From contig NZ_BCWD01000003.1 of assembly GCF_001592085.1 (NCBI RefSeq), forward strand, positions 1 to 64,000: 64,000 bases of DNA. The letters run 5' to 3'. The position numbers were made by a program, and so were the translations under genes. The notes beneath the pieces are model-generated. The model saw nothing but the letters and a program-made list of their open reading frames with translations. It did not search any database and was not told the DNA's origin. The stretch is from Levilactobacillus senmaizukei DSM 21775 = NBRC 103853. GTDB taxonomy: Bacteria > Bacillota > Bacilli > Lactobacillales > Lactobacillaceae. Positions 1-64,000 of the stretch are shown one piece after another. Position 1 is the stretch's first letter. The number at the start of each line of letters is the position of its first letter.

Positions 1-763
1 GTCTGAATCCGAAGCAGCATCTGAATCAGAAGAACAATCTGAATCAGAAGACAATTCCGAATCAGAAGATAATTCCGATTCAGACAGTGGAAGTGAAGGC
101 TCAGATGGTTCTGACTCCGACAGTGAATCTGAATCGGGCAGTGAATCAGAGTCCAACAGTAACAATACAGGTGGCTCTGGCAGCAACTCTGGTTCTGACG
201 CTAACTCAGGATCAGAAGGTGCAACCGACTCTGAATCTGATGGTTCCGAAGAAAATTCGGAATCTGACGGCGGAAATAACGCTAATTCATCTGATTCTTC
301 TTCAACTTCAACCGGTGACAAGGGCAAGGGCTCCGGGAACTCGTCCTCAACGGGTACCGGTTCCTCGTCAGCGTCCGGCAGCAATGGCACTGGTAGCGTA
401 ACGGCAACGAACCTGTCATACGGTGGTAGCAATGCAACGCCAACTTCAGCATCGACAGTTGACCTTACAGCTGATAACAACGATGCTGCAGTAGTGGATG
501 ATACTGGCAACGATTCATCTGACGACAAAGACAAGTCAGATGATAAGTCCAGCGATTCAAGCAAGAGTTCTCTTGCAAAGGGTGGCGATGGTGACCAAAT
601 TGTTGGCGATAAGAACAGTGAAGATACTAGTTCTCCAACAATCTTGAGCTCTATTGCAGCAGCAATTGCCGCCGTTACTGGTGGGTCATGGCTCTTCCTC
701 TTTGGTAAGCGTCGTAAGAAAGACGCGGACCAAGAGACAGACGATGACAATCGTCGCAAATAG
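1..763 (+). CDS. Ser/Asp/Glu-repeat surface protein, 3' part only
   Basis: This is the C-terminal end of a large secreted protein whose start lies outside the window; it is in frame from base 2 and shows 253 residues. The first 100 or so are dominated by SE and SD dipeptides, then the composition shifts to Ser/Thr/Gly/Asn and to a Lys/Asp-containing stretch. A hydrophobic segment (bases about 641-703, ending WLFLF) and a charged tail beginning GKRRKK close the protein. This layout is a stalk plus membrane anchor. No LPxTG-like motif is present before the hydrophobic segment, so sortase attachment is not supported. Low-complexity Ser-rich stalks of this type are typical targets of dedicated O-glycosyltransferases, and three lie directly downstream. 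The adhesin or binding part must be upstream. The role as surface stalk is inference from composition. Confidence 0.8.
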   Translation, partial: SESEAASESEEQSESEDNSESEDNSDSDSGSEGSDGSDSDSESESGSESESNSNNTGGSGSNSGSDANSGSEGATDSESDGSEENSESDGGNNANSSDSSSTSTGDKGKGSGNSSSTGTGSSSASGSNGTGSVTATNLSYGGSNATPTSASTVDLTADNNDAAVVDDTGNDSSDDKDKSDDKSSDSSKSSLAKGGDGDQIVGDKNSEDTSSPTILSSIAAAIAAVTGGSWLFLFGKRRKKDADQETDDDNRRK

Positions 764-804
764 CATCAAATTGAAATACAAGTAGGTATGAAATAACGCC
801 TAGC

Positions 805-834
805 GGACCATCACAAGTAAGATTGTGGTGGTTC
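805..834 (+). terminator. Hairpin after the Ser-rich protein gene, possible terminator
   Basis: A perfect 12-bp stem (with G-U pairs; arms 805-816 and 823-834, loop GTAAGA) follows the stop codon by 41 bases. The run of T after it is weak (CTTACAT), so termination may be partial. A second small perfect hairpin (TTGAGAA ggt TTCTCAA, 866-882) lies between this and the next gene. Confidence 0.5.
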
Positions 835-973
835 TTACATAACTTAATTAAAGTTATGACTCAGATTGAGAAGGTTTCTCAAAAAATACTGCTGCTGATT
901 ATCAAATTTTAGGTAGTGATAAGCTGTCTTGATTGATAATGAGCGGTACAATATCAAATGAAAGGGTGGTTTT

Positions 974-1189
974 GTGGTCATTCTGACGTCAATATTTGCC
1001 TATCACAATGTTCAGTTGTTTCTCCGATTAATGATTTATTTCTTAATGTGGTCGTTGGTTTTGGTGTTCAGGTTTTTACACCGTAAGAAGACACGAAAAC
1101 GAATGGATGAACGGACTAAATATATGATGAAACATACTGAAAAAGACAAGGATGGAAAGTACCCTTGGGAAATAAAAGATAATGATTAA
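974..1189 (+). CDS. Small membrane protein between surface protein and glycosyltransferases
   Basis: The gene encodes 71 residues from a GTG start placed 7 bases after AAAGGG (961-966). The first 33 or so residues are hydrophobic and would form one or two membrane passes; the rest is a basic then mixed-charge cytoplasmic tail (RKKTRKRMDERTK, then KDKDGKYPWEIKDND). I recognise no family. It ends 27 bases before the first glycosyltransferase start, so it is probably the first gene of that operon; a TACAAT -10-like hexamer sits at 947-952 without a good -35. A role in anchoring the cytoplasmic glycosyltransferases to the membrane or to the export site would suit the position, but that is inference. 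It could also be a spurious short frame, although the SD, the composition and the fit between neighbours favour a real gene. Confidence 0.6.
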   Translation: MVILTSIFAYHNVQLFLRLMIYFLMWSLVLVFRFLHRKKTRKRMDERTKYMMKHTEKDKDGKYPWEIKDND

Positions 1190-1216
1190 GTCTAGTTGTT
1201 AGATGGGAGTGTCCTG

Positions 1217-2734
1217 ATGTACTATTTCGTGAATGAATATATCTTGCAGAAAAACTCAAGCGTTGAACACACAGCGATGAACCGTGTACGCCTCTTCAAC
1301 CATTTCCAGCGACCGGCTAAGATTGTGACAAAGATCTATGATCGCTTGCTTCATCAAACGTTGACCAATTTTGGGTTAAAAGATGATGATGTGGTTAACA
1401 TGTTTGATTTCTTCCAAGGAACGACCAAAATGGCGGAGACCAAGGTCATGCACACTGATGACTTGCGATTACCAGTTGAGTCAGAAGTGAGTGTTGGCGC
1501 CAACTTTAGCGGAGTCTCCGTGGGTGATATTCCAACTGGAAATGTTGGTTTTATCCCCGGGACCATTGGTCGGGTCTTCTATCAGGAGTTCGTGGATAGT
1601 CAGGGCAATGCCATTGAGACCGACCTGTGGGATTGGCGTGGATTTAAGTCAGCAACGCAGTATTTTGGTCAAGATGGTAAACTAATTATGCAACGGTATT
1701 ACCAGCCTGATGGTCAGATCGTTCTTGAGGAGTACTTTGCACCAGACACCAATGGTAATCCGTTGGCTTCCAGAATGATCTTGAAGGATTATCAGGGGAA
1801 GGGTGATTTGTTTTTCCAAAATCCAGACGGCTTGTTTGAGTTCTTTTTAGCCGAATTAAGTAAACAAGATCCTGAGACCACCACATTTATCAGCGATCGA
1901 CCAGGTACAGGTGTTCGGCCGTTGTTGGCTTTGAATGATTCGTCACGTAAGTATGTGTATGTTCCGATTAATCATGTGGTCAAACAGGATGACCCGATTT
2001 ATGGCCAGCTCGATGGCTTCTTGCAACCCGCATTCGACCACTTCAATTCGTTTGATGGATTCATTACAGCCACACCTCAACAGGCAGCCGATTTGAAGCA
2101 ACGCTTTCCTAAGGCTAATGTAACGTCGATTTCAGTGGTTTCTACGACACCGTTAGTGAAAGGTGAAACGAGTTTGAAACCAATGGCACAACGGTTGGCA
2201 GGTAGCTTACTCTATGTGGGGCGGATCTCTGCTGACAAGCAGATTGAACAGTTGATTCGAATGTTTGCCATTATTAAGCAACGGGTTCCGCATGCAATAT
2301 TTGATCTTTATGGTTATGGGGAGCCAGCATTCATGAAACAAATGACTGACTTGGTGAATGAGTTGCAGCTACAATCGAGTGTGACCCTTAAGGACTACTA
2401 TCCTGATATTGATGGTCAATATGACAACTATCAGGCATTAGTTAACTTGTCCTTTGTTGATGGCGGACCAATGGGTATGCAGGAAGCTATGACTCATGGC
2501 ATTCCTGCCATCAGTACGCCGTTTAACTATGGGCCACAGGATTATATTCAAGATGGCGTTAACGGGTATCTCTGCAAACCAGGAGATACGCTGGCGATGG
2601 CTGATAGGATTGTTGATTTATTCACGGATTCTAAGAAGTTGGCGAAGCTCAGTGAAGGGGCTTATACGACGGCTCACAAGAATTGGACGCGTCAAAAAGT
2701 TTGGAATCGTTGGCAGAAGTTTCTGAAAGATTAG
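1217..2734 (+). CDS. Glycosyltransferase family 4, SdgA/GtfA/TagE-like (first of three)
   Basis: The protein has 505 residues from the ATG at 1217, which follows GGGAG (1205-1209); an upstream in-frame TTG at 1196 has no suitable SD. It starts MYYFVNEYILQKNSS, the N-terminal signature of the TagE/GtfA-like enzymes that add sugars to Ser-rich proteins or teichoic acid. A middle beta-rich extension (about residues 60-290, with repeated YYQPDG/YFAPDTN-like strands) precedes the C-terminal Rossmann half with YVGRISADK near residue 332. The retaining-GT4 EX7E signature is altered: D415-GGPMGMQ-E423, in place of E-GFSLxLL-E in the two paralogues. The basic residues that contact the donor diphosphate (R and K of GRISADK) remain. 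It is likely cytoplasmic and part of a complex with the next two gene products. The donor sugar cannot be told from sequence; UDP-GlcNAc or UDP-Glc is the family norm. Confidence 0.85.
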   Translation: MYYFVNEYILQKNSSVEHTAMNRVRLFNHFQRPAKIVTKIYDRLLHQTLTNFGLKDDDVVNMFDFFQGTTKMAETKVMHTDDLRLPVESEVSVGANFSGVSVGDIPTGNVGFIPGTIGRVFYQEFVDSQGNAIETDLWDWRGFKSATQYFGQDGKLIMQRYYQPDGQIVLEEYFAPDTNGNPLASRMILKDYQGKGDLFFQNPDGLFEFFLAELSKQDPETTTFISDRPGTGVRPLLALNDSSRKYVYVPINHVVKQDDPIYGQLDGFLQPAFDHFNSFDGFITATPQQAADLKQRFPKANVTSISVVSTTPLVKGETSLKPMAQRLAGSLLYVGRISADKQIEQLIRMFAIIKQRVPHAIFDLYGYGEPAFMKQMTDLVNELQLQSSVTLKDYYPDIDGQYDNYQALVNLSFVDGGPMGMQEAMTHGIPAISTPFNYGPQDYIQDGVNGYLCKPGDTLAMADRIVDLFTDSKKLAKLSEGAYTTAHKNWTRQKVWNRWQKFLKD

Positions 2735-2750
2735 GGGGGTCGATTAGTAA

Positions 2751-4286
2751 ATGTACTACTTCTTGAACGATAATATGCAGTTTTCCAAGTCCGGGATTGA
2801 ACATGCGGAGATTAAACGGCTCCACTTATTCCAGAAGAATCACGTTCCAGCAAAGATTGTGACACGAATGTTTACGATGGATTTGACAGAAGTCCTCGAA
2901 CAGGCTGGCATCAATCGAACAAATTTTGTTAATTTATTTGAATATTTTTGTGGCTCTACGGGTGGTGATCGGCATTCGTTTAGTATGAATGATATTTCGC
3001 TGCCTGCGAACACGACGCAAACTCGTAAGGATAATCAGGTTCAGGTCTTTGCTCAAGGTAAGATGCTAATGATTATCTATCTTCGCGAGAATAGTAATGA
3101 AATTCACAATATTCAGTACTTTGATGTCAATGGTCGGACCTTGAAAATGTCCTGGTGGGATATTCGGGGCTTCAAATGTCTTGAACAACTCTTCGACTGG
3201 GGTGGCAAGATTGTGGCTGAACAATACTTTGGTCCGGACGGTCAGGTTCATGTCGAGAAATGCCACTTGTTGAATCGGGCAGGTAAGGAACATCTGACGT
3301 GGCGAGTGCTTAACTATCGTGGTCAAAATTGGGTGTTTAATGGAATGAATGCGCTGACACGATTCTTTTACGATGAATTGAACGATACCGGCGAGAAGAA
3401 TGTTTATATTTGTGACCGGACGGTGGAATGTGATTGGGCGTTGTTTAACATGAAGACGCCAGCCTTTAAGGTTTTGCATCTCCATAACGACCACGTTGCT
3501 GATCCAAGTGACATGATTCACTCGCCCTTGAATAATAATTATCAAAATGCGTTAATGAATTGGGATCAATGGGATGCCGTGATTTCGGCGACGCCCGAGC
3601 AAAGTCAAGATGTGGAGGACCGGTTTGGCACGGCCATCCCAGCCTTTACTATTCCGGTTGGCTATGTGACCGATGAAGAGTTAGCAATGACCCAGCAGCC
3701 GTTTGACCGGCGGGAAGTCGGGCGAGTTGTTCATGTTGCTCGACTGGCACCAGAAAAGCAACAGGATCACTCGATTAAAGCCTTTGCCAAGGTTCATGAG
3801 GCTTTCCCAGCCGCACGATTGGAACTATGGGGTTACGCTAATGGGGACATTGATAAGTCGTTGCACCAGCTGGTTTCCACACTTCACTTAGAGGATGTCG
3901 TGCAGTTTAAGGGGTACACACATGACATCAACGCGGTCTATGAGGGTGCTCAAATTGGATTATTGCCTAGTCGGGCTGAAGGTTTTTCACTCATGCTGTT
4001 GGAAGCACAGTCACATGGTTTGCCAATGATTGCTAACGACGTCAAGTATGGTCCTAGTGATATCATCCAGGATGGCGTTAGTGGGGTGCTGACTACCAAT
4101 GGTAATGTCGATGAATTGGCGGCGGCGATCATTGATTTATTGGGTCATCAAGAAAAACTGGCTGAATTTAGCGAGGCCGCTTACCGGAACGTTCATCGCT
4201 ACTCAGAAGAAGCGGTTTTTGAAAAATGGCAAACACTGTTGACCTACTTTGATGAACTATCTAGCCGAAAGGAAGTTGCCCTGTGA
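2751..4286 (+). CDS. Glycosyltransferase family 4, SdgA/GtfA/TagE-like (second of three)
   Basis: The protein has 511 residues from ATG at 2751, preceded by a GGGGGG SD that begins right at the stop of the upstream gene. It starts MYYFLNDNMQFSKSG and has the same architecture: N-terminal acceptor/dimer region, central beta-strand extension (DVNGRTLKMSW, FGPDGQVHVE), and a C-terminal GT4 half. VARLAPEK carries the donor-binding Arg and Lys, and E410-GFSLMLL-E418 is a full EX7E motif. It is therefore expected to be catalytically active. Such proteins are often annotated poly(glycerol-phosphate) alpha-glucosyltransferase, but position beside an SE/SD-repeat protein argues for protein O-glycosylation, as with SdgA/SdgB beside staphylococcal Sdr proteins. 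Its stop codon overlaps the start of the next gene by 4 bases, so the two are translationally coupled. Confidence 0.87.
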   Translation: MYYFLNDNMQFSKSGIEHAEIKRLHLFQKNHVPAKIVTRMFTMDLTEVLEQAGINRTNFVNLFEYFCGSTGGDRHSFSMNDISLPANTTQTRKDNQVQVFAQGKMLMIIYLRENSNEIHNIQYFDVNGRTLKMSWWDIRGFKCLEQLFDWGGKIVAEQYFGPDGQVHVEKCHLLNRAGKEHLTWRVLNYRGQNWVFNGMNALTRFFYDELNDTGEKNVYICDRTVECDWALFNMKTPAFKVLHLHNDHVADPSDMIHSPLNNNYQNALMNWDQWDAVISATPEQSQDVEDRFGTAIPAFTIPVGYVTDEELAMTQQPFDRREVGRVVHVARLAPEKQQDHSIKAFAKVHEAFPAARLELWGYANGDIDKSLHQLVSTLHLEDVVQFKGYTHDINAVYEGAQIGLLPSRAEGFSLMLLEAQSHGLPMIANDVKYGPSDIIQDGVSGVLTTNGNVDELAAAIIDLLGHQEKLAEFSEAAYRNVHRYSEEAVFEKWQTLLTYFDELSSRKEVAL

Positions 4287-5785
4287 ATTACTTTATCGAT
4301 GAAAACCTTGGAAGTAAATTAACCGGGATCGAAAAGGCTCAGATCAACCGGCTCCACCTTTTTGAAAAAGGGGGGCTTCCCGCTCGAGGGGTCATCATGC
4401 ATTACAACACGCAGTTGCACCTTTACGCGGATTCATTCGGCGTGCACGGCCGTTACTTCTCTATGTATGATTTCTTCCAGGGCACCAAGGATGATGAAGC
4501 GGTGGTCAACCGTGGCTGGATTGATTACTGGGAGAATAAGTGTCATTTCCGAGTGCAATACTTACCCAAGACCACCGATGTTCGGATTCACGATGGGGAA
4601 ACATTCCGGATGTATGCCCACTTTATGGATAAGGACTATCAAATCTTAGATTACATTAATTACTTTGATAAGCGACATGTGAAGACAATGCGGGAGATCT
4701 ATGATACACGTGGCTTTTGCAGTCAGATCGTCTATCTGACGGAGAAGCAAAAGGTTGCCTCGAAGGTTTATCTGAATCGTCAAGGTGAACGGGTCATGGA
4801 AGACCTCTACGATTCCTCCCCAGATCTGGAATCTAAATGGACTCAGACGATCGTCAGAAATTTTCGCGGTCGGGATTACATTTTCGATTCGCAGATGGAA
4901 CTGCGAACATTCTTCTTCAATCAACTGTATGAAGACGGTGACCTATATATTAGTGATCGCAATCTGAAGTTGGCTGAACCATTGGACAAGACGGATGACC
5001 GGGTCAAGATTTGTGGTGTGATTCACAGTACGCATGCACAGAAGCAATCGGACGTGATGAATTCACCAATCAAGACGCATTATCGGTTCATGATTGAGCA
5101 TCCGGACCATTTTTCGAAGATTATTTGTTCTACCGATTACCAGCGACGAGATCTGGTGAACCGTTTTCCAGATTTGAAGGACAAGTTTGTGGCAATCCCA
5201 GTGGGGTTCACAACGCCGGTTAAGATTGACCCGAGCAAGCGGTTGACGAACCGAGTGATGTGTGTCGCTCGATTCTCGCCCGAAAAGCAAATTATGCAGC
5301 AAGCAGAGGTTATTAAGCGCTTGGTACCAGAGTTTCCTGATGTTGAATTACATTTGTTTGGCTATGGAAAAGGCGAGAAGGCCCTTCGTGATTTTGTCAA
5401 AGAAAACCATTTAGAAAAAAATATCATTTTCCGTGGTTTCTTGACAGATCTTAGTGAAGAATATCAAAAGGGGACGGTTTCCTTGCTAACCAGTATTGAA
5501 GAGGGCTTCTCTTTAGCGACACTGGAAGCAGAAAACTATGGTGTGCCAGTCATTAGTTATGACATTCGCTATGGGCCTCGTGAAATTATTGACGATAACG
5601 TTAATGGCTTCTTGATCAAGCCGAATGATCAGGACGCGTTATACGAGCGATTACGTCGAGTCTTACGTTCGCCAAAGTTACAACAAACTTTGAGTGCTGA
5701 GAGTATTAAATTAGCCAAGCGGTTCTCAGAAGAGGCCATCTTGCAACGATGGGAAAATGTTGTGAACGATGTATTAGCAAATTAA
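4283..5785 (+). CDS. Glycosyltransferase family 4, SdgA/GtfA/TagE-like (third of three)
   Basis: The protein has 500 residues and starts at a GTG that overlaps the preceding TGA (GTGA, 4283-4286), with AAAGG 11 bases upstream. Its N-terminus MNYFIDENLGSKLTGIEKAQ is close to that of SdgA/SdgB-type glycosyltransferases. The central extension (YLNRQGERVMEDLY) and the C-terminal GT4 half (VARFSPEK; E407-GFSLATL-E415) are intact, so activity is expected. It is the last gene of the operon and is followed by a strong terminator. Three tandem paralogues suggest either stepwise building of a short glycan, with a priming enzyme and extenders, or a hetero-oligomer in which one member only binds the acceptor. 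No asp, secA2 or secY2 gene follows, so any accessory Sec genes would have to be upstream of the window. Confidence 0.87.
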   Translation: MNYFIDENLGSKLTGIEKAQINRLHLFEKGGLPARGVIMHYNTQLHLYADSFGVHGRYFSMYDFFQGTKDDEAVVNRGWIDYWENKCHFRVQYLPKTTDVRIHDGETFRMYAHFMDKDYQILDYINYFDKRHVKTMREIYDTRGFCSQIVYLTEKQKVASKVYLNRQGERVMEDLYDSSPDLESKWTQTIVRNFRGRDYIFDSQMELRTFFFNQLYEDGDLYISDRNLKLAEPLDKTDDRVKICGVIHSTHAQKQSDVMNSPIKTHYRFMIEHPDHFSKIICSTDYQRRDLVNRFPDLKDKFVAIPVGFTTPVKIDPSKRLTNRVMCVARFSPEKQIMQQAEVIKRLVPEFPDVELHLFGYGKGEKALRDFVKENHLEKNIIFRGFLTDLSEEYQKGTVSLLTSIEEGFSLATLEAENYGVPVISYDIRYGPREIIDDNVNGFLIKPNDQDALYERLRRVLRSPKLQQTLSAESIKLAKRFSEEAILQRWENVVNDVLAN

Positions 5786-5796
5786 TCGGATCGAAA

Positions 5797-5825
5797 AAAG
5801 CCTCGACAATTTTGTCGAGGCTTTT
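5797..5825. terminator. Bidirectional terminator between glycosyltransferase operon and cutC
   Basis: A 13-bp stem built on AAAAGCCTCGACA and TGTCGAGGCTTTT carries A and T tracts on both sides, so it can end the plus-strand glycosyltransferase transcript and the convergent cutC transcript. Confidence 0.85.
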
Positions 5826-5831
5826 GCTGGC

Positions 5832-6446
5832 TTAAGCTTGAGGATGGAACACCAGGTTGAGTCCTAGCTTGGTGGCCACCGTCTTCGTTTCCGCAACGGT
5901 TAAGTTGGCTGGAATCAAAGTTAAGCCGACTTTTTGCGCGAGTTGATGAGTTGTCAATAGGTGGTTCGCCTCATTGTCGCTACTCAAGAGGTAATCGAAG
6001 CCTTGGTCGGCCAACCAGTTGAGGGCTTGCTCGCGGTGCTCAAGGGGGATAGCGTCGTAAGCCGTGCTGAAGGTTAAGGTCATTCCACCCGCGGCGGCAA
6101 TGATCAGCTGGAGCCCTTCCACGTCAAGAGTATGGTTGGCCGTCAAGGCGCCCAGAATCACGCCATCAACCCCCAATTGTTGAGCCTCGAGCAGATCGGC
6201 TTCCATGATCTTGAGCTCGACGTCGTTGTAGATGGCTTGGCCACCACGAGGAGCAATAACTAGGTCGAGGCTAACTTGGTGTTCGTGAGCGTAACGGACG
6301 GCCTCAGCCATGACCCCCTTGCTGACGGTGGTACCACCCGCGGCGAGGTTATCAGCTAAAGCGATTCGTTTGTGACCGGCCTGGATGTTAGCAGCCAAGT
6401 CCGTGTAATTTTCAATTAAGGGTTCTGTTAAGAGCAAAGTGGTCAT
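5832..6446 (-). CDS. cutC: CutC family protein (copper homeostasis)
   Basis: The 204-residue protein is a compact TIM-barrel CutC. It contains IALADNLAAGGTTVSKG, APRGGQAIYND, LKIMEADLLEAQQLG and DGVILGALTANHTLDVE, the conserved strands and loops of the family. CutC has been linked to copper tolerance in enterococci and E. coli, though its biochemical activity is unsettled. Length fits short Firmicute CutC proteins. The start is slightly uncertain: AAAGG abuts the ATG with almost no spacing, whereas the TTG at codon 4 would have a spacing of 9; the ATG is kept because it is the conventional choice. It is a single-gene unit on the minus strand, convergent with the glycosyltransferase operon and divergent from the exporter gene. 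Confidence 0.88.
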   Translation of the reverse strand: MTTLLLTEPLIENYTDLAANIQAGHKRIALADNLAAGGTTVSKGVMAEAVRYAHEHQVSLDLVIAPRGGQAIYNDVELKIMEADLLEAQQLGVDGVILGALTANHTLDVEGLQLIIAAAGGMTLTFSTAYDAIPLEHREQALNWLADQGFDYLLSSDNEANHLLTTHQLAQKVGLTLIPANLTVAETKTVATKLGLNLVFHPQA

Positions 6447-6521
6447 CCTTTCTATTGCCGACGTCCGTAATGGGCGACGGTATGTTACAATATACGCATT
6501 ATTTATCTAGGAGTGAAGCAT

Positions 6522-7694
6522 TTGAAACCAGAAACTAAGCAGCACCGTTCGTGGTTTTGGAACTGGGTGGTTAACAATCGTTTAGTTTCAATTTTAACCA
6601 TCACCTTACTTATTCTACTCATCTTACTAGTGCTAAGTAAAGTTCAATGGTTGGCCGCGCCATTTATTCTCGTCTGGCAGATTCTGGGTATGCCCATATT
6701 GTTGGCGGGTGTGGGTTATTATCTTTTGAATCCGGTGGTTGATTGGCTCGAGCGCCACAATATTCGACGAACGTGGTCCATCATTGGCCTGTTCATCATT
6801 GTAGCCCTCCTGATTGCCTGGGGAATCATTCGGTTGATCCCAATGGTTCAGCACCAGACAACCATGTTGATTGCTGAATGGCCACATTACTGGCATCAGG
6901 GCTCGGACCAGCTGAATCACTGGCTTAGTGATGACCGCTTAAATGGGATTCGTGATCAGTTGAATCAGTTTAACCAGAAGCTTAGTAAAGGGTCTTCGAG
7001 TGCGTTTTCGAATCTGGCTAAAAACACTTGGTCGTCGGTGGGTGGAATTGTCAGTCGGATTACGGCGATTGTCGTCGCTTTCGTTACGGCGCCATTTATC
7101 TTATTTTACTTGTTACGTGATGGCCAGCACCTGCCAGCGTATCTGTCGCGAATCTTGCCGCTTAACAAGCGGAAATCTATGATGAAATTATTAGTGGAGA
7201 TGAATCGACAGGTTAGTAATTACGTTCGTGGACAGTTGGTGGTTGCGTTCATCGTTGCAATTCTATTCTATATTGGGTTCTTGATCGTTGGTCTACGATT
7301 TGCCCTACTATTAGGGATCGTCGCTGGGGTGCTCAATCTGATTCCATATCTCGGGTCGTTCCTAGCAATGGTTCCGGCGGTTGTCGTTGCGGTATTTGTT
7401 TCACCGTGGATGTTGGTGAAGGTTTTAATCGTCTTTATCATCGAACAGACGTTAGAAGGTCGGGTCATTTCGCCACTGGTCTTGGGTAGCTCACTCAAGA
7501 TTCACCCACTGACTATTATTTTTATATTGCTGATTGCCGGTAAGGCCTTCGGGGTACTTGGGGTAGTATTAGGGATTCCTGGTTACGCCGTCCTGCGGGT
7601 AATTGTTACAGAAATTTTTCACTGGTACCAGAACTTTGTCGGCGGCTATGAGCAACCGACCACGTTAGATGGGGGAACACATGAAAAAAATTGA
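6522..7694 (+). CDS. AI-2E family transporter (PerM/YdbI-type membrane protein)
   Basis: A 390-residue integral membrane protein of the AI-2 exporter-like superfamily. About eight hydrophobic segments are visible, with the typical long hydrophilic region between the early and late helices (roughly residues 120-180) and the conserved C-terminal part around PYLGSFLAMVPAVVVA, GRVISPLVLGSSLKIHPL and GIPGYAVLRV. A TTG start at 6522 sits 8 bases after AGGAG and is preferred over GTG at 6513, which would overlap the SD. Family members have been implicated in AI-2 release or Na+/H+ antiport; the substrate here is unknown. Its end overlaps the rlmA start by 14 bases, so the two genes are probably co-transcribed. 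Confidence 0.88.
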   Translation: MKPETKQHRSWFWNWVVNNRLVSILTITLLILLILLVLSKVQWLAAPFILVWQILGMPILLAGVGYYLLNPVVDWLERHNIRRTWSIIGLFIIVALLIAWGIIRLIPMVQHQTTMLIAEWPHYWHQGSDQLNHWLSDDRLNGIRDQLNQFNQKLSKGSSSAFSNLAKNTWSSVGGIVSRITAIVVAFVTAPFILFYLLRDGQHLPAYLSRILPLNKRKSMMKLLVEMNRQVSNYVRGQLVVAFIVAILFYIGFLIVGLRFALLLGIVAGVLNLIPYLGSFLAMVPAVVVAVFVSPWMLVKVLIVFIIEQTLEGRVISPLVLGSSLKIHPLTIIFILLIAGKAFGVLGVVLGIPGYAVLRVIVTEIFHWYQNFVGGYEQPTTLDGGTHEKN

Positions 7695-8535
7695 TCAAGC
7701 ACGTCAGTTCCTGCAGACCCGGCCACATCTTTTCCGTTGCCCGGTTTGTCAAGAACCCTATGAACAGGTCGTTGACCGGAGCCTTGTTTGTCCTAATGGA
7801 CATAGCGTCGATGTCTCTAAGAAGGGCACCTTGTATTTCATGCAGCGAGCGGTGGCCAGTGAGTACGATGATGCCATGTTGGCTGCTCGCCGGCGGATGT
7901 TGCAGGCGGGACTCTTTGCGGGCATCACGGATGCCTTTGTTGCTAAGATGCCGGCGACCGCCCAAACAATTCTAGATGTTGGCTGTGGGGAAGGGACTCC
8001 CTTAAACGATGTGCTGACCAAGCGGAAAAATCAGGAGGATGTCGCGGTGGGCTTTGACTTATCCAAGCCCGGGATTAATCTGGCGACACAGTTGGAGAAT
8101 TCAGCCTTCTTTTGTGTGGCTGATTTGGCCCAAATGCCGTTCGCAGATGGCCAATTCACGACGATCCTGGATTTATTTTCGCCGTCTGCTTACCAAGAAT
8201 TTAATCGGGTGCTGGCGCCGGATGGGCAATTACTGAAGGTTATTCCTAACAGTGACTATCTAATTGAGTTGCGTCAGGCGATTTTTCCTGCCGATAGTGC
8301 CCATGCTACCTATGATAATGGGAAGGTGCTGGGCCTATTCCAAGAACATTATCCTAATGCCACGGCGGAACGCATTCGTTACCAGGTCCCGGTCTCAGCA
8401 GAACGATTCGCGGATTTGATGCTGATGACGCCCATGCACTGGGGTGCTACCCCCGAACGATTGGCCGAGGTTAAGGCCCATCCATTTACCGAAATTACGG
8501 TTGATGTGACTCTGCTGACGGCACAAGGACATTAA
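7681..8535 (+). CDS. rlmA: 23S rRNA (guanine-N1)-methyltransferase, RlmA/TlrB type
   Basis: The 284-residue protein begins with a zinc-binding treble: C20, C23, C37 and H41 in FRCPVCQEPY and LVCPNGHSVD, followed by SAM motif I ILDVGCGEG (residues 97-105). This pairing is diagnostic for RlmA, which methylates N1 of a guanine in hairpin 35 of 23S rRNA (G748 in the Gram-positive RlmA(II) branch, G745 in the Gram-negative one) and can influence macrolide/tylosin sensitivity. The ATG at 7681 follows a GGGGG SD; an in-frame ATG at 7669 overlaps that SD and is rejected. It shares its first 14 bases with the end of the exporter gene. Confidence 0.88.
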   Translation: MKKIDQARQFLQTRPHLFRCPVCQEPYEQVVDRSLVCPNGHSVDVSKKGTLYFMQRAVASEYDDAMLAARRRMLQAGLFAGITDAFVAKMPATAQTILDVGCGEGTPLNDVLTKRKNQEDVAVGFDLSKPGINLATQLENSAFFCVADLAQMPFADGQFTTILDLFSPSAYQEFNRVLAPDGQLLKVIPNSDYLIELRQAIFPADSAHATYDNGKVLGLFQEHYPNATAERIRYQVPVSAERFADLMLMTPMHWGATPERLAEVKAHPFTEITVDVTLLTAQGH

Positions 8536-8566
8536 GTAAAACGTTTAAGAATCTTATGAAAAAGGC

Positions 8567-8595
8567 TTGATCGGCTGACAGGGCAGTGTTATATT
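8567..8595 (+). promoter_or_regulatory. Sigma-A promoter for a short terminated transcript
   Basis: TTGATC (8567-8572) and TATATT (8590-8595) are separated by exactly 17 bases. The expected start is near 8602, and the transcript would meet the terminator ending at 8710. Confidence 0.65.
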
Positions 8596-8601
8596 GACCA
8601 A

Positions 8602-8710
8602 TGAGAAATCGTTTGGCGGTCGACATCAGCTAGTAACTGTTAGCGGCTGACAAGTAGCACTTCACTAGAGTAGTTCCTCGCCGTGCCCACACCGAGGAGC
8701 TGCTTTTTTT
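8602..8710 (+). ncRNA. Candidate small RNA or terminated leader upstream of trmL
   Basis: Between rlmA and trmL lies a promoter-to-terminator unit of about 110 bases with no credible coding frame. The 3' end is a textbook terminator: 12-bp stem AGTAGTTCCTCG/CGAGGAGCTGCT (8669-8680 and 8693-8704), 12-base loop, then seven T. An imperfect hairpin (CAGC...GCTG, about 8627-8650) lies in the 5' half. A second good promoter (TTGTCA-18-TATAAT, 8736-8765) starts trmL after the terminator, so the short transcript is not needed as the trmL leader. I do not recognise it as a known riboswitch, T-box, 6S or tmRNA. It may be a trans-acting small RNA; function is unknown. Confidence 0.55.
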
Positions 8711-8735
8711 GTGTCGTCCAAGCCACCGTCTGAAC

Positions 8736-8765
8736 TTGTCAAAGGCCCGGCGGAACGGCTATAAT
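8736..8765 (+). promoter_or_regulatory. Promoter of trmL
   Basis: TTGTCA (8736-8741) and TATAAT (8760-8765) with an 18-base spacer, 47 bases before the trmL start codon. Confidence 0.75.
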
Positions 8766-8812
8766 GAGTGAACAGAACGGCAACTTGCCGAACGGAACGG
8801 AGAGACTAATAG

Positions 8813-9325
8813 ATGACGAATCATATTGCTTTATTTGAACCCTTATTTCCTGCTAATACGGGAAACATTGCCCGGACTTGTGCCGGTACAGACACCATTT
8901 TGGATCTCATCAAGCCTTTAGGGTTTTCAGTCGATGATGCCCACCTCAAACGGGCCGGATTGGATTATTGGGACAAGGTGGATGTTCGCTATCACGAAAA
9001 TCTACCAGCTTTCCTGGAAACTGTCACGGATCCCAAGCAACTTTACTTAGTCTCCAAGTTTGCGGAACGGGATTACACGGAGCCTGATTATCAAGTTAAT
9101 GATAACGATCATTTCTTCTTGTTTGGTAAGGAAACCACGGGATTACCAGAACCCTTCATGCGGGCGCACATGGAACAGTGTATTCGAATTCCACAAGATG
9201 ACAGCCACATCCGGGCACTTAACTTATCCAATAGCGCTGCAATCGTGATTTACGAGGTCTTGCGGCAACAATCATTCTTGAATTTGGAACGGATTCACCG
9301 TTACCCACACGACAAATTAAAATAG
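8813..9325 (+). CDS. trmL: tRNA (cytidine/uridine-34 2'-O)-methyltransferase TrmL
   Basis: A 170-residue SPOUT-fold methyltransferase. The N-terminal ALFEPLFPANTGNIARTC, central FLFGKETTGLP and C-terminal IPQDDSHIRALNLSNSAAI are the three conserved SPOUT motifs that form the SAM-binding trefoil knot. TrmL dimers methylate the 2'-OH of the wobble base in tRNA-Leu isoacceptors, supporting decoding. The length matches the minimal, domain-free TrmL family. The ATG at 8813 has ACGGAGAG upstream and its own promoter. The gene lies 23 bases before ftsK and may be co-transcribed with it. Confidence 0.93.
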   Translation: MTNHIALFEPLFPANTGNIARTCAGTDTILDLIKPLGFSVDDAHLKRAGLDYWDKVDVRYHENLPAFLETVTDPKQLYLVSKFAERDYTEPDYQVNDNDHFFLFGKETTGLPEPFMRAHMEQCIRIPQDDSHIRALNLSNSAAIVIYEVLRQQSFLNLERIHRYPHDKLK

Positions 9326-9348
9326 GCTAACGAAAGGGGGAGCAGTCG

Positions 9349-11718
9349 GTGGCAACAAAACAAAAAACAACCCGACGGCGTCCAGCACGGCGTAGAACAC
9401 CTGCCAGGAAATCACCCCGTCGGAAACCGCCATTTCCATACACTAGTAATATTTTAGGCTTGATCCTGGTGGCCTTAGCGGGTCTAGGAGCATTTAATCT
9501 TGGATTCATTGGGACATTATGTGCCAACTTGGTTCGCTTGGTAGTGGGGGATACTTATGAGTTTGGCTTGATTCTGATCGGCGCTCTGGGTGTCGCGCTG
9601 ACATTTACTGGAACTTGGCCCCACTTGAAACGTCACTACCTTGTCGGCAGCACGCTAATCTACGGTGGTTGGCTCTTGTGGGTGACGGCCACTCATTTTA
9701 TTCAGGTGGACCAACATCGGCAATTCATTGCCACCATTTGGCATAATAGTTTAGCGGATCTCTTTACAGGCGGCTTGAATGCGCAATTAGGTGGTGGGCT
9801 GGTAGGGGCTTTGGAACTGAGCATTGTCGCTTGGCTCATTGCTCTGATCGGTGCCCAGATTGCAGCATGGCTGGTCATATTAGTGGGAATCATCGTGTTC
9901 TTTCAGATCCCCTTTGCCAGGATTGAACAGGCCTTGCAGGTGACTTGGCAGGGCCTCACCAAGGGGATGCAAGCTAGCGGTTCGGTGATTAAGCGTGGAA
10001 GCGAGCTCGCCAAAGAAAAACACGCCGCACGTCAACAGGAGGCGTCGTCCGCACCGATCAAACCGATTGCGGCCTCAGCAGCACCGGTTTCGGCGGCGAC
10101 AAGTCAGCCACAGCCGGCCAGTGCCGCAACCGAAGAGCCCAGCTACCATATTACGGTCGCGGCTAACGAAGTACCGAAGCCCCGATCGGCTTCAGCACCT
10201 GGACCAGAGTCGGCTAGTGAGGCAAAGGAGACTGACTTGTTGGCCAATAGCACGCCAGTGGACCCCAATTATAAGTTGCCCACGGCAGACCTATTGAAAC
10301 AAGTTCCACCGACGGATCAGACGGCCGAAGTCAATGCGATTGATGCCAACACTAAGATCCTGAAGCAGACGTTGGATAGTTTTGGTGTGGATGCTGAGGT
10401 TAAGAACGTTAGCCTAGGACCCTCCGTCACCGAATATGAGCTACATCCCGCAATCGGCGTCAAGGTTTCACGAATCGTTAATCTTGCCGATGATTTGGCT
10501 TTGGCATTGGCCGCCAAGGGTATTCGGATCCAGGCGCCAATTCCCGGAAAATCATTAATTGGGATTGAAGTCCCTAACAAGAAGGTTTCGACAGTTGCAT
10601 TTCGAGATGTCATTGAGGCTCAGCCAGTTCATCCGGATCGGCCACTTGAGGTACCGCTTGGTCGCAATGTCACGGGACAGGTTGTCAGCATGGACCTGAC
10701 GAAGATGCCGCATTTGCTGATTGCCGGTGCCACGGGTAGCGGGAAGTCGGTAGCCATCAATGATATTATCACCAGTATCTTGATGAACGCCCGTCCCGAC
10801 CAAGTAAAGTTGATGCTAATCGATCCTAAAAAAGTTGAACTGAGTGTGTACAACGGCATTCCACATCTATTGACGCCAGTGGTTTCCGAACCTAAAAAGG
10901 CGGCTCGGGCTTTGCAAAAGGTGGTTGCTGAAATGGAGCGGCGTTACGAGTTATTCTCTCAACTCGGTCAACGAAAAATTTCTGGGTATAATGCTATGGT
11001 CCAAAAAGCCAATCAAGCCGATAATCAGGCGCGGCCAACCCTGCCATATATTATCGTGGTTGTCGATGAATTGGCTGACTTGATGATGACGGTCTCCAAT
11101 GAAGTTGAAGATGCCATTATCCGCTTAGCTCAGATGGGCCGAGCAGCCGGGGTGCATATGATTCTGGCTACTCAACGGCCATCGGTAGACGTCATTACCG
11201 GGCTGATTAAGGCTAACGTACCTTCTCGAATTGCTTTTGCGGTTTCCAGTGGGATTGATTCCCGGACCATTCTCGATACGAATGGGGCGGAAAAACTGTT
11301 AGGCCGTGGAGATATGCTATACCAACCCGTCGATGCTAATTCCCCGGTGCGGGTCCAAGGGGCCTTTATACCGGACGAGGATGTTAGCAATGTGGTGGAC
11401 TTCATCAAGGCAGAGCAAGCGGCCGATTACGATGAAGATATGATGGTGAGTGATGAGGAAGTTCAGCAAGAAGCGGCAGGGGACAGTGATGATGAGCTGT
11501 TCGATGACGCGTTAAACTTTGTGGTTGACCAACAGAAGGCTAGCACCTCGCTCTTACAGCGGCGATTCCGGATTGGATATAACCGGGCCGCCCGGATTAT
11601 GGATGATTTGGAGCAGCGAGGCTATATTGGCCCGCAAGAGGGCAGTAAGCCACGTCAAGTTTATAAGCAGCCCACCAGTGAGCCAATTGATGACCAGGGT
11701 AGTCATCAATCCGAGTAG
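9349..11718 (+). CDS. ftsK: DNA translocase FtsK/SpoIIIE
   Basis: The 789-residue protein starts at GTG 9349 after GGGGGAG. It has a very basic N-terminus ([14 protein letters not shown]), four membrane helices (about residues 30-185), a Ser/Ala/Pro/Gln linker (about 220-320), and the RecA-like motor with Walker A GATGSGKS (around 459) and Walker [14 protein letters not shown] (around 567). The C-terminal winged-helix gamma domain ([25 protein letters not shown]) reads KOPS/SRS sequences. FtsK pumps chromosome ends through the closing septum and activates terminus dimer resolution. The length is typical for Firmicutes. The Ser/Ala linker is of the type reported as O-hexosaminylated in the L. 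plantarum homologue FtsK1 (recalled, not checked). Confidence 0.95.
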
Positions 11719-11741
11719 ACTGTAGATTGAAGGCAAAAAGA

Positions 11742-11778
11742 AAACTCCCACAGCGCTGAAAGCGCGTGGGAGTTTTTT
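11742..11778. terminator. Bidirectional terminator between ftsK and the DUF4044 gene
   Basis: The stem ACTCCCAC/GTGGGAGT plus inner GCGCT/AGCGC is followed by TTTTTTT on the plus strand and preceded by AAAAAGAAAA, so it can also end the convergent DUF4044 transcript. Confidence 0.88.
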
Positions 11779-11782
11779 TAGT

Positions 11783-11899
11783 CTATTGAATGAAGGCTGT
11801 GATTGCACCGAACACCAGTGAACCGATCGTTGCAATGATCATGACCCATACAAAAACGTTGGTGATTTTTTGAAAAGTTGATTTTTTCTTTTTTGCCAT
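11783..11899 (-). CDS. DUF4044 single-pass membrane microprotein
   Basis: A 38-residue minus-strand gene: a basic N-terminus MAKKKKSTFQKITN, then one hydrophobic segment (VFVWVMIIATIGSLVFGAI), ending AFIQ. This matches the DUF4044 family of very small Lactobacillales membrane proteins. The start ATG (11897-11899) has AGAGGTGG at good spacing and its own promoter (TTGCAA-17-TAAACT). It is convergent with ftsK and shares the bidirectional terminator. Function is unknown; position beside ftsK and the dcw cluster is a recurrent feature from memory. Such genes are often missed because of their length. Confidence 0.85.
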   Translation of the reverse strand: MAKKKKSTFQKITNVFVWVMIIATIGSLVFGAITAFIQ

Positions 11900-11940
11900 G
11901 CGGGATTAGCCACCTCTTCGCTTCCAAATTATACTCAATT

Positions 11941-11969
11941 AGTTTACCGTGGCCTTGGGATAATTGCAA
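11941..11969 (-). promoter_or_regulatory. Promoter of the DUF4044 gene
   Basis: On the minus strand TTGCAA (11964-11969) and TAAACT (11941-11946) are separated by 17 bases. A TATAAT further downstream (11928-11933) has no matching -35. Confidence 0.65.
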
Positions 11970-12010
11970 CCGCGGAGCGTAACTTGTCAATAAGCTGTCA
12001 TAAAAGGCAA

Positions 12011-12039
12011 TTGCAACTCGGTCAAGAAATCTTTATAAT
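12011..12039 (+). promoter_or_regulatory. Promoter of the DUF3397 gene
   Basis: TTGCAA (12011-12016) and TATAAT (12034-12039) with a 17-base spacer, 33 bases before the start codon. Confidence 0.8.
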
Positions 12040-12071
12040 TAAACGGATATGAAAGAGGAGGGGCAACACAA

Positions 12072-12425
12072 ATGAACTTCTGGACATCTCCTGGGGGACA
12101 ATTGGCTATTTTGGCGATTGGCTGGGTGATTATTCGGCTCGTCAAGCAAGTTTTAAGGCGGCATTGGCCACATAACTTACTAACCTGGGATCTGATGACC
12201 CCACTATTAATCATCTGTTCGGTCATCCTAATTGGGGATGGTGCGGGTAGAATCCTCCCTTGGTTAATGATGGGGTGGATGATTATTGGGGTAATTGTTA
12301 CCCTGGTACAAGCCATTCATAACCATGAATTGTTGTATAGCACCTTCATTCGCACCTTCTGGCGCCTGACCGACTTATACTGGACGGTGGGTTTCGTCGG
12401 TTGCTTGATCGTCTCAATTAGCTGA
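12072..12425 (+). CDS. DUF3397 membrane protein
   Basis: A 117-residue protein with four predicted membrane segments: residues about 8-23, 42-56, 63-82 and 98-116, joined by short basic loops (KQVLRRHW, RTFWRLTD). The composition and its place directly upstream of mraZ match the DUF3397 family found in this position in many lactobacilli. AGAGGAGGGG provides a strong SD. It has its own promoter and terminator, so it is not part of the dcw operon itself. No biochemical role is known; a link to envelope or division would be inference from synteny only. Confidence 0.85.
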   Translation: MNFWTSPGGQLAILAIGWVIIRLVKQVLRRHWPHNLLTWDLMTPLLIICSVILIGDGAGRILPWLMMGWMIIGVIVTLVQAIHNHELLYSTFIRTFWRLTDLYWTVGFVGCLIVSIS

Positions 12426-12494
12426 ATGCTTATGCATAATTATAAACATATTTGATTATAGACTCAGTTTTTTATCTGCTTAAAAAGGGCGGTC

Positions 12495-12529
12495 AGCCAC
12501 GGTGAACACTTGTTCGCCGTGGCTTTTTT
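12495..12529 (+). terminator. Terminator of the DUF3397 gene
   Basis: Stem AGCCACGGTGAAC/GTTCGCCGTGGCT, loop ACTT, followed by six T. It separates DUF3397 from the mraZ promoter. Confidence 0.9.
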
Positions 12530-12567
12530 GCGTCCAGTGGGGAAATTTATAAAAATTCGGAAACAAT

Positions 12568-12597
12568 GTGGTAGAAGGTGGGGGGATGTGGTAAACT
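12568..12597 (+). promoter_or_regulatory. MraZ operator (three GTGG direct repeats) and extended -10 promoter
   Basis: GTGG occurs at 12568, 12578 and 12588, an exact 10-bp period, matching the known form of MraZ boxes (short G-rich direct repeats read by an MraZ ring on one DNA face). The third repeat runs into an extended -10 element, TGG-TAAACT (12589-12597), so bound MraZ would cover the promoter and repress the dcw operon. No good -35 is visible, consistent with an extended -10 promoter. Confidence 0.75.
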
Positions 12598-12628
12598 TGA
12601 AAATAGTTACAAATAGGGGGTAATGGCT

Positions 12629-13060
12629 ATGTTTATGGGCGAGTTTGAGCATTCAATTGACACCAAAGGCCGGCTCATTATCCCCGCCAAATTCCGTGAT
12701 CAACTGGGAGATCAGTTTGTGGTTACTCGGGGAATGGATGGTTGCCTCTTTGGCTATCCGATGACCGAGTGGTCGGCGTTGCAAGATAAATTGAAAGCCT
12801 TGCCAGTCAACCGAAAAGATGCCCGGGCGTTTGTCCGGTTCTTCTATTCAGCCGCTACGGAGTGTGAACTCGATAAGCAGGGGCGAATTAATCTGCCCAA
12901 GTCATTACGCGATCATGCGGCGTTAAGTAAACAATGTGTGATTGTCGGCGTGGCAAACCGCTTTGAAATTTGGAGTAGCGAGCGGTGGCAAGACTTTTCG
13001 ACCACTGCTGAAGAAGATTTTGATGACATTGCTGAAAACTTGATTGATTTCGGCATGTAA
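12629..13060 (+). CDS. mraZ: Transcriptional regulator MraZ
   Basis: A 143-residue protein, the family length, made of two AbrB/SpoVT-like swapped-hairpin repeats. [23 protein letters not shown] opens the first, and [19 protein letters not shown] the second; the DxxGR signature occurs in each. MraZ forms rings that bind tandem repeats upstream of its own gene and, in E. coli, represses the dcw cluster. The ATG at 12629 is 8 bases from GGGGG; the upstream ATG at 12623 is only 2 bases from it and is rejected. It is the first gene of the cluster and is preceded by three boxes. RsmH follows 20 bases downstream and in other bacteria opposes MraZ. Confidence 0.95.
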
Positions 13061-13080
13061 TTTGGGAAGGGAGAGTGTCT

Positions 13081-14025
13081 ATGGAAGACTTTCATCATGT
13101 TACGGTCCTGCTAAAAGAAGCCGTTGCCGGTTTAGCCATCAAGCCAACGGGAATCTATGTTGACTGCACTCTCGGTGGCGGTGGTCATAGTCAGCGAATT
13201 TTGGAACAACTGACAACGGGTCACCTGTACGCCTTTGACCAGGACCAAACAGCCATTACCTATAACGAAGAACATTTGAAACCATACTTAGATGCCGGGC
13301 AGCTCACGTTTATCAAGGCGAACTTCCGCGATATTCAAGCTGAATTAGCCCAACGTGGGGTCGACCAGGTAGACGGCGTGCTCTACGACCTGGGAGTCTC
13401 TTCACCGCAATTTGATGAGGCCAATCGGGGATTCAGTTATCAGCACGACGCTCCACTGGATATGCGGATGGATCAAGACCAAAAATTGACTGCGTGGATT
13501 GTGGTTAATGAATGGGAATTTAACGATCTAATGCGAATATTCCGGCGCTACGGTGAGGAAAAGTTTGCCAAGCCAATTGCCAGAGCAATCGAACGGCATC
13601 GGGCCACAGCGCCCATCGATACGACCGGCCAGCTGGTGGAGATCATCAAAGAAGGCATCCCAGCTGCCGCTAGACGGCATGGAGGCCATCCCGCTAAGAA
13701 GGTCTTCCAAGCCATCCGGATTGCCGTTAACGATGAACTAGGAGCCTTAGAAGACTCCCTAGAACAAGCCATCGACCTGATTGGGTTGAACGGCCGAGTC
13801 AGTGTCATTACCTTCCAGTCGCTTGAAGACCGGCTGGTCAAAACCATGTTCCGTGAACATTCATCCTTACCGGAATTGCCCCATGGGATCCCGGTAATCC
13901 CTGATGATTTGCAGCCAGATTATCAGTTAGTCAATCGTAAACCGATCTTGCCCTCTGAGGCGGAATTAGCGGTCAATCATCGGGCACACAGTGCTAAGTT
14001 GAGAATTTTAGAAAAAATTAAGTAG
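13081..14025 (+). CDS. rsmH: 16S rRNA (cytosine-1402-N4)-methyltransferase RsmH
   Basis: The 314-residue protein opens [12 protein letters not shown] and carries the SAM motif [11 protein letters not shown], then [22 protein letters not shown] and LDMRMD, all RsmH hallmarks. It methylates N4 of C1402 in the ribosomal P site, together with RsmI. The ATG at 13081 is preceded by AAGGGAG with 8-base spacing; an upstream in-frame GTG at 13075 is too near the SD. The gene is the second of the dcw operon, 20 bases after mraZ. Length is normal and no key residue is missing. Confidence 0.95.
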
Positions 14026-14067
14026 TCAAACCAACCACTAAAAATCGACATAGGAAGATGATCATTT

Positions 14068-14460
14068 ATGGCGCAAAATAGTTTAGCTGAAGCTGTTCCA
14101 CTTATCCAGGAACCCGTTCGCCGCCCAAAGGTCCAGCCACAACCTACTCCACAACAACAACCGCAGCAGAGCCCTCGGAAACGTTGGCTGCCGGTATCCA
14201 AGTTTGAGAAGTGTTTGATGACAGTCTGTGGCCTTATTCTTGCTGTCCTCATGGTTAGTGTCGTCTCCGCCAAGATCGCGATGAGTAACGCCCAGCACGA
14301 ATTGCAAAGCGTGAATAATCAGGTCACTACATATACGAATCGTAATACCAATACGCAACAAGAGATCAACGAGTTGCAGAGTCGGACACGACTTGATAAA
14401 ATTGCCAAGAAACAAGGTTTAACCTTGGAGAATGCCAGAATAAGGAATGTTAACAAATAA
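14068..14460 (+). CDS. ftsL: Cell division protein FtsL
   Basis: A 130-residue bitopic protein. A Pro/Gln-rich cytoplasmic N-terminus (PQPTPQQQPQQSPRKRW) is followed by one membrane helix (about residues 50-70, MTVCGLILAVLMVSVVSAKIA) and an extracellular coiled coil rich in Asn/Gln with heptad spacing, ending ELQSRTRLDKIAKKQGLTLENARIRNV, typical of FtsL/FtsB-type proteins. FtsL, DivIC and DivIB form the complex that activates the septal synthase. Sequence conservation is low in this family, so position between rsmH and the PBP gene is part of the evidence. Its stop codon shares one base with the next start. Confidence 0.92.
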   Translation: MAQNSLAEAVPLIQEPVRRPKVQPQPTPQQQPQQSPRKRWLPVSKFEKCLMTVCGLILAVLMVSVVSAKIAMSNAQHELQSVNNQVTTYTNRNTNTQQEINELQSRTRLDKIAKKQGLTLENARIRNVNK

Positions 14461-16619
14461 TGAATGATTCCCAAAAACAACCAACATCGAATAAAAACCC
14501 TCGCAGAAACCGGAAGCATGTCGGCCAGTTTCTGTTTTTCCTTTTCCTCGGCGTTTTTATCCTGATTGTTGGTCGTTTTTCGTATATATCCATTGGCAAG
14601 AAGGTTCAAAATGTCAATCTGAGTGCGGCTGCTCAGCAATTGTATACCGCTAATGAGACCTTGAAGGCTAAACGGGGAACGATTTACGACGCTAATGGCC
14701 AGGCCATTGCCGAAGATACCAGTGTCTACTCGGTCTACGTGGTATTAGACAAGCGGCAGGTTGGGTTAAAGGGGCAGAAGCTGTATGCCACGAACAAGGA
14801 AAAGATTGCGACCGTTTTGTCTAAGCATTTGCCAATTAGTCGCAAGAAGGTTTTGGCAACGCTGAATCCGTCCTCGGGACAGCCGTTTCAGGTTGAATTT
14901 GGGACAGCTGGTCAAAATATTTCGTTAACCACTAAGGAAAAAATTCAAGCAGAACATCTCAATGGGGTCAACTTTGTCCAGCAGGAGGCACGCCTCTATC
15001 CTAACGGAACGTTTGCTTCTCATTTGGTTGGTTTAGCCCAAGCCCAGACAAGTAAGGATGGGCAAACCACTTTGAAAGGGTCGATGGGAATTGAGCAGGC
15101 CTTTAATCAACAATTGACGGGCACCAATGGGTCACAAAAGATCAAAAAGGATATGTACGGTTATCAGCTGCCTGGAACCAAGCAGAAGGTCAAAAAGGCT
15201 AAAAACGGGGATAACGTTTACACAACTCTCGATACACGACTCCAAACGCTCTTAGAAACCGAAATGAGCAGTGTTCAGAGTCAGGTTAAGGCCAACTCAA
15301 TGAATGCCGTCCTGATGAATGCCAAGACGGGAGCCATTTTGGCTGCCACGCAGCGACCAACGTTTAACGCAACGACCAAGGCAGGGTTGAGCCAGGTTTG
15401 GCGAAATACCTTAGTCCAGGACGCCTACGAACCAGGGTCGACGATGAAGATCTTTACGTTGGCTTCCTCGATCAACAGTGGTCATTACAATGGGAATGCC
15501 ACGTACCAATCTGGGAAGTACACCATCGGTAACCAGACGGTACCGGACTGGAATACCTCAGGATGGGGGACCATTACCTATAACAAAGGGTTTGCGGTCT
15601 CTAGTAACGTTGCGATGGCCCACTTGGAACAACAAATGGGGGCTAAGACTTGGAAGAAATACATCAAGAAATTCCATTTCTTGCAGAGCACCAATTCCGG
15701 CTTGCCTGGTGAACTGCCGGGGAGCATTGCCTTTAAGCGGCCGATTGAACAGGCCGATACCTCATTTGGCCAAGGGATTCAGGTCACGGTCTTCCAGATG
15801 CTCCAAGGCTTAACGGCGGTCAGCAATGATGGGAAGATGATGAAGCCTTACGTCATCAGTAAGGTGACTGATCCCAACACCAATAAGACGGTACGCAAGT
15901 ACTCACCCAAGGTGGTTGGCAATCCCATCTCTAGTCAGACTGCCCAAGAAGTTCGCAAACACATGGAGGACGTCGTCTACAAGAGCTACGGAATAGGTAG
16001 TGACTACAAGATGAGTGGTCAAAAAGTGGCCGTCAAGACCGGTACCGCTCAGGTTAGTAATGGGAGTGGTTATCTGTCCGGCGATGATAATTATCTCTAT
16101 TCAGTTGCCGCGATGGTGCCAGCCAGCAATCCGAAATACGTGATGTATATCACGATGAAACAGCCTCATTTAGGAAGTAAGACCGCATCCCAATTACTGG
16201 CGTCGATCATGAAGCCAGTTATGGCGCGTGCTTTACAGGAAGAAACGGAAAAGAAAACAACGTCCACGACTAAGATGCCTAATGTGCAAGGGAAGACCAT
16301 CAACGCGGCAACTTCAAGTTTGACAAAGGCGGGCGCAACGGTCACCACGTTAGGTTCTGGTTCAAAGGTGATTAAACAATCGGTCACGACCGGAACGGGG
16401 CTCTACCACGATCAACGAATCTTCTTACTAACGGGCGGCAAGGTCACTCTACCAAGTTTGACCGGCTGGTCGAAGGGCGATGTGGTAAAATTAGCACAGT
16501 TAGAAGATTTGAAGTTAACCGTCAGTGGAGATGGTTACGTCACCAAGCAAAGCTTGAAGGCGGGATCAACCCTGACCAGTGGGTCGACACTTGCGGTCAC
16601 CTTGAAACAAAATAAATGA
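14460..16619 (+). CDS. pbp2B: Septal penicillin-binding transpeptidase (PBP2B/2X, FtsI) with two PASTA domains
   Basis: The 719-residue protein has a short cytoplasmic N-terminus, one membrane helix (about 24-44), a dimerisation domain (from about 65), and the transpeptidase domain with S327-TMK330, S381-SN383 and K526-TG528. Two PASTA repeats (about residues 600-658 and 660-717) end the protein, as in pneumococcal PBP2x and SpoVD-type proteins. It cross-links septal peptidoglycan with FtsW. The ATG at 14460 overlaps the ftsL stop (TAATG) and the nearest SD-like AAGGA is about 13 bases away, so expression probably depends on coupling to ftsL. All catalytic motifs are intact. Confidence 0.95.
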   Translation: MNDSQKQPTSNKNPRRNRKHVGQFLFFLFLGVFILIVGRFSYISIGKKVQNVNLSAAAQQLYTANETLKAKRGTIYDANGQAIAEDTSVYSVYVVLDKRQVGLKGQKLYATNKEKIATVLSKHLPISRKKVLATLNPSSGQPFQVEFGTAGQNISLTTKEKIQAEHLNGVNFVQQEARLYPNGTFASHLVGLAQAQTSKDGQTTLKGSMGIEQAFNQQLTGTNGSQKIKKDMYGYQLPGTKQKVKKAKNGDNVYTTLDTRLQTLLETEMSSVQSQVKANSMNAVLMNAKTGAILAATQRPTFNATTKAGLSQVWRNTLVQDAYEPGSTMKIFTLASSINSGHYNGNATYQSGKYTIGNQTVPDWNTSGWGTITYNKGFAVSSNVAMAHLEQQMGAKTWKKYIKKFHFLQSTNSGLPGELPGSIAFKRPIEQADTSFGQGIQVTVFQMLQGLTAVSNDGKMMKPYVISKVTDPNTNKTVRKYSPKVVGNPISSQTAQEVRKHMEDVVYKSYGIGSDYKMSGQKVAVKTGTAQVSNGSGYLSGDDNYLYSVAAMVPASNPKYVMYITMKQPHLGSKTASQLLASIMKPVMARALQEETEKKTTSTTKMPNVQGKTINAATSSLTKAGATVTTLGSGSKVIKQSVTTGTGLYHDQRIFLLTGGKVTLPSLTGWSKGDVVKLAQLEDLKLTVSGDGYVTKQSLKAGSTLTSGSTLAVTLKQNK

Positions 16620-16639
16620 GAATGAGGATTGACTAGAAA

Positions 16640-17611
16640 ATGATGAATGTGATTTTGCCCCTACTGGGTGGTTTTATAATAACGGTGGCATTTATGCCCG
16701 CACTAATCCGGTACTTCCGGGCCCGTCATGAGGGACAAATGATTCGAGAGGAAGGCCCCACTTGGCACGAGAAGAAGTCCGGAACCCCAACGATGGGAGG
16801 CCTGCTCTTCATCATTGCGATTGTCATCATGACGCTGATAACCAGCTGGAGCGTTTCACCCCATCACATATTGTCCACAACTTGGATTTTATTATTTATC
16901 CTGGTTTTGTATGGCGGTTTGGGTGCCTGGGACGACAGCATCAAGCTGTTCCACCGACAAAACGAAGGTCTCAAGGCTTGGCAAAAGCTCTTGGGCCAGA
17001 TTGTCGGGGCACTGATTCTATTTTGGGTCTACACTCATGAACACTTACCAATGGCTTTGCACATTCCAGGCATGGGTGATTGGACAATGAGTGGTTGGTA
17101 CGCCATCTTTGTTGTTATTTGGCTCGTTGGGTTCTCGAATGCCGTCAATTTATCTGACGGATTAGATGGACTCGTTAGTGGTTTGGCAAGCATTGCATTT
17201 GCGGCGTATGGCATTGTTGCTTGGCACCAAATGCAAATGAACATTGCACTATTTTGTTTTGCCGTAGTTGGCAGTCTGCTTGGGTTCTTAATCTTTAACC
17301 ATAAACCAGCGAAAATCTTCATGGGCGACACCGGGTCGTTAGCATTAGGTGGTGCCTTGGCGGCGGTAGCGATTCTGTTGCATCATGAATTATCGTTGCT
17401 GTGGATTGGTTTAGTCTTTGTGATTGAGACGGCGAGCGTTATGTTGCAGGTAGCCTCATTCAAGTTAACTGGAAAGCGAATCTTTCTAATGAGCCCGATT
17501 CATCACCACTTTGAAATGCTCGGGTGGAGCGAATGGAAGATTGACTTCACCTTCTGGACAATTGGGTTGATTACCGCGTTAAGCGGTGTCTGGGTCATCT
17601 TAGCAAGATAA
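16640..17611 (+). CDS. mraY: Phospho-MurNAc-pentapeptide transferase MraY
   Basis: A 323-residue polytopic enzyme with about ten membrane helices. It contains [10 protein letters not shown], the catalytic [21 protein letters not shown] and the family signature [11 protein letters not shown]. MraY makes lipid I on undecaprenyl phosphate at the inner leaflet. Length and motifs match Firmicute MraY. The start is ATG 16640, with GAGGA 11 bases upstream; a second ATG follows at once (16643). It lies 20 bases after pbp2B and is followed by a terminator-like hairpin before murD. Confidence 0.96.
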
Positions 17612-17623
17612 TCGTCAACTGAT

Positions 17624-17661
17624 GGGCCGACTTGCCTATTAGGTGGAGTGGGTCCTTTTTT
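17624..17661 (+). terminator. Hairpin with T-tract inside the dcw operon, between mraY and murD
   Basis: GGGCC (17624-17628) pairs with GGTCC (17651-17655), with inner ACTT/GAGT-type and GCCT/AGGT pairs separated by one mismatch and one bulge, and TTTTTT follows directly. It resembles an imperfect terminator and could lower expression of the genes from murD on. Confidence 0.5.
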
Positions 17662-17695
17662 AATCATTACAAACTTTCAGAATGGAGTGAACGTT

Positions 17696-19075
17696 ATGAA
17701 GCAAGTGACAACGTATACTGGGAAAAAGGTACTTGTTTTAGGGCTAGCCATGAGTGGTGCCAGTGCTGCAAAATTGTTAATGCGTTTAGGTGCTGATGTG
17801 ACCGTTAGTGATTTGAAGCCACTAGCAGAGAATCCAGAGGCTCAAGCGTTACAAGCCGCGGGGTGTAAGGTGATTACGGGTGAACAAACGCCCGATCAAT
17901 TGAGCGCTGGCTTTGACCTGATGGTTAAAAACCCTGGGATTTCCTATGACGTTCCTATCGTTAAGCGTGCTTTGGAACTGAAACTTCCGATTGTTGGCGA
18001 AATGGAATTAGCCAGCGAGATTGCCGAGGCCGAACTAGTTGCGGTCACTGGGAGTAACGGGAAGACCACGACGACCACCATGATTCAAAAGATGTTGGAT
18101 CACGATCGGCAAGCAGGTAAAGCCGTTTACGCCGGAAACATTGGTGTACCGGCCTCGAAGGTCGCTCAAGAGGTTTCGGCTGATGATACTTTGGTCTTGG
18201 AAATTTCTAGTTTCATGTTGACCGAAACTACGGCTTTTCACCCCCATATTGCGGTCTTAACCAACATTTTCTCCAACCATTTGGATTATCACAAGACACG
18301 GGCGAACTATGTGGCTGCTAAGATGAAGATTACAGCTAATCAGACGGCTGACGACTATTTCGTGGTTAACTTTGATAATCCCGAATGGCGTGAACTCAGT
18401 CAAAAGTCGGCGGCTCAAGTCGTCCCATTTTCACGAGAGAACAACTCCCAAGAAGGGTCGTACGAGGCCGACGGGACGCTCTACTTCCGCGGTGAGGCTA
18501 TCATGCCTGCCAGCGAAGTTAAGGTCCCTGGTGACCACAATATCGAAAATGCGCTGGCGGCGATTGCAGTCGCCAAGCTTGAAGGCGTCAGCAACGCAGC
18601 CATTGTTGGCGTGTTGCGGAGCTTTGGCGGTGTTCGGCACCGGACCCAATACGTGCTGGAGGCCGAGGGGCGTCAATACTACAATGACTCTAAGGCCACG
18701 GACATGGAAGCCACTGAGATGGCACTGAAGGGCTTTAAGGCCCCTGTCGTTCTCTTGGCAGGTGGTTTGGACCGAGGGTACACCTTTGAAAAGATGATTC
18801 CAGCCTTCAAGGCGCACGTCAAGGCCATCATTCTCTTCGGGGAAACGGCCAAGTTATTGGAAGACACGGCCAAGGAAGCGGGTATCAAGACCATTAAAAT
18901 GTCAGAAAATGTTGAAACGGCCGTGCCACTGGCTTATGAATTGAGTGATCCAGGCGACATTATTTTGCTTTCACCGGCGAACGCTAGTTGGGACCAATAT
19001 CCTAGCTTCGAAGTTCGTGGCGACCGCTTTATTAAAGCCGTCGAAAAATTAACAGGTAAACAGGAGGAAGCATAA
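17696..19075 (+). CDS. murD: UDP-N-acetylmuramoyl-L-alanine--D-glutamate ligase MurD
   Basis: A 459-residue Mur ligase. The N-terminal Rossmann part begins [19 protein letters not shown]; the ATP-binding loop is [13 protein letters not shown]; later motifs include [35 protein letters not shown] and [12 protein letters not shown]. MurD adds D-glutamate to UDP-MurNAc-L-Ala in the cytoplasm. The ATG at 17696 is 8 bases from GGAG; a further upstream in-frame start (17648) would lie inside the intergenic hairpin and is rejected. murG starts one base after its stop codon. Confidence 0.96.
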
Positions 19076-19076
19076 T

Positions 19077-20171
19077 ATGCGATTAATGGTTTCGGGCGGT
19101 GGAACCGGGGGGCATATCTATCCGGCCCTGGCGCTAATAAAAGCTTTAAAGAAACGGGATCCGCAGGCCGAAGTCATGTACGTCGGTTCCGAACGGGGCC
19201 TCGAGAGTTCAATTGTGCCGGCCAAGGGAATCCCCTTCCAAAGCACACGGATTCAAGGCTTTAAACGGTCCTTGTCTTTAGAAAATTTCAAAACGGTCTG
19301 GCTCTTCTTAAAGAGTGTTCACGCCGCAAAAAAAATGATTCGTGATTTCAAACCAGATGTGGTCATTGGTACTGGCGGTTACGTTTCTGGCGCCGTGGTT
19401 TATGCGGCAGCCAAATTACACGTTCCCACGATGATTCACGAACAAAACAGTGTGGTTGGGATTACCAATCGCTTCTTGAGTCGTTACGTCGATCGGATTG
19501 CCTATGTCTTTGACGCGGCACTCGATCAACTTCCAGCCAACAAAATGGTGAAGACCGGGAATCCTCGTGCTCAAGAGGCCGCCGAGGTCGTTAGCCATTT
19601 CAGTTGGTCCGAGTATCATTTGAAGGACGACGTGCCGACGTTGCTCATCTTTGGTGGTTCTCAAGGAGCCCTTAAGATTAATGCAGCGACGGTTGCTGCC
19701 ATTCCCTCGTTCAATCAGCGTGATTATCAAGTGGTTTTTGTCACCGGACAGAAGCGCTACGATGGGGTCATGGATCAGTTGAAGACTGTTAAGGTGGCCG
19801 ATAACGTCGTGGTCAAGCCCTACATTGCGAACATGCCCGAGGTGTTGCCAAAGGTGGCTGCGATTGTTGGCCGGGCCGGAGCTACGAGCTTAGCGGAGAT
19901 TACGGCGGATGGTTTGCCATCCATCCTGATTCCGAGTCCCTATGTCACGGCCGATCATCAGACCAAGAACGCCCAGTCGTTAGCTACTGTTGGCGCTGCT
20001 GAAATTATTACAGAGGCCGACCTGTCCGCGGACACACTGTTGGCCAAGGCTGATCAGCTCATGACCGATGATGCCTTGCGTCAGGACATGGCAGCTGCCT
20101 CTAAGCGCCTGGGTGTCCCGGATGCTGCCAATCGCGTCTTAGACGTGGTTCTGTCACTTAAGCGTGGCTAG
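19077..20171 (+). CDS. murG: UDP-GlcNAc:lipid I GlcNAc transferase MurG
   Basis: A 364-residue GT28 enzyme. N-terminal [13 protein letters not shown] is the lipid I-binding glycine loop; [10 protein letters not shown] and the C-terminal [26 protein letters not shown] form the UDP-GlcNAc site. MurG converts lipid I to lipid II at the inner face of the membrane. AGGAGG lies inside the end of murD, whose stop is separated by one base, so translation is coupled. The length is standard. Confidence 0.96.
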
Positions 20172-20201
20172 CGCTAATCAAAACGGCGGGAGGTATGCCA
20201 C

Positions 20202-21059
20202 GTGAAGTTTCGGTTAAATCGTCATGATACTAAGCAGCAAAAATCGTTGACGCCTTGGGAAGAATATCAGGAGCAGCAGGCGGAAAAAAAGCGCCAGAAA
20301 CAGACGCCAAACTGGGTTCATCGAGCCAAACGAATTGGTGATAAGTTGCCACGGTTAAAGCACCAGCGAAACTTAAAGCTGTACCGCCGCTTGGCATTGC
20401 TCCTGGGTATTTTCACGGTGGTCATCTTAGCGATGGTTTACCTGGTGTCCCCGCTGAGTCATTTTCAGAAGATTACCGTGCAAGGCACCGAGACGCTGTC
20501 TGCCAAACAAGTGCAGCAGGCAGCAGGAGTCCAACCTGGTGATTCAATTTTCAGTGTCACCAGTAAGGAAAGTAAGGTGGCCCAACGAGCCGTGAAACAT
20601 AATTCACGGATTAAGCGGGCGCGCGTTATATTTGCTAGGCCGAATCATCTCACCATTCGTGTGGTGGAATATGAAACGGCTGGCTATGTGATGCGGGATA
20701 ATCGGTATGATGAGGTCTTAGAAAACGGGATTATTAGTCATCAATCAGTGTCCCAGCCTAAGAGTGGGACACCGGTATATGGCAATTTCAAGAGCTCAAA
20801 AAGTTTACACAAGATGATCTTGCAGTACGCCAAGCTGGATACGGATATTAAACGGAGTATTAGTGAGATTCAGGCGTCACCAACAAAGTCCAATCCCAAC
20901 CGCCTGCATTTGTTCATGAATGATGGTAATGAAGTTTACGCAACCATTACTAACTTTTCGACTAAGATGGCTTATTACCCAGGCATTGCGGCCAAAATGA
21001 AACAGAAGGGTGTTGTCAATTTGGAAGTGGGAGCTTACTCCTATCCTTTCAAGAAATAA
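20202..21059 (+). CDS. divIB: Cell division protein DivIB/FtsQ
   Basis: The 285-residue bitopic protein has a long basic cytoplasmic N-terminus (about 60 residues, LTPWEEYQEQQAEKKRQKQ), one membrane helix (about 63-85), and an extracellular POTRA domain (FQKITVQGTETLSAKQVQQA, then the DivIB beta domain). It works in the DivIB-DivIC-FtsL trimer at the septum. The GTG at 20202 has GGGAGG upstream. No strong terminator follows; a weak AT-rich hairpin (GAAAAAGC/GCTTTTTC, 21080-21103) and a promoter lie before ftsA. Confidence 0.93.
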   Translation: MKFRLNRHDTKQQKSLTPWEEYQEQQAEKKRQKQTPNWVHRAKRIGDKLPRLKHQRNLKLYRRLALLLGIFTVVILAMVYLVSPLSHFQKITVQGTETLSAKQVQQAAGVQPGDSIFSVTSKESKVAQRAVKHNSRIKRARVIFARPNHLTIRVVEYETAGYVMRDNRYDEVLENGIISHQSVSQPKSGTPVYGNFKSSKSLHKMILQYAKLDTDIKRSISEIQASPTKSNPNRLHLFMNDGNEVYATITNFSTKMAYYPGIAAKMKQKGVVNLEVGAYSYPFKK

Positions 21060-21119
21060 ATCATTTTGATTGCAGTGGGGAAAAAGCGTCAATTAGGCTT
21101 TTTCAAGTCCTAGTAAATG

Positions 21120-21128
21120 TGGTAAACT
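21120..21128 (+). promoter_or_regulatory. Extended -10 promoter before ftsA
   Basis: TGG-TAAACT (21120-21128) within ATGTGGTAAACTGAAAA is nearly the same as the mraZ promoter core ATGTGGTAAACTTGAAAA. It contains one GTGG but not the 10-bp repeat array. It would give ftsA and ftsZ a supply of transcript independent of the mraZ promoter. Confidence 0.55.
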
Positions 21129-21201
21129 GAAAAATAATTAGGAGAAAAAGCGAATTCATGCAGTGTTGATAGATAGATTAACTTAGGAGGTTCCTTTTTC
21201 T

Positions 21202-22530
21202 ATGGATAATTCAGGGATGTACGTAGGTCTCGATATAGGAACCACCTCAATAAAAGTCATTGTTGCTGAGAATGTTAAAGGGCAAATGAACGTTATTGGT
21301 GTGGGTAACGAACGCTCAAGTGGTGTCAATCGCGGTGTTATCGTGGATATTGACAAGGCCGCTGAAGCCATTCAGCGGGCCGTTCGTCAGGCCGAAGAAA
21401 AGGCTAGTATCGAGATTCATGATGTGATTGTGGGAATTCCCGCAAATATGTTAAAAATTGAGCCTTGTAGCGGCATGATTGCTATCGATGACCAGTCTCG
21501 TGAAATTACGGGACGGGATGTTCGAAGCGTCGCAACCGCAGCGTTGATTCAAAACTTGTCGCCAGAGCGGGAAGTTGTGGATATCCTAGCCGACGAGTTT
21601 GTTGTCGACGGTTTCGATGGGATTAAAGACCCGCGGGGCATGGTTGGTGTCCGCCTCGAGTTGCATGGGACGCTATTCACGGGTCCTAAGACTATCATGC
21701 ACAATACCCGTAAGGCCGTCGAACAGGCGGGCTTGCACCTGCGGGGAACGGTCATCAATCCGATGGCGCAAGGCATGATGGTCATGAACGATGGTGAGCA
21801 AGATTTCGGCACGGTATTGATCGATCTCGGGGGAGGTCAATCAACGGCAGCCGTTATTCACGATCACCAGCTGAAGTACATCGATGTTGACCAAGAAGGG
21901 GGCCAATTCATCACGAAGGATATCTCTGTCGTGTTGAATACGTCTTTGGATAGTGCAGAAAAGCTCAAGCGCGACTACGGTTATGCGGACTCAACGCAAG
22001 CTAGCGAAGAGGACGAATTCCCAGTCGATGTGGTGGGGCAAAGCCAGCCAACACCGATTTCAGAAAAATACTTAGCAGAAATAATTGAAGCACGGCTGAA
22101 TCAAGTCTTCGAACGTCTACGGACGAACTTAGATGAGGTCCAAGCCTTAGAATTGCCTGGGGGTATTGTGTTGACCGGTGGGGTTTCGGCTTTACCAGGC
22201 ATCACGGAACTAGCAACTGAGGAATTTGGCACCCACGTTCGGGTCTACGTCCCGGATCAGATGGGCCTACGTCACCCGTCATTCACTTTGGCGCTGGCGT
22301 TTGTTAAATACTTTGGGGGGCTGAGTGAGATCGATCTGCTCATCAAGAGTGCGTTGACCGGCTCCACCCAATTAGCCGACGAAACCGATGAGCTTCGTCA
22401 GCGTGAACAAGCCAGTGAGGCTGCGACGACAACGTCCGAACAACCTCGTCAGGCTAAAGCAAAGGCAAGCAAACCCAAGAAGAATCGGTCCGAAGGGTTC
22501 AAGAAGTTCTTCAGTGACTTCTTCGACTAA
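21202..22530 (+). CDS. ftsA: Cell division protein FtsA
   Basis: The 442-residue actin-family ATPase has phosphate-1 loop [13 protein letters not shown], the 1C domain after [18 protein letters not shown], phosphate-2 [11 protein letters not shown] and adenosine motif [13 protein letters not shown]. FtsA links FtsZ filaments to the membrane through its C-terminal amphipathic helix; here [12 protein letters not shown] fits that helix and follows an Ala/Lys-rich linker. AGGAGG (21185-21190) precedes the ATG. The gene starts the ftsA-ftsZ-sepF part of the cluster and has its own promoter. Confidence 0.96.
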
Positions 22531-22553
22531 CGCGAGATGGAGGAATAAGACAA

Positions 22554-23816
22554 ATGGAATATTCACTAGATTCTGCACAGAATAATGGCGCAGTCATCAA
22601 GGTGATTGGTGTCGGTGGCGGTGGCAACAACGCCGTTAACCGGATGATTGCTGAAGATGTTAAGGGTGTCGAATTTATCGTGGCTAACACGGATGTTCAA
22701 GCTCTGGAAGCCTCAAAGGCTGAAACCAAGATCCAACTCGGGCCGAAACTGACCAAGGGTCTCGGCGCAGGGGCCAACCCAGAAGTGGGGGCGAAGGCCG
22801 CTGAAGAAAGCGAAGAAGCCATCACGGAGGCCCTCGAAGGTGCCGATATGGTCTTCGTGACTGCCGGCATGGGCGGTGGTACCGGTAACGGGGCTGCCCC
22901 TATCGTGGCTAAAATCGCCAAGGAGAGCGGTGCACTGACGGTTGGGGTTGTTACCCGGCCATTCAGTTTTGAAGGCCCACGGCGCGGTCGTTTCGCCGCT
23001 GAGGGCGTTGCGGCAATGAAGGAGAACGTGGACACGTTAATCGTCATTGCTAACAACCGCTTACTTGAAATTGTCGACAAAAAGACACCAATGATGGAAG
23101 CCTTCCAAGAAGCCGACAACGTCTTACGGCAAGGGGTCCAGGGGATCTCTGATCTGATTACGAGCCCCGGCTACGTTAACTTGGACTTTGCCGACGTCAA
23201 GACGGTCATGAAGGACCAAGGTTCTGCTTTAATGGGAATTGGCTCTGCTAACGGTGAAAACCGGACCGAGGATGCCACCAAGAAGGCCATTTCTTCACCA
23301 TTGTTGGAGGTTTCCATCGACGGTGCCGAACAGGTCCTCTTGAACATTACAGGTGGGCCAGACCTGTCCTTGTTTGAAGCTCAAGCTGCTTCACAAATTG
23401 TTTCCGATGCTGCTACCAGTGACGTTAACATCATCTTCGGGACGTCCATTGACGAAGACCTGGGTGATGAGGTTCGGGTCACAGTTATTGCGACTGGAAT
23501 CGATAAGAAGAAGGAAGAACGCGAAGCTGCCCAACATAGTCGGGTTGCCCGGCGTGAAGGTCAGCAACGGGTTACATCTGACGATGACCAAGCCGCTGGC
23601 AATGGTCAGAGCCAAGATAAAGACCCATTTGGCAACTGGGATATCCGCGAACCAGCGCACCGTCCAGAGCCTAAGAAGAGTTCTGACAGTGATGAATTTG
23701 CCGGCGTTGATAAGCCAGATTTTAATATTTTTAACCCAAGTTCTAACGATACGAGTGCCGCAGATGATCAAAAGAGTGAGGATACCCCACCATTCTTCAA
23801 GCGGCGTCGTAAGTAA
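22554..23816 (+). CDS. ftsZ: Cell division GTPase FtsZ
   Basis: The 420-residue tubulin homologue has the GTP-binding signature [10 protein letters not shown] (about residues 107-116), the T7-loop region around [11 protein letters not shown], and a long variable linker leading to the C-terminal peptide [12 protein letters not shown], which docks FtsA, SepF and EzrA. It forms the Z-ring. The ATG at 22554 lies 23 bases after ftsA. The linker is rich in Ser/Asp/Asn/Gln; the L. plantarum FtsZ has been reported as O-hexosaminylated (recalled, not checked). No residue in the GTPase core looks abnormal. Confidence 0.97.
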
Positions 23817-23854
23817 CAATTTGCTTGAATGCGTATTGAGAGGAGTGGCTAACG

Positions 23855-24286
23855 ATGGCGGAGAAGTTTAGTCTAAGCAAGTTTTTTGGAATGAACGATG
23901 ATTATGACGAAGACTACCAGGACGATCCTGTTCCAGTAGCGAAGCCAGCACCGGCAGCTCCTAGTCGACCAGTTGATAGTCGGAAGGTGGTTGCGATGCA
24001 TTCAGCCAAGCCAAACACGAGTCACATTGCAATTTGTGAACCACGAATCTACTCGGATGCCAAGTCCATTGCCAAGCAAATCACGGCAGGGGATGCGGTG
24101 ATCGTGAACTTCGCGCGGGTTGATGAGACCCAGGCCCAACGAATCGTGGATTTTTTAAACGGTACGGCCTATGCCGTGGGTGGCGAAATCCAGCGTATTG
24201 GAGAACAAATCTTTCTTTGTGCGCCGCATAACTTTGAGGTTAGTGGCGACGTTGCGGCTAACCTAGGCACTCAGTTCAAGCAATAA
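23855..24286 (+). CDS. sepF: Cell division protein SepF
   Basis: A 143-residue protein: N-terminal amphipathic membrane-binding helix [15 protein letters not shown], acidic/Pro-Ala linker, and the SepF core ([63 protein letters not shown]). SepF forms rings that bundle FtsZ and anchor it to the membrane. GAGAGGAGTGG gives the SD. The usual ylmE (PLP-binding YggS) gene is absent between ftsZ and sepF. Confidence 0.95.
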
Positions 24287-24298
24287 AGGAGCGACGTT

Positions 24299-24580
24299 GT
24301 GGTACAAATTGTAACTTTAATCTTTCAAGCACTGATCTGGTTGGTGAGTGCCTACACGGTTCTTATCGTGATTTGGGCCTTGCTCAGTTGGTTACCGGGA
24401 GGTTATCAGTCTAAGTTTGGTCAAATTGTCGGGCGGCTCGTCTTGCCGTTCCTACGATACTTTGATTTCATTTCGGTTGGTCCCATTGGTCTTGGGCCGA
24501 TCGCGGCCATCATTGTGTTGTCGATCGTTCAGAATGGTTTAAGGTACTTGGCACTAATCGTTTTAACACACATGCGATAG
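24299..24580 (+). CDS. ylmG: YggT family membrane protein (YlmG)
   Basis: A 93-residue protein with two membrane hairpins: about residues 5-30 (FQALIWLVSAYTVLIVIWALLSW) and 58-88 (GPIGLGPIAAIIVLSIVQNGL), separated by the conserved LVLPFLRYFDFISVGPIG. This is the YggT/YlmG family, which sits between sepF and ylmH in many Gram-positives and affects cell shape or nucleoid distribution. The GTG start at 24299 is 7 bases after AAAGGAG. Confidence 0.92.
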   Translation: MVQIVTLIFQALIWLVSAYTVLIVIWALLSWLPGGYQSKFGQIVGRLVLPFLRYFDFISVGPIGLGPIAAIIVLSIVQNGLRYLALIVLTHMR

Positions 24581-24600
24581 CCGTGAGGGAGGTGGCTTGA

Positions 24601-25380
24601 TTGGATGAGAATATTACACAGCATTTTCGGCCAGACGAAGGCCCATTCATTGATGCTGTCGGTGGGTGGATTCAGCAGGTTCAAGACGAATATCGCCCCG
24701 TTCTTACCCACTTCTTGAATCCTCGCCAGGTCTATATTGCAACCACGTTGGCTCATCGAGCCGACTTACATATTCGTTTTGATGGTGGGCATACTGGTGC
24801 CGAGATGCAGCGTGGGTTGTTTTACCCGGATTATTATGAGCCAGAGGCGGCCGACTTTGAACTGGCGGCCTTAAAGGTTGATTATCCCCTTAAGTTTGCA
24901 CGACTACATCACAGTCAGGTCTTAGGGACCTTATTGGGTGCTGGTATTGAACGCGAAGTTCTAGGCGATATATTAACCGATGGTGAAGGGTGGCAAGTGA
25001 TTACTGAACAATCCATGGCGGATTATCTCGTGAGTCAGGTTGACCGGATCGGGAAGGTTAAGTCCCGGTTGAAACCGATGGACTTGGCGGATCTAGTGGT
25101 GCCCATGAATGAGTGGGAGAGCGAGAGTGCCACCTTAACGTCACTGCGGTTAGACAATATTGTTGGAACCGGGTTTCATTTGTCCCGACACCGTTCCAAG
25201 GAATTAATTGAGGCGGGCCGAGTACGAATCAACTGGGCCGAGACTCAGAAACCGGATTACGATCTTGATGTGGCGGACATTGTTTCCGTCCGTGGCTTTG
25301 GTCGAATTCGATTGAATGAAGTCGCAGGTAAAACCAAAAAAGATAAGATTCGGGTCACCTTAGCGGTGCTGAAGAAATAG
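24601..25380 (+). CDS. ylmH: S4-domain RNA-binding protein YlmH
   Basis: A 259-residue protein with a TTG start 7 bases after GAGGGAGGTGG. The N-terminal two thirds are the YlmH domain (FLNPRQVYIATTLAHRADLHIRFDGG; FARLHHSQVLGTLLGAGIERE); the C-terminal S4 RNA-binding fold (LDNIVGTGFHLSRHRSKELIEAGRVRINW) follows. YlmH (RqcH-independent S4 family) has been implicated in ribosome-associated quality control in B. subtilis and is otherwise a conserved neighbour of divIVA. Confidence 0.93.
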   Translation: MDENITQHFRPDEGPFIDAVGGWIQQVQDEYRPVLTHFLNPRQVYIATTLAHRADLHIRFDGGHTGAEMQRGLFYPDYYEPEAADFELAALKVDYPLKFARLHHSQVLGTLLGAGIEREVLGDILTDGEGWQVITEQSMADYLVSQVDRIGKVKSRLKPMDLADLVVPMNEWESESATLTSLRLDNIVGTGFHLSRHRSKELIEAGRVRINWAETQKPDYDLDVADIVSVRGFGRIRLNEVAGKTKKDKIRVTLAVLKK

Positions 25381-25399
25381 ATGCGGAGGGAACAGTGTT

Positions 25400-26107
25400 A
25401 TGGTATTAAGTCCATTAGATATTCATAATAAAGAATTTGGAACCAAGATGCGGGGTTACAATGTTGATGAGGTCAATGATTTTTTGGATCAAGTCATCAA
25501 GGACTACCAAATCACGTTAAACAACAATAAGGATTTGGAAGAACAGCTCGATGCTGCCAATGAAAAGTTGAAGTACTTTAACGACCTGAAGGACTCCCTG
25601 AACCAATCAATCTTGGTTGCTCAAGAAGCTGCCGATAAGGTTAAGGCTAATTCCCAAAAGGAATCCGAAATCATCATTCGTGAAGCCCAAAAGCAAAGTT
25701 CCGACATCGTTTCTGAAGCTACCAATAAAGGCAACCAAATTATGGCTGAAGCTTCCAAGCGAGCTAAGAAGTTAGCGGTTGAAACCGATGATTTGAAGAA
25801 GAGTACCCGGGTCTTCCGGCAACGATTGCAGGTTATGCTCGAAAGCCAGTTGGAAGTGGTTAAGTCCAATGATTGGGACAGCTTGTTAAAGGAAGGGTCC
25901 ATGTCCAGCTACGAAGAAATCAAGAAGGTCGTTGGTGACCGGCTTGACAACGCGGTAGCCCAAGGCGTAGACTCAAATTCAGCGACAGCTGATGACCAAC
26001 CAGTTGCAGAAGCGCCGGTCACTGATGCCGCCGATGACAGTGGGGAAACCGTCGTTATCTTCCCAGATAACGACGATCCACATTTTGACCACAATAACGA
26101 TAAATAA
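25400..26107 (+). CDS. divIVA: DivIVA family pole/septum protein
   Basis: The 235-residue protein starts MVLSPLDIHNKEFGTKMRGYNVDEVNDFLDQV, the lipid-binding N-terminal domain of DivIVA that senses concave membrane. Long coiled coils (about residues 35-150, rich in Gln/Glu/Lys/Ala) and an acidic Ala/Asp-rich tail follow. It marks poles and septa. It is the last gene of the division cluster; ileS and its T-box follow directly. A perfect 11-bp inverted repeat lies in its last codons (26050-26075). Confidence 0.94.
   Translation: MVLSPLDIHNKEFGTKMRGYNVDEVNDFLDQVIKDYQITLNNNKDLEEQLDAANEKLKYFNDLKDSLNQSILVAQEAADKVKANSQKESEIIIREAQKQSSDIVSEATNKGNQIMAEASKRAKKLAVETDDLKKSTRVFRQRLQVMLESQLEVVKSNDWDSLLKEGSMSSYEEIKKVVGDRLDNAVAQGVDSNSATADDQPVAEAPVTDAADDSGETVVIFPDNDDPHFDHNNDK
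26050..26075. repeat. Perfect inverted repeat at the end of divIVA
   Basis: CGTCGTTATCT (26050-26060) and its exact complement AGATAACGACG (26065-26075) flank a TCCC loop within codons for VVIFPDNDD. There is no T-tract, so a classical terminator is unlikely. An mRNA 3'-end or processing hairpin upstream of the T-box is possible. Confidence 0.7.
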
Positions 26108-26109
26108 AG

Positions 26110-26333
26110 CGAGAGAAACGCACCCTTAAGAAGCCGGGCCCAGCGAGTCAGCGACAGTGTAAGGCTGACACCGTAACTTCTTGATCGGGTATCATTCTCA
26201 TAGGTTGATGACTGAAGTGAGTAAGTCATCACGGCTCCGCCCCGTTACGGCGTCCGAGGGAAGGTGTCGCGACACCTTCTGAATTTGGGTGGTACCACGA
26301 ATGACTTCGTCCCTGCTGGGGCGGAGTCTTTTT
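26110..26333 (+). promoter_or_regulatory. T-box riboswitch of ileS (isoleucine specifier)
   Basis: The 390 bases between divIVA and ileS hold a full T-box. Stem I includes the conserved distal part GCGAGTCAGCGACAGTGTAAGG; ATC at 26191-26193, in GGGTATCATTCTC, is the likely isoleucine specifier. The T-box sequence TGGGTGGTACCACGA is at 26286-26300, where GGTA/TGG pairs with the uncharged tRNA acceptor end. A competing terminator has an 11-bp stem GACTTCGTCCC/GGGGCGGAGTC (26303-26328) and T run. Uncharged tRNA-Ile should favour read-through into ileS. Confidence 0.95.
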
Positions 26334-26416
26334 GTTTGTGGTTCGCGTGGTTACGTGAATTAAGGCGTAAATGGCGTTCACTTAGTGTGGACCAGTAAGT
26401 AGTTTTAGAAGAGGCT

Positions 26417-26470
26417 GGTTGACCGGTGAGCTGAGGTTAATGGCAACCTGAGCTCACCGGTTCACCAACC
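26417..26470 (+). repeat. Long hairpin between the T-box terminator and ileS
   Basis: Three paired blocks: GGTTG/CAACC, ACCGGTGAGCT/AGCTCACCGGT (perfect 11 bp) and AGGTT/AACCT, with loop AATGGC and small internal bulges. No T-tract follows; the ileS SD (AAGGAGGA) begins 11 bases later. It will form a very stable stem in the 5' UTR of the read-through mRNA. Confidence 0.75.
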
Positions 26471-26497
26471 GATAAATAATCAAGGAGGACAAACAGT

Positions 26498-29311
26498 ATG
26501 CGAGTAAAGGACACATTGAACTTGGGCAAAACTAAATTCAAAATGCGCGGTAACTTGCCGGTTAAAGAAGTTGAACGGCAAAGTCTGTGGGCCGAAAATA
26601 AGCTTTATGAAGCCCGGCAAAAGTTAAATGAAGGGAAGCCAACCTTCATTTTGCATGATGGCCCTCCTTACGCCAATGGACCAATTCACATGGGCCATGC
26701 GTTGAACAAAATTTCTAAGGACATCATCGTTCGTTACAAGTCGATGAGTGGCTACCGGGCACCCTATGTTCCCGGCTGGGATACTCATGGTTTACCGATT
26801 GAACAACAATTGACTAAGGCCGGGTACGACCGGAAGAAGATGTCCACGGCGGACTTCCGTGACCTTTGTCGCGAATACGCTTTGAAGCAGGTTGATTTAC
26901 AACGCGAAGGGTTCAAACGGTTAGGAGTTTCCGCCGAATGGGATAACCCATACTTAACGTTAAAGCCTGAGTTCGAAGCGGCCGAAGTTCGAGTCTTTGG
27001 AGAATTTGCCAAGCGTGGCCTGATCTACAAGGGCAAGAAGCCGGTTTACTGGTCATGGTCATCTGAATCCGCTATGGCGGAAGCCGAGGTCGAATACCAT
27101 GATGTGACGTCACCATCCGCCTTCTTTGGTGAAAAGGTGGTCGATGGTAAGGGCGTCCTGGACGACGATACTTACATGGTTGTTTGGACAACCACACCTT
27201 GGACGATTCCTGCATCAGAGGGGATCACGATCGACGCTGGGATTGAATACGCCGTTGTTCAGCCAGCCGGCGAGGATCGCAAGTTCCTTTTGGCTAAGGA
27301 CTTAGTTGATGAAAATGCCGAACGGTTTGGTTGGGAAGACGTTAAGGTTTTGAAGACGGTCATGGGCCAGGAGATGGAAAACATTACCGCCCAGCACCCG
27401 TTCATCGCTGATCGCAAGTTAGTGGTGATGCTTGGCGACTTCGTGACAACTGAATCTGGGACTGGTTTGGTTCATACTGCTCCAGGACTTGGTGAGGATG
27501 ACTTTAATGTTGGTGCGCAATACCATCTACCAGTCATCGTGCCAGTTAATGACCAAGGATACATGACCGCAGAGGCTGGTCCCGACTTTGATGGTGTCTT
27601 CTATGAAGATGCTAACCAAATTGCCTTGGACAAGCTAAAGGATGCGAATGTCCTACTGAAGTACATGCCTTATGAACATAGCTATCCATTTGATTGGCGG
27701 ACCAAAAAGCCCGTGATCTTCCGGGCTACACCACAATGGTTTGCCTCAGTTGATAAGATGCGGGATGAGATCTTGGATGCCTTGCAAGACGTTAAGTTCC
27801 AACCAGATTGGGGCAAGCGTCGCTTGGAAAACATGATCAAGGACCGTGGCGACTGGGTTATCTCCCGTCAACGGGTCTGGGGTGTGCCATTGCCAATCTT
27901 CTATGGTGAAGATGGTGAAGCAATTATCACGCCGGAAACGGTTGACCACGTGGCTGACTTGTTTGGCCAATACGGGTCTAACATTTGGTTTAAGCGCGAG
28001 GCTAAGGATCTCTTACCAGCAGGCTTTACCAGTGAGCATTCACCCCACGGTGAATTCACCAAGGAAACTGATATCATGGATGTTTGGTTCGATTCCGGTT
28101 CCTCACACCAAGGGGTCTTGGCGGAACGGGATTACCTCGACTTTCCTGCTGACCTATATCTGGAAGGGTCTGACCAATATCGTGGCTGGTTCAACTCTAG
28201 CTTAATTACGAGTGTTGCCGCTACTGGTAAGGCACCATACAAGCAAATTGTGTCTCAAGGGTTCACCTTGGACAAGGACGGTCACAAGATGTCCAAGTCA
28301 CTTGGCAATACGATTGCCCCTTCAGAAATCATCGACAAGATGGGTGCTGACATTGTCCGTCTCTGGGTGGCCTCAGTGGATTCATCGGCTGACATCCGGG
28401 TCTCAACGGAAGCCTTTGTCAAGATTTCCGACAGCTACAAGAAACTACGGAACACGATGCGGTACCTGTTGGCAAACACCAGCGACTTCGATCCTGAAAA
28501 GGATGCCGTCGACTTTGATCAGTTAACGACGGTTGACCGCCACATGCTGTATCAACTTAACGAATTTACCAAGAGTGTCAAGGCGCATTACGAAAACTAT
28601 GACTTCTTGAATATCTACAAAGAACTCATCAACTTCGTGGTGACGGACCTGTCCGCATTCTACTTGGACTTTGCCAAGGATGTTTTGTACATCGAGGCTG
28701 AAAACAGTCCAGCTCGTCGTTCGATGCAAACGGTGTTCTACCAAATTGCCGTATCGTTGACGAAGCTCATCACGCCAATCTTGCCACATACGGCGGAAGA
28801 AATTTGGGGCTTCTTGAAAGAACCAGAAGACTTCGTTCAATTGGCAGAGATGCCGGTTGTCCTCGACATGAACGACAGTGTGGAAGTTGAAGATACCGAG
28901 CACAAATCTGCTTGGGACCACTTCATGACTTTACGGAGCCATGTCTTGAAGGCGTTGGAAGAAGCCCGAGATGCTAAGCTGATCGGGAAGGCTGCCGAAG
29001 CCCACCTGGACTTGTATCTGGATGCCGACACCAAGGGCCTGCTGAATACCTTGAACGTCGATGTGCAACAGATCTTATTGGTTTCCGGTTTGGACGTGGC
29101 TGACCTAGATGCTGCTCCGGCCGATGCTTTAAGCTTTGACCACCTAGCCGTTAAGGTTACACCGGCGACCGGCGAGGTCTGTGAACGTTGTCGTTTGACG
29201 AAGGAAGACGTGGGTAGCGATACTGATTACCCTCACTTCTGTGCCCGTTGTGCCGCTATTGTTCGGGAAAACTATCCTGAAACGGCGACCGAAGGCTTTG
29301 AGGAAAAATAA
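26498..29311 (+). CDS. ileS: Isoleucyl-tRNA synthetase
   Basis: The 937-residue class I enzyme has HMGH (H64-H67), the editing CP1 domain with [10 protein letters not shown] and [16 protein letters not shown]597-MSKS, the anticodon-binding region ([11 protein letters not shown] then the helical part) and a C-terminal zinc finger (CERCR...CARC). It charges tRNA-Ile and edits valine. It is bacterial-type (IleS1), so mupirocin-sensitive in principle. It is controlled by the upstream T-box. Length is usual for the family and motifs are intact. Confidence 0.97.
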
Positions 29312-29336
29312 TGAATTGACTCACAATAGTGAGTGG

Positions 29337-29367
29337 GCGGTTGGGACCTGGTCCTGACCGCTTTTTT
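29337..29367 (+). terminator. Terminator of ileS
   Basis: GCGGTTGGGACC pairs with GGTCCTGACCGC and six T follow. Confidence 0.9.
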
Positions 29368-29405
29368 GCTGGTTATGAGATTGAGCTGGTTGTGAAGACC
29401 ATCGT

Positions 29406-29434
29406 TTGCGGTCGACCAATCAAGCGAGTATAAT
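29406..29434 (+). promoter_or_regulatory. Promoter of the cold-shock-like gene and following operon
   Basis: TTGCGG (29406-29411) and TATAAT (29429-29434) with a 17-base spacer, just upstream of the SD GGGAGGG. Confidence 0.75.
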
Positions 29435-29460
29435 TTGTGCTATGTATGGGAGGGAATACC

Positions 29461-29691
29461 ATGTTAACCGGTAAAGTAAAAAGTTATAACGAACAACGGG
29501 GGTTTGGCTTCATTACTACTCCTGAAGATGGCGACATCTTTGTCTATTACACTGGCATCGTCGGTGAAGGCGAAGGGTTCCGTAAATTAGAGGCTGGTCA
29601 AACGGTTCAGTTCGTGATTGTCGAAGGCAAGCGTGGCCCCCAAGCGGCAAAGGTAACCCCAGTGGTTACCGGGTCGACCGAGGAGGTTTAA
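29461..29691 (+). CDS. Cold-shock-domain protein, divergent RNP2
   Basis: A 76-residue single OB-fold protein, starting MLTGKVKSYNEQRGFGFIT; RNP1 (GFGFIT) is normal. RNP2 reads DIFVYYTGI, where standard cold-shock proteins have DVFVHFSAI, so the nucleic-acid-facing His is Tyr and the following residues differ. The C-terminal half (LEAGQTVQFVIVEGKRGPQAAKV) is conventional. It probably binds single-stranded RNA or DNA. The ATG at 29461 is preceded by GGGAGGG; an earlier in-frame start overlaps the SD. It is the first gene of an operon reaching DUF1831 at 32823. Confidence 0.87.
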   Translation: MLTGKVKSYNEQRGFGFITTPEDGDIFVYYTGIVGEGEGFRKLEAGQTVQFVIVEGKRGPQAAKVTPVVTGSTEEV

Positions 29692-29692
29692 C

Positions 29693-30235
29693 ATGGACTT
29701 AGAAGAACACGTTGAATCAACCGAGGTCCTTTATGACGGCGTGATTGTGAAGTTAGAACGCCAACAAGTGCGGCTGCCAAATGGTGACCAGGCCGCCAGA
29801 GAAATCGTTCGTCATTCAGGTGCCGTGGGTGTCTTGGCACTGACGGACGACAATAAAATGATTTTGGAACGACAATGGCGGGCACCAATCGCGGCCGCAA
29901 CCTTGGAGATCCCGGCAGGAAAGCTAGACAGCCGAGATGCCGATGATGTGGAACACGCCGTGATTCGTGAATTGAACGAAGAGATTCGTTACCAACCCGG
30001 CCAATTAAAACGAATTACTGGATTTTATTCTAGCGTCGGTTTTTCCGATGAATACATGACGCTTTTTTTGGCAACGGACTTAACGCCCGTTACCACGAAA
30101 TTGCCACGGGACCAAGGAGAAAATCTAGAGTTGTTAACCGTCACCAAGGATCAAGCACAAGCAATGATTGCGAGTGGTGAGATTAACGATGCCAAGACAA
30201 TTACAGCCATCTATTACTGGCTATTACAGAAGTAG
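29693..30235 (+). CDS. Nudix hydrolase, ADP-ribose pyrophosphatase type
   Basis: A 180-residue protein with the N-terminal domain-swapping strands of ADP-ribose pyrophosphatases and a Nudix region IPAGKLDSRDADDVEHAV then RELNEEIRY. The REUxEE core that binds metal is present, but the box has two extra residues before it and ends EEIRY rather than EETGY. This looks like a lineage variant rather than a broken gene. The expected reaction is ADP-ribose to AMP and ribose-5-phosphate. It starts one base after the cold-shock gene and overlaps the next gene's SD. Confidence 0.87.
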   Translation: MDLEEHVESTEVLYDGVIVKLERQQVRLPNGDQAAREIVRHSGAVGVLALTDDNKMILERQWRAPIAAATLEIPAGKLDSRDADDVEHAVIRELNEEIRYQPGQLKRITGFYSSVGFSDEYMTLFLATDLTPVTTKLPRDQGENLELLTVTKDQAQAMIASGEINDAKTITAIYYWLLQK

Positions 30236-30244
30236 GTGAGCGCG

Positions 30245-30544
30245 ATGTATTCAGATGATGAACACGACAATGACCGGCCAAAGACCCGAGCCGACTATCG
30301 ACGTGAGCAGGAGCAAGCGGAGAAGGACTTTCAGGAACGGGACCGCAAACGGGTTCAGGTTGAAAGAGAGTATGCGCGGACCCACGGTGGTTCGTTGCCG
30401 GCTGATGACTCAGGCGACAGCGAACAACGGGTAAAACCGGTTGATGATAGGCAACAACGCTTGGGCCGACGGCTGAACTGGGCCATTTTTTGGCTGGTGT
30501 TATTAATTATTGTGGTCTACTTAATTTTGTTTTTTGTGGACTAA
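30245..30544 (+). CDS. Small charged protein with C-terminal membrane anchor
   Basis: The 99-residue protein has a highly charged N-terminal 70 residues (DDEHDNDRPKTRADYRREQ, then repeated Glu/Arg/Gln) likely to be helical, and a C-terminal hydrophobic segment (LNWAIFWLVLLIIVVYLIL) ending at FFVD. It is a tail-anchored membrane protein with a cytoplasmic domain. The ATG at 30245 follows AGGTGAG; a GTG at 30236 lies within that SD. I do not recognise a function. It is held between the Nudix gene and mtnN in one operon. Confidence 0.75.
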   Translation: MYSDDEHDNDRPKTRADYRREQEQAEKDFQERDRKRVQVEREYARTHGGSLPADDSGDSEQRVKPVDDRQQRLGRRLNWAIFWLVLLIIVVYLILFFVD

Positions 30545-30562
30545 GAGGAGTGGAAATTTAGC

Positions 30563-31255
30563 ATGACATTTGGCATTATTTGCGCTATGGAAGAAGAAAT
30601 CAAGGAACTTCGTGAAGCCCTTGATGGCGCGAAAACAACAGATATTCACGGAATTATTTTTTACTCTGGCACGATCAAGGGCCAACAGGTGGTCATGGTT
30701 CGTTCCGGAATTGGTAAAGTCGAGGCGGGCTTAACGACCGCTTTATTAATTACCCAATTCAACGTTGATCTAGTTATCAATTCGGGGTCGGCCGGTGCCT
30801 TGGCTGGTGGCCTCAAGATCGGGGACATCGTGGTTTCTACGGAGACGGCCTATCATGATGCCGATGCCCGGGCCTTTGGCTACGAGTATGGTCAATTACC
30901 CCAACAACCCGCTCGCTTTGCGGCTTCCGAAAAGTGGGGCAAGGCGATTGTGGCAGCGGCTGGGGAAACGGGTCTGACGACCAAGTTAGGCTTGATTGTT
31001 TCCGGTGACCAATTCCTTAACGGCCCAACCGCAGCTAAGACGATTCTTGAATACTTCCCAGATGCCTTATCTGGTGAAATGGAAGGGGCCGCTGTCGGTC
31101 AAGTGGCCCATCAATTTGACATTCCTTACGTCGTTGTTCGAGCCATGTCTGACAATGCCGATAATAACTCTGGCGTTGATTTTGATGACTTTATTATTGA
31201 TGCGGGCCACCGTTCCGCACAGATGTTACTGGCGCTGCTAGCCGATCAGAACTAG
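30563..31255 (+). CDS. mtnN: 5'-methylthioadenosine/S-adenosylhomocysteine nucleosidase
   Basis: The 230-residue enzyme has IICAMEEEIKELREAL, the catalytic-glutamate segment MVRSGIGKVEAG, INSGSAGAL, SGDQF, SGEMEGAAVGQVA and VRAMSDNAD. It removes adenine from methylthioadenosine and S-adenosylhomocysteine, recycling products of SAM use, and makes S-ribosylhomocysteine for the LuxS/AI-2 path. GAGGAG precedes the ATG. It lies directly before a cysteine desulfurase gene. Confidence 0.95.
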   Translation: MTFGIICAMEEEIKELREALDGAKTTDIHGIIFYSGTIKGQQVVMVRSGIGKVEAGLTTALLITQFNVDLVINSGSAGALAGGLKIGDIVVSTETAYHDADARAFGYEYGQLPQQPARFAASEKWGKAIVAAAGETGLTTKLGLIVSGDQFLNGPTAAKTILEYFPDALSGEMEGAAVGQVAHQFDIPYVVVRAMSDNADNNSGVDFDDFIIDAGHRSAQMLLALLADQN

Positions 31256-31280
31256 CAGACTCATTCAGGAGGTTTTAAAG

Positions 31281-32477
31281 GTGCAAGAGGTTCATGTAGA
31301 TAACAATCAGACTGCCCAGGAGATCTACCTGGACAATGCTGCCACGACGCCCATGGCGCCTGAGGTGTTGGCCGAAATGACGGATAAGTTGGCCAACGTC
31401 TATGGCAACGCGTCAACGCTTTATGGATTAGGTCGTCAGGCCCACACGCTCATGGAAAATAGTCGTCAGGTTATCGCCGACAGTATTCATGCCGACAGTG
31501 ATGAAGAGATTATTTTCACGAGTGGTGGGAGTGAAAGTGATAACACGGCCATTACTCAAACGGCGCACACCCGTCAGGCGTTGGGCAAACATATTATTAC
31601 CACGGCCATCGAACATGAGGCCGTGTTACGACCGTTACACGCCTTAGAAAAAGAGGGCTTCCGGGTAACCTATCTACCGGTCGACGAGCATGGTCGGATT
31701 AGCCTGGAAGATTTCAAGGCGGCACTCGATGACGAGACGATCTTAGTGACCATCATGATGGGGAACAACGAGGTTGGGAGCCGGATGCCGATTCATGAAA
31801 TCGGTGAGATCTTAAAGGACCATCAGGCTTGGTTCCATACGGATGCGGTTCAGGCTTATGGTTCCTTAGACATTGATGTTGACCGCGATCATATCGATAT
31901 GTTGTCCACGTCGGCCCACAAGATTAATGGGCCTAAGATGATTGGGTTCCTTTACAAGCGTGAAGGGGTTAACTTTCCCAGCTTGATCAAAGGGGGCGAC
32001 CAAGAAGAGAAACGACGGGCCGGAACTGAAAACGTGCCAGCGATCGCGGCCTTTGCGACCGCCGCTAAGCTCTTGACGCCCGAAGCTAAGGCTGAGAAGC
32101 GCGAACGGTTCCATGGCTTCAAAGACCAGGTGGTTCAGGACCTACGCGATAAAGGCGTGGACTTTGAAATTAATGGTTCTCTCGAAGGTGAGAACCTCGA
32201 GCACGTCCTGAACCTGTGGATCAAAGGTATTTCAACCTATGTTATGCAGACCAACCTGGATTTGGCAGGCATCGCGGTTTCCGGTGGGTCGGCCTGTACC
32301 GCCGGTTCGATCGAACCGTCACACGTCTTGACCGCCATGTTTGGGGCTGACAGTCCGCGGATTGCCGAGTCAATTCGGTTGTCCTTTGGTCGGCAGACGA
32401 CGAGTGCTGAAATCACCGCATTTGTCGACAACGTGGCCGCAATTGTGGCCAGACTTTCTCACAGCGAGGTGAAGTAA
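31281..32477 (+). CDS. Cysteine desulfurase (NifS/IscS-like), for tRNA thiolation
   Basis: A 398-residue class V aminotransferase-fold PLP enzyme. It shows IYLDNAATTPMAP, PLP-stacking H112, STSAHKINGPK with the Schiff-base K214, and the persulfide C339 in SGGSACTAGS on a short active-site loop. The short loop and the position upstream of mnmA suggest it supplies sulfur to MnmA for 2-thiouridine, as YrvO does in B. subtilis. The start GTG 31281 has AGGAGG upstream. It is followed after one base by DUF1831. Confidence 0.93.
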   Translation: MQEVHVDNNQTAQEIYLDNAATTPMAPEVLAEMTDKLANVYGNASTLYGLGRQAHTLMENSRQVIADSIHADSDEEIIFTSGGSESDNTAITQTAHTRQALGKHIITTAIEHEAVLRPLHALEKEGFRVTYLPVDEHGRISLEDFKAALDDETILVTIMMGNNEVGSRMPIHEIGEILKDHQAWFHTDAVQAYGSLDIDVDRDHIDMLSTSAHKINGPKMIGFLYKREGVNFPSLIKGGDQEEKRRAGTENVPAIAAFATAAKLLTPEAKAEKRERFHGFKDQVVQDLRDKGVDFEINGSLEGENLEHVLNLWIKGISTYVMQTNLDLAGIAVSGGSACTAGSIEPSHVLTAMFGADSPRIAESIRLSFGRQTTSAEITAFVDNVAAIVARLSHSEVK

Positions 32478-32478
32478 A

Positions 32479-32823
32479 ATGTTATTTGGTAAAACCATGA
32501 AAATTGATGGTGACACGGATACTTATGAACTCCATCCCAACATTAAATCCTATGCCTTGAAGGATGTCGGGTTTCAAATTTCAAATGCCGGCAACTATGT
32601 GTTGGAACGTTCTGTGGACCCAACGTCTCCTTATAATAAGAATCAGATGTTGCGAGTGACAGTTGCCAAGGATCTGAGTGGATTCAAGATGGCCACGACG
32701 AATGCTTCCGGTAACAGCCGCGTCAACATCTTCAAGGGCACACATGCTGAGGGTAATGTGGAACAATATCATTTTATCCTGCAGAACTTAATTGACCGCG
32801 AGATTCTACAAATCAAAGCTTAA
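32479..32823 (+). CDS. DUF1831 protein
   Basis: A 114-residue protein with no signal peptide or membrane segment, predicted alpha/beta. It starts MLFGKTMKIDGDTDTYELHPNIKSY. This is the DUF1831 family, which in lactobacilli lies between the cysteine desulfurase and mnmA. It begins one base after the desulfurase stop. Position suggests a partner in sulfur transfer, but no cysteine is present in the sequence, so it cannot itself be a persulfide carrier. A structural or regulatory role is possible; function is unknown. Confidence 0.87.
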   Translation: MLFGKTMKIDGDTDTYELHPNIKSYALKDVGFQISNAGNYVLERSVDPTSPYNKNQMLRVTVAKDLSGFKMATTNASGNSRVNIFKGTHAEGNVEQYHFILQNLIDREILQIKA

Positions 32824-34113
<1,290 letters not shown>

Positions 34114-34121
34114 ATTAAACG

Positions 34122-34160
34122 AGTCTGGTAACGACGATTGTCGCTGCCGGGCTTTTTTTG
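34122..34160 (+). terminator. Terminator of mnmA
   Basis: AGTCTGGTAACGAC pairs with GTCGCTGCCGGGCT with one mismatch, then TTTTTTT. Confidence 0.88.
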
Positions 34161-34172
34161 ACCGAGAATTCT

Positions 34173-34200
34173 TTGAAATCCCGGCCAAAACTGGCATAAT
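34173..34200 (+). promoter_or_regulatory. Promoter of the phosphatase-TPR-recD2 operon
   Basis: TTGAAA (34173-34178) and CATAAT (34195-34200) with a 16-base spacer. Confidence 0.6.
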
Positions 34201-34238
34201 AGACTGTATGTATGACGCAGAAAGGACGCTGTTTTGAA

Positions 34239-34895
34239 TTGAAATTATACTTTGTGCGTCACGGTAAGACGCAGTGGAATCTAGAGGGGCGTTTCCAGGG
34301 AGCCGGTGGTGATTCACCACTGTTGGCCGAGAGCTATCAGCAGATGAGCCAAGTGGGTCAGTTTCTGAAGCCAATCACGTTTCGTCACGTTTACGCTAGC
34401 CCCATTAAGCGAGCGCGGGTGACGGCCGAACACATCTTAGCAGAACTGGATCAAGCCATTCCATTAACCCTGATGAGCCGGCTCGAAGAATTTCATCTGG
34501 GTAAGCTAGAGGGCATGCGCTTCGTTGACGTGCAAGCCCAGTTTCCCCAAGAGTTGGATGGCTTCCGGAATCATCCGGACCAATACCGCACTGATCGAAT
34601 TGGTGGTGAAACCTTTAGCGAGGTGATTGCCCGCATGACGCCCGGGATCGAAGCCATTGTGGCCGCAAATCCTGGCGACGATGACAACGTTCTGGTGGTG
34701 AGTCATGGTGCTGCGCTAAATGCCGAAGTGAATGCGTTACTCGCAACGCCATTAGCAGCGTTACGTCACCGGGGTGGGCTACGCAATACGAGTGTGACGA
34801 TCTTAGAGACGGCACCTGGTCAGCCTTATCGGTTGATCGATTGGAATGATACCAGCTTTCTCACGGAGACGGCTGACCCTACGGACACAATATAG
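34239..34895 (+). CDS. Histidine phosphatase family protein (phosphoglycerate-mutase-like)
   Basis: A 218-residue protein from a likely TTG start (34239), giving KLYFVRHGKTQWN at the very N-terminus as in family members; an ATG at 34212 would overlap AAAGGA (34221-34226). The catalytic RHG, the YASPIKRARVTAE arginine motif, the acid EFHLGKLEG and the second histidine VVSHGAALNAE are present. It is a broad-specificity phosphatase rather than a glycolytic mutase by length and context. The substrate is unknown. The TPR gene follows after 8 bases. Confidence 0.85.
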   Translation: MKLYFVRHGKTQWNLEGRFQGAGGDSPLLAESYQQMSQVGQFLKPITFRHVYASPIKRARVTAEHILAELDQAIPLTLMSRLEEFHLGKLEGMRFVDVQAQFPQELDGFRNHPDQYRTDRIGGETFSEVIARMTPGIEAIVAANPGDDDNVLVVSHGAALNAEVNALLATPLAALRHRGGLRNTSVTILETAPGQPYRLIDWNDTSFLTETADPTDTI

Positions 34896-34903
34896 GAGAT
34901 TTT

Positions 34904-35587
34904 ATGACAGAGAAGAAGCAATCTGGCCGCGAACAAGATAAAAAACGGTCCGAACAAATGGTTCATGAATTGGTACAGAAGATTACCTTAGAGCCTGGGA
35001 ACAGTGAGGCCTATTATGAATTGGCCACGGTGCTGGTTGACCTGAACTCCTATGCGCAGGCAGAGGAGCTGTTGATGAAGGCGCTTGGGCTGTTTCAAGC
35101 TCAACCTAAGGTCGTTGAACGGTTGCATTATGGGTTGGGAAACGTCTACTATGCCGCTCAAGACTATGGTAAGGCAATCGCCGAGTTTGACCAGTTGAAT
35201 CAGGATTTGAAGGCCGCTGGTTACTTGATGGTGGCGCAGAGCTACATGGGTAGCGGCGATCACAAGCGGGCGTTGGCCTTCGCCTTAACGGCGCTTGCCA
35301 ATCAACCGCAAGATCCGGCCACGCTCCAAGTCGTGGCTAGCAACTTATTAGCCGTGGGCAATATGGCACAGGCAGCGACCTATTATGACCAATTATTACA
35401 GTTGCAACCGGGTAACGGGGCAGCCAATTTTGATCGGGGACTGGTCGCCATGGTTCAGGGCGAAGAATATGGTCAATACTTTAAGTTGGCGAAGCACCAG
35501 GATCCAAATTATTTTGAAAAGGGGCAGAAGCGTCTCGCAGATATTGAAAAATTTGTGCAGACCCAACGACACCCAGGGAAGAAATAG
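34904..35587 (+). CDS. Tetratricopeptide-repeat protein
   Basis: The 227-residue soluble protein is built of about five TPR units, for example SEAYYELATVLVDLNSYAQA, HYGLGNVYYAAQDYGKAIAE, YLMVAQSYMGSGDHKRAL and AATYYDQLLQLQPGNGAANF. It has a charged N-terminus (EKKQSGREQDKKRSEQ) and no signal peptide. TPR proteins act as protein-binding scaffolds. It is conserved next to recD2 in lactobacilli from memory and lies 12 bases upstream, so a link to RecD2 is possible but unproven. Confidence 0.85.
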   Translation: MTEKKQSGREQDKKRSEQMVHELVQKITLEPGNSEAYYELATVLVDLNSYAQAEELLMKALGLFQAQPKVVERLHYGLGNVYYAAQDYGKAIAEFDQLNQDLKAAGYLMVAQSYMGSGDHKRALAFALTALANQPQDPATLQVVASNLLAVGNMAQAATYYDQLLQLQPGNGAANFDRGLVAMVQGEEYGQYFKLAKHQDPNYFEKGQKRLADIEKFVQTQRHPGKK

Positions 35588-35599
35588 GAGGAACAGTTC

Positions 35600-38113
35600 A
35601 TGGCAACCGAATCACTCGATTTATTTGCAGGCGACCAGGACCACCAAGCTGATTACGTGGTGGGTTCCGTTAGTGCGGTCTTCTTTGCTAGTAATGATAG
35701 TTTTTATAAAGTGATGTTAGTCAAGGTTGCCGAGACTAGTCTAGATTGGCACGAGGATGAAATCGTGGTTACCGGGAACTTTGCGGACATCAAGGATGAT
35801 GTGCAGTATCGCTTCACGGGTAAGCGCGTTGAACATCCTAAGTATGGCGTGCAATTTCAGGCGGACAATTATCAAAATGAAACGCCAACGTCTAAGGAGG
35901 GGCTGGTTGCTTACCTCAGCGGGGATGATTTCCCGGGACTTGGAAAAAAGACCGCCACTAAGATCGTGACCGCCTTGGGGACCGAAGCCATTGACAAAAT
36001 TTTGGCCGATAGTGCGGTCCTCGCCCCCTTACATTTATCGAGTAAGCTGTCGACCATGTTGGTCGGTCAGTTGCAAATCAATAATGGGATGGAACAAATC
36101 ATCATTGGATTGAATGGTTATGGTTTTGGGAGTAGCTTAGCCGCGGAAATTTACGCGCGTTATGAAGAAAAAACCTTAGATGTCATTCATGAGAATCCTT
36201 ACCAGTTGGCGGAAGACATTCGTGGGGTGAGCTTCAAGCGAGCTGATCAGATTGCCACGCAGTTGGGGTATGCGGCGGACCGACCGGAACGGCTCCAGGC
36301 GGGGCTGCTGCAGACGCTGAATGACTTATCTGCGGCCAATGGCGACACCTATACCACGGCTAAGCCATTGTTGGGGCAAACTTTGGCGTTATTGGAAAAT
36401 TCCCGTAATGTCGCCCTTGATCCCCAAAAACTGGCGGATCAGCTGCTGACCTTAGCAAAACAACAAAAGGTGGTTGGGGATGACCAGCGGATTTACCTGA
36501 AGGGACTTTATGATGCTGAATGGCAGGTTGCTGAACACTTGCAACGGCTCTTGAAAGCTCCGGACGAGTCGCTGAGTTTCTCCGATGAATCTTTAACTAA
36601 ACATTTACGCGTGGTAGAAAAACAGCTAGAAATCGATTATGATGATTCGCAAATGGCGGCGTTGAAGGCGGCCATTCAGGCCAGGGTGATGCTATTAACC
36701 GGGGGTCCTGGGACCGGGAAAACCACGATTATTCGGGGCTTGGTTAATTTGTATGCTCGGGTGCATGACGTCTCCTTGGATATCAACTCTTATAAAGACC
36801 AACCGTTCCCCATTTTATTGGCAGCGCCAACGGGACGAGCGGCTAAACGGATGAGTGAAACCACCAATCTGCCAGCCAGCACCATTCATCGTCTATTGGG
36901 GTTAACCGGTCGGGAGACTGATCTCGATGCCGCCGCGACCAACGACTTAGAGGGGGGCTTGCTGATTGTCGATGAGGTTTCCATGGTCGACGTTTATCTA
37001 ATGAAAACCCTGTTGCGAGCCGTGCCAGTAGGGATGCAAGTTATTTTAGTGGGGGATAAGGACCAATTGCCATCGGTAGGCCCTGGCCAGGTCTTTCATG
37101 ACCTGTTGGCCAGTGACAAGTTACCGAAAATCCAATTGGAAACCATCTATCGTCAGGGCGATGGGTCATCGATTATTCCTTTGGCCCATGCCATCAAGGG
37201 CGGAACGTTGCCGATGGATTTCACCAAGAATCAGCCCGACCGGTCGTTCTTCGCCTGTCATGCCGGGCAGGTGGCAACGGTGATCCAACAAGTGGTTCAG
37301 AAGGCTCATGCGAAGGGGTTCTCTGCCAGTGATATTCAGGTGTTGGCCCCAATGTATCGCGGGGTGGCTGGGATTGACCACTTGAATGAGATACTGCAGG
37401 AAATCCTGAATCCTTATGAGAATGAGCGGCAGAAACAAGTGGAGTTTCGTCATCAGAAATTCCGTATCGGTGATAAGGTCCTGCATTTGGTCAACAGCCC
37501 GGAAAACAATGTGTTTAACGGCGATATCGGGGTCATCACCGGGATTGACCTGGCTAGCGATCAGCATAATGAGGTCAAGACCGATCAGCTCACCATTGCC
37601 TTCGAGCAAACGGAGGTCACATATGCTCGTCAAGACTGGATTCGGTTGACTTTGGCCTACTGCATGTCGATCCACAAGTCGCAAGGTTCAGAATTTAAAT
37701 TAGTCATTCTGCCAATGGTAAGCCAATTTCAGCGCATGCTCCAACGCAACCTGTTATACACGGCGGTGACGCGGGCAGCCGATATGTTAATTCTAGTCGG
37801 GGAACCCCAAGCCTTTGAAACGTGCGTGACTAATCTATCCGTCAATCGACGGACGACGTTGACGGCCCGGATTCAGAAGGTGCTGGCACCCGATAAACCA
37901 GTCTCACCGAAACCTGTAGCAGAGAAGGAGGCTTCGACGAGTGTCGGTAAAGCAGCGTCAAAATTAGTGGATTCAGCAGCGCCAGTTGCGGAATCGGTGC
38001 CTAATGAGACACCGGACTATCGGCTGACGACCGACCTCGTTTTGGCGGGGACGATTGACCCGATGATTGGGATGCAAGGAGTGACACCGCAACAATTTAG
38101 TCATTCGTCCTAA
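35600..38113 (+). CDS. recD2: RecD2-type ATP-dependent DNA helicase
   Basis: An 837-residue SF1B helicase. The N-terminal part has the OB-like and helix-hairpin-helix region typical of RecD2/YrrC (DDFPGLGKKTATKIVTALG; ENPYQLAEDIRGVSFKRADQIA). Motor motifs are Walker A GGPGTGKTT, AAPTGRAAKRMSE, IVDEVSMVD, LVGDKDQLPSVGPG and C-terminal SIHKSQGSEF. It is a 5'-3' helicase in genome maintenance outside RecBCD. The C-terminal roughly 70 residues are Ala/Ser/Pro-rich and low-complexity, with no clear domain. It starts after AGGAGG, 12 bases past the TPR gene. Confidence 0.94.
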   Translation: MATESLDLFAGDQDHQADYVVGSVSAVFFASNDSFYKVMLVKVAETSLDWHEDEIVVTGNFADIKDDVQYRFTGKRVEHPKYGVQFQADNYQNETPTSKEGLVAYLSGDDFPGLGKKTATKIVTALGTEAIDKILADSAVLAPLHLSSKLSTMLVGQLQINNGMEQIIIGLNGYGFGSSLAAEIYARYEEKTLDVIHENPYQLAEDIRGVSFKRADQIATQLGYAADRPERLQAGLLQTLNDLSAANGDTYTTAKPLLGQTLALLENSRNVALDPQKLADQLLTLAKQQKVVGDDQRIYLKGLYDAEWQVAEHLQRLLKAPDESLSFSDESLTKHLRVVEKQLEIDYDDSQMAALKAAIQARVMLLTGGPGTGKTTIIRGLVNLYARVHDVSLDINSYKDQPFPILLAAPTGRAAKRMSETTNLPASTIHRLLGLTGRETDLDAAATNDLEGGLLIVDEVSMVDVYLMKTLLRAVPVGMQVILVGDKDQLPSVGPGQVFHDLLASDKLPKIQLETIYRQGDGSSIIPLAHAIKGGTLPMDFTKNQPDRSFFACHAGQVATVIQQVVQKAHAKGFSASDIQVLAPMYRGVAGIDHLNEILQEILNPYENERQKQVEFRHQKFRIGDKVLHLVNSPENNVFNGDIGVITGIDLASDQHNEVKTDQLTIAFEQTEVTYARQDWIRLTLAYCMSIHKSQGSEFKLVILPMVSQFQRMLQRNLLYTAVTRAADMLILVGEPQAFETCVTNLSVNRRTTLTARIQKVLAPDKPVSPKPVAEKEASTSVGKAASKLVDSAAPVAESVPNETPDYRLTTDLVLAGTIDPMIGMQGVTPQQFSHSS

Positions 38114-38129
38114 TTTGGCCGCATGAGCG

Positions 38130-38158
38130 TTGCGTTTCCGGTCAAAGATTGCGATAAT
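38130..38158 (+). promoter_or_regulatory. Promoter of the prs-like gene
   Basis: TTGCGT (38130-38135) and GATAAT (38153-38158) with a 17-base spacer. Confidence 0.6.
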
Positions 38159-38207
38159 AAAGACAGAAAAATATTAACGATTGTGGATAGTCCACTGGGA
38201 GGCTGTT

Positions 38208-39191
38208 ATGGAAAACGTCGAAGCTGGCAATATGAAAGTTTTTGCTCTGAATTCTAATCGACCATTGGCAGAGAAAATTGCTAAGGCTGCTGGGGTTGAA
38301 TTGGGTAAAGCGACGATTAATCACTTTAGCGACGGTGAGATTCAAATTAGTATTGATGAAAGTATTCGGGGTGATGAACTCTTCTTGATTCAATCAGTCT
38401 CGGATCCGGTTAACACCAATTTGATGGAGTTATTAATTATGGTGGATGCCGCCCGCCGTGCGAGTGCGGCCAAGATTAACGTGGTCATTCCTTACTATGG
38501 GTATTCCCGGGCCGATCGTAAAGCCCGAGCACGTGAGCCCATCACGGCTAAACTCATTGCTTCGTTGATGCAAATGGATGGGGTTGATCGGGTTATTGCG
38601 CTTGATCTGCATGCCGCACAGCTACAGGGATTCTTTGATATTCCTGTGGACCATTTACAGAGTGATCAGCTCTTGATTAGCTACTTTGAAAAGAACCCTG
38701 ATTTAGCGAATGAAGACATTGTCGTGGTGGCGCCAGACCATGCGGGTGTCAGTCGGGCACGGCGGTTGGCCGAATTGTTGCGGGCACCGATTGCCATCGT
38801 GGATAATCGGAGCGATACCGAAAATGCCGCTCAGCCTGAAGCAGTCATTGGGGATGTTCGCGGGAAGCATGCCATTCTAGTGGATGACATTATTGATACC
38901 GCCATTCGGATTACCGTGTCGGCTGAAGCCTTGAAGAACGCGGGAGCCGCCGACGTTTATGCCTGCGCGACACATGCCGTTCTTTCGGGTGATGCCACGC
39001 AGCGGATTAATGATTCCGTCTTGAAGCGCGTGGTCATTACGGACTCCATTCAGTTGCCTGAAGATAAGCGATCCGACAAGTTCGTGATTGAATCGGTGGG
39101 TGAACTCTTTGGCAATGCCATCGACCTAATCTATCATGATCAACCGGTTGATAAGCTGTTTGGCCGAGCACCACATCGTCAAGGACAATAA
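38208..39191 (+). CDS. Ribose-phosphate pyrophosphokinase paralogue with altered active site (Prs2-like)
   Basis: A 327-residue class I PRPP-synthetase fold. The ATP and dimer regions are well kept ([79 protein letters not shown]). Two catalytic elements are not: the flexible loop normally DKRR is DNRS (199-202), removing the key Lys and last Arg, and the ribose-5-phosphate loop normally DDIIDTAGT is DDIIDTAIR (226-234). Such second copies are annotated as putative Prs2 in lactobacilli and streptococci. It may be an inactive regulatory subunit for a canonical Prs elsewhere. The ATG at 38208 follows GGGAGG. Confidence 0.88.
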
Positions 39192-39199
39192 GATATCTG

Positions 39200-39229
39200 A
39201 GAGCCGACCTGAAAGGGCCGGCTCTTTTT
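39200..39229 (+). terminator. Terminator of the prs-like gene
   Basis: AGAGCCG (39200-39206) pairs with CGGCTCT (39219-39225), followed by TTTTT. Confidence 0.85.
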
Positions 39230-39376
39230 GTTTCGATCGGCAAGCTGACTAATCATTTCACCGGTGATTTTCTTGAAAATAAAAACCGACCGGCTAATCT
39301 TTCTGAAATTTAGTCGCGAAAATACCAAATGTTGCTGTCGGTTAAGAAAACCCGATTGAAATTATTCATGAAAGAT

Positions 39377-39418
39377 GGTATACCTAGAGTAGACCCAATG
39401 AAAGCGAATACATATAAT
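39377..39418 (+). promoter_or_regulatory. murQ promoter with cre site and GGTATACC palindrome
   Basis: ATGAAAGCGAATACA (39398-39412) fits the CcpA cre consensus WTGNAANCGNWNNCW at every fixed position and abuts the -10 TATAAT (39413-39418), so CcpA should block the promoter on preferred sugars. The -35 (TAGACC, 39390-39395) is weak. A perfect 8-bp palindrome GGTATACC (39377-39384) upstream could bind a second, GntR-like or RpiR-like regulator; that part is a guess. Confidence 0.7.
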
Positions 39419-39447
39419 GCATGAAATGGAAGTTGGAGGCCGACATT

Positions 39448-40356
39448 ATGCAATTTGAAGACTTACTAACAGAGCAGCGTAATCACCGATCAATGCACAT
39501 TGACCGTGAATCCACGCTGGAAATGGTTGCGACCATTAATCGTGAGGACCACCGGGTTGCCCGGGCGGTTCAGAAACAATTACCACAGATTGCGGCGGCT
39601 ATCGATGCCGCGTTCCCGTTATTTGATGAAGGGGGCCGGCTGATTTATGTTGGGGCCGGGACCTCTGGTCGGTTGGGGGTCATTGATGCGACCGAACTTC
39701 AGCCAACCTATGGCTTAACCGCGGACCAAACCTTTGGCCTGATCGCGGGTGGGCAGTCTGCTCTGACCGAGACGGTCCAGTCGGCAGAAGATTCTGTTGA
39801 GCTTGCCCATGAGGACATGGCGGCGGTTCACCTGACCGATAAGGATGTTGTGATCGCGAGTGCGGCTTCCGGACAAACGCCGTATACTCTGGCCGCACTT
39901 CGGTTCGCGCAAGACGAGGGGGCAATCGGGGTTGGATTCTCTTGCATTGAGGGGAGTCCGTTGGCCGAACTAGCCGATTATCCAATCACGCCGGTTGTGG
40001 GACCCGAAATCATTACCGGAGCAACGCTATTGAAGGCGGGGACCGCTGAAAAGATGGTCCTGAACATGTTGTCGACGGGGATTATGATCAAGTCTGGGAA
40101 GGTTTACCAGAATCTGATGATTAACGTTGTTCCGACCAACGGGAAGACGTTTGAACGGGCGAAAAAGATTATTGCCGAGGCAACTCAGACCTCGACCTTG
40201 GCAGCCGAACGGGCACTGGACCGAGCAGGGAATAATGTGCCCCTGGCCATTGTACTGATTGAGACGAAAGGTACCATTGCGGAGGCTAAGGAACTCTTAG
40301 CCGCAACTAATGGCCACGTTTCCCAGGCCGTGAAGCTGAGTGACTCACGGCATTAG
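39448..40356 (+). CDS. murQ: N-acetylmuramic acid 6-phosphate etherase MurQ
   Basis: The 302-residue SIS-fold enzyme shows TEQRNHRSMHIDRESTLEM, LIYVGAGTSGRLGVIDATE, AAEDSVE-like QSAEDSVELAHED and PVVGPEIITGATLLKAGTAEKM. It cleaves the lactyl ether of MurNAc-6-phosphate to GlcNAc-6-phosphate, recycling wall sugar. The ATG at 39448 is 8 bases from TTGGAGG; an upstream ATG at 39421 has no SD. It stands alone without the usual MurNAc PTS or anhMurNAc kinase gene beside it in this window. Its promoter carries a cre site, so it is expected to be on when good sugars are low. Confidence 0.95.
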   Translation: MQFEDLLTEQRNHRSMHIDRESTLEMVATINREDHRVARAVQKQLPQIAAAIDAAFPLFDEGGRLIYVGAGTSGRLGVIDATELQPTYGLTADQTFGLIAGGQSALTETVQSAEDSVELAHEDMAAVHLTDKDVVIASAASGQTPYTLAALRFAQDEGAIGVGFSCIEGSPLAELADYPITPVVGPEIITGATLLKAGTAEKMVLNMLSTGIMIKSGKVYQNLMINVVPTNGKTFERAKKIIAEATQTSTLAAERALDRAGNNVPLAIVLIETKGTIAEAKELLAATNGHVSQAVKLSDSRH

Positions 40357-40368
40357 CTAGCGGATAAC

Positions 40369-40397
40369 TTGACTGGTCCACACCAATTTCTTATACT
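40369..40397 (+). promoter_or_regulatory. Promoter of the aldo-keto reductase gene
   Basis: TTGACT (40369-40374) and TATACT (40392-40397) with a 17-base spacer, one of the best matches in the window. Confidence 0.8.
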
Positions 40398-40431
40398 TAC
40401 CTGTAGGCATAAGAGAAAGGGATGTGGCGTC

Positions 40432-41427
40432 ATGTATCTTGCAAATGAACATCGATATGACAAAATGCCGGTACGGCGGGCGGGTAACACCGGCTTCCAG
40501 TTACCGGCTATTTCTTTTGGAATGTGGCATAGTTTTGGGGAACAGGCGAACTATGCGGATGCGCGGGACGTCATTTTATCAGCATTTGATGCGGGAATCT
40601 TTAGTTTTGATTTAGCTGCTAATTACGGTCCCGGATCCTACGCGGCTGAAAGCTTGTTTGGACAAGTCTTTGCCCGGGAGTTGAAGCCTTACCGTGATGA
40701 GCTGGTGATTAGTAGCAAGGCCGGGTATCACATGTGGCCAGGACCATACGGCCAAATGAGTTCGCGGAAAACACTGATGGCTTCTTTGGACCGGTCTTTG
40801 CAAGCCATGGGACTGGACTACGTAGATATCTTCTACAGTCACCGGTTTGATCCGGACACGAATCCAGAAGAAACTGCAGTGGCTTTAAATGACTTGGTTC
40901 GGCAAGGAAAGACCTTGTACGTCGGGATTTCTAACTATACGGCGGAACAATCCTTGGCCATGATCAAGATCTTTAAGGAGCTTCATACACCGTTTGTCGT
41001 GGATCAGGTCTCTTATAACCTGTTGAATCAATCAGCGGCTGCCGATGGGCTATTCGACCGATTACGAGAGAATAACGCTGGCGTAGTGGCTTATGGTCCG
41101 TTGGCGGAAGGGTTATTGACCGACAAGTATTTGGATGGTATTCCAGCGGATGTCGATATTCACTGGTCTAACCAGTCCCTACTTGACGGTCAAGATGGCC
41201 GCCAACGTATGGTTACCAAGCTACGAGCCTTGAATGAGGTTGCTAAGAGTCGAGGCCAGAAGCTGGCCGACATGGCCTTGGCTTGGTTGTTGCACGATCC
41301 CGTGGTCACGAGTGTGATTACCGGGGCCTCTCGTCCGGAACACCTCAAGGAAAATATTCAGGCTGTTCAACAACTGGCATTTGACGATGAACAATTAGCT
41401 AAAATTCAACAAATTTTGCAGGCCTAA
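40432..41427 (+). CDS. Aldo-keto reductase, YghZ-like (AKR14 type)
   Basis: A 331-residue NADPH-dependent (beta/alpha)8 oxidoreductase. The catalytic tetrad is D60, Y65 (SFDLAANYGPG), K96 (LVISSKAG) and H137 (IFYSHRF). The strand pattern and the motif TLYVGISNY, with GPLAEGLLTDKYL and ITGASRPEHLKEN, resemble the YghZ / K-channel-beta-like branch that reduces L-glyceraldehyde 3-phosphate and methylglyoxal. The ATG at 40432 follows AAAGGGA; upstream in-frame codons lie in the promoter. It is a single-gene unit. The true substrate is not known. Confidence 0.9.
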   Translation: MYLANEHRYDKMPVRRAGNTGFQLPAISFGMWHSFGEQANYADARDVILSAFDAGIFSFDLAANYGPGSYAAESLFGQVFARELKPYRDELVISSKAGYHMWPGPYGQMSSRKTLMASLDRSLQAMGLDYVDIFYSHRFDPDTNPEETAVALNDLVRQGKTLYVGISNYTAEQSLAMIKIFKELHTPFVVDQVSYNLLNQSAAADGLFDRLRENNAGVVAYGPLAEGLLTDKYLDGIPADVDIHWSNQSLLDGQDGRQRMVTKLRALNEVAKSRGQKLADMALAWLLHDPVVTSVITGASRPEHLKENIQAVQQLAFDDEQLAKIQQILQA

Positions 41428-41435
41428 GCCGGCTC

Positions 41436-41475
41436 AAGACTCGCCACAACTGTGAAGTTGAGGCGAGCCTTTTTA
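41436..41475 (+). terminator. Terminator of the aldo-keto reductase gene
   Basis: AAGACTCGCC..CAAC pairs with GTTG..GGCGAGCCTT around loop TGTGAA, followed by TTTTT. Confidence 0.88.
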
Positions 41476-41493
41476 TTTTGTCGGAAATGCGGG

Positions 41494-41520
41494 TTGCAAA
41501 TCTCTGTGATGGGGTATAAT
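41494..41520 (+). promoter_or_regulatory. Promoter of rbsR
   Basis: TATAAT (41515-41520) is preceded by TTGCAA (41494-41499); the 15-base spacer is short. Confidence 0.5.
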
Positions 41521-41553
41521 AGTGAATAGGAATAAATGACTGTGGAGGGTGCT

Positions 41554-42567
41554 ATGACACGCAAAGTAACGATTCGAGATCTCGCTGAGGCGGCAGGCGT
41601 TTCGGTGACGACAGTTTCACAGATCTTAAATGGTAAGGGTGAACGCTTCAGCCTAGATACCAGACGGCGGGTTCATCAGTTGCAAGAAGAGATGGGCTAC
41701 GTGCCAGACTTTAATGCGCGAAACCTTATTATGAAATCAGCACAAACTATTGGGGTTCTCGTTCCCAACTTGGGGAATCCCTTCTTTAGTATGTTTATCC
41801 GCGGGGTGCAAGAGACCAGTCGGCAGCGTCACTTTATTCCGTTGATCTTTGGCGCGAACCATGACGAAGAGCTTGAGGGCTACTATCTACAGGAGCTGAT
41901 CAAGCGGGCCGTCGATGGGCTAATCATCGCCAGTGCTTCGATCACGGGGGAAGCCATCGATAATATTTTGAAGAAGAATGGGATTCCCTACCTCCTAATC
42001 GACCAAAACGGTGGGCCTAGCCTGGACCGGATTCACGTGGATGATGAGCAGGGGGGACAGCTCGCAGCGAACCACCTGCTGTATCTTGGGCACCGTCAGC
42101 TAGCCGTGGTTATGCCGGACAAGCCGACGCAAAACTTGGTGATTCGTCTGAACGGATTCAAGGAAAGACTGGCCGAGGCCGGGATTACCTTGCCCGATGA
42201 AGCGATCATTCATTCACCCATGACTAAGCTGGGGGGGTATCAGGCAACCGATGCCGTCTTGAATCAGCACCCAACGGCGGTCTTTGCCATTAATGATGAA
42301 ACCGCGTTGGGACTGATTCGTGGTCTTCACGAAAAGGGGTTGAACGTGCCGGCTGATATTTCGGTTTTGGGATATGATGATATTGATTTGGACGAGTATG
42401 TTGTGCCTAAGCTGAGTAGTATTCATCAACCGATGGTGACCATGGGACAACAGGCAACGGAAATGTTGATCAATCGGATTCAGGATCAGCACCAGGCGGC
42501 ACAGAGCCTGGCATTGCCGGTAACGCTCCGGCAACGTGAGAGTACCAGTCCCATTAAAAAAGTTTAG
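41554..42567 (+). CDS. rbsR: LacI-family regulator, probable ribose repressor RbsR
   Basis: The 337-residue repressor starts with the LacI helix-turn-helix TRKVTIRDLAEAAGVSVTTVSQILNGKGE and hinge helix, followed by the periplasmic-binding-protein-like sensor domain (IGVLVPNLGNPFFSMFIRGVQ; VFAINDETALGLIRGL; DISVLGYDDIDLDEYVVPKLSS). It sits next to ribokinase, which has a matching palindromic operator, so RbsR is the natural assignment. The ATG at 41554 is preceded by GGAGGG. A CcpA identity is unlikely given the context and sequence. rbsK follows on its own promoter. Confidence 0.85.
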   Translation: MTRKVTIRDLAEAAGVSVTTVSQILNGKGERFSLDTRRRVHQLQEEMGYVPDFNARNLIMKSAQTIGVLVPNLGNPFFSMFIRGVQETSRQRHFIPLIFGANHDEELEGYYLQELIKRAVDGLIIASASITGEAIDNILKKNGIPYLLIDQNGGPSLDRIHVDDEQGGQLAANHLLYLGHRQLAVVMPDKPTQNLVIRLNGFKERLAEAGITLPDEAIIHSPMTKLGGYQATDAVLNQHPTAVFAINDETALGLIRGLHEKGLNVPADISVLGYDDIDLDEYVVPKLSSIHQPMVTMGQQATEMLINRIQDQHQAAQSLALPVTLRQRESTSPIKKV

Positions 42568-42574
42568 TAGGGAC

Positions 42575-42657
42575 TTGTAAGCCTTTTCGAAAAATGATAC
42601 GCTAGAGCAATGAAAAACGATTGCCACGGCGTGTCAATATATGGTAAAACGTTTTAC
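42575..42657 (+). promoter_or_regulatory. rbsK promoter and LacI-family operator
   Basis: A promoter TTGTAA (42575-42580) and TACGCT (42598-42603), spacer 17, is followed by the perfect 14-bp palindrome GTAAAACGTTTTAC (42644-42657). The central CG and AT-rich arms are typical of LacI-family sites, here most likely RbsR, acting as a roadblock downstream of the start. A weaker AAACG-containing half-site lies at about 42611-42625. Confidence 0.65.
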
Positions 42658-42692
42658 GAGATAAAAAACCGGTTAAGGAGTGAAGGTTAATC

Positions 42693-43613
42693 ATGTCAAA
42701 CAAAGTAACGGTGCTGGGTAGTTTAAACGTGGACACAACATTACGTGTGGCGCGGATGCCACAACCTGGTGAAACGTTGTCAACTGAAAATAAAACCAGT
42801 GCTGCAGGGGGTAAAGGGGCGAACCAAGCCGTTGCCGCTGCCCGTGCGGGTGCCGACACCAGTTTCATTGGTAAGGTTGGGAATGATGATGCCGGCCGCT
42901 TCATGGTCGAATCGTTAAATAATGACCATATCGATACCAGTGCCATCATTACTGACCCCGTTGTTGGGACTGGATCAGCCTTCATTCTCTTGGATGAAGC
43001 CGGCCAGAACAGTATCTTAGTCTATGGGGGATCCAATCAACAGTTATCAGCCGATGAAGTCATTGCCCGTGAGGACGAGATTGCCAAGGCAGATATCCTG
43101 ATTGCCCAGTTTGAAACGCCACAAGCAGCTACGTTGGCGGCCTTTACGGTTGCTAAGCAGCATAACGTGATCACGATTTTGAATCCAGCGCCAGCTGCTG
43201 AAATGGATCCGGCTATCTTGAAGGTCACGGATTTAGTGGTGCCTAATGAAACCGAAAGTGCCGAGTTGACGGGGATTGAAGTGACTGACGAAGCCTCAAT
43301 GGATGCTAACGCTAAAAAGTTCAAGGAACTTGGCGTTAAGAACCTGATTATCACGGTTGGAAGTAAGGGAGCGTACTACGCTACCGAAAACCAATCTGGC
43401 TTTGTGCCAGCCTTTAAGGTTAAGGCGGTGGATACCACGGCTGCCGGGGACACCTTCATTGGTGCGCTTAGCTCACAGTTGAAGGACGACTTCAGTAACA
43501 TCGTGGAAGCGTTGACCTTTGCGCAACGGGCAAGTTCTTTGACCGTTCAAGGGCTGGGTGCGATGCCTTCGATTCCAACCTTTGATCAAATCAAGGCGGC
43601 TAGCGAGAAGTAA
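42693..43613 (+). CDS. rbsK: Ribokinase
   Basis: The 306-residue PfkB-family kinase has VLGSLNVDTTLRVARMPQPGET near the start, AAGGKGANQAVAAARAGAD (ribose-binding PfkB signature 1) and DTTAAGDTFIGAL (signature 2 with the catalytic Asp). It phosphorylates ribose to ribose-5-phosphate. No rbsD, transporter or PTS gene lies next to it here, so uptake must be encoded elsewhere. AAGGAG precedes the ATG. Transketolase follows on a separate promoter. Confidence 0.95.
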   Translation: MSNKVTVLGSLNVDTTLRVARMPQPGETLSTENKTSAAGGKGANQAVAAARAGADTSFIGKVGNDDAGRFMVESLNNDHIDTSAIITDPVVGTGSAFILLDEAGQNSILVYGGSNQQLSADEVIAREDEIAKADILIAQFETPQAATLAAFTVAKQHNVITILNPAPAAEMDPAILKVTDLVVPNETESAELTGIEVTDEASMDANAKKFKELGVKNLIITVGSKGAYYATENQSGFVPAFKVKAVDTTAAGDTFIGALSSQLKDDFSNIVEALTFAQRASSLTVQGLGAMPSIPTFDQIKAASEK

Positions 43614-43631
43614 CTTTCAGAAAACTTCTTC

Positions 43632-43677
43632 AAAAAGCAATCTTTTCGAATTTTTTTCGGAAAAGATTGCTTTTTTT
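43632..43677 (+). terminator. Terminator of rbsK
   Basis: AAAAAGCAATCTTTTC pairs with GAAAAGATTGCTTTTT and seven T end the structure. Confidence 0.9.
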
Positions 43678-43686
43678 GTGTCCATT

Positions 43687-43703
43687 TTGACAACCGGTTG
43701 CAA
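43687..43703 (+). promoter_or_regulatory. CCGG-centred palindrome upstream of tkt
   Basis: The perfect 10-bp palindrome CAACCGGTTG (43691-43700) extends to TTGACAACCGGTTGCAA with one inserted A. CCGG-centred sites of this form are typical LacI-family operators. It lies about 80 bases upstream of the tkt -35 in a 246-base gap with no gene. Confidence 0.5.
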
Positions 43704-43782
43704 TCTAATGAAATCGGTCTGTTACTGGTATGGGAACTCTTCTAACAAACAATTGCCGTCGTTAAAGCGATTCTTTAAGGGG

Positions 43783-43811
43783 TTGCAAAAAATAATTACA
43801 ATTGGTATAGT
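43783..43811 (+). promoter_or_regulatory. Promoter of tkt
   Basis: TTGCAA (43783-43788) and TATAGT (43806-43811) with a 17-base spacer. The roughly 105-base leader has no long stem apart from a short GGCC..GGCC hairpin near 43883-43901. Confidence 0.75.
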
Positions 43812-43923
43812 TAGAAAAGTCGATGAGCGATGTCGATTATACCGGTAAATTAGACACAAATAAACCATCAACCATAAACGGTGGCCGACAAAGGTCTGGC
43901 CAAAATAAGTGAGGTTAATTGAG

Positions 43924-45948
43924 ATGTTGAATGAAGAAGTAGTACGTGATCAAACGAGTTTCGATGCAGTAGATACCAAGGCGGTTAATGCGGTGCGGAT
44001 GTTAAGCATGGACATGATTTCGCGGGCCAAATCGGGCCATCCTGGATTACCTTTAGGAGCTTCACCAATGGCTTACGTGTTATTCTCTCGGCATCTGCGG
44101 GTTGACCCATCTTTCCCCCAATGGTTTAACCGTGACCGCTTTGTCTTATCGGCTGGCCATGGGTCTTCAATGCTATACAGCTTGCTGAATCTTAGTGGGT
44201 TTGCTGTGAGCCGTGACGATCTGATGAATTTTCGTCAGTTAGGTAGCAAGACCCCTGGACATCCAGAGTACGGGGTGACGCCAGGCGTTGATGCAACGAC
44301 TGGTCCGCTGGGCCAAGGTGTTGGGATGGCCGTTGGGATGGCAATGGCAGAAATGCATTTGGCCGCCCAATATAATCGTCCTAACTTCAACGTGGTTGAC
44401 CATTACACCTATGCGATTTGTGGTGACGGGGACCTCATGGAAGGGGTTGCCGCAGAATCGGCGAGTTTAGCTGGTCAATTGAAACTCAATAAATTAATCG
44501 TACTTTATGATTCAAACGATGTTTCATTAGACGGTCCGTTAACAAATGCTTGTCATGATGATGTGGCCAAGCGGTTCGAAAGCTATGGCTGGAATTATTT
44601 ACGGGTCGCCGATGGTAATGATTTAAGTGCAATTGATGACGCCATCTGTGCTGCTAAGGATAACCAAAATGGCCCTACCTTAATTGAAGTGAAGACGGTC
44701 ATTGGTGCTGGTAGTCCGAATGCCGGGACGAACAAGGTCCACGGGGCCCCATTGAATGAAGCAGATTTAGCGGCAACCCGAGAATACTATGATTGGGACA
44801 ACGATCCGTTCACGGTTCCAGAAGAGGTTACCGATCGTTTCATGAACACGATTAAGGCCCGTGGTTGGGCTGGTCATCAAGAATGGTCTAACTTAATTGC
44901 TCACTACTCCAATGAGGAACCAGAATTATCTGCTCAGTTTGCTCAAGGGATTAGTCAAACCTTACCAGCCAGTTTGGATGCTGATCTACCAACTTACTAC
45001 AAGAAGGATGCCCTGGCTTCTCGAGCCAGTGGTCATGAAATTTTACAACGGATGAGCGAAGACTGCCCGAACTTGTGGGGCGGGTCAGCCGATCTATTTA
45101 GTTCCAACAAGACAGCCATTGCCGATGATGACCGGTTCAGTGCCGATAACCCAACGGGTCGTAATCTTTGGTTTGGTGTTCGTGAATTTGCTGAAGCGGC
45201 GGCCATGAACGGGATCGCTTTACATGGTGGGACCCGGGTCTATGGCTCAACGTTCTTCGTCTTCTCTGACTACATGAAGCCAGCCATTAGATTAGCTGCG
45301 CTGCAACAATTGCCGGTCATCTACGTCTTCACCCATGACTCCTTAGCTGTCGGAGAAGATGGCCCAACTCATGAACCCGTGGAACAAATGGCGGCGTTAC
45401 GGGCTATCCCAGGGTTGACCGTTTATCGTCCAGCCGATGGGAATGAAACGGCAGCAGTTTGGCAAGAGGCCCTACAAGCAACCGATCACCCAACCGCCAT
45501 CGTTCTGACACGTCAGGGCCTGCCAACGTTACCCAAACCAGCAGCCCAAGTGCACACCGGGGTTCATCGTGGAGGTTACGTCGTTGCGGATGCTCAGGAT
45601 GAAGCAGAAGGTATTCTGATGGCCTCGGGTTCTGAGGTTCAACTGGCATTGGATGCTCAAGCACGACTGCTCGAATTAGGCCATGACGTTCGCGTTGTTT
45701 CGGTGCCAAGCTTCGAAAAGTTTAATGCCCAATCGGCCGAATACCGCGACACGGTCTTACCAACCAAGTTACGGCGACGGGTAGCCATTGAAATGGCGAG
45801 CGGTCTTGGCTGGTGCCAATACGTGGGTCTTGATGGTGCGATGATTACTCAAGAACAATTTGGTGCTAGTGGCAATGGTGGGAAGGTCGTTGCCATGGCT
45901 GGATTTACCCCAGAAAATGTTGTCCAATCCTACCTTCAATTAAAATAA
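43924..45948 (+). CDS. tkt: Transketolase
   Basis: The 674-residue thiamine-diphosphate enzyme has [27 protein letters not shown]-like [34 protein letters not shown] (ThDP/Mg motif ending at LYDSND), and the pyrimidine domain with [20 protein letters not shown] and [20 protein letters not shown]. It moves two-carbon ketol units between pentose and triose/hexose phosphates. Its presence, with ribokinase beside it, suggests pentose carbon can be used for nucleotides and glycolysis rather than only through phosphoketolase. The ATG at 43924 is 9 bases from AGTGAGG. No catalytic change is visible. Confidence 0.95.
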
Positions 45949-45961
45949 TGATGAACGAAAC

Positions 45962-45997
45962 AGGGGTTGGGGCCAGCGGGCCCGAATCCCTATTTTT
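45962..45997 (+). terminator. Terminator of tkt
   Basis: AGGGGTTGGGGCC pairs with GGGCCCGAATCCCT around loop AGC-like bases; TATTTTT follows. Confidence 0.85.
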
Positions 45998-46048
45998 CTT
46001 TTCAAAATGGCAAACTTGCCTCAGAATCTAGTAAGTTTGTTCATTTAT

Positions 46049-46057
46049 TGGTATATT
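46049..46057 (+). promoter_or_regulatory. Extended -10 promoter of the intracellular NlpC/P60 gene
   Basis: TGG-TATATT (46049-46057) lies 16 bases before the SD; the -35 is poor. Confidence 0.45.
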
Positions 46058-46087
46058 GAAGGTAAACGTAAATTGGAGGCGGTTTTA

Positions 46088-46978
46088 GTGGATATTCGGC
46101 GAGTTAAGGTAGCAACAGCTCTAGTTTGGGCCCAACCGAAGACGGTAACTAAGAATGACCAAACCTATCTCAAGACCGGCGACTTGGATCAATGGTTAGT
46201 GGATCTGAGCGCCGCGGATCGAGGCCGGCTGGCCGATGAGGACCTAGTGGTCACAGAGGCGTTGTTTAACGACCAAGTCGTCCTTGATCGCATAGAAGGG
46301 CAATGGGCCCACGTGTTCGTTCGGCGGCAGGCTAACCGTATGGAACGCCGCGGCTATCCCGGGTGGTTACCACTTAGTCAATTAACGGCAACCGATGAGG
46401 AATTGGACTACCCGACAACAACCGTGCGATTAGTCCAGGTTTCAACGCCATTGTTGGACCAGGACCGACAGCCTGTGATGAATTTACCTTTGGGATCCTT
46501 ACTGACAACCACTGGCCAAACGCCAGAATGGTTACAGGTGGTCACACCCTTGGGTAAGGGGTGGGTCACAGCCTCTGCGGCTAAGTTAAACGCGACTGGG
46601 GCGGACCGTGGGGACCTCTTGTTAACGATCGGTGAGAAGTTTATCGATACCCCTTATCTTTGGGGCGGGATCACCCCACAAGGGTTCGACTGTTCCGGGC
46701 TAGCCTATGCCTTACATCGTGCGGTTGGCGTGTGGATTCCACGGGATGCACAGGACCAATACGCGAATGGCTACCCAGTTGCGCCTGAGCAATTGTCAGC
46801 GGGAGATCTGGTCTTCTTTGCCAAAAAGCATGGCACGGGCACAGTCCATCACGTTGGCATGTACGCGGGTGATGGGCAAATGTTGCACGCCCCTAAACCG
46901 GGCGAGAACGTCCAATTAACGCCAATGGCCACGCCAAAGTACGCGGCCGAATACGTTGGTGCGCGACGGTTCTGGTAA
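46088..46978 (+). CDS. Cytoplasmic NlpC/P60 peptidase, YkfC-like (gamma-D-Glu dipeptidyl-peptidase)
   Basis: A 296-residue protein from GTG 46088, 8 bases after TTGGAGG. It has no signal peptide. Two SH3b-like beta domains (about residues 8-100 and 112-168) precede the NlpC/P60 domain with C202 in YLWGGITPQGFDCSGL, H255 in HHVGMYAGDGQM, and H267. This matches YkfC, which trims L-Ala-gamma-D-Glu from recycled wall peptides in the cytosol. It could serve peptidoglycan recycling with MurQ upstream. Other sequence in the frame before 46088 lies in the promoter. It has no ykfA, ykfB or ykfD partner nearby. Confidence 0.85.
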   Translation: MDIRRVKVATALVWAQPKTVTKNDQTYLKTGDLDQWLVDLSAADRGRLADEDLVVTEALFNDQVVLDRIEGQWAHVFVRRQANRMERRGYPGWLPLSQLTATDEELDYPTTTVRLVQVSTPLLDQDRQPVMNLPLGSLLTTTGQTPEWLQVVTPLGKGWVTASAAKLNATGADRGDLLLTIGEKFIDTPYLWGGITPQGFDCSGLAYALHRAVGVWIPRDAQDQYANGYPVAPEQLSAGDLVFFAKKHGTGTVHHVGMYAGDGQMLHAPKPGENVQLTPMATPKYAAEYVGARRFW

Positions 46979-47037
46979 CCCAATAATTGAAGAATTCTCT
47001 AAGGTCGCCGATGGATTGCAGTGGTCGGACCCGGAGA

Positions 47038-47046
47038 TGCTATACT
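47038..47046 (+). promoter_or_regulatory. Extended -10 promoter of the DUF1002 gene
   Basis: TGC-TATACT (47038-47046); a TTGCAG 19 bases further upstream is a possible -35. Confidence 0.6.
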
Positions 47047-47088
47047 CATTGTGGGGGAAAGAACTAGTGTGAAAGAAGAGGAAAATTC

Positions 47089-48129
47089 ATGAAAATTAAA
47101 CAGATTGTCTTAGGTCTCGCGGCAGCAATGATGGTTGTCGGTGTAGGGAGTACGCTCACACGGGCTGCTGCTGATACTAACGATGCGACCAATAGTGGTG
47201 CAACGACTGATAGTGGTTCTACTTCAGGCGAGAGCACGGTACAGACGAAGGCCTTATCCAAGGCCTATGTTGTTTACGGCGCGGGCTTAGCCAGTGAAGA
47301 TAAAGACAAAGTCGCCTCAGCACTGGGTGTTAAGTCCAACTACACGACCCTAACGGCCACTGGTAGTGACTACGCCAAATATCTGAATTCAGCGGGGACC
47401 TCCGATGCTAGCATGATTAGTTCAGTGGCGTTGGCACCAGCAGATCCTGGTACCGGAGTTAAGGTTAACATCGCCAATTACGATGGCAATAATAATATTA
47501 CGGAAGTGACCTCCCAACAATATGCGATGGTTGCCACCATGGCTGGTGTTAAGGATGTTATTATTACGGTAACGGCCGACAAGTCCGTTTCCGGGGAATC
47601 GGCACTGACCGGGGTTTATAAGGCGCTGGCCACGGATGGTTTAACGCTAAATTCCGACAACACGCAGGCTGCCAATAGTGTCCTGGACGCGACGCAACCC
47701 GCTATCGATGCCAACAATACCGATAAGAAGTATCCCGGGAAATTGATGTCTGCCGTTGGGTCCGTTTCCTCCGACCTAGCCAAGCAACGTCAGAATGGGG
47801 ATGACCTGGCTACCAAGGCCGATATCGAGGCGATGCTGCAAAAGGCTTTGGCTAAGCAAGGTATCGACGGTAAGACCAATTCCACGCAGATTACCAATAT
47901 TGCGGTTGCCTTGAGTAAGGTGCAACAGGCCCCTGTATCGACCTCGAAGACCTACATTAGTAATGTGACAAATGTTGCCAATAACTTAGCTAACAGTGTC
48001 GGGAACAAGATGGCAGGGCTGAAAGACTTTGCCAACAGTGCCGATGCCAAACAAGCCGAGAACTTTATCGTTCGAATCTGGGACAGCATTGTGAGCTTCT
48101 TCCAAGGTCTATTTAACGGTACGAACTAG
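47089..48129 (+). CDS. Secreted DUF1002 protein
   Basis: A 346-residue exported protein. A signal peptide (KIKQIVLGLAAAMMVVGVGS, likely cut near ALTRAAADT) is followed by a Ser/Thr/Asn/Asp-rich low-complexity segment (about 30-50) and the DUF1002 core (KAYVVYGAGLASEDKDKVASALGV; YAMVATMAGVKDVIITVTADKSVSGESALTG). The C-terminus ends in an amphipathic aromatic-rich helix (VRIWDSIVSFFQGLFNGTN), with no LPxTG or membrane span. DUF1002 proteins are common in Lactobacillus and Bacillus (YpuA-like) but lack a defined role. The Ser/Thr segment could be a glycosylation target. Own promoter and terminator. Confidence 0.87.
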   Translation: MKIKQIVLGLAAAMMVVGVGSTLTRAAADTNDATNSGATTDSGSTSGESTVQTKALSKAYVVYGAGLASEDKDKVASALGVKSNYTTLTATGSDYAKYLNSAGTSDASMISSVALAPADPGTGVKVNIANYDGNNNITEVTSQQYAMVATMAGVKDVIITVTADKSVSGESALTGVYKALATDGLTLNSDNTQAANSVLDATQPAIDANNTDKKYPGKLMSAVGSVSSDLAKQRQNGDDLATKADIEAMLQKALAKQGIDGKTNSTQITNIAVALSKVQQAPVSTSKTYISNVTNVANNLANSVGNKMAGLKDFANSADAKQAENFIVRIWDSIVSFFQGLFNGTN

Positions 48130-48151
48130 TTAAGACAATGAAATAACAAAG

Positions 48152-48177
48152 GTAGGCCGAAAAGGCCTACTTTTTTT
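48152..48177 (+). terminator. Terminator of the DUF1002 gene
   Basis: GTAGGCC/GGCCTAC stem with GAAAA loop and seven T. Confidence 0.9.
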
Positions 48178-48608
48178 GTGATCTTTTTTAAATTTCACAA
48201 GCTTGCCGATAAATTAGTCAGTTGTAGGATACAGAAAGCGAACTCAATAATCACTTGTAAGATACATATATCAGTCAAATCAACGTTTTAAAAATATAGC
48301 GGTATCACACAATTCTTGTGAAATGGATAGAGGCAGAACAAATGTTTCTAAAACTAAAAGTCCCTTAATCACAGTGATGGCGGGGACTTTCGGTAAGGGC
48401 TTTCATTTTGTCACCGAACCGGCAGAACAAATGTTCAGAGCCTGAAATCCGTTAATAATTACTTAATATTTCACAAGGAACTGGGAAAACGTGTGGTAGT
48501 ATTAATTTGTAATTCGTATTTACTATAAACCAACGGAGCGATGGCTGGTGGCCATCAATGTTTCCGAACGTTTTAGCTAAAAAATTTCTGTCATAAAAGG
48601 ACGTGTTG
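48178..48608 (+). promoter_or_regulatory. Long repeat-rich leader of the LysM-NlpC/P60 gene
   Basis: The 431 bases hold no plausible gene. They contain: a near-direct repeat TTGTARGATACA (48222, 48255); three TTTCACAAG-type sites (48194 and 48470 direct, 48314 inverted); a 15-base direct repeat GGCAGAACAAATGTT (48332, 48421), each including a GAAC-N4-GTT(C/T) palindrome; a hairpin AAAGTCCC/GGGACTTT (48357-48380); and a rival pairing of CCCTT with AAGGG (48395-48399). A TATAAA at 48524-48529 may be the -10 of the gene. This looks like a complex regulatory region, possibly with an RNA switch. I could not match it to the c-di-AMP ydaO motif. Confidence 0.55.
48332..48435 (+). repeat. 15-bp direct repeat with LexA-box-like palindromes
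   Basis: GGCAGAACAAATGTT at 48332-48346 and 48421-48435, 89 bases apart. The second extends to GAACAAATGTTC, a full GAAC-N4-GTTC palindrome of the Firmicute LexA (DinR) form; the first ends GTTT. Confidence 0.7.
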
Positions 48609-50051
48609 GTGAAGATGAGTAAAGCACAACGAACAACCAAAGCAGTCGTTGGCGTCGTCGGTGCCATTGGAGCTTTTGCTGCCGGGGCAACAATTACGGC
48701 AAACGCTGATAGTATCCAAGTCAAACAAGGCGACACAGTTTGGGACCTTTCACAAAAATTAGGGGTTTCCGTTCAGGATTTAGAACAACAGAATTCAATT
48801 GATGCCAAGACCGACCTGATCTTTGTTGGTCAAAAGCTACAGGTTAAGTCGTCAAAAGCTACACAGAGTTACACCGTTAAGTCTGGTGACACACTCTGGG
48901 ACCTGGCGCAAACTTATCATTTAACGGTTGCACAACTACAAAAGGCTAACGACTTAAGCGGGGATATGCTGAGTGTTGGCCAAAAGCTGACGATTCCACA
49001 AGCTGGATCAATAGCAGCCAAAAAGACCACGACGACAAGTTCATCGACCGCGACGACTAGTGCCAACAACCAGACGACCAACAAGGCCAATGCGGTCCAA
49101 GCACAAATTGTTGCTGCTCAACAAGCCGCTGCTAGCAAGCAAAAGGCTAATCAAACCAAGGCTTCTTCGAGCACCACAACTAGCAGTAGCAGTCAATCCA
49201 GCGCTGCTAGTTCAAGTAGCTCGGTTGCTGGCACGCAGAACCATCAGAATGCTAACGTGACGAGTTCACGGGCCGCATTGACTCGTTCGTCGACATCATC
49301 TGCTGCTAGCTCAGCACCAGCAAGTTCGGCACCAGCTACCGTCGCGCCTACCAGTTCGGCATCCGTTAATTCGGCGCCAGCAAATTCGACGACCAGTTCA
49401 AGTACCGTAAGTCGTTCAACCTCAACTTCGTCGACGTCATCCGCGACGACGAAAACAACGAGAGCAGCGGCCACGCCGGCCACATCTTCGGCGGCAACTT
49501 CGACTAGTACGAGCCAATCCGCAACGCCAAAGACCGGGACTCAAAACGCGACGGCCACGACCAATAGCAGTGCTCGTCAATCAACCACACCGGCTGTTAA
49601 ACCAGCCCGTAAGGTTGCTAAGACGGCGTCCACGGCCAATGTCACCACTAACTCAACTTCGACTAGCAAGGCTAGCACGAGTGGTTTAACCAGTGGATCC
49701 GTGACAAGCTTAGCGTTGAAGTTAGCTTCGGCTAAGATTCCATACGTTTGGGGCGGTTCCTCGCTCAGTGGGATGGACTGTTCCGGGTTGGTTGCATATG
49801 TTTACCAACACGCCAATGGGGTTAGCCTGCCACATAGTACCGTTGCACAAGAAGCTCGTGTAACCACGCATTCTGTCGGTTCAGCTAAGCCAGGGGATAT
49901 TCTCTTCTGGGGAAGTAAAGGATCAAGTTACCACGATGCGATCTACTTAGGTAATAATCAGTATGTTGCTGCACCAGCACCTGGCCAAAATGTCAGCGTC
50001 GCTTCAATTAGCAAGTACTTTATGCCGTCATTTGCCGGAACACTTAAGTAG
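48609..50051 (+). CDS. Secreted LysM-NlpC/P60 peptidoglycan endopeptidase
   Basis: About 480 residues. A signal peptide (AVVGVVGAIGAFAAGATITANA) precedes two LysM domains (about 36-79, IQVKQGDTVWDLSQKLGVS; 87-131, YTVKSGDTLWDLAQTYHLT), a long Ser/Thr/Ala-rich linker (about 135-365) and a C-terminal NlpC/P60 domain (IPYVWGGSSLSGMDCSGLVAYVY with the catalytic Cys; YHDAIYLGNNQY). It should cleave D-Glu-Lys/DAP stem-peptide bonds at the septum, for daughter-cell separation. Similar L. plantarum D,L-endopeptidases carry O-GlcNAc on the Ser/Thr linker (recalled). The start may be GTG 48609, 7 bases from AAAAGGA; ATG 48615 is possible. Confidence 0.9.
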   Translation: MKMSKAQRTTKAVVGVVGAIGAFAAGATITANADSIQVKQGDTVWDLSQKLGVSVQDLEQQNSIDAKTDLIFVGQKLQVKSSKATQSYTVKSGDTLWDLAQTYHLTVAQLQKANDLSGDMLSVGQKLTIPQAGSIAAKKTTTTSSSTATTSANNQTTNKANAVQAQIVAAQQAAASKQKANQTKASSSTTTSSSSQSSAASSSSSVAGTQNHQNANVTSSRAALTRSSTSSAASSAPASSAPATVAPTSSASVNSAPANSTTSSSTVSRSTSTSSTSSATTKTTRAAATPATSSAATSTSTSQSATPKTGTQNATATTNSSARQSTTPAVKPARKVAKTASTANVTTNSTSTSKASTSGLTSGSVTSLALKLASAKIPYVWGGSSLSGMDCSGLVAYVYQHANGVSLPHSTVAQEARVTTHSVGSAKPGDILFWGSKGSSYHDAIYLGNNQYVAAPAPGQNVSVASISKYFMPSFAGTLK

Positions 50052-50105
50052 GGGAATGAGTCAGCTACCAAATGTTTTGGTGGGCCATAATTGAATGAAA
50101 TTAAA

Positions 50106-50141
50106 GGCCAGCAGCCACTTTTTAGCGGTGCTGGCTTTTTT
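50106..50141 (+). terminator. Terminator of the LysM-NlpC/P60 gene
   Basis: GGCCAGCAGCC pairs with GGTGCTGGCT across loop ACTTTTTAGC; six T follow. Confidence 0.87.
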
Positions 50142-50208
50142 GTGATTTCATCGAGTTAATCGCGCCCTAAACCATTAAAGCAATATTAGAAATTCACAAT
50201 ATTTTGAA

Positions 50209-50359
50209 ATGGAAGCGTTTTAATTAAAACTGGCTATTGAAAATTTCTAGACGGGGTGATAACGTAGTCTCATTAGTTGCGGTTGCCTTAAGAAGCTTAA
50301 ATTTGAGCAAAGTAGAGCTGATTCGAGTCGCGCTGGTAAAACGTCTTAGCCGACTCGAA
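50209..50359 (+). promoter_or_regulatory. Leader of the 69-residue gene: cre-like site and long hairpin
   Basis: The 249-base gap after the terminator has no gene. ATGGAAGCGTTTTAA (50209-50223) matches the cre consensus with one mismatch. A perfect 9-bp stem TTCGAGTCG (50322-50330) / CGACTCGAA (50351-50359), extended by GCT/AGC, lies 31 bases before the start codon with no T-tract. CATAAT (50369-50374) could be a -10. Confidence 0.45.
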
Positions 50360-50390
50360 AACCGCAGCATAATAGCCAAAGGAGTTGTTA

Positions 50391-50600
50391 ATGTTGAGTA
50401 ATCGAACTGAGATTTTAGAAGAATACCGTCAAGCCAATGCACAACTTGCTACCCTGAAACAGGAAGAATCTGCGAACGTCCAGTCAAGTTCTGCTACGGT
50501 CACGATTGAGCCCCGTTTCGGCAATGAAATGAACGCTTTGTCCAGTAAGTGCGCTCAGCTGGACATGATTCTTGAAGCGATGGAAGCTTCGGAAGATTAA
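50391..50600 (+). CDS. Small coiled-coil protein of unknown function
   Basis: A 69-residue soluble protein from ATG 50391, 8 bases after AAAGGA. Two helical stretches (NRTEILEEYRQANAQLATLK; NEMNALSSKCAQLDMILEAM) flank a Ser/Thr/Val segment (SANVQSSSATVTIEPRFG). It looks like a small helical hairpin with one Cys. I recognise no family. It is alone, with a structured leader and a bidirectional terminator shared with the convergent lipid kinase gene. It could be a stress or regulatory peptide; no function can be assigned. Confidence 0.7.
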   Translation: MLSNRTEILEEYRQANAQLATLKQEESANVQSSSATVTIEPRFGNEMNALSSKCAQLDMILEAMEASED

Positions 50601-50620
50601 GCTAAATAAACCTAAAAAAT

Positions 50621-50650
50621 AAGGCCTTACCACAATCGTGGTAAGGCCTT
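50621..50650. terminator. Bidirectional terminator between the small gene and the lipid kinase
   Basis: A perfect 13-bp stem AAGGCCTTACCAC/GTGGTAAGGCCTT with loop AATC; A-rich bases precede and TTTT follows. Confidence 0.9.
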
Positions 50651-50665
50651 TTAACTTATAACGAT

Positions 50666-51625
50666 TTAAATGGTGACGTCGAACCAAAAGGGATAACTCG
50701 TGAGACCCGTATAAACGTCGAAGAAGCGGCCGCCCATCTCTTCACCGTCTAACTGACCATACTCGATGGCAGGAACCGTTAGATGGAGTTTCTGGGCCTG
50801 ATAATAGTGGACAGACTTCGAGGAAAGGTGCTTCTTGAAAACGAGTCGCATGGCCAACCATAAGAGTTTGAAGAAGTTTGGTTTCTCAATCACGATCAGG
50901 TGGAGTTGGTGGTCCTTTAAGCTGGCCTCCGGGGCGATGCCAACACCGCCACCGAAATAGGGGTGATTGGTGGTGGTTACCAGAAAGGCGTTGGGGTAAA
51001 TATCCCGCTGGTTTCCGACGTGGACGGTCAGGGTGAACCCGCTTTGGTTATAGTAGACACTCAGTGCGGAGGCTAAGTACGAAAGGGAACCCAAATGGTG
51101 CTGGTTTAGCCAGACCTTGGAACGGGACTGGTTGGCTTGGGCGATGATCGCCGCATCGAAGCCAATGCCGAGATTATTCGTGAACAGGCCCCGTTCCTTT
51201 TTTATGGTCTCGTTATAGGTGCCGACATCATAGTTAGTGGCATGGGTACACTGCAGAATCTGGTCTAGGGCTTTTTCCCAATTAAGGGAGAGGCCGGCCC
51301 CCCGCGCAAAGTCATTACCAGAGCCAATTGGTAAGTAAGTTACGGGGATTGGATATTCACGATGCTGACTGGTAAGCCCGTTGATAACTTCATGAAGCGT
51401 CCCGTCGCCGCCTAGGGCCAGTGCAACCCAATCTTGGTGTGGCTTGTCAGGGATTCGCTTGGCGAATTGCTCACTGAGGAGGATGGCATGTTGGGCGTAC
51501 TCCGAAACGACGACCTCATACTGAATCTGGGCCGCCACGAGTCGTTGCCGGATCTGTGGCCATAGCGTTCCCGCATGGCCACTCCCAGCGTGTTTATTTA
51601 GGATGATATAGAACCGGACACTCAA
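50666..51625 (-). CDS. Diacylglycerol/lipid kinase family protein (DagK/YegS-like)
   Basis: A 319-residue kinase with RFYIILNKHAGSGHAG, the catalytic GGDGTLHEVINGL and PIGSGNDFARG, followed by the beta-sandwich domain (FGGGVGIAPEASLKDHQLHLIVI; DGEEMGG). It phosphorylates a lipid such as diacylglycerol, recycling it from lipoteichoic acid synthesis, but substrates vary in this family. The likely start is TTG at 51625 with GAGGTG 9 bases upstream; a GTG at 51640 would overlap that SD. It lies downstream of rnjA on the same strand but beyond its terminator. Confidence 0.88.
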   Translation of the reverse strand: MSVRFYIILNKHAGSGHAGTLWPQIRQRLVAAQIQYEVVVSEYAQHAILLSEQFAKRIPDKPHQDWVALALGGDGTLHEVINGLTSQHREYPIPVTYLPIGSGNDFARGAGLSLNWEKALDQILQCTHATNYDVGTYNETIKKERGLFTNNLGIGFDAAIIAQANQSRSKVWLNQHHLGSLSYLASALSVYYNQSGFTLTVHVGNQRDIYPNAFLVTTTNHPYFGGGVGIAPEASLKDHQLHLIVIEKPNFFKLLWLAMRLVFKKHLSSKSVHYYQAQKLHLTVPAIEYGQLDGEEMGGRFFDVYTGLTSYPFWFDVTI

Positions 51626-51711
51626 CAGACTGCACCTCACAAAATTTAATCCTTTTTATTATAATCGAAATCGTTCAGCGTGCCTAGTAATTCCGTGAGA
51701 ACTTAGGATTG

Positions 51712-51747
51712 TCATAAGAAAAGGGACGTGCGTAATCGCACATCCCT
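51712..51747 (-). terminator. Terminator of rnjA (minus strand)
   Basis: On the minus strand AGGGATGTGCG pairs with CGCACGTCCCT (11 bp, loop ATTA), followed by TTTCTT. Confidence 0.8.
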
Positions 51748-51761
51748 AATGAGCTTATAAC

Positions 51762-53441
51762 TTACTTGGTCATGATAAACATTGGTAGAATCATTGGGTG
51801 ACGCTCAGTCTTCTCGAATAAGAAGTTTTGCAGGTCATCGATGACGGCATTACGAATCGAGGCTTCGGTGGCCTTGGGATTACGCATTGCCCGGCGAATG
51901 GTCTGGAAGACCCGCCGCCGTCCTTCGTTCAAAAGCTCACCGGATTCACGCATGTAGACGAATCCACGAGACAAGAGGTCGGGACCAGCTTTGATTTCCT
52001 GATTTTTCAGGTCGATGGTGGCAACGACCACAACCAGACCTTCTTCAGAGAGCAATTGACGGTCACGGAGGACCACATTACCGATATCACCAATCCCGGA
52101 GCCGTCGATGTAAACATCGCCAGCGGTAAAGTGACCGGCAACCCGAGCGGAGTCCTTGGTTAAGGCCAGGACATCCCCATTTTGCAGGATGAAACTGTGG
52201 TCTAATGGCACGCCACATTGTTCAGCAAGTTCGGTATGAATCTTCAGCATCCGGTATTCACCGTGAATTGGCATAAAGAACTTTGGTTGCATGAGACGCA
52301 ACATGAGTTTCTGTTCTTCTTGGCCACCGTGACCAGATGTATGAATATTGTTGACCTTACCATGAATAACATTGGCACCGGCTTCTTCTAGTTCATTAAT
52401 CACCCGGTTAACAGAAATCGTGTTCCCAGGGATTGGGTTACTAGAGAAGACAACCGTATCATCCGGTTGAATCGAAATTTGTCGGTGGGTTCCATTAGCA
52501 ATCCGTGAGAGGGCAGCCATAGGTTCACCTTGTGACCCGGTACAAAGAATCATAACTTTGTTAGCGGGTAGGGAACGAATGGTGTTGGCGTCAACCAACG
52601 CGTCATCGGGAATGTTAAGGTAGCCCAATTCTCGACCATTAACAATTGCAGCTTCCATCGAGCGACCAAAGACGGCAATCTTACGACCATGGGCTAACGC
52701 CGTTTCACAGGCCGTTTCGATCCGTGAGATATTGGAAGCAAAGGTGGCAAAGATTACCCGGCCTTCAACTTGGTCAAAGATCTTGCGGATGGATTTACCA
52801 ACCCATTTTTCAGACTTCGTCCAGATTGGCCGTTCGGCGTTCGTACTGTCTGACATCAAACACAGGACGCCGTCGGCACCCAGCTTTGCCATCTTTTGTA
52901 GATCAGGCGGCTGGTTCGTAACGGGCGTTAAGTCGAACTTATAGTCCCCCGTCTCAACAATGGTTCCGACCGGAGTGTGCACGGCAATTCCCAAGGTATC
53001 AGGGATCGAGTGGGTGGTCCGGAAGAAGGAAACACTCATCTTACGAAACTTAAGCACAGTATCATCGTCAATTGTGTGTAACTCAGTTGATTTAAGTAAT
53101 CCGTGTTCTTCAAGCTTGTTTTTAATCAGTGCTAAGGCAAGTGGACCTGCATAGACAGGAACATTTAGTGCCTTTAACAGGTAGGGGATACCCCCAATGT
53201 GGTCTTCATGGCCGTGGGTGATCACTAGCGCTTTGATCTTGGCCTGGTTTTCAACGAGGTATTGATAATCGGGGATGACATAATCGATCCCTAATAATTC
53301 GTCTTCTGGAAATTTAATCCCGGCATCAATTAGGATGATTTCATCCTGGAATTGAATACCATAGGTGTTCTTCCCAATTTCACCCAGTCCACCCACGCCA
53401 AAAATGGCTGTTTCATTATTTTTGACGTTTAGCTTGTTCAT
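51762..53441 (-). CDS. rnjA: Ribonuclease J1
   Basis: The 559-residue metallo-beta-lactamase/beta-CASP ribonuclease has the zinc motif H76-GHEDH81, [12 protein letters not shown] and the beta-CASP region ([52 protein letters not shown]), then the C-terminal domain. RNase J1 combines 5'-3' exonuclease and endonuclease activity in mRNA turnover. Its start overlaps the rpoY stop by 4 bases, the conserved rpoY-rnjA pair of Firmicutes. Length fits RNase J1 rather than J2. Confidence 0.96.
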
Positions 53442-53656
53442 TCACCGAACTCCGTTACTTTATAATTCGGATTCTGTTGTTCGTAAGCTAAATAATTTCC
53501 TTCGATGGCTTCAATGAATTCGATATTGTGTTCCGTGTGTGCTTCTACTTGGGCACGGGCTTCAACCTCGGTGTCCGCCTCAACGTAGAGTGAATGCGTA
53601 TCCTCGCGCTTAGGATTACGCTTCTGATCGTTTTGATAATAGACTTTATAAATCAA
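53438..53656 (-). CDS. rpoY: RNA polymerase epsilon subunit RpoY
   Basis: A 72-residue protein beginning [20 protein letters not shown] and ending with the conserved [10 protein letters not shown]-type tail ([12 protein letters not shown]). This is the DUF1447/epsilon family, which resembles the phage Gp2 inhibitor and binds RNA polymerase near the beta' jaw. AAAAGGAG gives the SD (minus strand). The stop overlaps the rnjA start (ATGA), as in many Gram-positives, so RNA synthesis and decay factors are co-expressed. Confidence 0.95.
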
Positions 53657-53762
53657 GTGGCAAAACTCCTTTTAAATTACTAATTTAATTCGGCCTGTTT
53701 GACAGGTGACGAATCATTTATGTCCCTCCGAACTGCGGGTTGCTCACACAACAATTAGCACA

Positions 53763-53824
53763 ATTTTAGCATAGTTTCTGATGATTGTATAGAATTACCC
53801 CTAGACGTTAAAACATGCTATGAT
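53763..53824. promoter_or_regulatory. Divergent promoters of rpoY-rnjA and the 167-residue membrane protein
   Basis: Minus strand: extended -10 TGC-TAAAAT (53763-53771) for rpoY-rnjA. Plus strand: extended -10 TGC-TATGAT (53816-53824) for the gene at 53857. Both have weak -35 regions. Confidence 0.45.
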
Positions 53825-53856
53825 TATGCTAGAGTGAAGTGAACGGAGGGATCAAG

Positions 53857-54360
53857 ATGGCCCCATCATTAATTATTGAAATAATTATTGGGATATTAAT
53901 TGCCATAGTTGTTTATGAACTGATTCACCGTTCTATCGTTCAACGGGCAACCCGGATGGTTCGGCGTTCTGCCCAAGATGATACGGATGTAGCCGTGAAA
54001 GCGGCGATTCGTCGGTTGGTTAACGATGATGTCTTAACGGAAGCAGAAAGCCAAATTAGCTCGATTGCAACCGTTGCCGATGTCTGGGGACGCGGCGTGA
54101 TGGCCTTTGAGTACACATTGCCCGTGGGAATGGATGCCAAGCATCGCTTGCGAGCGTTGGAGCTGGCGTTCAATGATGCCTTGGCCAGCTTCGGTACCGA
54201 TCATGATCTGAAGGGGATCAACGATGGACCGGCGTTTGTCGTGAGTGACATCTGGGTCTATGAGGGCCGGCTACACGTTGATGTGGCGTACTTAACCAAC
54301 GAGTCAACCGTTGAGTATCTCAAGGACCTAAAAAAGTTAAACGATCCAGCGGTTCGATAG
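53857..54360 (+). CDS. Membrane-anchored protein of unknown function
   Basis: A 167-residue protein from ATG 53857, after GGAGGG. One N-terminal membrane helix (LIIEIIIGILIAIVVYELI) precedes a soluble domain of mixed alpha/beta character (about residues 35-165; KAAIRRLVNDDVLTEAESQIS, FEYTLPVGMDAKHRLRALELAFNDALASFG, FVVSDIWVYEGRLHVDVAYL). It has no Cys and no known motif. I know similar proteins in lactobacilli only as hypothetical. It lies divergently from rpoY-rnjA and converges on def. The domain probably faces the cytoplasm, with basic residues just after the helix. Confidence 0.78.
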   Translation: MAPSLIIEIIIGILIAIVVYELIHRSIVQRATRMVRRSAQDDTDVAVKAAIRRLVNDDVLTEAESQISSIATVADVWGRGVMAFEYTLPVGMDAKHRLRALELAFNDALASFGTDHDLKGINDGPAFVVSDIWVYEGRLHVDVAYLTNESTVEYLKDLKKLNDPAVR

Positions 54361-54416
54361 TTTCTTCTATAGTAAAGTACAAACTCGTTCTTTATTCTAA
54401 TAAGTTTGAAATTAAT

Positions 54417-54457
54417 AAAGGAAGCTACGACTCGTTAAGAGTGGTAGCTTCCTTTTT
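54417..54457. terminator. Bidirectional terminator between the membrane protein and def
   Basis: AAAGGAAGCTAC..ACTC pairs with GAGT..GTAGCTTCCTTT around GTTAA, with T-rich bases on both exits. Confidence 0.87.
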
Positions 54458-54460
54458 GGT

Positions 54461-55021
54461 TTACTCGATCATAATCATATCGTCATTGGTTTCAAACGGA
54501 TGGTCCTTATTGATGTGGTCGTAGAACAGCATGCCGTGGAGATGGTCAATCTCGTGTTGGCAAACAATCGCTGGGTAATTTTTCAAACGAATTTGATGTT
54601 TTTCACCATTTACGTCGTAATAGCGGAGGGTGATCCGGTCGTGACGGGGAACGAAGCCGGGCACATCTTTATCGACTGAGAGACAGCCTTCACCTTCCGT
54701 CAGGGCCCCCGACTGAACGGACTCAGAGATGATTACGGGATTAATAATCACGTCAGTGAAAGGAGATTTGCCACCGTCTTCTGGGGCAGGGACCAAAACA
54801 GAGGCCATTTTCTTAGAAACCCCAACTTGTGGAGCGGCTAAGCCAACGCCTGCTCGTAAACCATACTTCTTACATTGTTCGGGATCCTGTGAAACGACCA
54901 GGTACTCCATTAAGTCTTTTGCTAATTGCTGGTCTTCCGCTGACAAGGGAAAGGCGACATCAGCCGCTTCCTGTCGTAAAACGGGGTCGCCGTCGCGGAC
55001 AATATCTTTCATGAGAAACAA
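54461..55021 (-). CDS. def: Peptide deformylase
   Basis: The 186-residue enzyme has the three PDF motifs: G58-VGLAAPQ, E111-GCLS and H156-EIDH, with the Cys and two His binding the metal. The insertions make it a type II, Gram-positive PDF. It removes the formyl group from nascent proteins. A TTG start at 55021 lies 8 bases after GGAGG and gives the usual N-terminus [19 protein letters not shown] codons at 55027 and 55036 overlap or crowd the SD. The gene is alone on the minus strand, divergent from pdhA. Confidence 0.95.
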
Positions 55022-55191
55022 GCGCATTACCTCCACATTTTAATCATAATTATCATTAATTGTAACATACCCCTTGTGAAAAATGAAATGAAAAGAAAAC
55101 GGTTGCGGCTTTCAAGAAATTAGGAAAACAAACAATCACAAGTGGCCCAAGCGATTTGGTCTAATCCCTTTATTTATCACTATGAAAGGGC

Positions 55192-55220
55192 TTGCAAGCG
55201 TTGTGAAAAAATGGTACTTT
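55192..55220 (+). promoter_or_regulatory. pdhA promoter with overlapping cre-like site
   Basis: TTGCAA (55192-55197) and TACTTT (55215-55220), spacer 17. TTGCAAGCGTTGTGA (55192-55206) matches the cre consensus except for one base and covers the -35, so CcpA control of PDH is likely. A second weaker cre-like stretch, AGAAAACGGTTGCGG, lies near 55094-55108. The 277 bases between def and pdhA hold no other gene. Confidence 0.55.
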
Positions 55221-55298
55221 ATAAGCGTAGTCAGGAAACGCAACGTTAACTCACTTTTAGTTAACAATTTCATATTTAGTGAAAGGAAAGTGTTACTT

Positions 55299-56414
55299 AT
55301 GGCTAATGGAAGCAAACAGATTGTAGACTTTGCCAAGATCAAAGCTACGATGGCCGATCCATACAAACACCCGGTTCAAGTGATTGATCGGGAAGGCAAG
55401 GTCGTCGATCCAGACACGTTGGCAAAATATTCAGATGACCAACTTGTCGACTTCATGAAGAAAATGGTTTGGGAGCGTACGCTACACGAACAAACAATGA
55501 ACTTCTCCCGTCAGGGTCGTCTCGGTTTTTATGCTCCAACGGCCGGTGAGGAAGCTAGTGAAATGGGAAGTGTTACGGCATTTAAGAAGCAAGACTTCCT
55601 ATTACCAGCCTACCGTGATTTACCACAAATGATTCAACACGGGACTACCGTTGCCAAAGGTTTCTTATGGTCAAAAGGACATGTTGAAGGTAATCAACAT
55701 GAAAATCCTAACATGATGTTCCCACAAATTATCATTGGTGCCCAATACGTTGAAACCGCAGGGGTTGCGTTAGGGATTAAGAAGAATGGCGACGAAGATC
55801 GCGTTGCCTTTGTCTACACCGGTGATGGTGGGACTTCTCAAGGGGACTGGTATGAAGGGGTTAACTTCACCAGTGCCTATCAAGCACCAGCTGTCTTCTT
55901 CGTGCAAAACAACGGCTGGGCAATTTCAGTGCCACGTTACAAGCAAACCGCTGCTGAAACCTTGGCACAAAAGGCGGTTGCGATGGGTGTTCCTTCCGTC
56001 CAAGTTGACGGGATGGATATTGTGGCCGTTCATGAAGTTTCAAAAGCAGCTCGTGAATTTGCTGCAGCCGGTAATGGTCCAGTTGTGATTGAAACGTTGA
56101 CTTACCGTTACGGTGCGCACTCCTCAGCTGGTGACGATCCTTCTCGTTATCGGACCGATGAAGAAACCAAGCCTTGGTTCGATGCTGACCCATTGATTCG
56201 GATGCGGAAAGTATTAACTGACAAGGGCGTTTGGTCACAAGACCAAGAAGACAAGTTAGTCGAAGAATACAAAGACGAATTCAAGAGTGCAATGAAGGAA
56301 GCTGAAGCAGCTCCGGCACAAAAGGTTTCTGACTTCTTGAAGTGGACTTACAACGTTCCTACTCCAGCTGTTAAGAAGCAAATTGCCGAATTTGAAGCAA
56401 AGGAGTCGAAGTAA
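55299..56414 (+). CDS. pdhA: Pyruvate dehydrogenase E1 alpha subunit
   Basis: The 371-residue protein has the E1-alpha features: MVWERTLHEQTMNFSRQGRLGFYAP, the ThDP/Mg motif GDGGTSQGDWYEGVNFTSAYQAP ending in NN, and the phosphorylation-loop-like YRYGAHSSAGDDPSRYR. With PdhB it decarboxylates pyruvate and acetylates the lipoyl group of PdhC. The ATG at 55299 follows AAAGGAAAG; the frame runs open upstream through the promoter. It is the first of four genes; pdhB starts 2 bases after its stop. Confidence 0.95.
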   Translation: MANGSKQIVDFAKIKATMADPYKHPVQVIDREGKVVDPDTLAKYSDDQLVDFMKKMVWERTLHEQTMNFSRQGRLGFYAPTAGEEASEMGSVTAFKKQDFLLPAYRDLPQMIQHGTTVAKGFLWSKGHVEGNQHENPNMMFPQIIIGAQYVETAGVALGIKKNGDEDRVAFVYTGDGGTSQGDWYEGVNFTSAYQAPAVFFVQNNGWAISVPRYKQTAAETLAQKAVAMGVPSVQVDGMDIVAVHEVSKAAREFAAAGNGPVVIETLTYRYGAHSSAGDDPSRYRTDEETKPWFDADPLIRMRKVLTDKGVWSQDQEDKLVEEYKDEFKSAMKEAEAAPAQKVSDFLKWTYNVPTPAVKKQIAEFEAKESK

Positions 56415-56416
56415 TC

Positions 56417-57394
56417 ATGGCTAAAATGACGTATATTAAAGCGATCACTTCTGGTCTAGATCAAGTCCTAGGCGATGACCCTAAGACCCTGATCTTCGGT
56501 GAAGACGTTGGTAAAAACGGTGGTGTGTTCCGGACTACGGTTGGCTTACAAGACAAGTACGGTGAAGACCGGGTCTTCGATACGCCATTGGCTGAATCTG
56601 GAATCTTAGGGTTGGCAATTGGGTTATCCTTAACCGGTTGGCGGCCAATTCCAGAAATCCAATTCATGGGATTCACGTTCGAAGCGATGGATGGGATTGT
56701 TGGCCAATTAGCCCGTGATCACTACCGGTTCGGTGGCCAAAAGAACTTCCCAGTTACTGTGCGGACACCATTTGGTGGTGGGACTCATACCGCCGAGATG
56801 CACGCCGACAACTTGGAAAATTATTTCGTTAGCACCCCAGGTTTACGGGTAGTCACACCTGCTAACCCATACGATGCTAAGGGCTTAGTTATCTCAGCGG
56901 TTGAAAGTGACGATCCAGTTCTGTTTATGGAAAACTTGAAGCTGTACCGTTCGATGAAGGACGAAGTTCCAGATGAAAAGTACACGGTACCGTTAGACTC
57001 AGCTAAGGTTGTTCGTGAAGGGACTGACATTACGTTGGTTGCTTACAGTGCTGAAGTTAACGAAGCTTTAACGGCCGCTGATGCTTTGGCAAAGGACAAC
57101 ATTTCTGCCGAAGTTATTGACTTGCGGTCCTTGTCACCAATCGACACGGATACCATTTACGCTTCGATTGACAAGACTCACAAGGTCGTTGTCATTCAAG
57201 AAGCGCAACGGATGGCCGGGGTTGGTGCCGTGGTAGCTTCCGACATTGCTGAAGACAAGATCATGTCCCTGGATGCGCCAATCGGCCGGGTTGCGGCACC
57301 AGATAGCGTTTACCCATTTGCCCAAGCTGAAAACGATTGGATTCCAAATGCCGATGACATTGAAGCCAAGGCACGTGAGATCTTCAACTACTAA
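56417..57394 (+). CDS. pdhB: Pyruvate dehydrogenase E1 beta subunit
   Basis: The 325-residue protein has the beta-subunit motifs: IFGEDVGKNGGVFR, FDTPLAESGILGLAIGLSL, PIPEIQFMGFTFEAMDGI, VRTPFGGG and the C-terminal domain (LVAYSAEVNEALTAADAL; VIDLRSLSPIDTDTI; VVIQEAQRMAGVGA). It pairs with PdhA to make the ThDP site. AAGGAG lies in the end of pdhA. After it come 76 bases with a small AATG..CATT hairpin before pdhC, so the E1 and E2/E3 parts may be expressed at different levels. Confidence 0.95.
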   Translation: MAKMTYIKAITSGLDQVLGDDPKTLIFGEDVGKNGGVFRTTVGLQDKYGEDRVFDTPLAESGILGLAIGLSLTGWRPIPEIQFMGFTFEAMDGIVGQLARDHYRFGGQKNFPVTVRTPFGGGTHTAEMHADNLENYFVSTPGLRVVTPANPYDAKGLVISAVESDDPVLFMENLKLYRSMKDEVPDEKYTVPLDSAKVVREGTDITLVAYSAEVNEALTAADALAKDNISAEVIDLRSLSPIDTDTIYASIDKTHKVVVIQEAQRMAGVGAVVASDIAEDKIMSLDAPIGRVAAPDSVYPFAQAENDWIPNADDIEAKAREIFNY

Positions 57395-57470
57395 AACATC
57401 TTTTAATAATAAAACGAAATTAACAATGTGGGAGACACCCTGCATTAGATGAAAGAAAGGAAGTTTTCCC

Positions 57471-58799
57471 ATGGCTTATACGTTCAAACTCCCAGAGCTT
57501 GGTGAAGGAATGGCTGAAGGCGAAATTTCTTCATGGCTAGTAAAAGAAGGAGACACGGTTAAGGAAGACGACACATTAGTTGAAATTCAAAACGATAAGT
57601 CTGTTTCGGAATTACCATCACCAGTTGCTGGTACCATTTCACAAATTGTTGCTAAAGAAGGCGACACCGTAGAAATTGGTGACCCATTGATTGTGATTGA
57701 CGATGGTTCAGCTGCTGCTCCTGATTTGGCTAAAGGCGGCGACGCCGATGCTGCGCCCACTGAAGATGCCACTCCGGCACCAGCCCCAGCGCCAGAACCA
57801 GCTGCTGCCCCAGCGCCAGCACCTGCACCTGCCTCAGCGGGTGTTCCAGCTGCTTCTGATCCAAATAAATTAGTGATGGCGATGCCATCCGTCCGTCAAT
57901 ACGCACGAGACAAGGGCGTTGACATTACATTGGTTGCCCCAACTGGTAACCATGGCCAAGTCTTAAAGGCTGACATTGACAACTTTAACGGTGCCGCTGC
58001 TCCAGCCGCTGCACCTGCAGCCGCAGCAAGTGATGCTGGTACCGTTAAGAGTGCTGGTGGCAGTGCTATCAAGCCTTGGAAGGCTGACCGTCCAGATCTC
58101 GAAACTCGTGAACCAATGTCAGCAATGCGGAAGATTATTGCCAAGAGCATGCGGACTTCAAAGGATATTTCACCTCACGTAACGTCATTCGATGAAGTGG
58201 AAGTATCAGCCTTGATGGCAAATCGGAAGAAGTACAAGCAAGCCGCTGCTGACCGGGACATTCATCTGACGTTCTTGCCGTACATCGTTAAGGCCTTAGT
58301 TGCCGTTATGAAGGACTTCCCAGACCTGAACGCTTCCATTGATGACACGACTGAAGAAATTGTTACCAAGCATTACTACAACATCGGGATTGCCACGAAT
58401 ACTGAACATGGTCTCTACGTTCCTAATATTAAGAACGCCGATTCCAAGGGCATGTTCGAAATTGCCAAGGAAATCACCGAAAATACCCAAGCAGCCTACG
58501 ACAACAAGTTGAAGCCTGACGCAATGTCTGGTGGCTCAATTACCATCAGTAACGTTGGTTCCATTGGTGGTGGCTGGTTCACACCAGTTATCAACCAACC
58601 TGAAGTGGCGATCTTAGGTGTTGGCCGGATTGAAAAGGCACCTTACGTTAACGATGATGGCGACATCGTTGTTGGTCGGATGCTGAAGCTTTCCCTGAGC
58701 TACGACCACCGGTTGATCGATGGGGCCTTGGCTCAAAATATCTTAAACGAATTAAAGGCATTGCTCCACGATCCAGAAATGCTGTTAATGGAAGGGTAG
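57471..58799 (+). CDS. pdhC: Dihydrolipoyl acetyltransferase (PDH E2)
   Basis: A 442-residue E2 with one N-terminal lipoyl domain (lipoylated K43 in [10 protein letters not shown]), an Ala/Pro-rich linker (about 85-125, [15 protein letters not shown]), a peripheral-subunit-binding domain ([19 protein letters not shown]...[11 protein letters not shown]), a second Ala-rich linker and the catalytic domain ending [12 protein letters not shown] with the active His. It forms the PDH core. The L. plantarum homologue has been reported as glycosylated in this kind of linker (recalled). SD GAAAGGAAG. The E3 gene follows after 7 bases. Confidence 0.95.
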
Positions 58800-58806
58800 G
58801 AATAAT

Positions 58807-60234
58807 ATGGCAGATGTTGAAAAAAAGGACACCGTCATCGTCGGTGCCGGACCCGGCGGCTATGTTGCCGCAATTCGGGCTTCTGAATTAGGCCAAAAGG
58901 TCACTTTAGTAGAAAAATCCGATACCTTGGGTGGTGTGTGCTTGAACGTGGGCTGTGTACCTTCCAAAGCCTTGATTCAAGCTGGTCACCGTTTAGAACA
59001 AGCCAAGGATGGATCCACTTATGGGATTTCGACTTCCTCTGCCGTCATTGATTTCAAGAAGACGCAAGATTGGAAGCAAACCAAAGTGGTTGACCGGATG
59101 ACGAGTGGGGTTAAGATGCTGATGAAGAAGCATCATGTTGACGTCGTCAATGGTGAAGCCGTCTTCCTTAGCGACACGCAACTTCGGGTCATGCCTACCG
59201 GTGAAAAGCAATTTATGTCCACCGATACTGGTCAAACCTTTGAGTTTAATAACATCATTATCGCTTCTGGTTCTCACCCAATTGAAATCCCTGGGTTCAA
59301 GTTTGAGGGCCGGGTGGTTGATTCCACCGGCGGTCTGAGCTTGCCAGAAGTCCCTAAGGAATTTGTTGTCATTGGTGGTGGGTACGTTGGAACTGAATTA
59401 GCTGGTGCTTACGCCAGTTTAGGTGCCCACGTCACAATCATTGAAGGAACCGGCTCGATCTTACCTAACTTTGAAAAGGACATGGTTGCCGTTGTCCTGA
59501 AGAAGTTAAAGAAAAAGGGTGTCGATGTCATCACGAACGCGATGGCTAAGGGTTCCACTCAAGATGACAACAGCGTCAGTGTTACTTACGCCGTTGATGG
59601 CAAGGAATCCACGATTAAAGCAGATTACTGCATGGTAACCGTGGGACGCCGGCCGAATACCGATGACTTGGGCTTGGAATACACCAAGGTCAAATTGGAT
59701 GACCATGGGCTGATCAAGGTTGATAACCAAGGTCGGACCGATTCTGAACACATTTGGGCAGTTGGGGACGTTGTTCCTGGCGCTGCATTGGCTCACAAGG
59801 CCTTTGCAGAAGGCAAGACGGCCGCCGGTGCCATTTCCGGCAAGAAGACCGCCAACGACTGGCTCAGTGTTCCTGCAGTTTGCTTCTCTGACCCTGAAAT
59901 TGCCACTGTTGGTTACAGCGAAGCCGCTGCTAAAGACAAGGGTATCAAGGTTAAGACAGCAAAGTTCCCATTTGCTGGGAATGCTCGGGCGGTTTCCCTG
60001 GACTCACCTGATGGCTTCGTTCGGTTCATCTACACGGATGACGACAACAAGAATATCGTGGGTGCCGAAGCCGTCGGTCCTGAAGCTAGCACCATGGCTG
60101 GTGAACTCTCAATCATTGTCAACGATGGCTTAAACGTTGAAGACGTTGCGTTGACTATTCACCCACACCCAACATTAAACGAACCAATTCAAGAAACGGC
60201 TGACATCGCAATGGGCTTCCCAACTCACATTTAA
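58807..60234 (+). CDS. pdhD: Dihydrolipoamide dehydrogenase (PDH E3)
   Basis: The 475-residue flavoprotein has the FAD motif VIVGAGPGGYVAAIRASELG, the redox disulfide in GGVCLNVGCVPSK, the NAD motif VIGGGYVGTELAGAYASLG and the C-terminal HPHPTLNE with the catalytic His-Glu pair. It re-oxidises the lipoyl groups and makes NADH. Unlike some E3 genes it has no lipoyl domain of its own. It ends the pdhABCD operon and is followed by a strong terminator. Confidence 0.96.
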   Translation: MADVEKKDTVIVGAGPGGYVAAIRASELGQKVTLVEKSDTLGGVCLNVGCVPSKALIQAGHRLEQAKDGSTYGISTSSAVIDFKKTQDWKQTKVVDRMTSGVKMLMKKHHVDVVNGEAVFLSDTQLRVMPTGEKQFMSTDTGQTFEFNNIIIASGSHPIEIPGFKFEGRVVDSTGGLSLPEVPKEFVVIGGGYVGTELAGAYASLGAHVTIIEGTGSILPNFEKDMVAVVLKKLKKKGVDVITNAMAKGSTQDDNSVSVTYAVDGKESTIKADYCMVTVGRRPNTDDLGLEYTKVKLDDHGLIKVDNQGRTDSEHIWAVGDVVPGAALAHKAFAEGKTAAGAISGKKTANDWLSVPAVCFSDPEIATVGYSEAAAKDKGIKVKTAKFPFAGNARAVSLDSPDGFVRFIYTDDDNKNIVGAEAVGPEASTMAGELSIIVNDGLNVEDVALTIHPHPTLNEPIQETADIAMGFPTHI

Positions 60235-60261
60235 AGTGACTGGACCCGTACGAATAGGCTT

Positions 60262-60292
60262 AAGGAGTCACTCTGCGGAGTGACTCCTTTTT
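60262..60292 (+). terminator. Terminator of the pdh operon
   Basis: Perfect 12-bp stem AAGGAGTCACTC/GAGTGACTCCTT, loop TGCG, then TTTTT. Confidence 0.93.
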
Positions 60293-60313
60293 GAGTAGAG
60301 TGAGCGTTCCAGC

Positions 60314-60341
60314 TTGCTATCCCGTACGGTTCACTTATAAT
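60314..60341 (+). promoter_or_regulatory. Promoter of the LDH-like gene
   Basis: TTGCTA (60314-60319) and TATAAT (60336-60341) with a 16-base spacer. Confidence 0.7.
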
Positions 60342-60381
60342 AAGTTTATGTCAGTATTTTACGCAGAAAGGGGGGGCCACC

Positions 60382-61287
60382 ATGAAACCGACGTTAATTA
60401 TTCAAGGTAACTTAGAACAAGCCAGTCAATTGATTCAACTCTTATTGGTGGCAGATTTGCCGGTGGACTGTGTGGTCATGCCTAATACCCTGGACGATAC
60501 ACCGCGTTATCAGTCACTAGTAGTTGCTAGTACCGTTTGTGCTCACTTGGCTTTAAGGGTCGGTACTGCCGCCGATTATGGCCAGGCACACTGGGTCGTC
60601 CTTTTGGATCGGGCCGAAGCGGACACACCACAGGTGGAACGGGTCGCCGAACTTCGCCGGCTGTTGAACCATATGGTTGAAAACGGGTTTAAGGGACAAT
60701 TAGTCTTTGCAGGGCGAGAGGACGATGTGTTGACCAGCTTTGCCAGTCACTTTTCCGGGTTACCTACGGAACAGATTTGGGGCTTGGGAACGTATCCACT
60801 GACGCGGTTGTTGGCACATCGATTAGCCGATCAGCTGGGGCTAGGCGCTGCAGCCATCCGAGCGACGGTGGTCGGAAGTGCAGCGAATCCCACGGTGGCT
60901 TGGAGTCGGACCTATGTGGGCCCAACGCCAATTCTCATGTATTTGGCCAATGAGGATGCCAAATTCAGTGGGGATGACCTCAGCAAGGTTGGCAATTGGC
61001 TGCGTCGTGAAGCAACCGAGCAGTTGGAGACCTTACGTCTTTTAGGCCTGATTCATCTCCTCGAGGTCATCCTGGCCGATCAGCCGGTGATTGAGACGGT
61101 GACAAATATTCAGCCCGGTGAAGCGACCTATGCGGCAGCAACCCCTATTTTGGTAAATGCCACGGGCGTTCATAGGTTAACAAACTTGGTGTTGTCGGAA
61201 GACGAACAACAAGACTATGCAGCGGGCATTACGGAATTAAAAACAACGATCACGGCGATCGAAGGCCAACAGACGGAGGGAAAGTAA
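60382..61287 (+). CDS. Lactate/malate-dehydrogenase-like protein lacking the catalytic residues
   Basis: The 301-residue protein can be aligned by eye to L-lactate dehydrogenase: LRRLLNHMVENGFKGQLVF, REDDVLTSFASHFSGLP (the NPVD region), IWGLGTYPLTRLL (the GTxLDsaR region) and the C-terminal helices. Key residues are gone: the catalytic GEHGD is GSAAN (165-169), the substrate Arg and its Asp are Leu (about 140-143), and the N-terminal GxGxxG of the NAD site is GNLEQA. It is probably a non-enzymatic paralogue, or has changed substrate. SD is AAAGGGGGGG. It starts a three-gene operon with UPF0223 and an inositol-phosphatase-like gene, just after pdh. Confidence 0.8.
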   Translation: MKPTLIIQGNLEQASQLIQLLLVADLPVDCVVMPNTLDDTPRYQSLVVASTVCAHLALRVGTAADYGQAHWVVLLDRAEADTPQVERVAELRRLLNHMVENGFKGQLVFAGREDDVLTSFASHFSGLPTEQIWGLGTYPLTRLLAHRLADQLGLGAAAIRATVVGSAANPTVAWSRTYVGPTPILMYLANEDAKFSGDDLSKVGNWLRREATEQLETLRLLGLIHLLEVILADQPVIETVTNIQPGEATYAAATPILVNATGVHRLTNLVLSEDEQQDYAAGITELKTTITAIEGQQTEGK

Positions 61288-61290
61288 GGC

Positions 61291-61584
61291 ATGACAACGA
61301 GTTCAAACTATGAATATCCATTATTTCCAGATTGGTCAACGGCAGATATTGTCGCTGTAACCAACCTTTATCAATTAGTTGAGGCAGCCTATGAGGATGC
61401 TCACGGTGTGGCGGCTGACGAGTTGGTTACTGCTTATCGGGGATTTCAGAAGGTTGTTCCCCAAAAGTTTGAAGAAAAACAACTTGACCGTGATTTTGAA
61501 ACGGCTTCCGGTTATAGCATTTACCGAACGGTTAAGGCGGCACGGCAAGGCGACGGTCAGATTAAAATGAAGGAGCACAACTAA
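61291..61584 (+). CDS. UPF0223 family protein (YktA-like)
   Basis: A 97-residue soluble helical protein. YPLFPDWSTADIVAVTNLYQLVEAAYE, AYRGFQKVVPQKFEEKQLDRDFE and SGYSIYRTVKAA match the UPF0223 family. Length is typical. Its start is 3 bases after the LDH-like gene and its stop shares a base with the next ATG, so the three genes are tightly coupled. Function is unknown; adjacency to inositol-phosphatase genes is common in Firmicutes (yktA-yktC order) from memory. Confidence 0.9.
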   Translation: MTTSSNYEYPLFPDWSTADIVAVTNLYQLVEAAYEDAHGVAADELVTAYRGFQKVVPQKFEEKQLDRDFETASGYSIYRTVKAARQGDGQIKMKEHN

Positions 61585-62375
61585 TGGCACAAGACTGGCA
61601 GCAACTGAATGAACAGGTGACAGCTCTCTTGAAGACGGCAAGAGAACAGGTATTGGCAAAGATGCAGTCTCCGCTGACCGTTGACGAAAAGACAAATCGG
61701 AAAGACTTGGTGACCAATGTCGATAAGTCTAATGAACAATTTCTGATTGAGCAAATTCATCAGATTGACCCGGCGGCGCGAGTCTTAGGTGAAGAGGGCT
61801 TTGGCGACACTTTGCAAGATTTGGATGGCCGTGTCTGGATCGTTGACCCAATTGATGGCACGATGAACTTTGTGAAACAACGCGATAATTTTGCCATGAT
61901 GATTGGCATTTACCAGGATGGCGTCGGCCAGTTGGGCTACATCTATGATGTCATGCAAGATGTGCTGTATCACGGTGGGCCAGCACTGGGGGGCGTATTT
62001 GCCGGTGAACGCCGTTTGAAAGCCCCAGCCAATATCGCCTTGGCCGATGGTTTAATTGGCGCTAGTGGGCCGCTGGTGGTCCATGACATTAGTCATATGC
62101 AGGCCATCGTGCATGCTAGTGCGGGGATGCGAGTCTACGGTAGTGCAGGCATCGAATTAATTAATATCATGTTGGGTAAGACCCTGGGTTATATTTCTTA
62201 TCTAAAACCCTGGGATATTGCCGCCGGGAAGGTCCTGCTTGAGGCGTTAGGGTGTCAAGTAACAACTATTGACGGGCAACCGCTCAATATGTTATCATCT
62301 AACCTTGTACTAGTAGCGACGGAAAAGGCGCAACGTGATATTCTCCAAATTGAAGAAGATGACGTCTCACTGTGA
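61584..62375 (+). CDS. Inositol monophosphatase family protein (SuhB/YktC-like)
   Basis: A 263-residue Mg-dependent phosphatase fold. Metal-binding LGEEGFGDT, WIVDPIDGTMNFVKQRDNFAMMIGIY and the C-terminal YGSAGIELINIMLGKTLGYI...KPWDIAAGKVLLEALG are the family motifs. Substrates range from inositol phosphates to fructose-1,6-bisphosphate or PAP; sequence alone does not choose. It ends with a terminator whose stem includes the stop codon. Confidence 0.92.
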   Translation: MAQDWQQLNEQVTALLKTAREQVLAKMQSPLTVDEKTNRKDLVTNVDKSNEQFLIEQIHQIDPAARVLGEEGFGDTLQDLDGRVWIVDPIDGTMNFVKQRDNFAMMIGIYQDGVGQLGYIYDVMQDVLYHGGPALGGVFAGERRLKAPANIALADGLIGASGPLVVHDISHMQAIVHASAGMRVYGSAGIELINIMLGKTLGYISYLKPWDIAAGKVLLEALGCQVTTIDGQPLNMLSSNLVLVATEKAQRDILQIEEDDVSL

Positions 62376-62393
62376 CACTGTCACAGTTTTTTT
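62369..62393 (+). terminator. Terminator of the LDH-like/UPF0223/phosphatase operon
   Basis: ACTGTGAC (62369-62376) pairs with GTCACAGT (62380-62387), with loop ACT; seven T end it. The stop codon TGA is in the left arm. Confidence 0.87.
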
Positions 62394-62511
62394 ATGCGGC
62401 CGGCTGGTATGGATGGACTTTACCAGTTATAGACGCTACACTAAGCGTACTTACTCAGTAAGCATGCCGTGATTCCATCTAATTCACCAAGCACGAAAGG
62501 AAGAAATACAC

Positions 62512-64000
62512 TTGAAAATCAGAGATGATATCCGCAACATTGCCATCATTGCCCACGTTGACCACGGTAAGACCACCTTGGTTAACGAAATGCTCAAACA
62601 GTCCGATACATTAGACGAACACGCGTCTATTGAAGACCGTGCCATGGATACTAATGCTATCGAAAAGGAACGGGGTATTACGATCCTGTCCAAGAACACT
62701 GCCGTCCGTTATGGCGACAAACAAGTTAACATCTTGGATACCCCAGGACACGCCGACTTTGGTGGTGAAGTGGAACGGATCATGCGCATGGTTGACGGCG
62801 TTTTGCTTGTCGTTGACGCCTACGAAGGAACGATGCCACAAACTCGTTTCGTTCTGAAGAAAGCCCTCGATCAACACTTAACCCCAATCGTGGTTATTAA
62901 CAAGGTTGACCGTGAAGGCGCTCGTCCATCCGAAGTCGTTGATGAAGTCTTAGACCTCTTCATCGAGTTGGGTGCTGACGAAGACCAATTAGACTTCCCA
63001 GTTGTTTATGCTTCAGCTATGAACGGGACCTCTAGTTACGAACCAGAAATTTCTTCACAAGAACACACTATGAAGCCAATTTTTGACACTATTATTAAGC
63101 ACATCCCAGCACCAATCGATAACAGCGACGAACCATTACAGTTCCAAGTTGCTATGTTGGATTACAACGACTTCGTTGGTCGGATTGGGATTGGTCGGAT
63201 CTTCCGTGGGAAGATCAAGGTCGGTGACAGTGTTACGGTTATGAAGCTTGACGGTTCTAAGCAAAACTTCCGGGTTACCAAGTTATTTGGTTTCTTCGGG
63301 TTGAAGCGTTTGGAAATCAACGAAGCTCAAGCCGGTGACTTGATTGCCGTTTCTGGGATGGAAGAAATCAACGTTGGTGAAACGGTGGTTGCTCCTGATC
63401 ATCTGGAACCACTCCCAGTTCTGCGGATTGACGAACCAACCTTGCAGATGACTTTCCGGACTAACGACTCACCATTTGCTGGTCGAGAAGGTAAGTTTGT
63501 GACATCTCGTCAAATCGAAGAACGTTTGAAGCGTGAACTTCATACCGACGTTTCTTTACGGGTTGACGATACCGACAATCCTGGTGCCTGGATCGTTTCC
63601 GGTCGTGGTGAACTTCACTTGTCTATCTTGATTGAAACGATGCGGCGTGAGGGTTACGAATTACAAGCTTCTCGTCCAGAAGTTATCTACAGAACGATTG
63701 ATAACGTTCGTTGCGAACCATTTGAATCTGTTCAAATTGATACGCCAGACGAATATACCGGTTCAATCATCGACACGCTTTCTCAACGTAAGGGTGAAAT
63801 GAAGAACATGGAAGCCGTTGGGAATGGTCAAACGCGTTTGACATTCTTGGCGCCTTCTCGAGGGTTGATCGGTTACTCAACTGAATTCCTGTCCTTGACT
63901 CGTGGTTACGGGATCATGAACCATACCTTCTCCAAGTACCTGCCAGTTATCAAGAACTGGAACCCAGGTCGTCACAACGGGACTTTGGTTTCCATCAATT
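62512..64000 (+). CDS. typA: Translational GTPase TypA/BipA, 5' part
   Basis: 496 residues are visible and the gene runs off the right edge. The TTG start at 62512 is 10 bases after AAAGGA. The G domain shows [15 protein letters not shown], the EKERGITI switch segment, [15 protein letters not shown] and [12 protein letters not shown]. Domain II and the elongation-factor-like domains ([49 protein letters not shown]) follow. TypA is a ribosome-associated GTPase involved in 50S assembly and growth at low temperature or under stress. No promoter could be assigned with confidence; the 136-base gap upstream has only the terminator and small inverted repeats. Confidence 0.96.

Follow-up and report, generated by a model that had tools for sequence, protein, structure and literature searches.

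Positions 1-5825 of the window, the 64,000-nucleotide stretch of DNA analysed here, carry what we judge to be a real, functional-looking protein glycosylation cassette, composed of two known enzyme lineages. It is fairly probable that this cassette works in the cytoplasm as an O-glycosylation system, in which the first two glycosyltransferases (GT1 and GT2) act as a heteromer, the third (GT3) is dedicated to an acidic repeat and the target is a Ser-Glu-repeat protein exported by Sec.

Layout of the locus

The locus forms the start of contig C3 in a 2.2-Mb draft genome and comprises the following features.

2-763, + strand: C-terminal part of a Ser/Glu/Asp-repeat surface protein; 253 aa, open frame, no LPXTG
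974-1189, + strand: small protein of 71 aa with one hydrophobic stretch and a C-terminal KYPWE; a membrane protein by inspection
1217-2734, + strand: GT1, a GT4-type enzyme with an altered donor site; ATG start; orthologue of the upstream gene of an L. plantarum pair
2751-4286, + strand: GT2, a GT4 enzyme whose donor site is complete; its L. plantarum orthologue is the downstream member of that pair
4283-5785, + strand: GT3, an Sdg-clade GT4 enzyme with a complete donor site; GTG start
about 5796-5825, + strand: terminator-like hairpin between GT3 and a converging gene (5832-6446, - strand)

The start of GT1 was taken as the ATG at 1217 (the mechanical ORF begins with a TTG at 1196), and the start of GT3 overlaps the stop of GT2 by 4 nt. 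All three enzymes matched Glycos_transf_1 (PF00534), with 82.9 bits for GT1, 113.1 for GT2 and 113.8 for GT3. The predicted fold of the hairpin had an energy of -21.8 kcal/mol (z -4.9), which none of 200 shuffles equalled; a simple consensus terminator scan did not list it, presumably because its T run is short. The frames, the PF00534 matches and the hairpin fold thus bore out the description, given in an earlier note on this DNA, of a stalk protein followed by three tandem glycosyltransferases and a terminator. A promoter scan found no excess of matches (13, against a shuffle mean of 12.3, sd 4.0). Among 37 loci compared, the nearest named genome was that of Levilactobacillus tangyuanensis, where GT1 is 92% identical and the gene order is the same.

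Pfam and NCBIfam matches of the 71-aa ORF were all under the cut-offs. The KYPWE protein is nevertheless conserved beside GT1 or GT3, being found in 22 of the 37 named loci; the possibility that it is unique to the window was therefore ruled out.

The repeat protein and its export

The frame at 2-763 contains 68 Ser, 34 Asp and 21 Glu residues among 253 and is open at its 5′ side because contig C3 begins there. It consists of the repeat, a linker, one C-terminal hydrophobic segment, the sequence GKRRKK and an acidic tail. A Ser/Asp/Glu-repeat stalk had been proposed; an acidic Ser-repeat protein is indeed present, but its repeat is mainly Ser-Glu and the protein is cut by the contig end. For the same reason the sequence cannot be extended upstream on C3, which begins in the repeat, but a likely N-terminal part was found at the start of contig C9, where a 1575-aa frame with a KxYKxGKxW signal at its N-terminus exits the contig within SESEAASESEAASE, a motif that both ends the C9 frame and opens the window. 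The C9 frame resembles the N-terminal parts of relatives' repeat proteins (as much as 91% within the first 53 aa), and the C9 and C3 pieces probably belong to one gene.

The tail of the C3 protein lacks an LPxT motif, and its match to Gram_pos_anchor (15.2 bits) lies below the cut-off of 20. With no sorting signal in the C-terminus, an LPXTG-anchored Sdr/MSCRAMM protein was ruled out, and the protein would instead be anchored in the membrane. LPXTG was also absent from the tails of eight relatives' SD- or TD-repeat proteins that we inspected; of the SE-type relatives, L068, L070 and L090 terminate in LPQTG and L081 does not.

That no accessory Sec genes accompany the enzymes, as the earlier note had stated, held for Asp1 and SecA2 across the whole genome. 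The best Asp1 match reached 47.7 bits against a cut-off of 136.1 and lay inside GT3, and the single SecA-like match (907 bits, cut-off 930) is taken to be the housekeeping SecA. An accessory Sec system was rejected on these two scores. Among 24 genus genomes searched, Asp1 exceeded its cut-off in 6 and, in the two cases examined (L141 and L142), was encoded away from this locus.

The three transferases fall into two lineages

In a search with the SdgA, SdgB and accessory-Sec GtfA profiles of NCBIfam, which the earlier note had recommended, GT3 scored best on SdgB (500.4 bits), followed by SdgA (437.1) and GtfA (126). The corresponding scores on SdgA, SdgB and GtfA were 279, 272 and 151 bits for GT2 and 218, 183 and 109 bits for GT1. 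None of the three enzymes reached a curated cut-off, which for SdgB and SdgA is 800 bits, and we therefore call GT3 Sdg-like rather than SdgB. SdgB structures matched GT1, GT2 and GT3 with 149, 203 and 404 bits, respectively (PDB 7ec1 in the case of GT3), so that, together with the profile score, an Sdg-type member can be said to be present, as proposed; TarM chains gave 79 to 103 bits with the same three enzymes. GT3 is 40% identical to SdgB over 501 columns, and a plasmid collection searched with GT3 held nothing closer than 39.5%.

To place the enzymes, we computed a tree of 58 rows, reduced from 142 by similarity (about 72%), with a quick method that gives SH-aLRT values as its only support, without bootstrap; TarM was set as the outgroup. 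GT3 grouped with SdgB, apart from TarM and from accessory-Sec GtfA, in an Sdg clade (SH-aLRT 99) that contains SdgB, the GT3 enzymes of Lactobacillaceae and the enzymes of one other family (f17), which by that company would be staphylococcal. A second clade (SH-aLRT 96) has a GT1-type and a GT2-type branch and includes the L. plantarum pair, and accessory-Sec GtfA forms a third (SH-aLRT 98). The view that the three genes are paralogues of one type was not sustained, since GT1/GT2 and GT3 lie in two separate clades; a single triplication of an Sdg-type gene is ruled out on the same ground. Clustering with the wall-teichoic-acid enzyme TagE, which would have spoken against protein glycosylation, was judged with TarM as a stand-in, and TarM fell outside all three clades, on a long branch.

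In L. plantarum EGD-AQ4, two adjacent genes next to an SD-repeat protein encode the counterparts of GT1 (60% identity) and GT2 (70%); the strain also carries a second, less similar pair. From neighbourhood and locus numbers we infer that the first pair corresponds to the tested gtfA and gtfB. By sequence, then, the trio appears to be a composite, GT1-GT2 belonging with the L. plantarum pair and GT3 with SdgB.

The donor site of GT1 is altered

In SdgB, E406 and H246 hold GlcNAc and R329, K334 and E414 hold the nucleotide (PMC8561734). We counted these residues, in SdgB numbering, among the distinct untrimmed sequences from the loci, each set including the window's own copy. All five were found in 35 of 35 GT2-type enzymes. 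GT3-type enzymes have H246, R329, K334 and E406 in 32 of 32 sequences and E414 in 31 of 32; in the window GT3 all five equivalents are present. Among GT1-type enzymes, H246 and E406 occur in none of 35, being replaced by P in all 35 and by D in 34 (N in one), respectively, while R329 and E414 occur in 35 of 35 and K334 in 32, with R in the other three. The window GT1 carries H246>P, E406>D, S409>P and G15>S, and the EX7E alteration that had been noticed in one enzyme is real: D415 of GT1 replaces the first E of the SdgB motif.

That the donor site is altered in all 35 sequences suggests that GT1 is a partner subunit, as which accessory-Sec GtfB has been described (PMC5796085). Because its nucleotide-binding residues are retained, GT1 may still be active.

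Distribution in relatives

Of 35 genus genomes, 32 encode a GT1 orthologue (53-100% identity), the genome studied here among them; of the other three, one is incomplete and two have only weak matches. Around GT1-GT2 in 20 enlarged loci, a GT3-type gene adjoins in 9, a four-gene cassette (a small HAD-like protein, an NTP-transferase/APH, a nucleotidyltransferase and a protein of about 600 aa) in 10 and neither in 1, and the two never occur together (0/20). An SD- or TD-repeat protein accompanies GT1-GT2 with no GT3 nearby at 10 of the 20 relatives' loci, so GT3 is not required wherever an acidic repeat is present. In L149, L150 and L151 the GT3-type gene lies apart from GT1-GT2, and in the first two its own SD-repeat protein adjoins it.

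In L. brevis ATCC 14869 the GT1-GT2 pair is intact, GT3 is reduced to a 75-aa stub, the 546-aa gene is disrupted and the 21.5 kb examined contain no repeat protein. In this one lineage, GT1-GT2 outlived the repeat protein and GT3 did not, a pattern from which GT1-GT2 would be general and GT3 repeat-dedicated. The description of the locus as self-contained is accordingly doubtful: its genes do stand together here, but GT1 is nearly genus-wide and the L. brevis pair has no repeat protein beside it.

A gtfC-type family and alternating-Asp repeats

In S. aureus, gtfC and gtfD lie downstream of pls and place N-acetylhexosamine on serines of the Pls SD repeat (PMC5230774, 2017); with gtfD as the only one of the two, strain COL showed an initial, weak glycosylation (PMC5230774). 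A 546-aa family that probably corresponds to GtfC, judged by length and position rather than by comparison with SACOL0051, has no match anywhere in the genome studied here. At 17 loci with an SD- or TD-repeat protein the 546-aa gene comes next, and three further SD proteins (L072, L073 and the second in L081) exit the examined stretch. It is absent at the SE-type loci (five named ones, L040 and the window). Four of the seven SE-type genomes (this one, L. tangyuanensis, L. enshiensis and L. fujinensis) have no copy at all and three carry it elsewhere, adjoined by an alternating-Asp protein in two (L226 and L227); in the third, L. andaensis (L229), no alternating-Asp run was found in the 1.5-kb flank.

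We observed that this gtfC-like gene accompanies alternating-Asp repeats also in distant bacteria, sometimes together with a Mur ligase. Such a run lies upstream of the 546-aa gene in 23 of the 25 genus genomes that carry it. Across the order the gene is present in 43 of 295 genomes, and 21 of 22 upstream stretches that were read contain alternating x-Asp runs (x mostly Ala, also Thr and Ser) whose longest run measures 64-740 residues; the remaining stretch (L205) has no ORF. Nine of 54 plasmid records with the gene were examined: seven of eight annotated partners have alternating-Asp runs of 52-698 residues, the exception being that of A. baumannii, and the ninth record has its run in a frame without annotation. 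As background, 84 of 795 ORFs of at least 250 aa carry such runs, a set that includes the partner proteins and so is no clean control. In S. haemolyticus a 538-aa homologue adjoins pls, with a Mur ligase gene next in order; Agrobacterium has the two as a fusion, and one fused member scores above the Mur ligase model cut-offs. For the family proper, Pfam and NCBIfam gave nothing or matches under the cut-offs, and the sequence had no PDB match. The structure predicted for this family (pLDDT 78.5) is similar to the barrels of cellobiose 2-epimerase and of GH76 enzymes, the best match having E 6.5e-6 and TM 0.41, and the 50 matches listed include no glycosyltransferase.

We tentatively consider, as a possibility we rate below even, that the modification of acidic-repeat proteins divides into two separable parts, with GtfA/GtfB and Sdg-type enzymes as a Ser arm and the gtfC type as an Asp arm. 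On this reading the window lineage, in going from an SD to an SE repeat, would have dispensed with the Asp arm and retained the other. The gtfC-type protein, a predicted alpha/alpha barrel, would then track the alternating Asp, whether the partner residue is Ser, Thr or Ala. Against a link between the 546-aa family and Asp, the S. aureus work gives gtfC a role in Ser glycosylation (PMC5230774); the A. baumannii partner, the L. andaensis flank and the L205 stretch also count against it. If the two arms exist, the window lineage is a natural test of the Ser/Asp split. The missing gtfC-type gene draws attention to this family, for which the role in print, Pls glycosylation, may call for re-examination.

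A proposed mechanism and its alternatives

In the mechanism that we favour, the Ser-Glu-repeat surface protein would be O-glycosylated in the cytoplasm, exported by Sec and anchored in the membrane. GT1 and GT2 would work together as one heteromeric transferase, like L. plantarum GtfA/GtfB, with GT2 as the catalytic subunit, probably using UDP-GlcNAc, and GT1, its donor site altered, as the acceptor-binding partner. This pair would glycosylate several surface proteins. GT3, of the SdgB/GtfD type, would be dedicated to the acidic repeat and add GlcNAc to repeat serines that are spaced by Glu in place of Asp. A possible role for the 71-aa membrane protein is to dock the enzymes on the membrane.

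Alternatively, the SE protein might be the sole target of all three enzymes in a sequential scheme, each serine receiving from GT1-GT2 one GlcNAc that GT3 then extends. The operon-like run with its GT2/GT3 overlap would suit such a relay, as would the S. aureus precedent, in which SdgB and then SdgA act on SDR proteins and both are needed for di-GlcNAc (PMC3794999). We regard this as unlikely, given the breadth of GT1 in the genus, the L. brevis pair and the three loci at which the GT3-type gene stands apart. More doubtful still is full catalytic activity of GT1 with another donor sugar, which would yield a hetero-glycan; the R329, K334 and E414 equivalents retained in GT1 fit that reading, but the two residues that hold the sugar in SdgB (PMC8561734) are replaced throughout. 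That the enzymes glycosylate wall teichoic acid, in a TagE/TarM function, with the repeat protein a mere neighbour, is very improbable. In its favour, TarM is of the same enzyme class, and the genome has five PF00534 matches of which the two outside the locus lie in shorter frames (396 and 344 aa), so that none of comparable length is apparent there. Against it, TarM matches are weaker than those of SdgB, TarM is placed apart from all three clades (its branch is a long one), linkage to acidic-repeat proteins recurs and the L. plantarum pair acts on proteins (PMC5796085).

Comparison with known systems

The arrangement had been taken to be new. For L. plantarum, an SD protein whose neighbours are three putative transferase genes was published in 2011 (PMC3271238), and pls-gtfC-gtfD is also described (PMC5230774); the locus modifies known systems and does not constitute a new one. 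A title-level literature search found no report of the GT1-GT2 plus GT3 combination in Levilactobacillus.

The L. plantarum protein lp_1303a is described as very large and membrane-anchored, with hundreds of SD repeats, and as possibly glycosylated on account of the three adjacent genes (PMC3271238). Surface protein glycosylation was assigned to gtfA (lp_1299) and gtfB, printed as lp_1311 (PMC4919987); a gene of that number would not adjoin lp_1299. Protein O-GlcNAc in L. plantarum requires both gtfA and gtfB, and deletion of four other putative transferases, one with DUF1975, is reported to have left the lectin signal unchanged (PMC5796085); these four may include its GT3-type gene (L140), so the result weighs slightly against the mechanism favoured here. 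One account states that L. plantarum had until then yielded no SRRP (PMC6973325). The lp_1303a-gtfA/gtfB locus shares with the window a membrane-anchored acidic Ser-repeat protein, the GT1-GT2 pair and the KYPWE protein. The window differs in having an SE rather than an SD repeat, no 546-aa gene, GT3 added in the run and the small gene before GT1, whereas in L. plantarum it follows GT2.

Like the window, pls-gtfC-gtfD has an acidic repeat protein adjoined by a transferase of about 500 aa (GtfD, 503 aa), which, judging from plasmid loci, is probably Sdg-like; in contrast, Pls is LPXTG-anchored, and the window has a GtfA/GtfB-like pair and no gtfC-type gene. S. aureus SdgB shares a clade with GT3, whose donor site is complete, but GT3 stays under the NCBIfam cut-off and its neighbour is an SE-rich repeat, not an Sdr protein. 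Accessory Sec SRRP systems resemble the locus in their Ser-rich repeat, KxYKxGKxW signal and paired transferases, one apparently non-catalytic; here, however, neither Asp1 nor SecA2 is over its cut-off in the genome, and GT1-GT2 form another clade. Two transferase lineages that have been studied apart, L. plantarum GtfA/GtfB and staphylococcal SdgB/GtfD, thus adjoin one acidic-repeat protein with no evident accessory Sec system, in a lactobacillus that offers a harmless food organism for separating the roles of both.

Genes accompanying the glycosyltransferases

The small protein with the KYPWE motif, a putative membrane protein of 71 aa, is encoded in 22 of the 37 named loci. Within the genus its gene lies 5′ of GT1 or close to a GT3-type gene, and in two Lactiplantibacillus it is found 3′ of GT2. 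A weak relative (E 2.7e-6) from a distant family sits between an Ala-Asp-repeat protein and a gene of the 546-aa gtfC-type family. Separately, GT3-type genes and the small gene adjoin an SE/ST-repeat protein of a second kind, LPQTG-anchored, at the start of three loci (L068, L070 and L090).

Window 974–1189: small protein with KYPWE motif
L189, about 6957–7112: weak relative of the small protein

In 10 of 20 relatives' loci the GT1–GT2 pair is followed by a four-gene cassette that includes NTP-transferase/APH and nucleotidyltransferase genes; none of the 20 carries this cassette together with GT3. Our guess is that its products may add an activated, CDP-type substituent. Where the putative glycosylation cassette is complete in relatives, L. 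brevis ATCC 14869 has a stub in place of GT3, and its 546-aa gene is disrupted.

L037:12904–17466 and nine similar loci: four-gene cassette
L069:13082–13309: GT3 stub, 75 aa (L. brevis ATCC 14869)
L069:8138–9725: disrupted 546-aa gene (L. brevis ATCC 14869)

Strand symmetry of the repeat

Read on the opposite strand, the SESEAA repeat gives SDSDAA in one frame (L036:1–2334, minus strand), and SD repeats likewise have an SE-rich opposite-strand reading; judging from these sequences, an inversion within the repeat could therefore convert SD to SE. The SESEAA repeat is also where the source assembly breaks (start of contig C9, L166, and start of contig C3), as does that of L. tangyuanensis (start of L056).

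Comparison with the gtfC-type family

Genes of the 546-aa family, whose fold is predicted to be an alpha/alpha barrel, adjoin alternating x-Asp-repeat surface proteins in Lactobacillales, Listeria, Enterococcus, staphylococci and some Gram-negatives, including Ala-Asp repeats that offer almost no Ser for glycosylation. In some cases a Mur ligase is linked or fused to the family.

L037:7937–9574; also L188, L189, L245, L250, L255 and others: 546-aa gtfC-type gene
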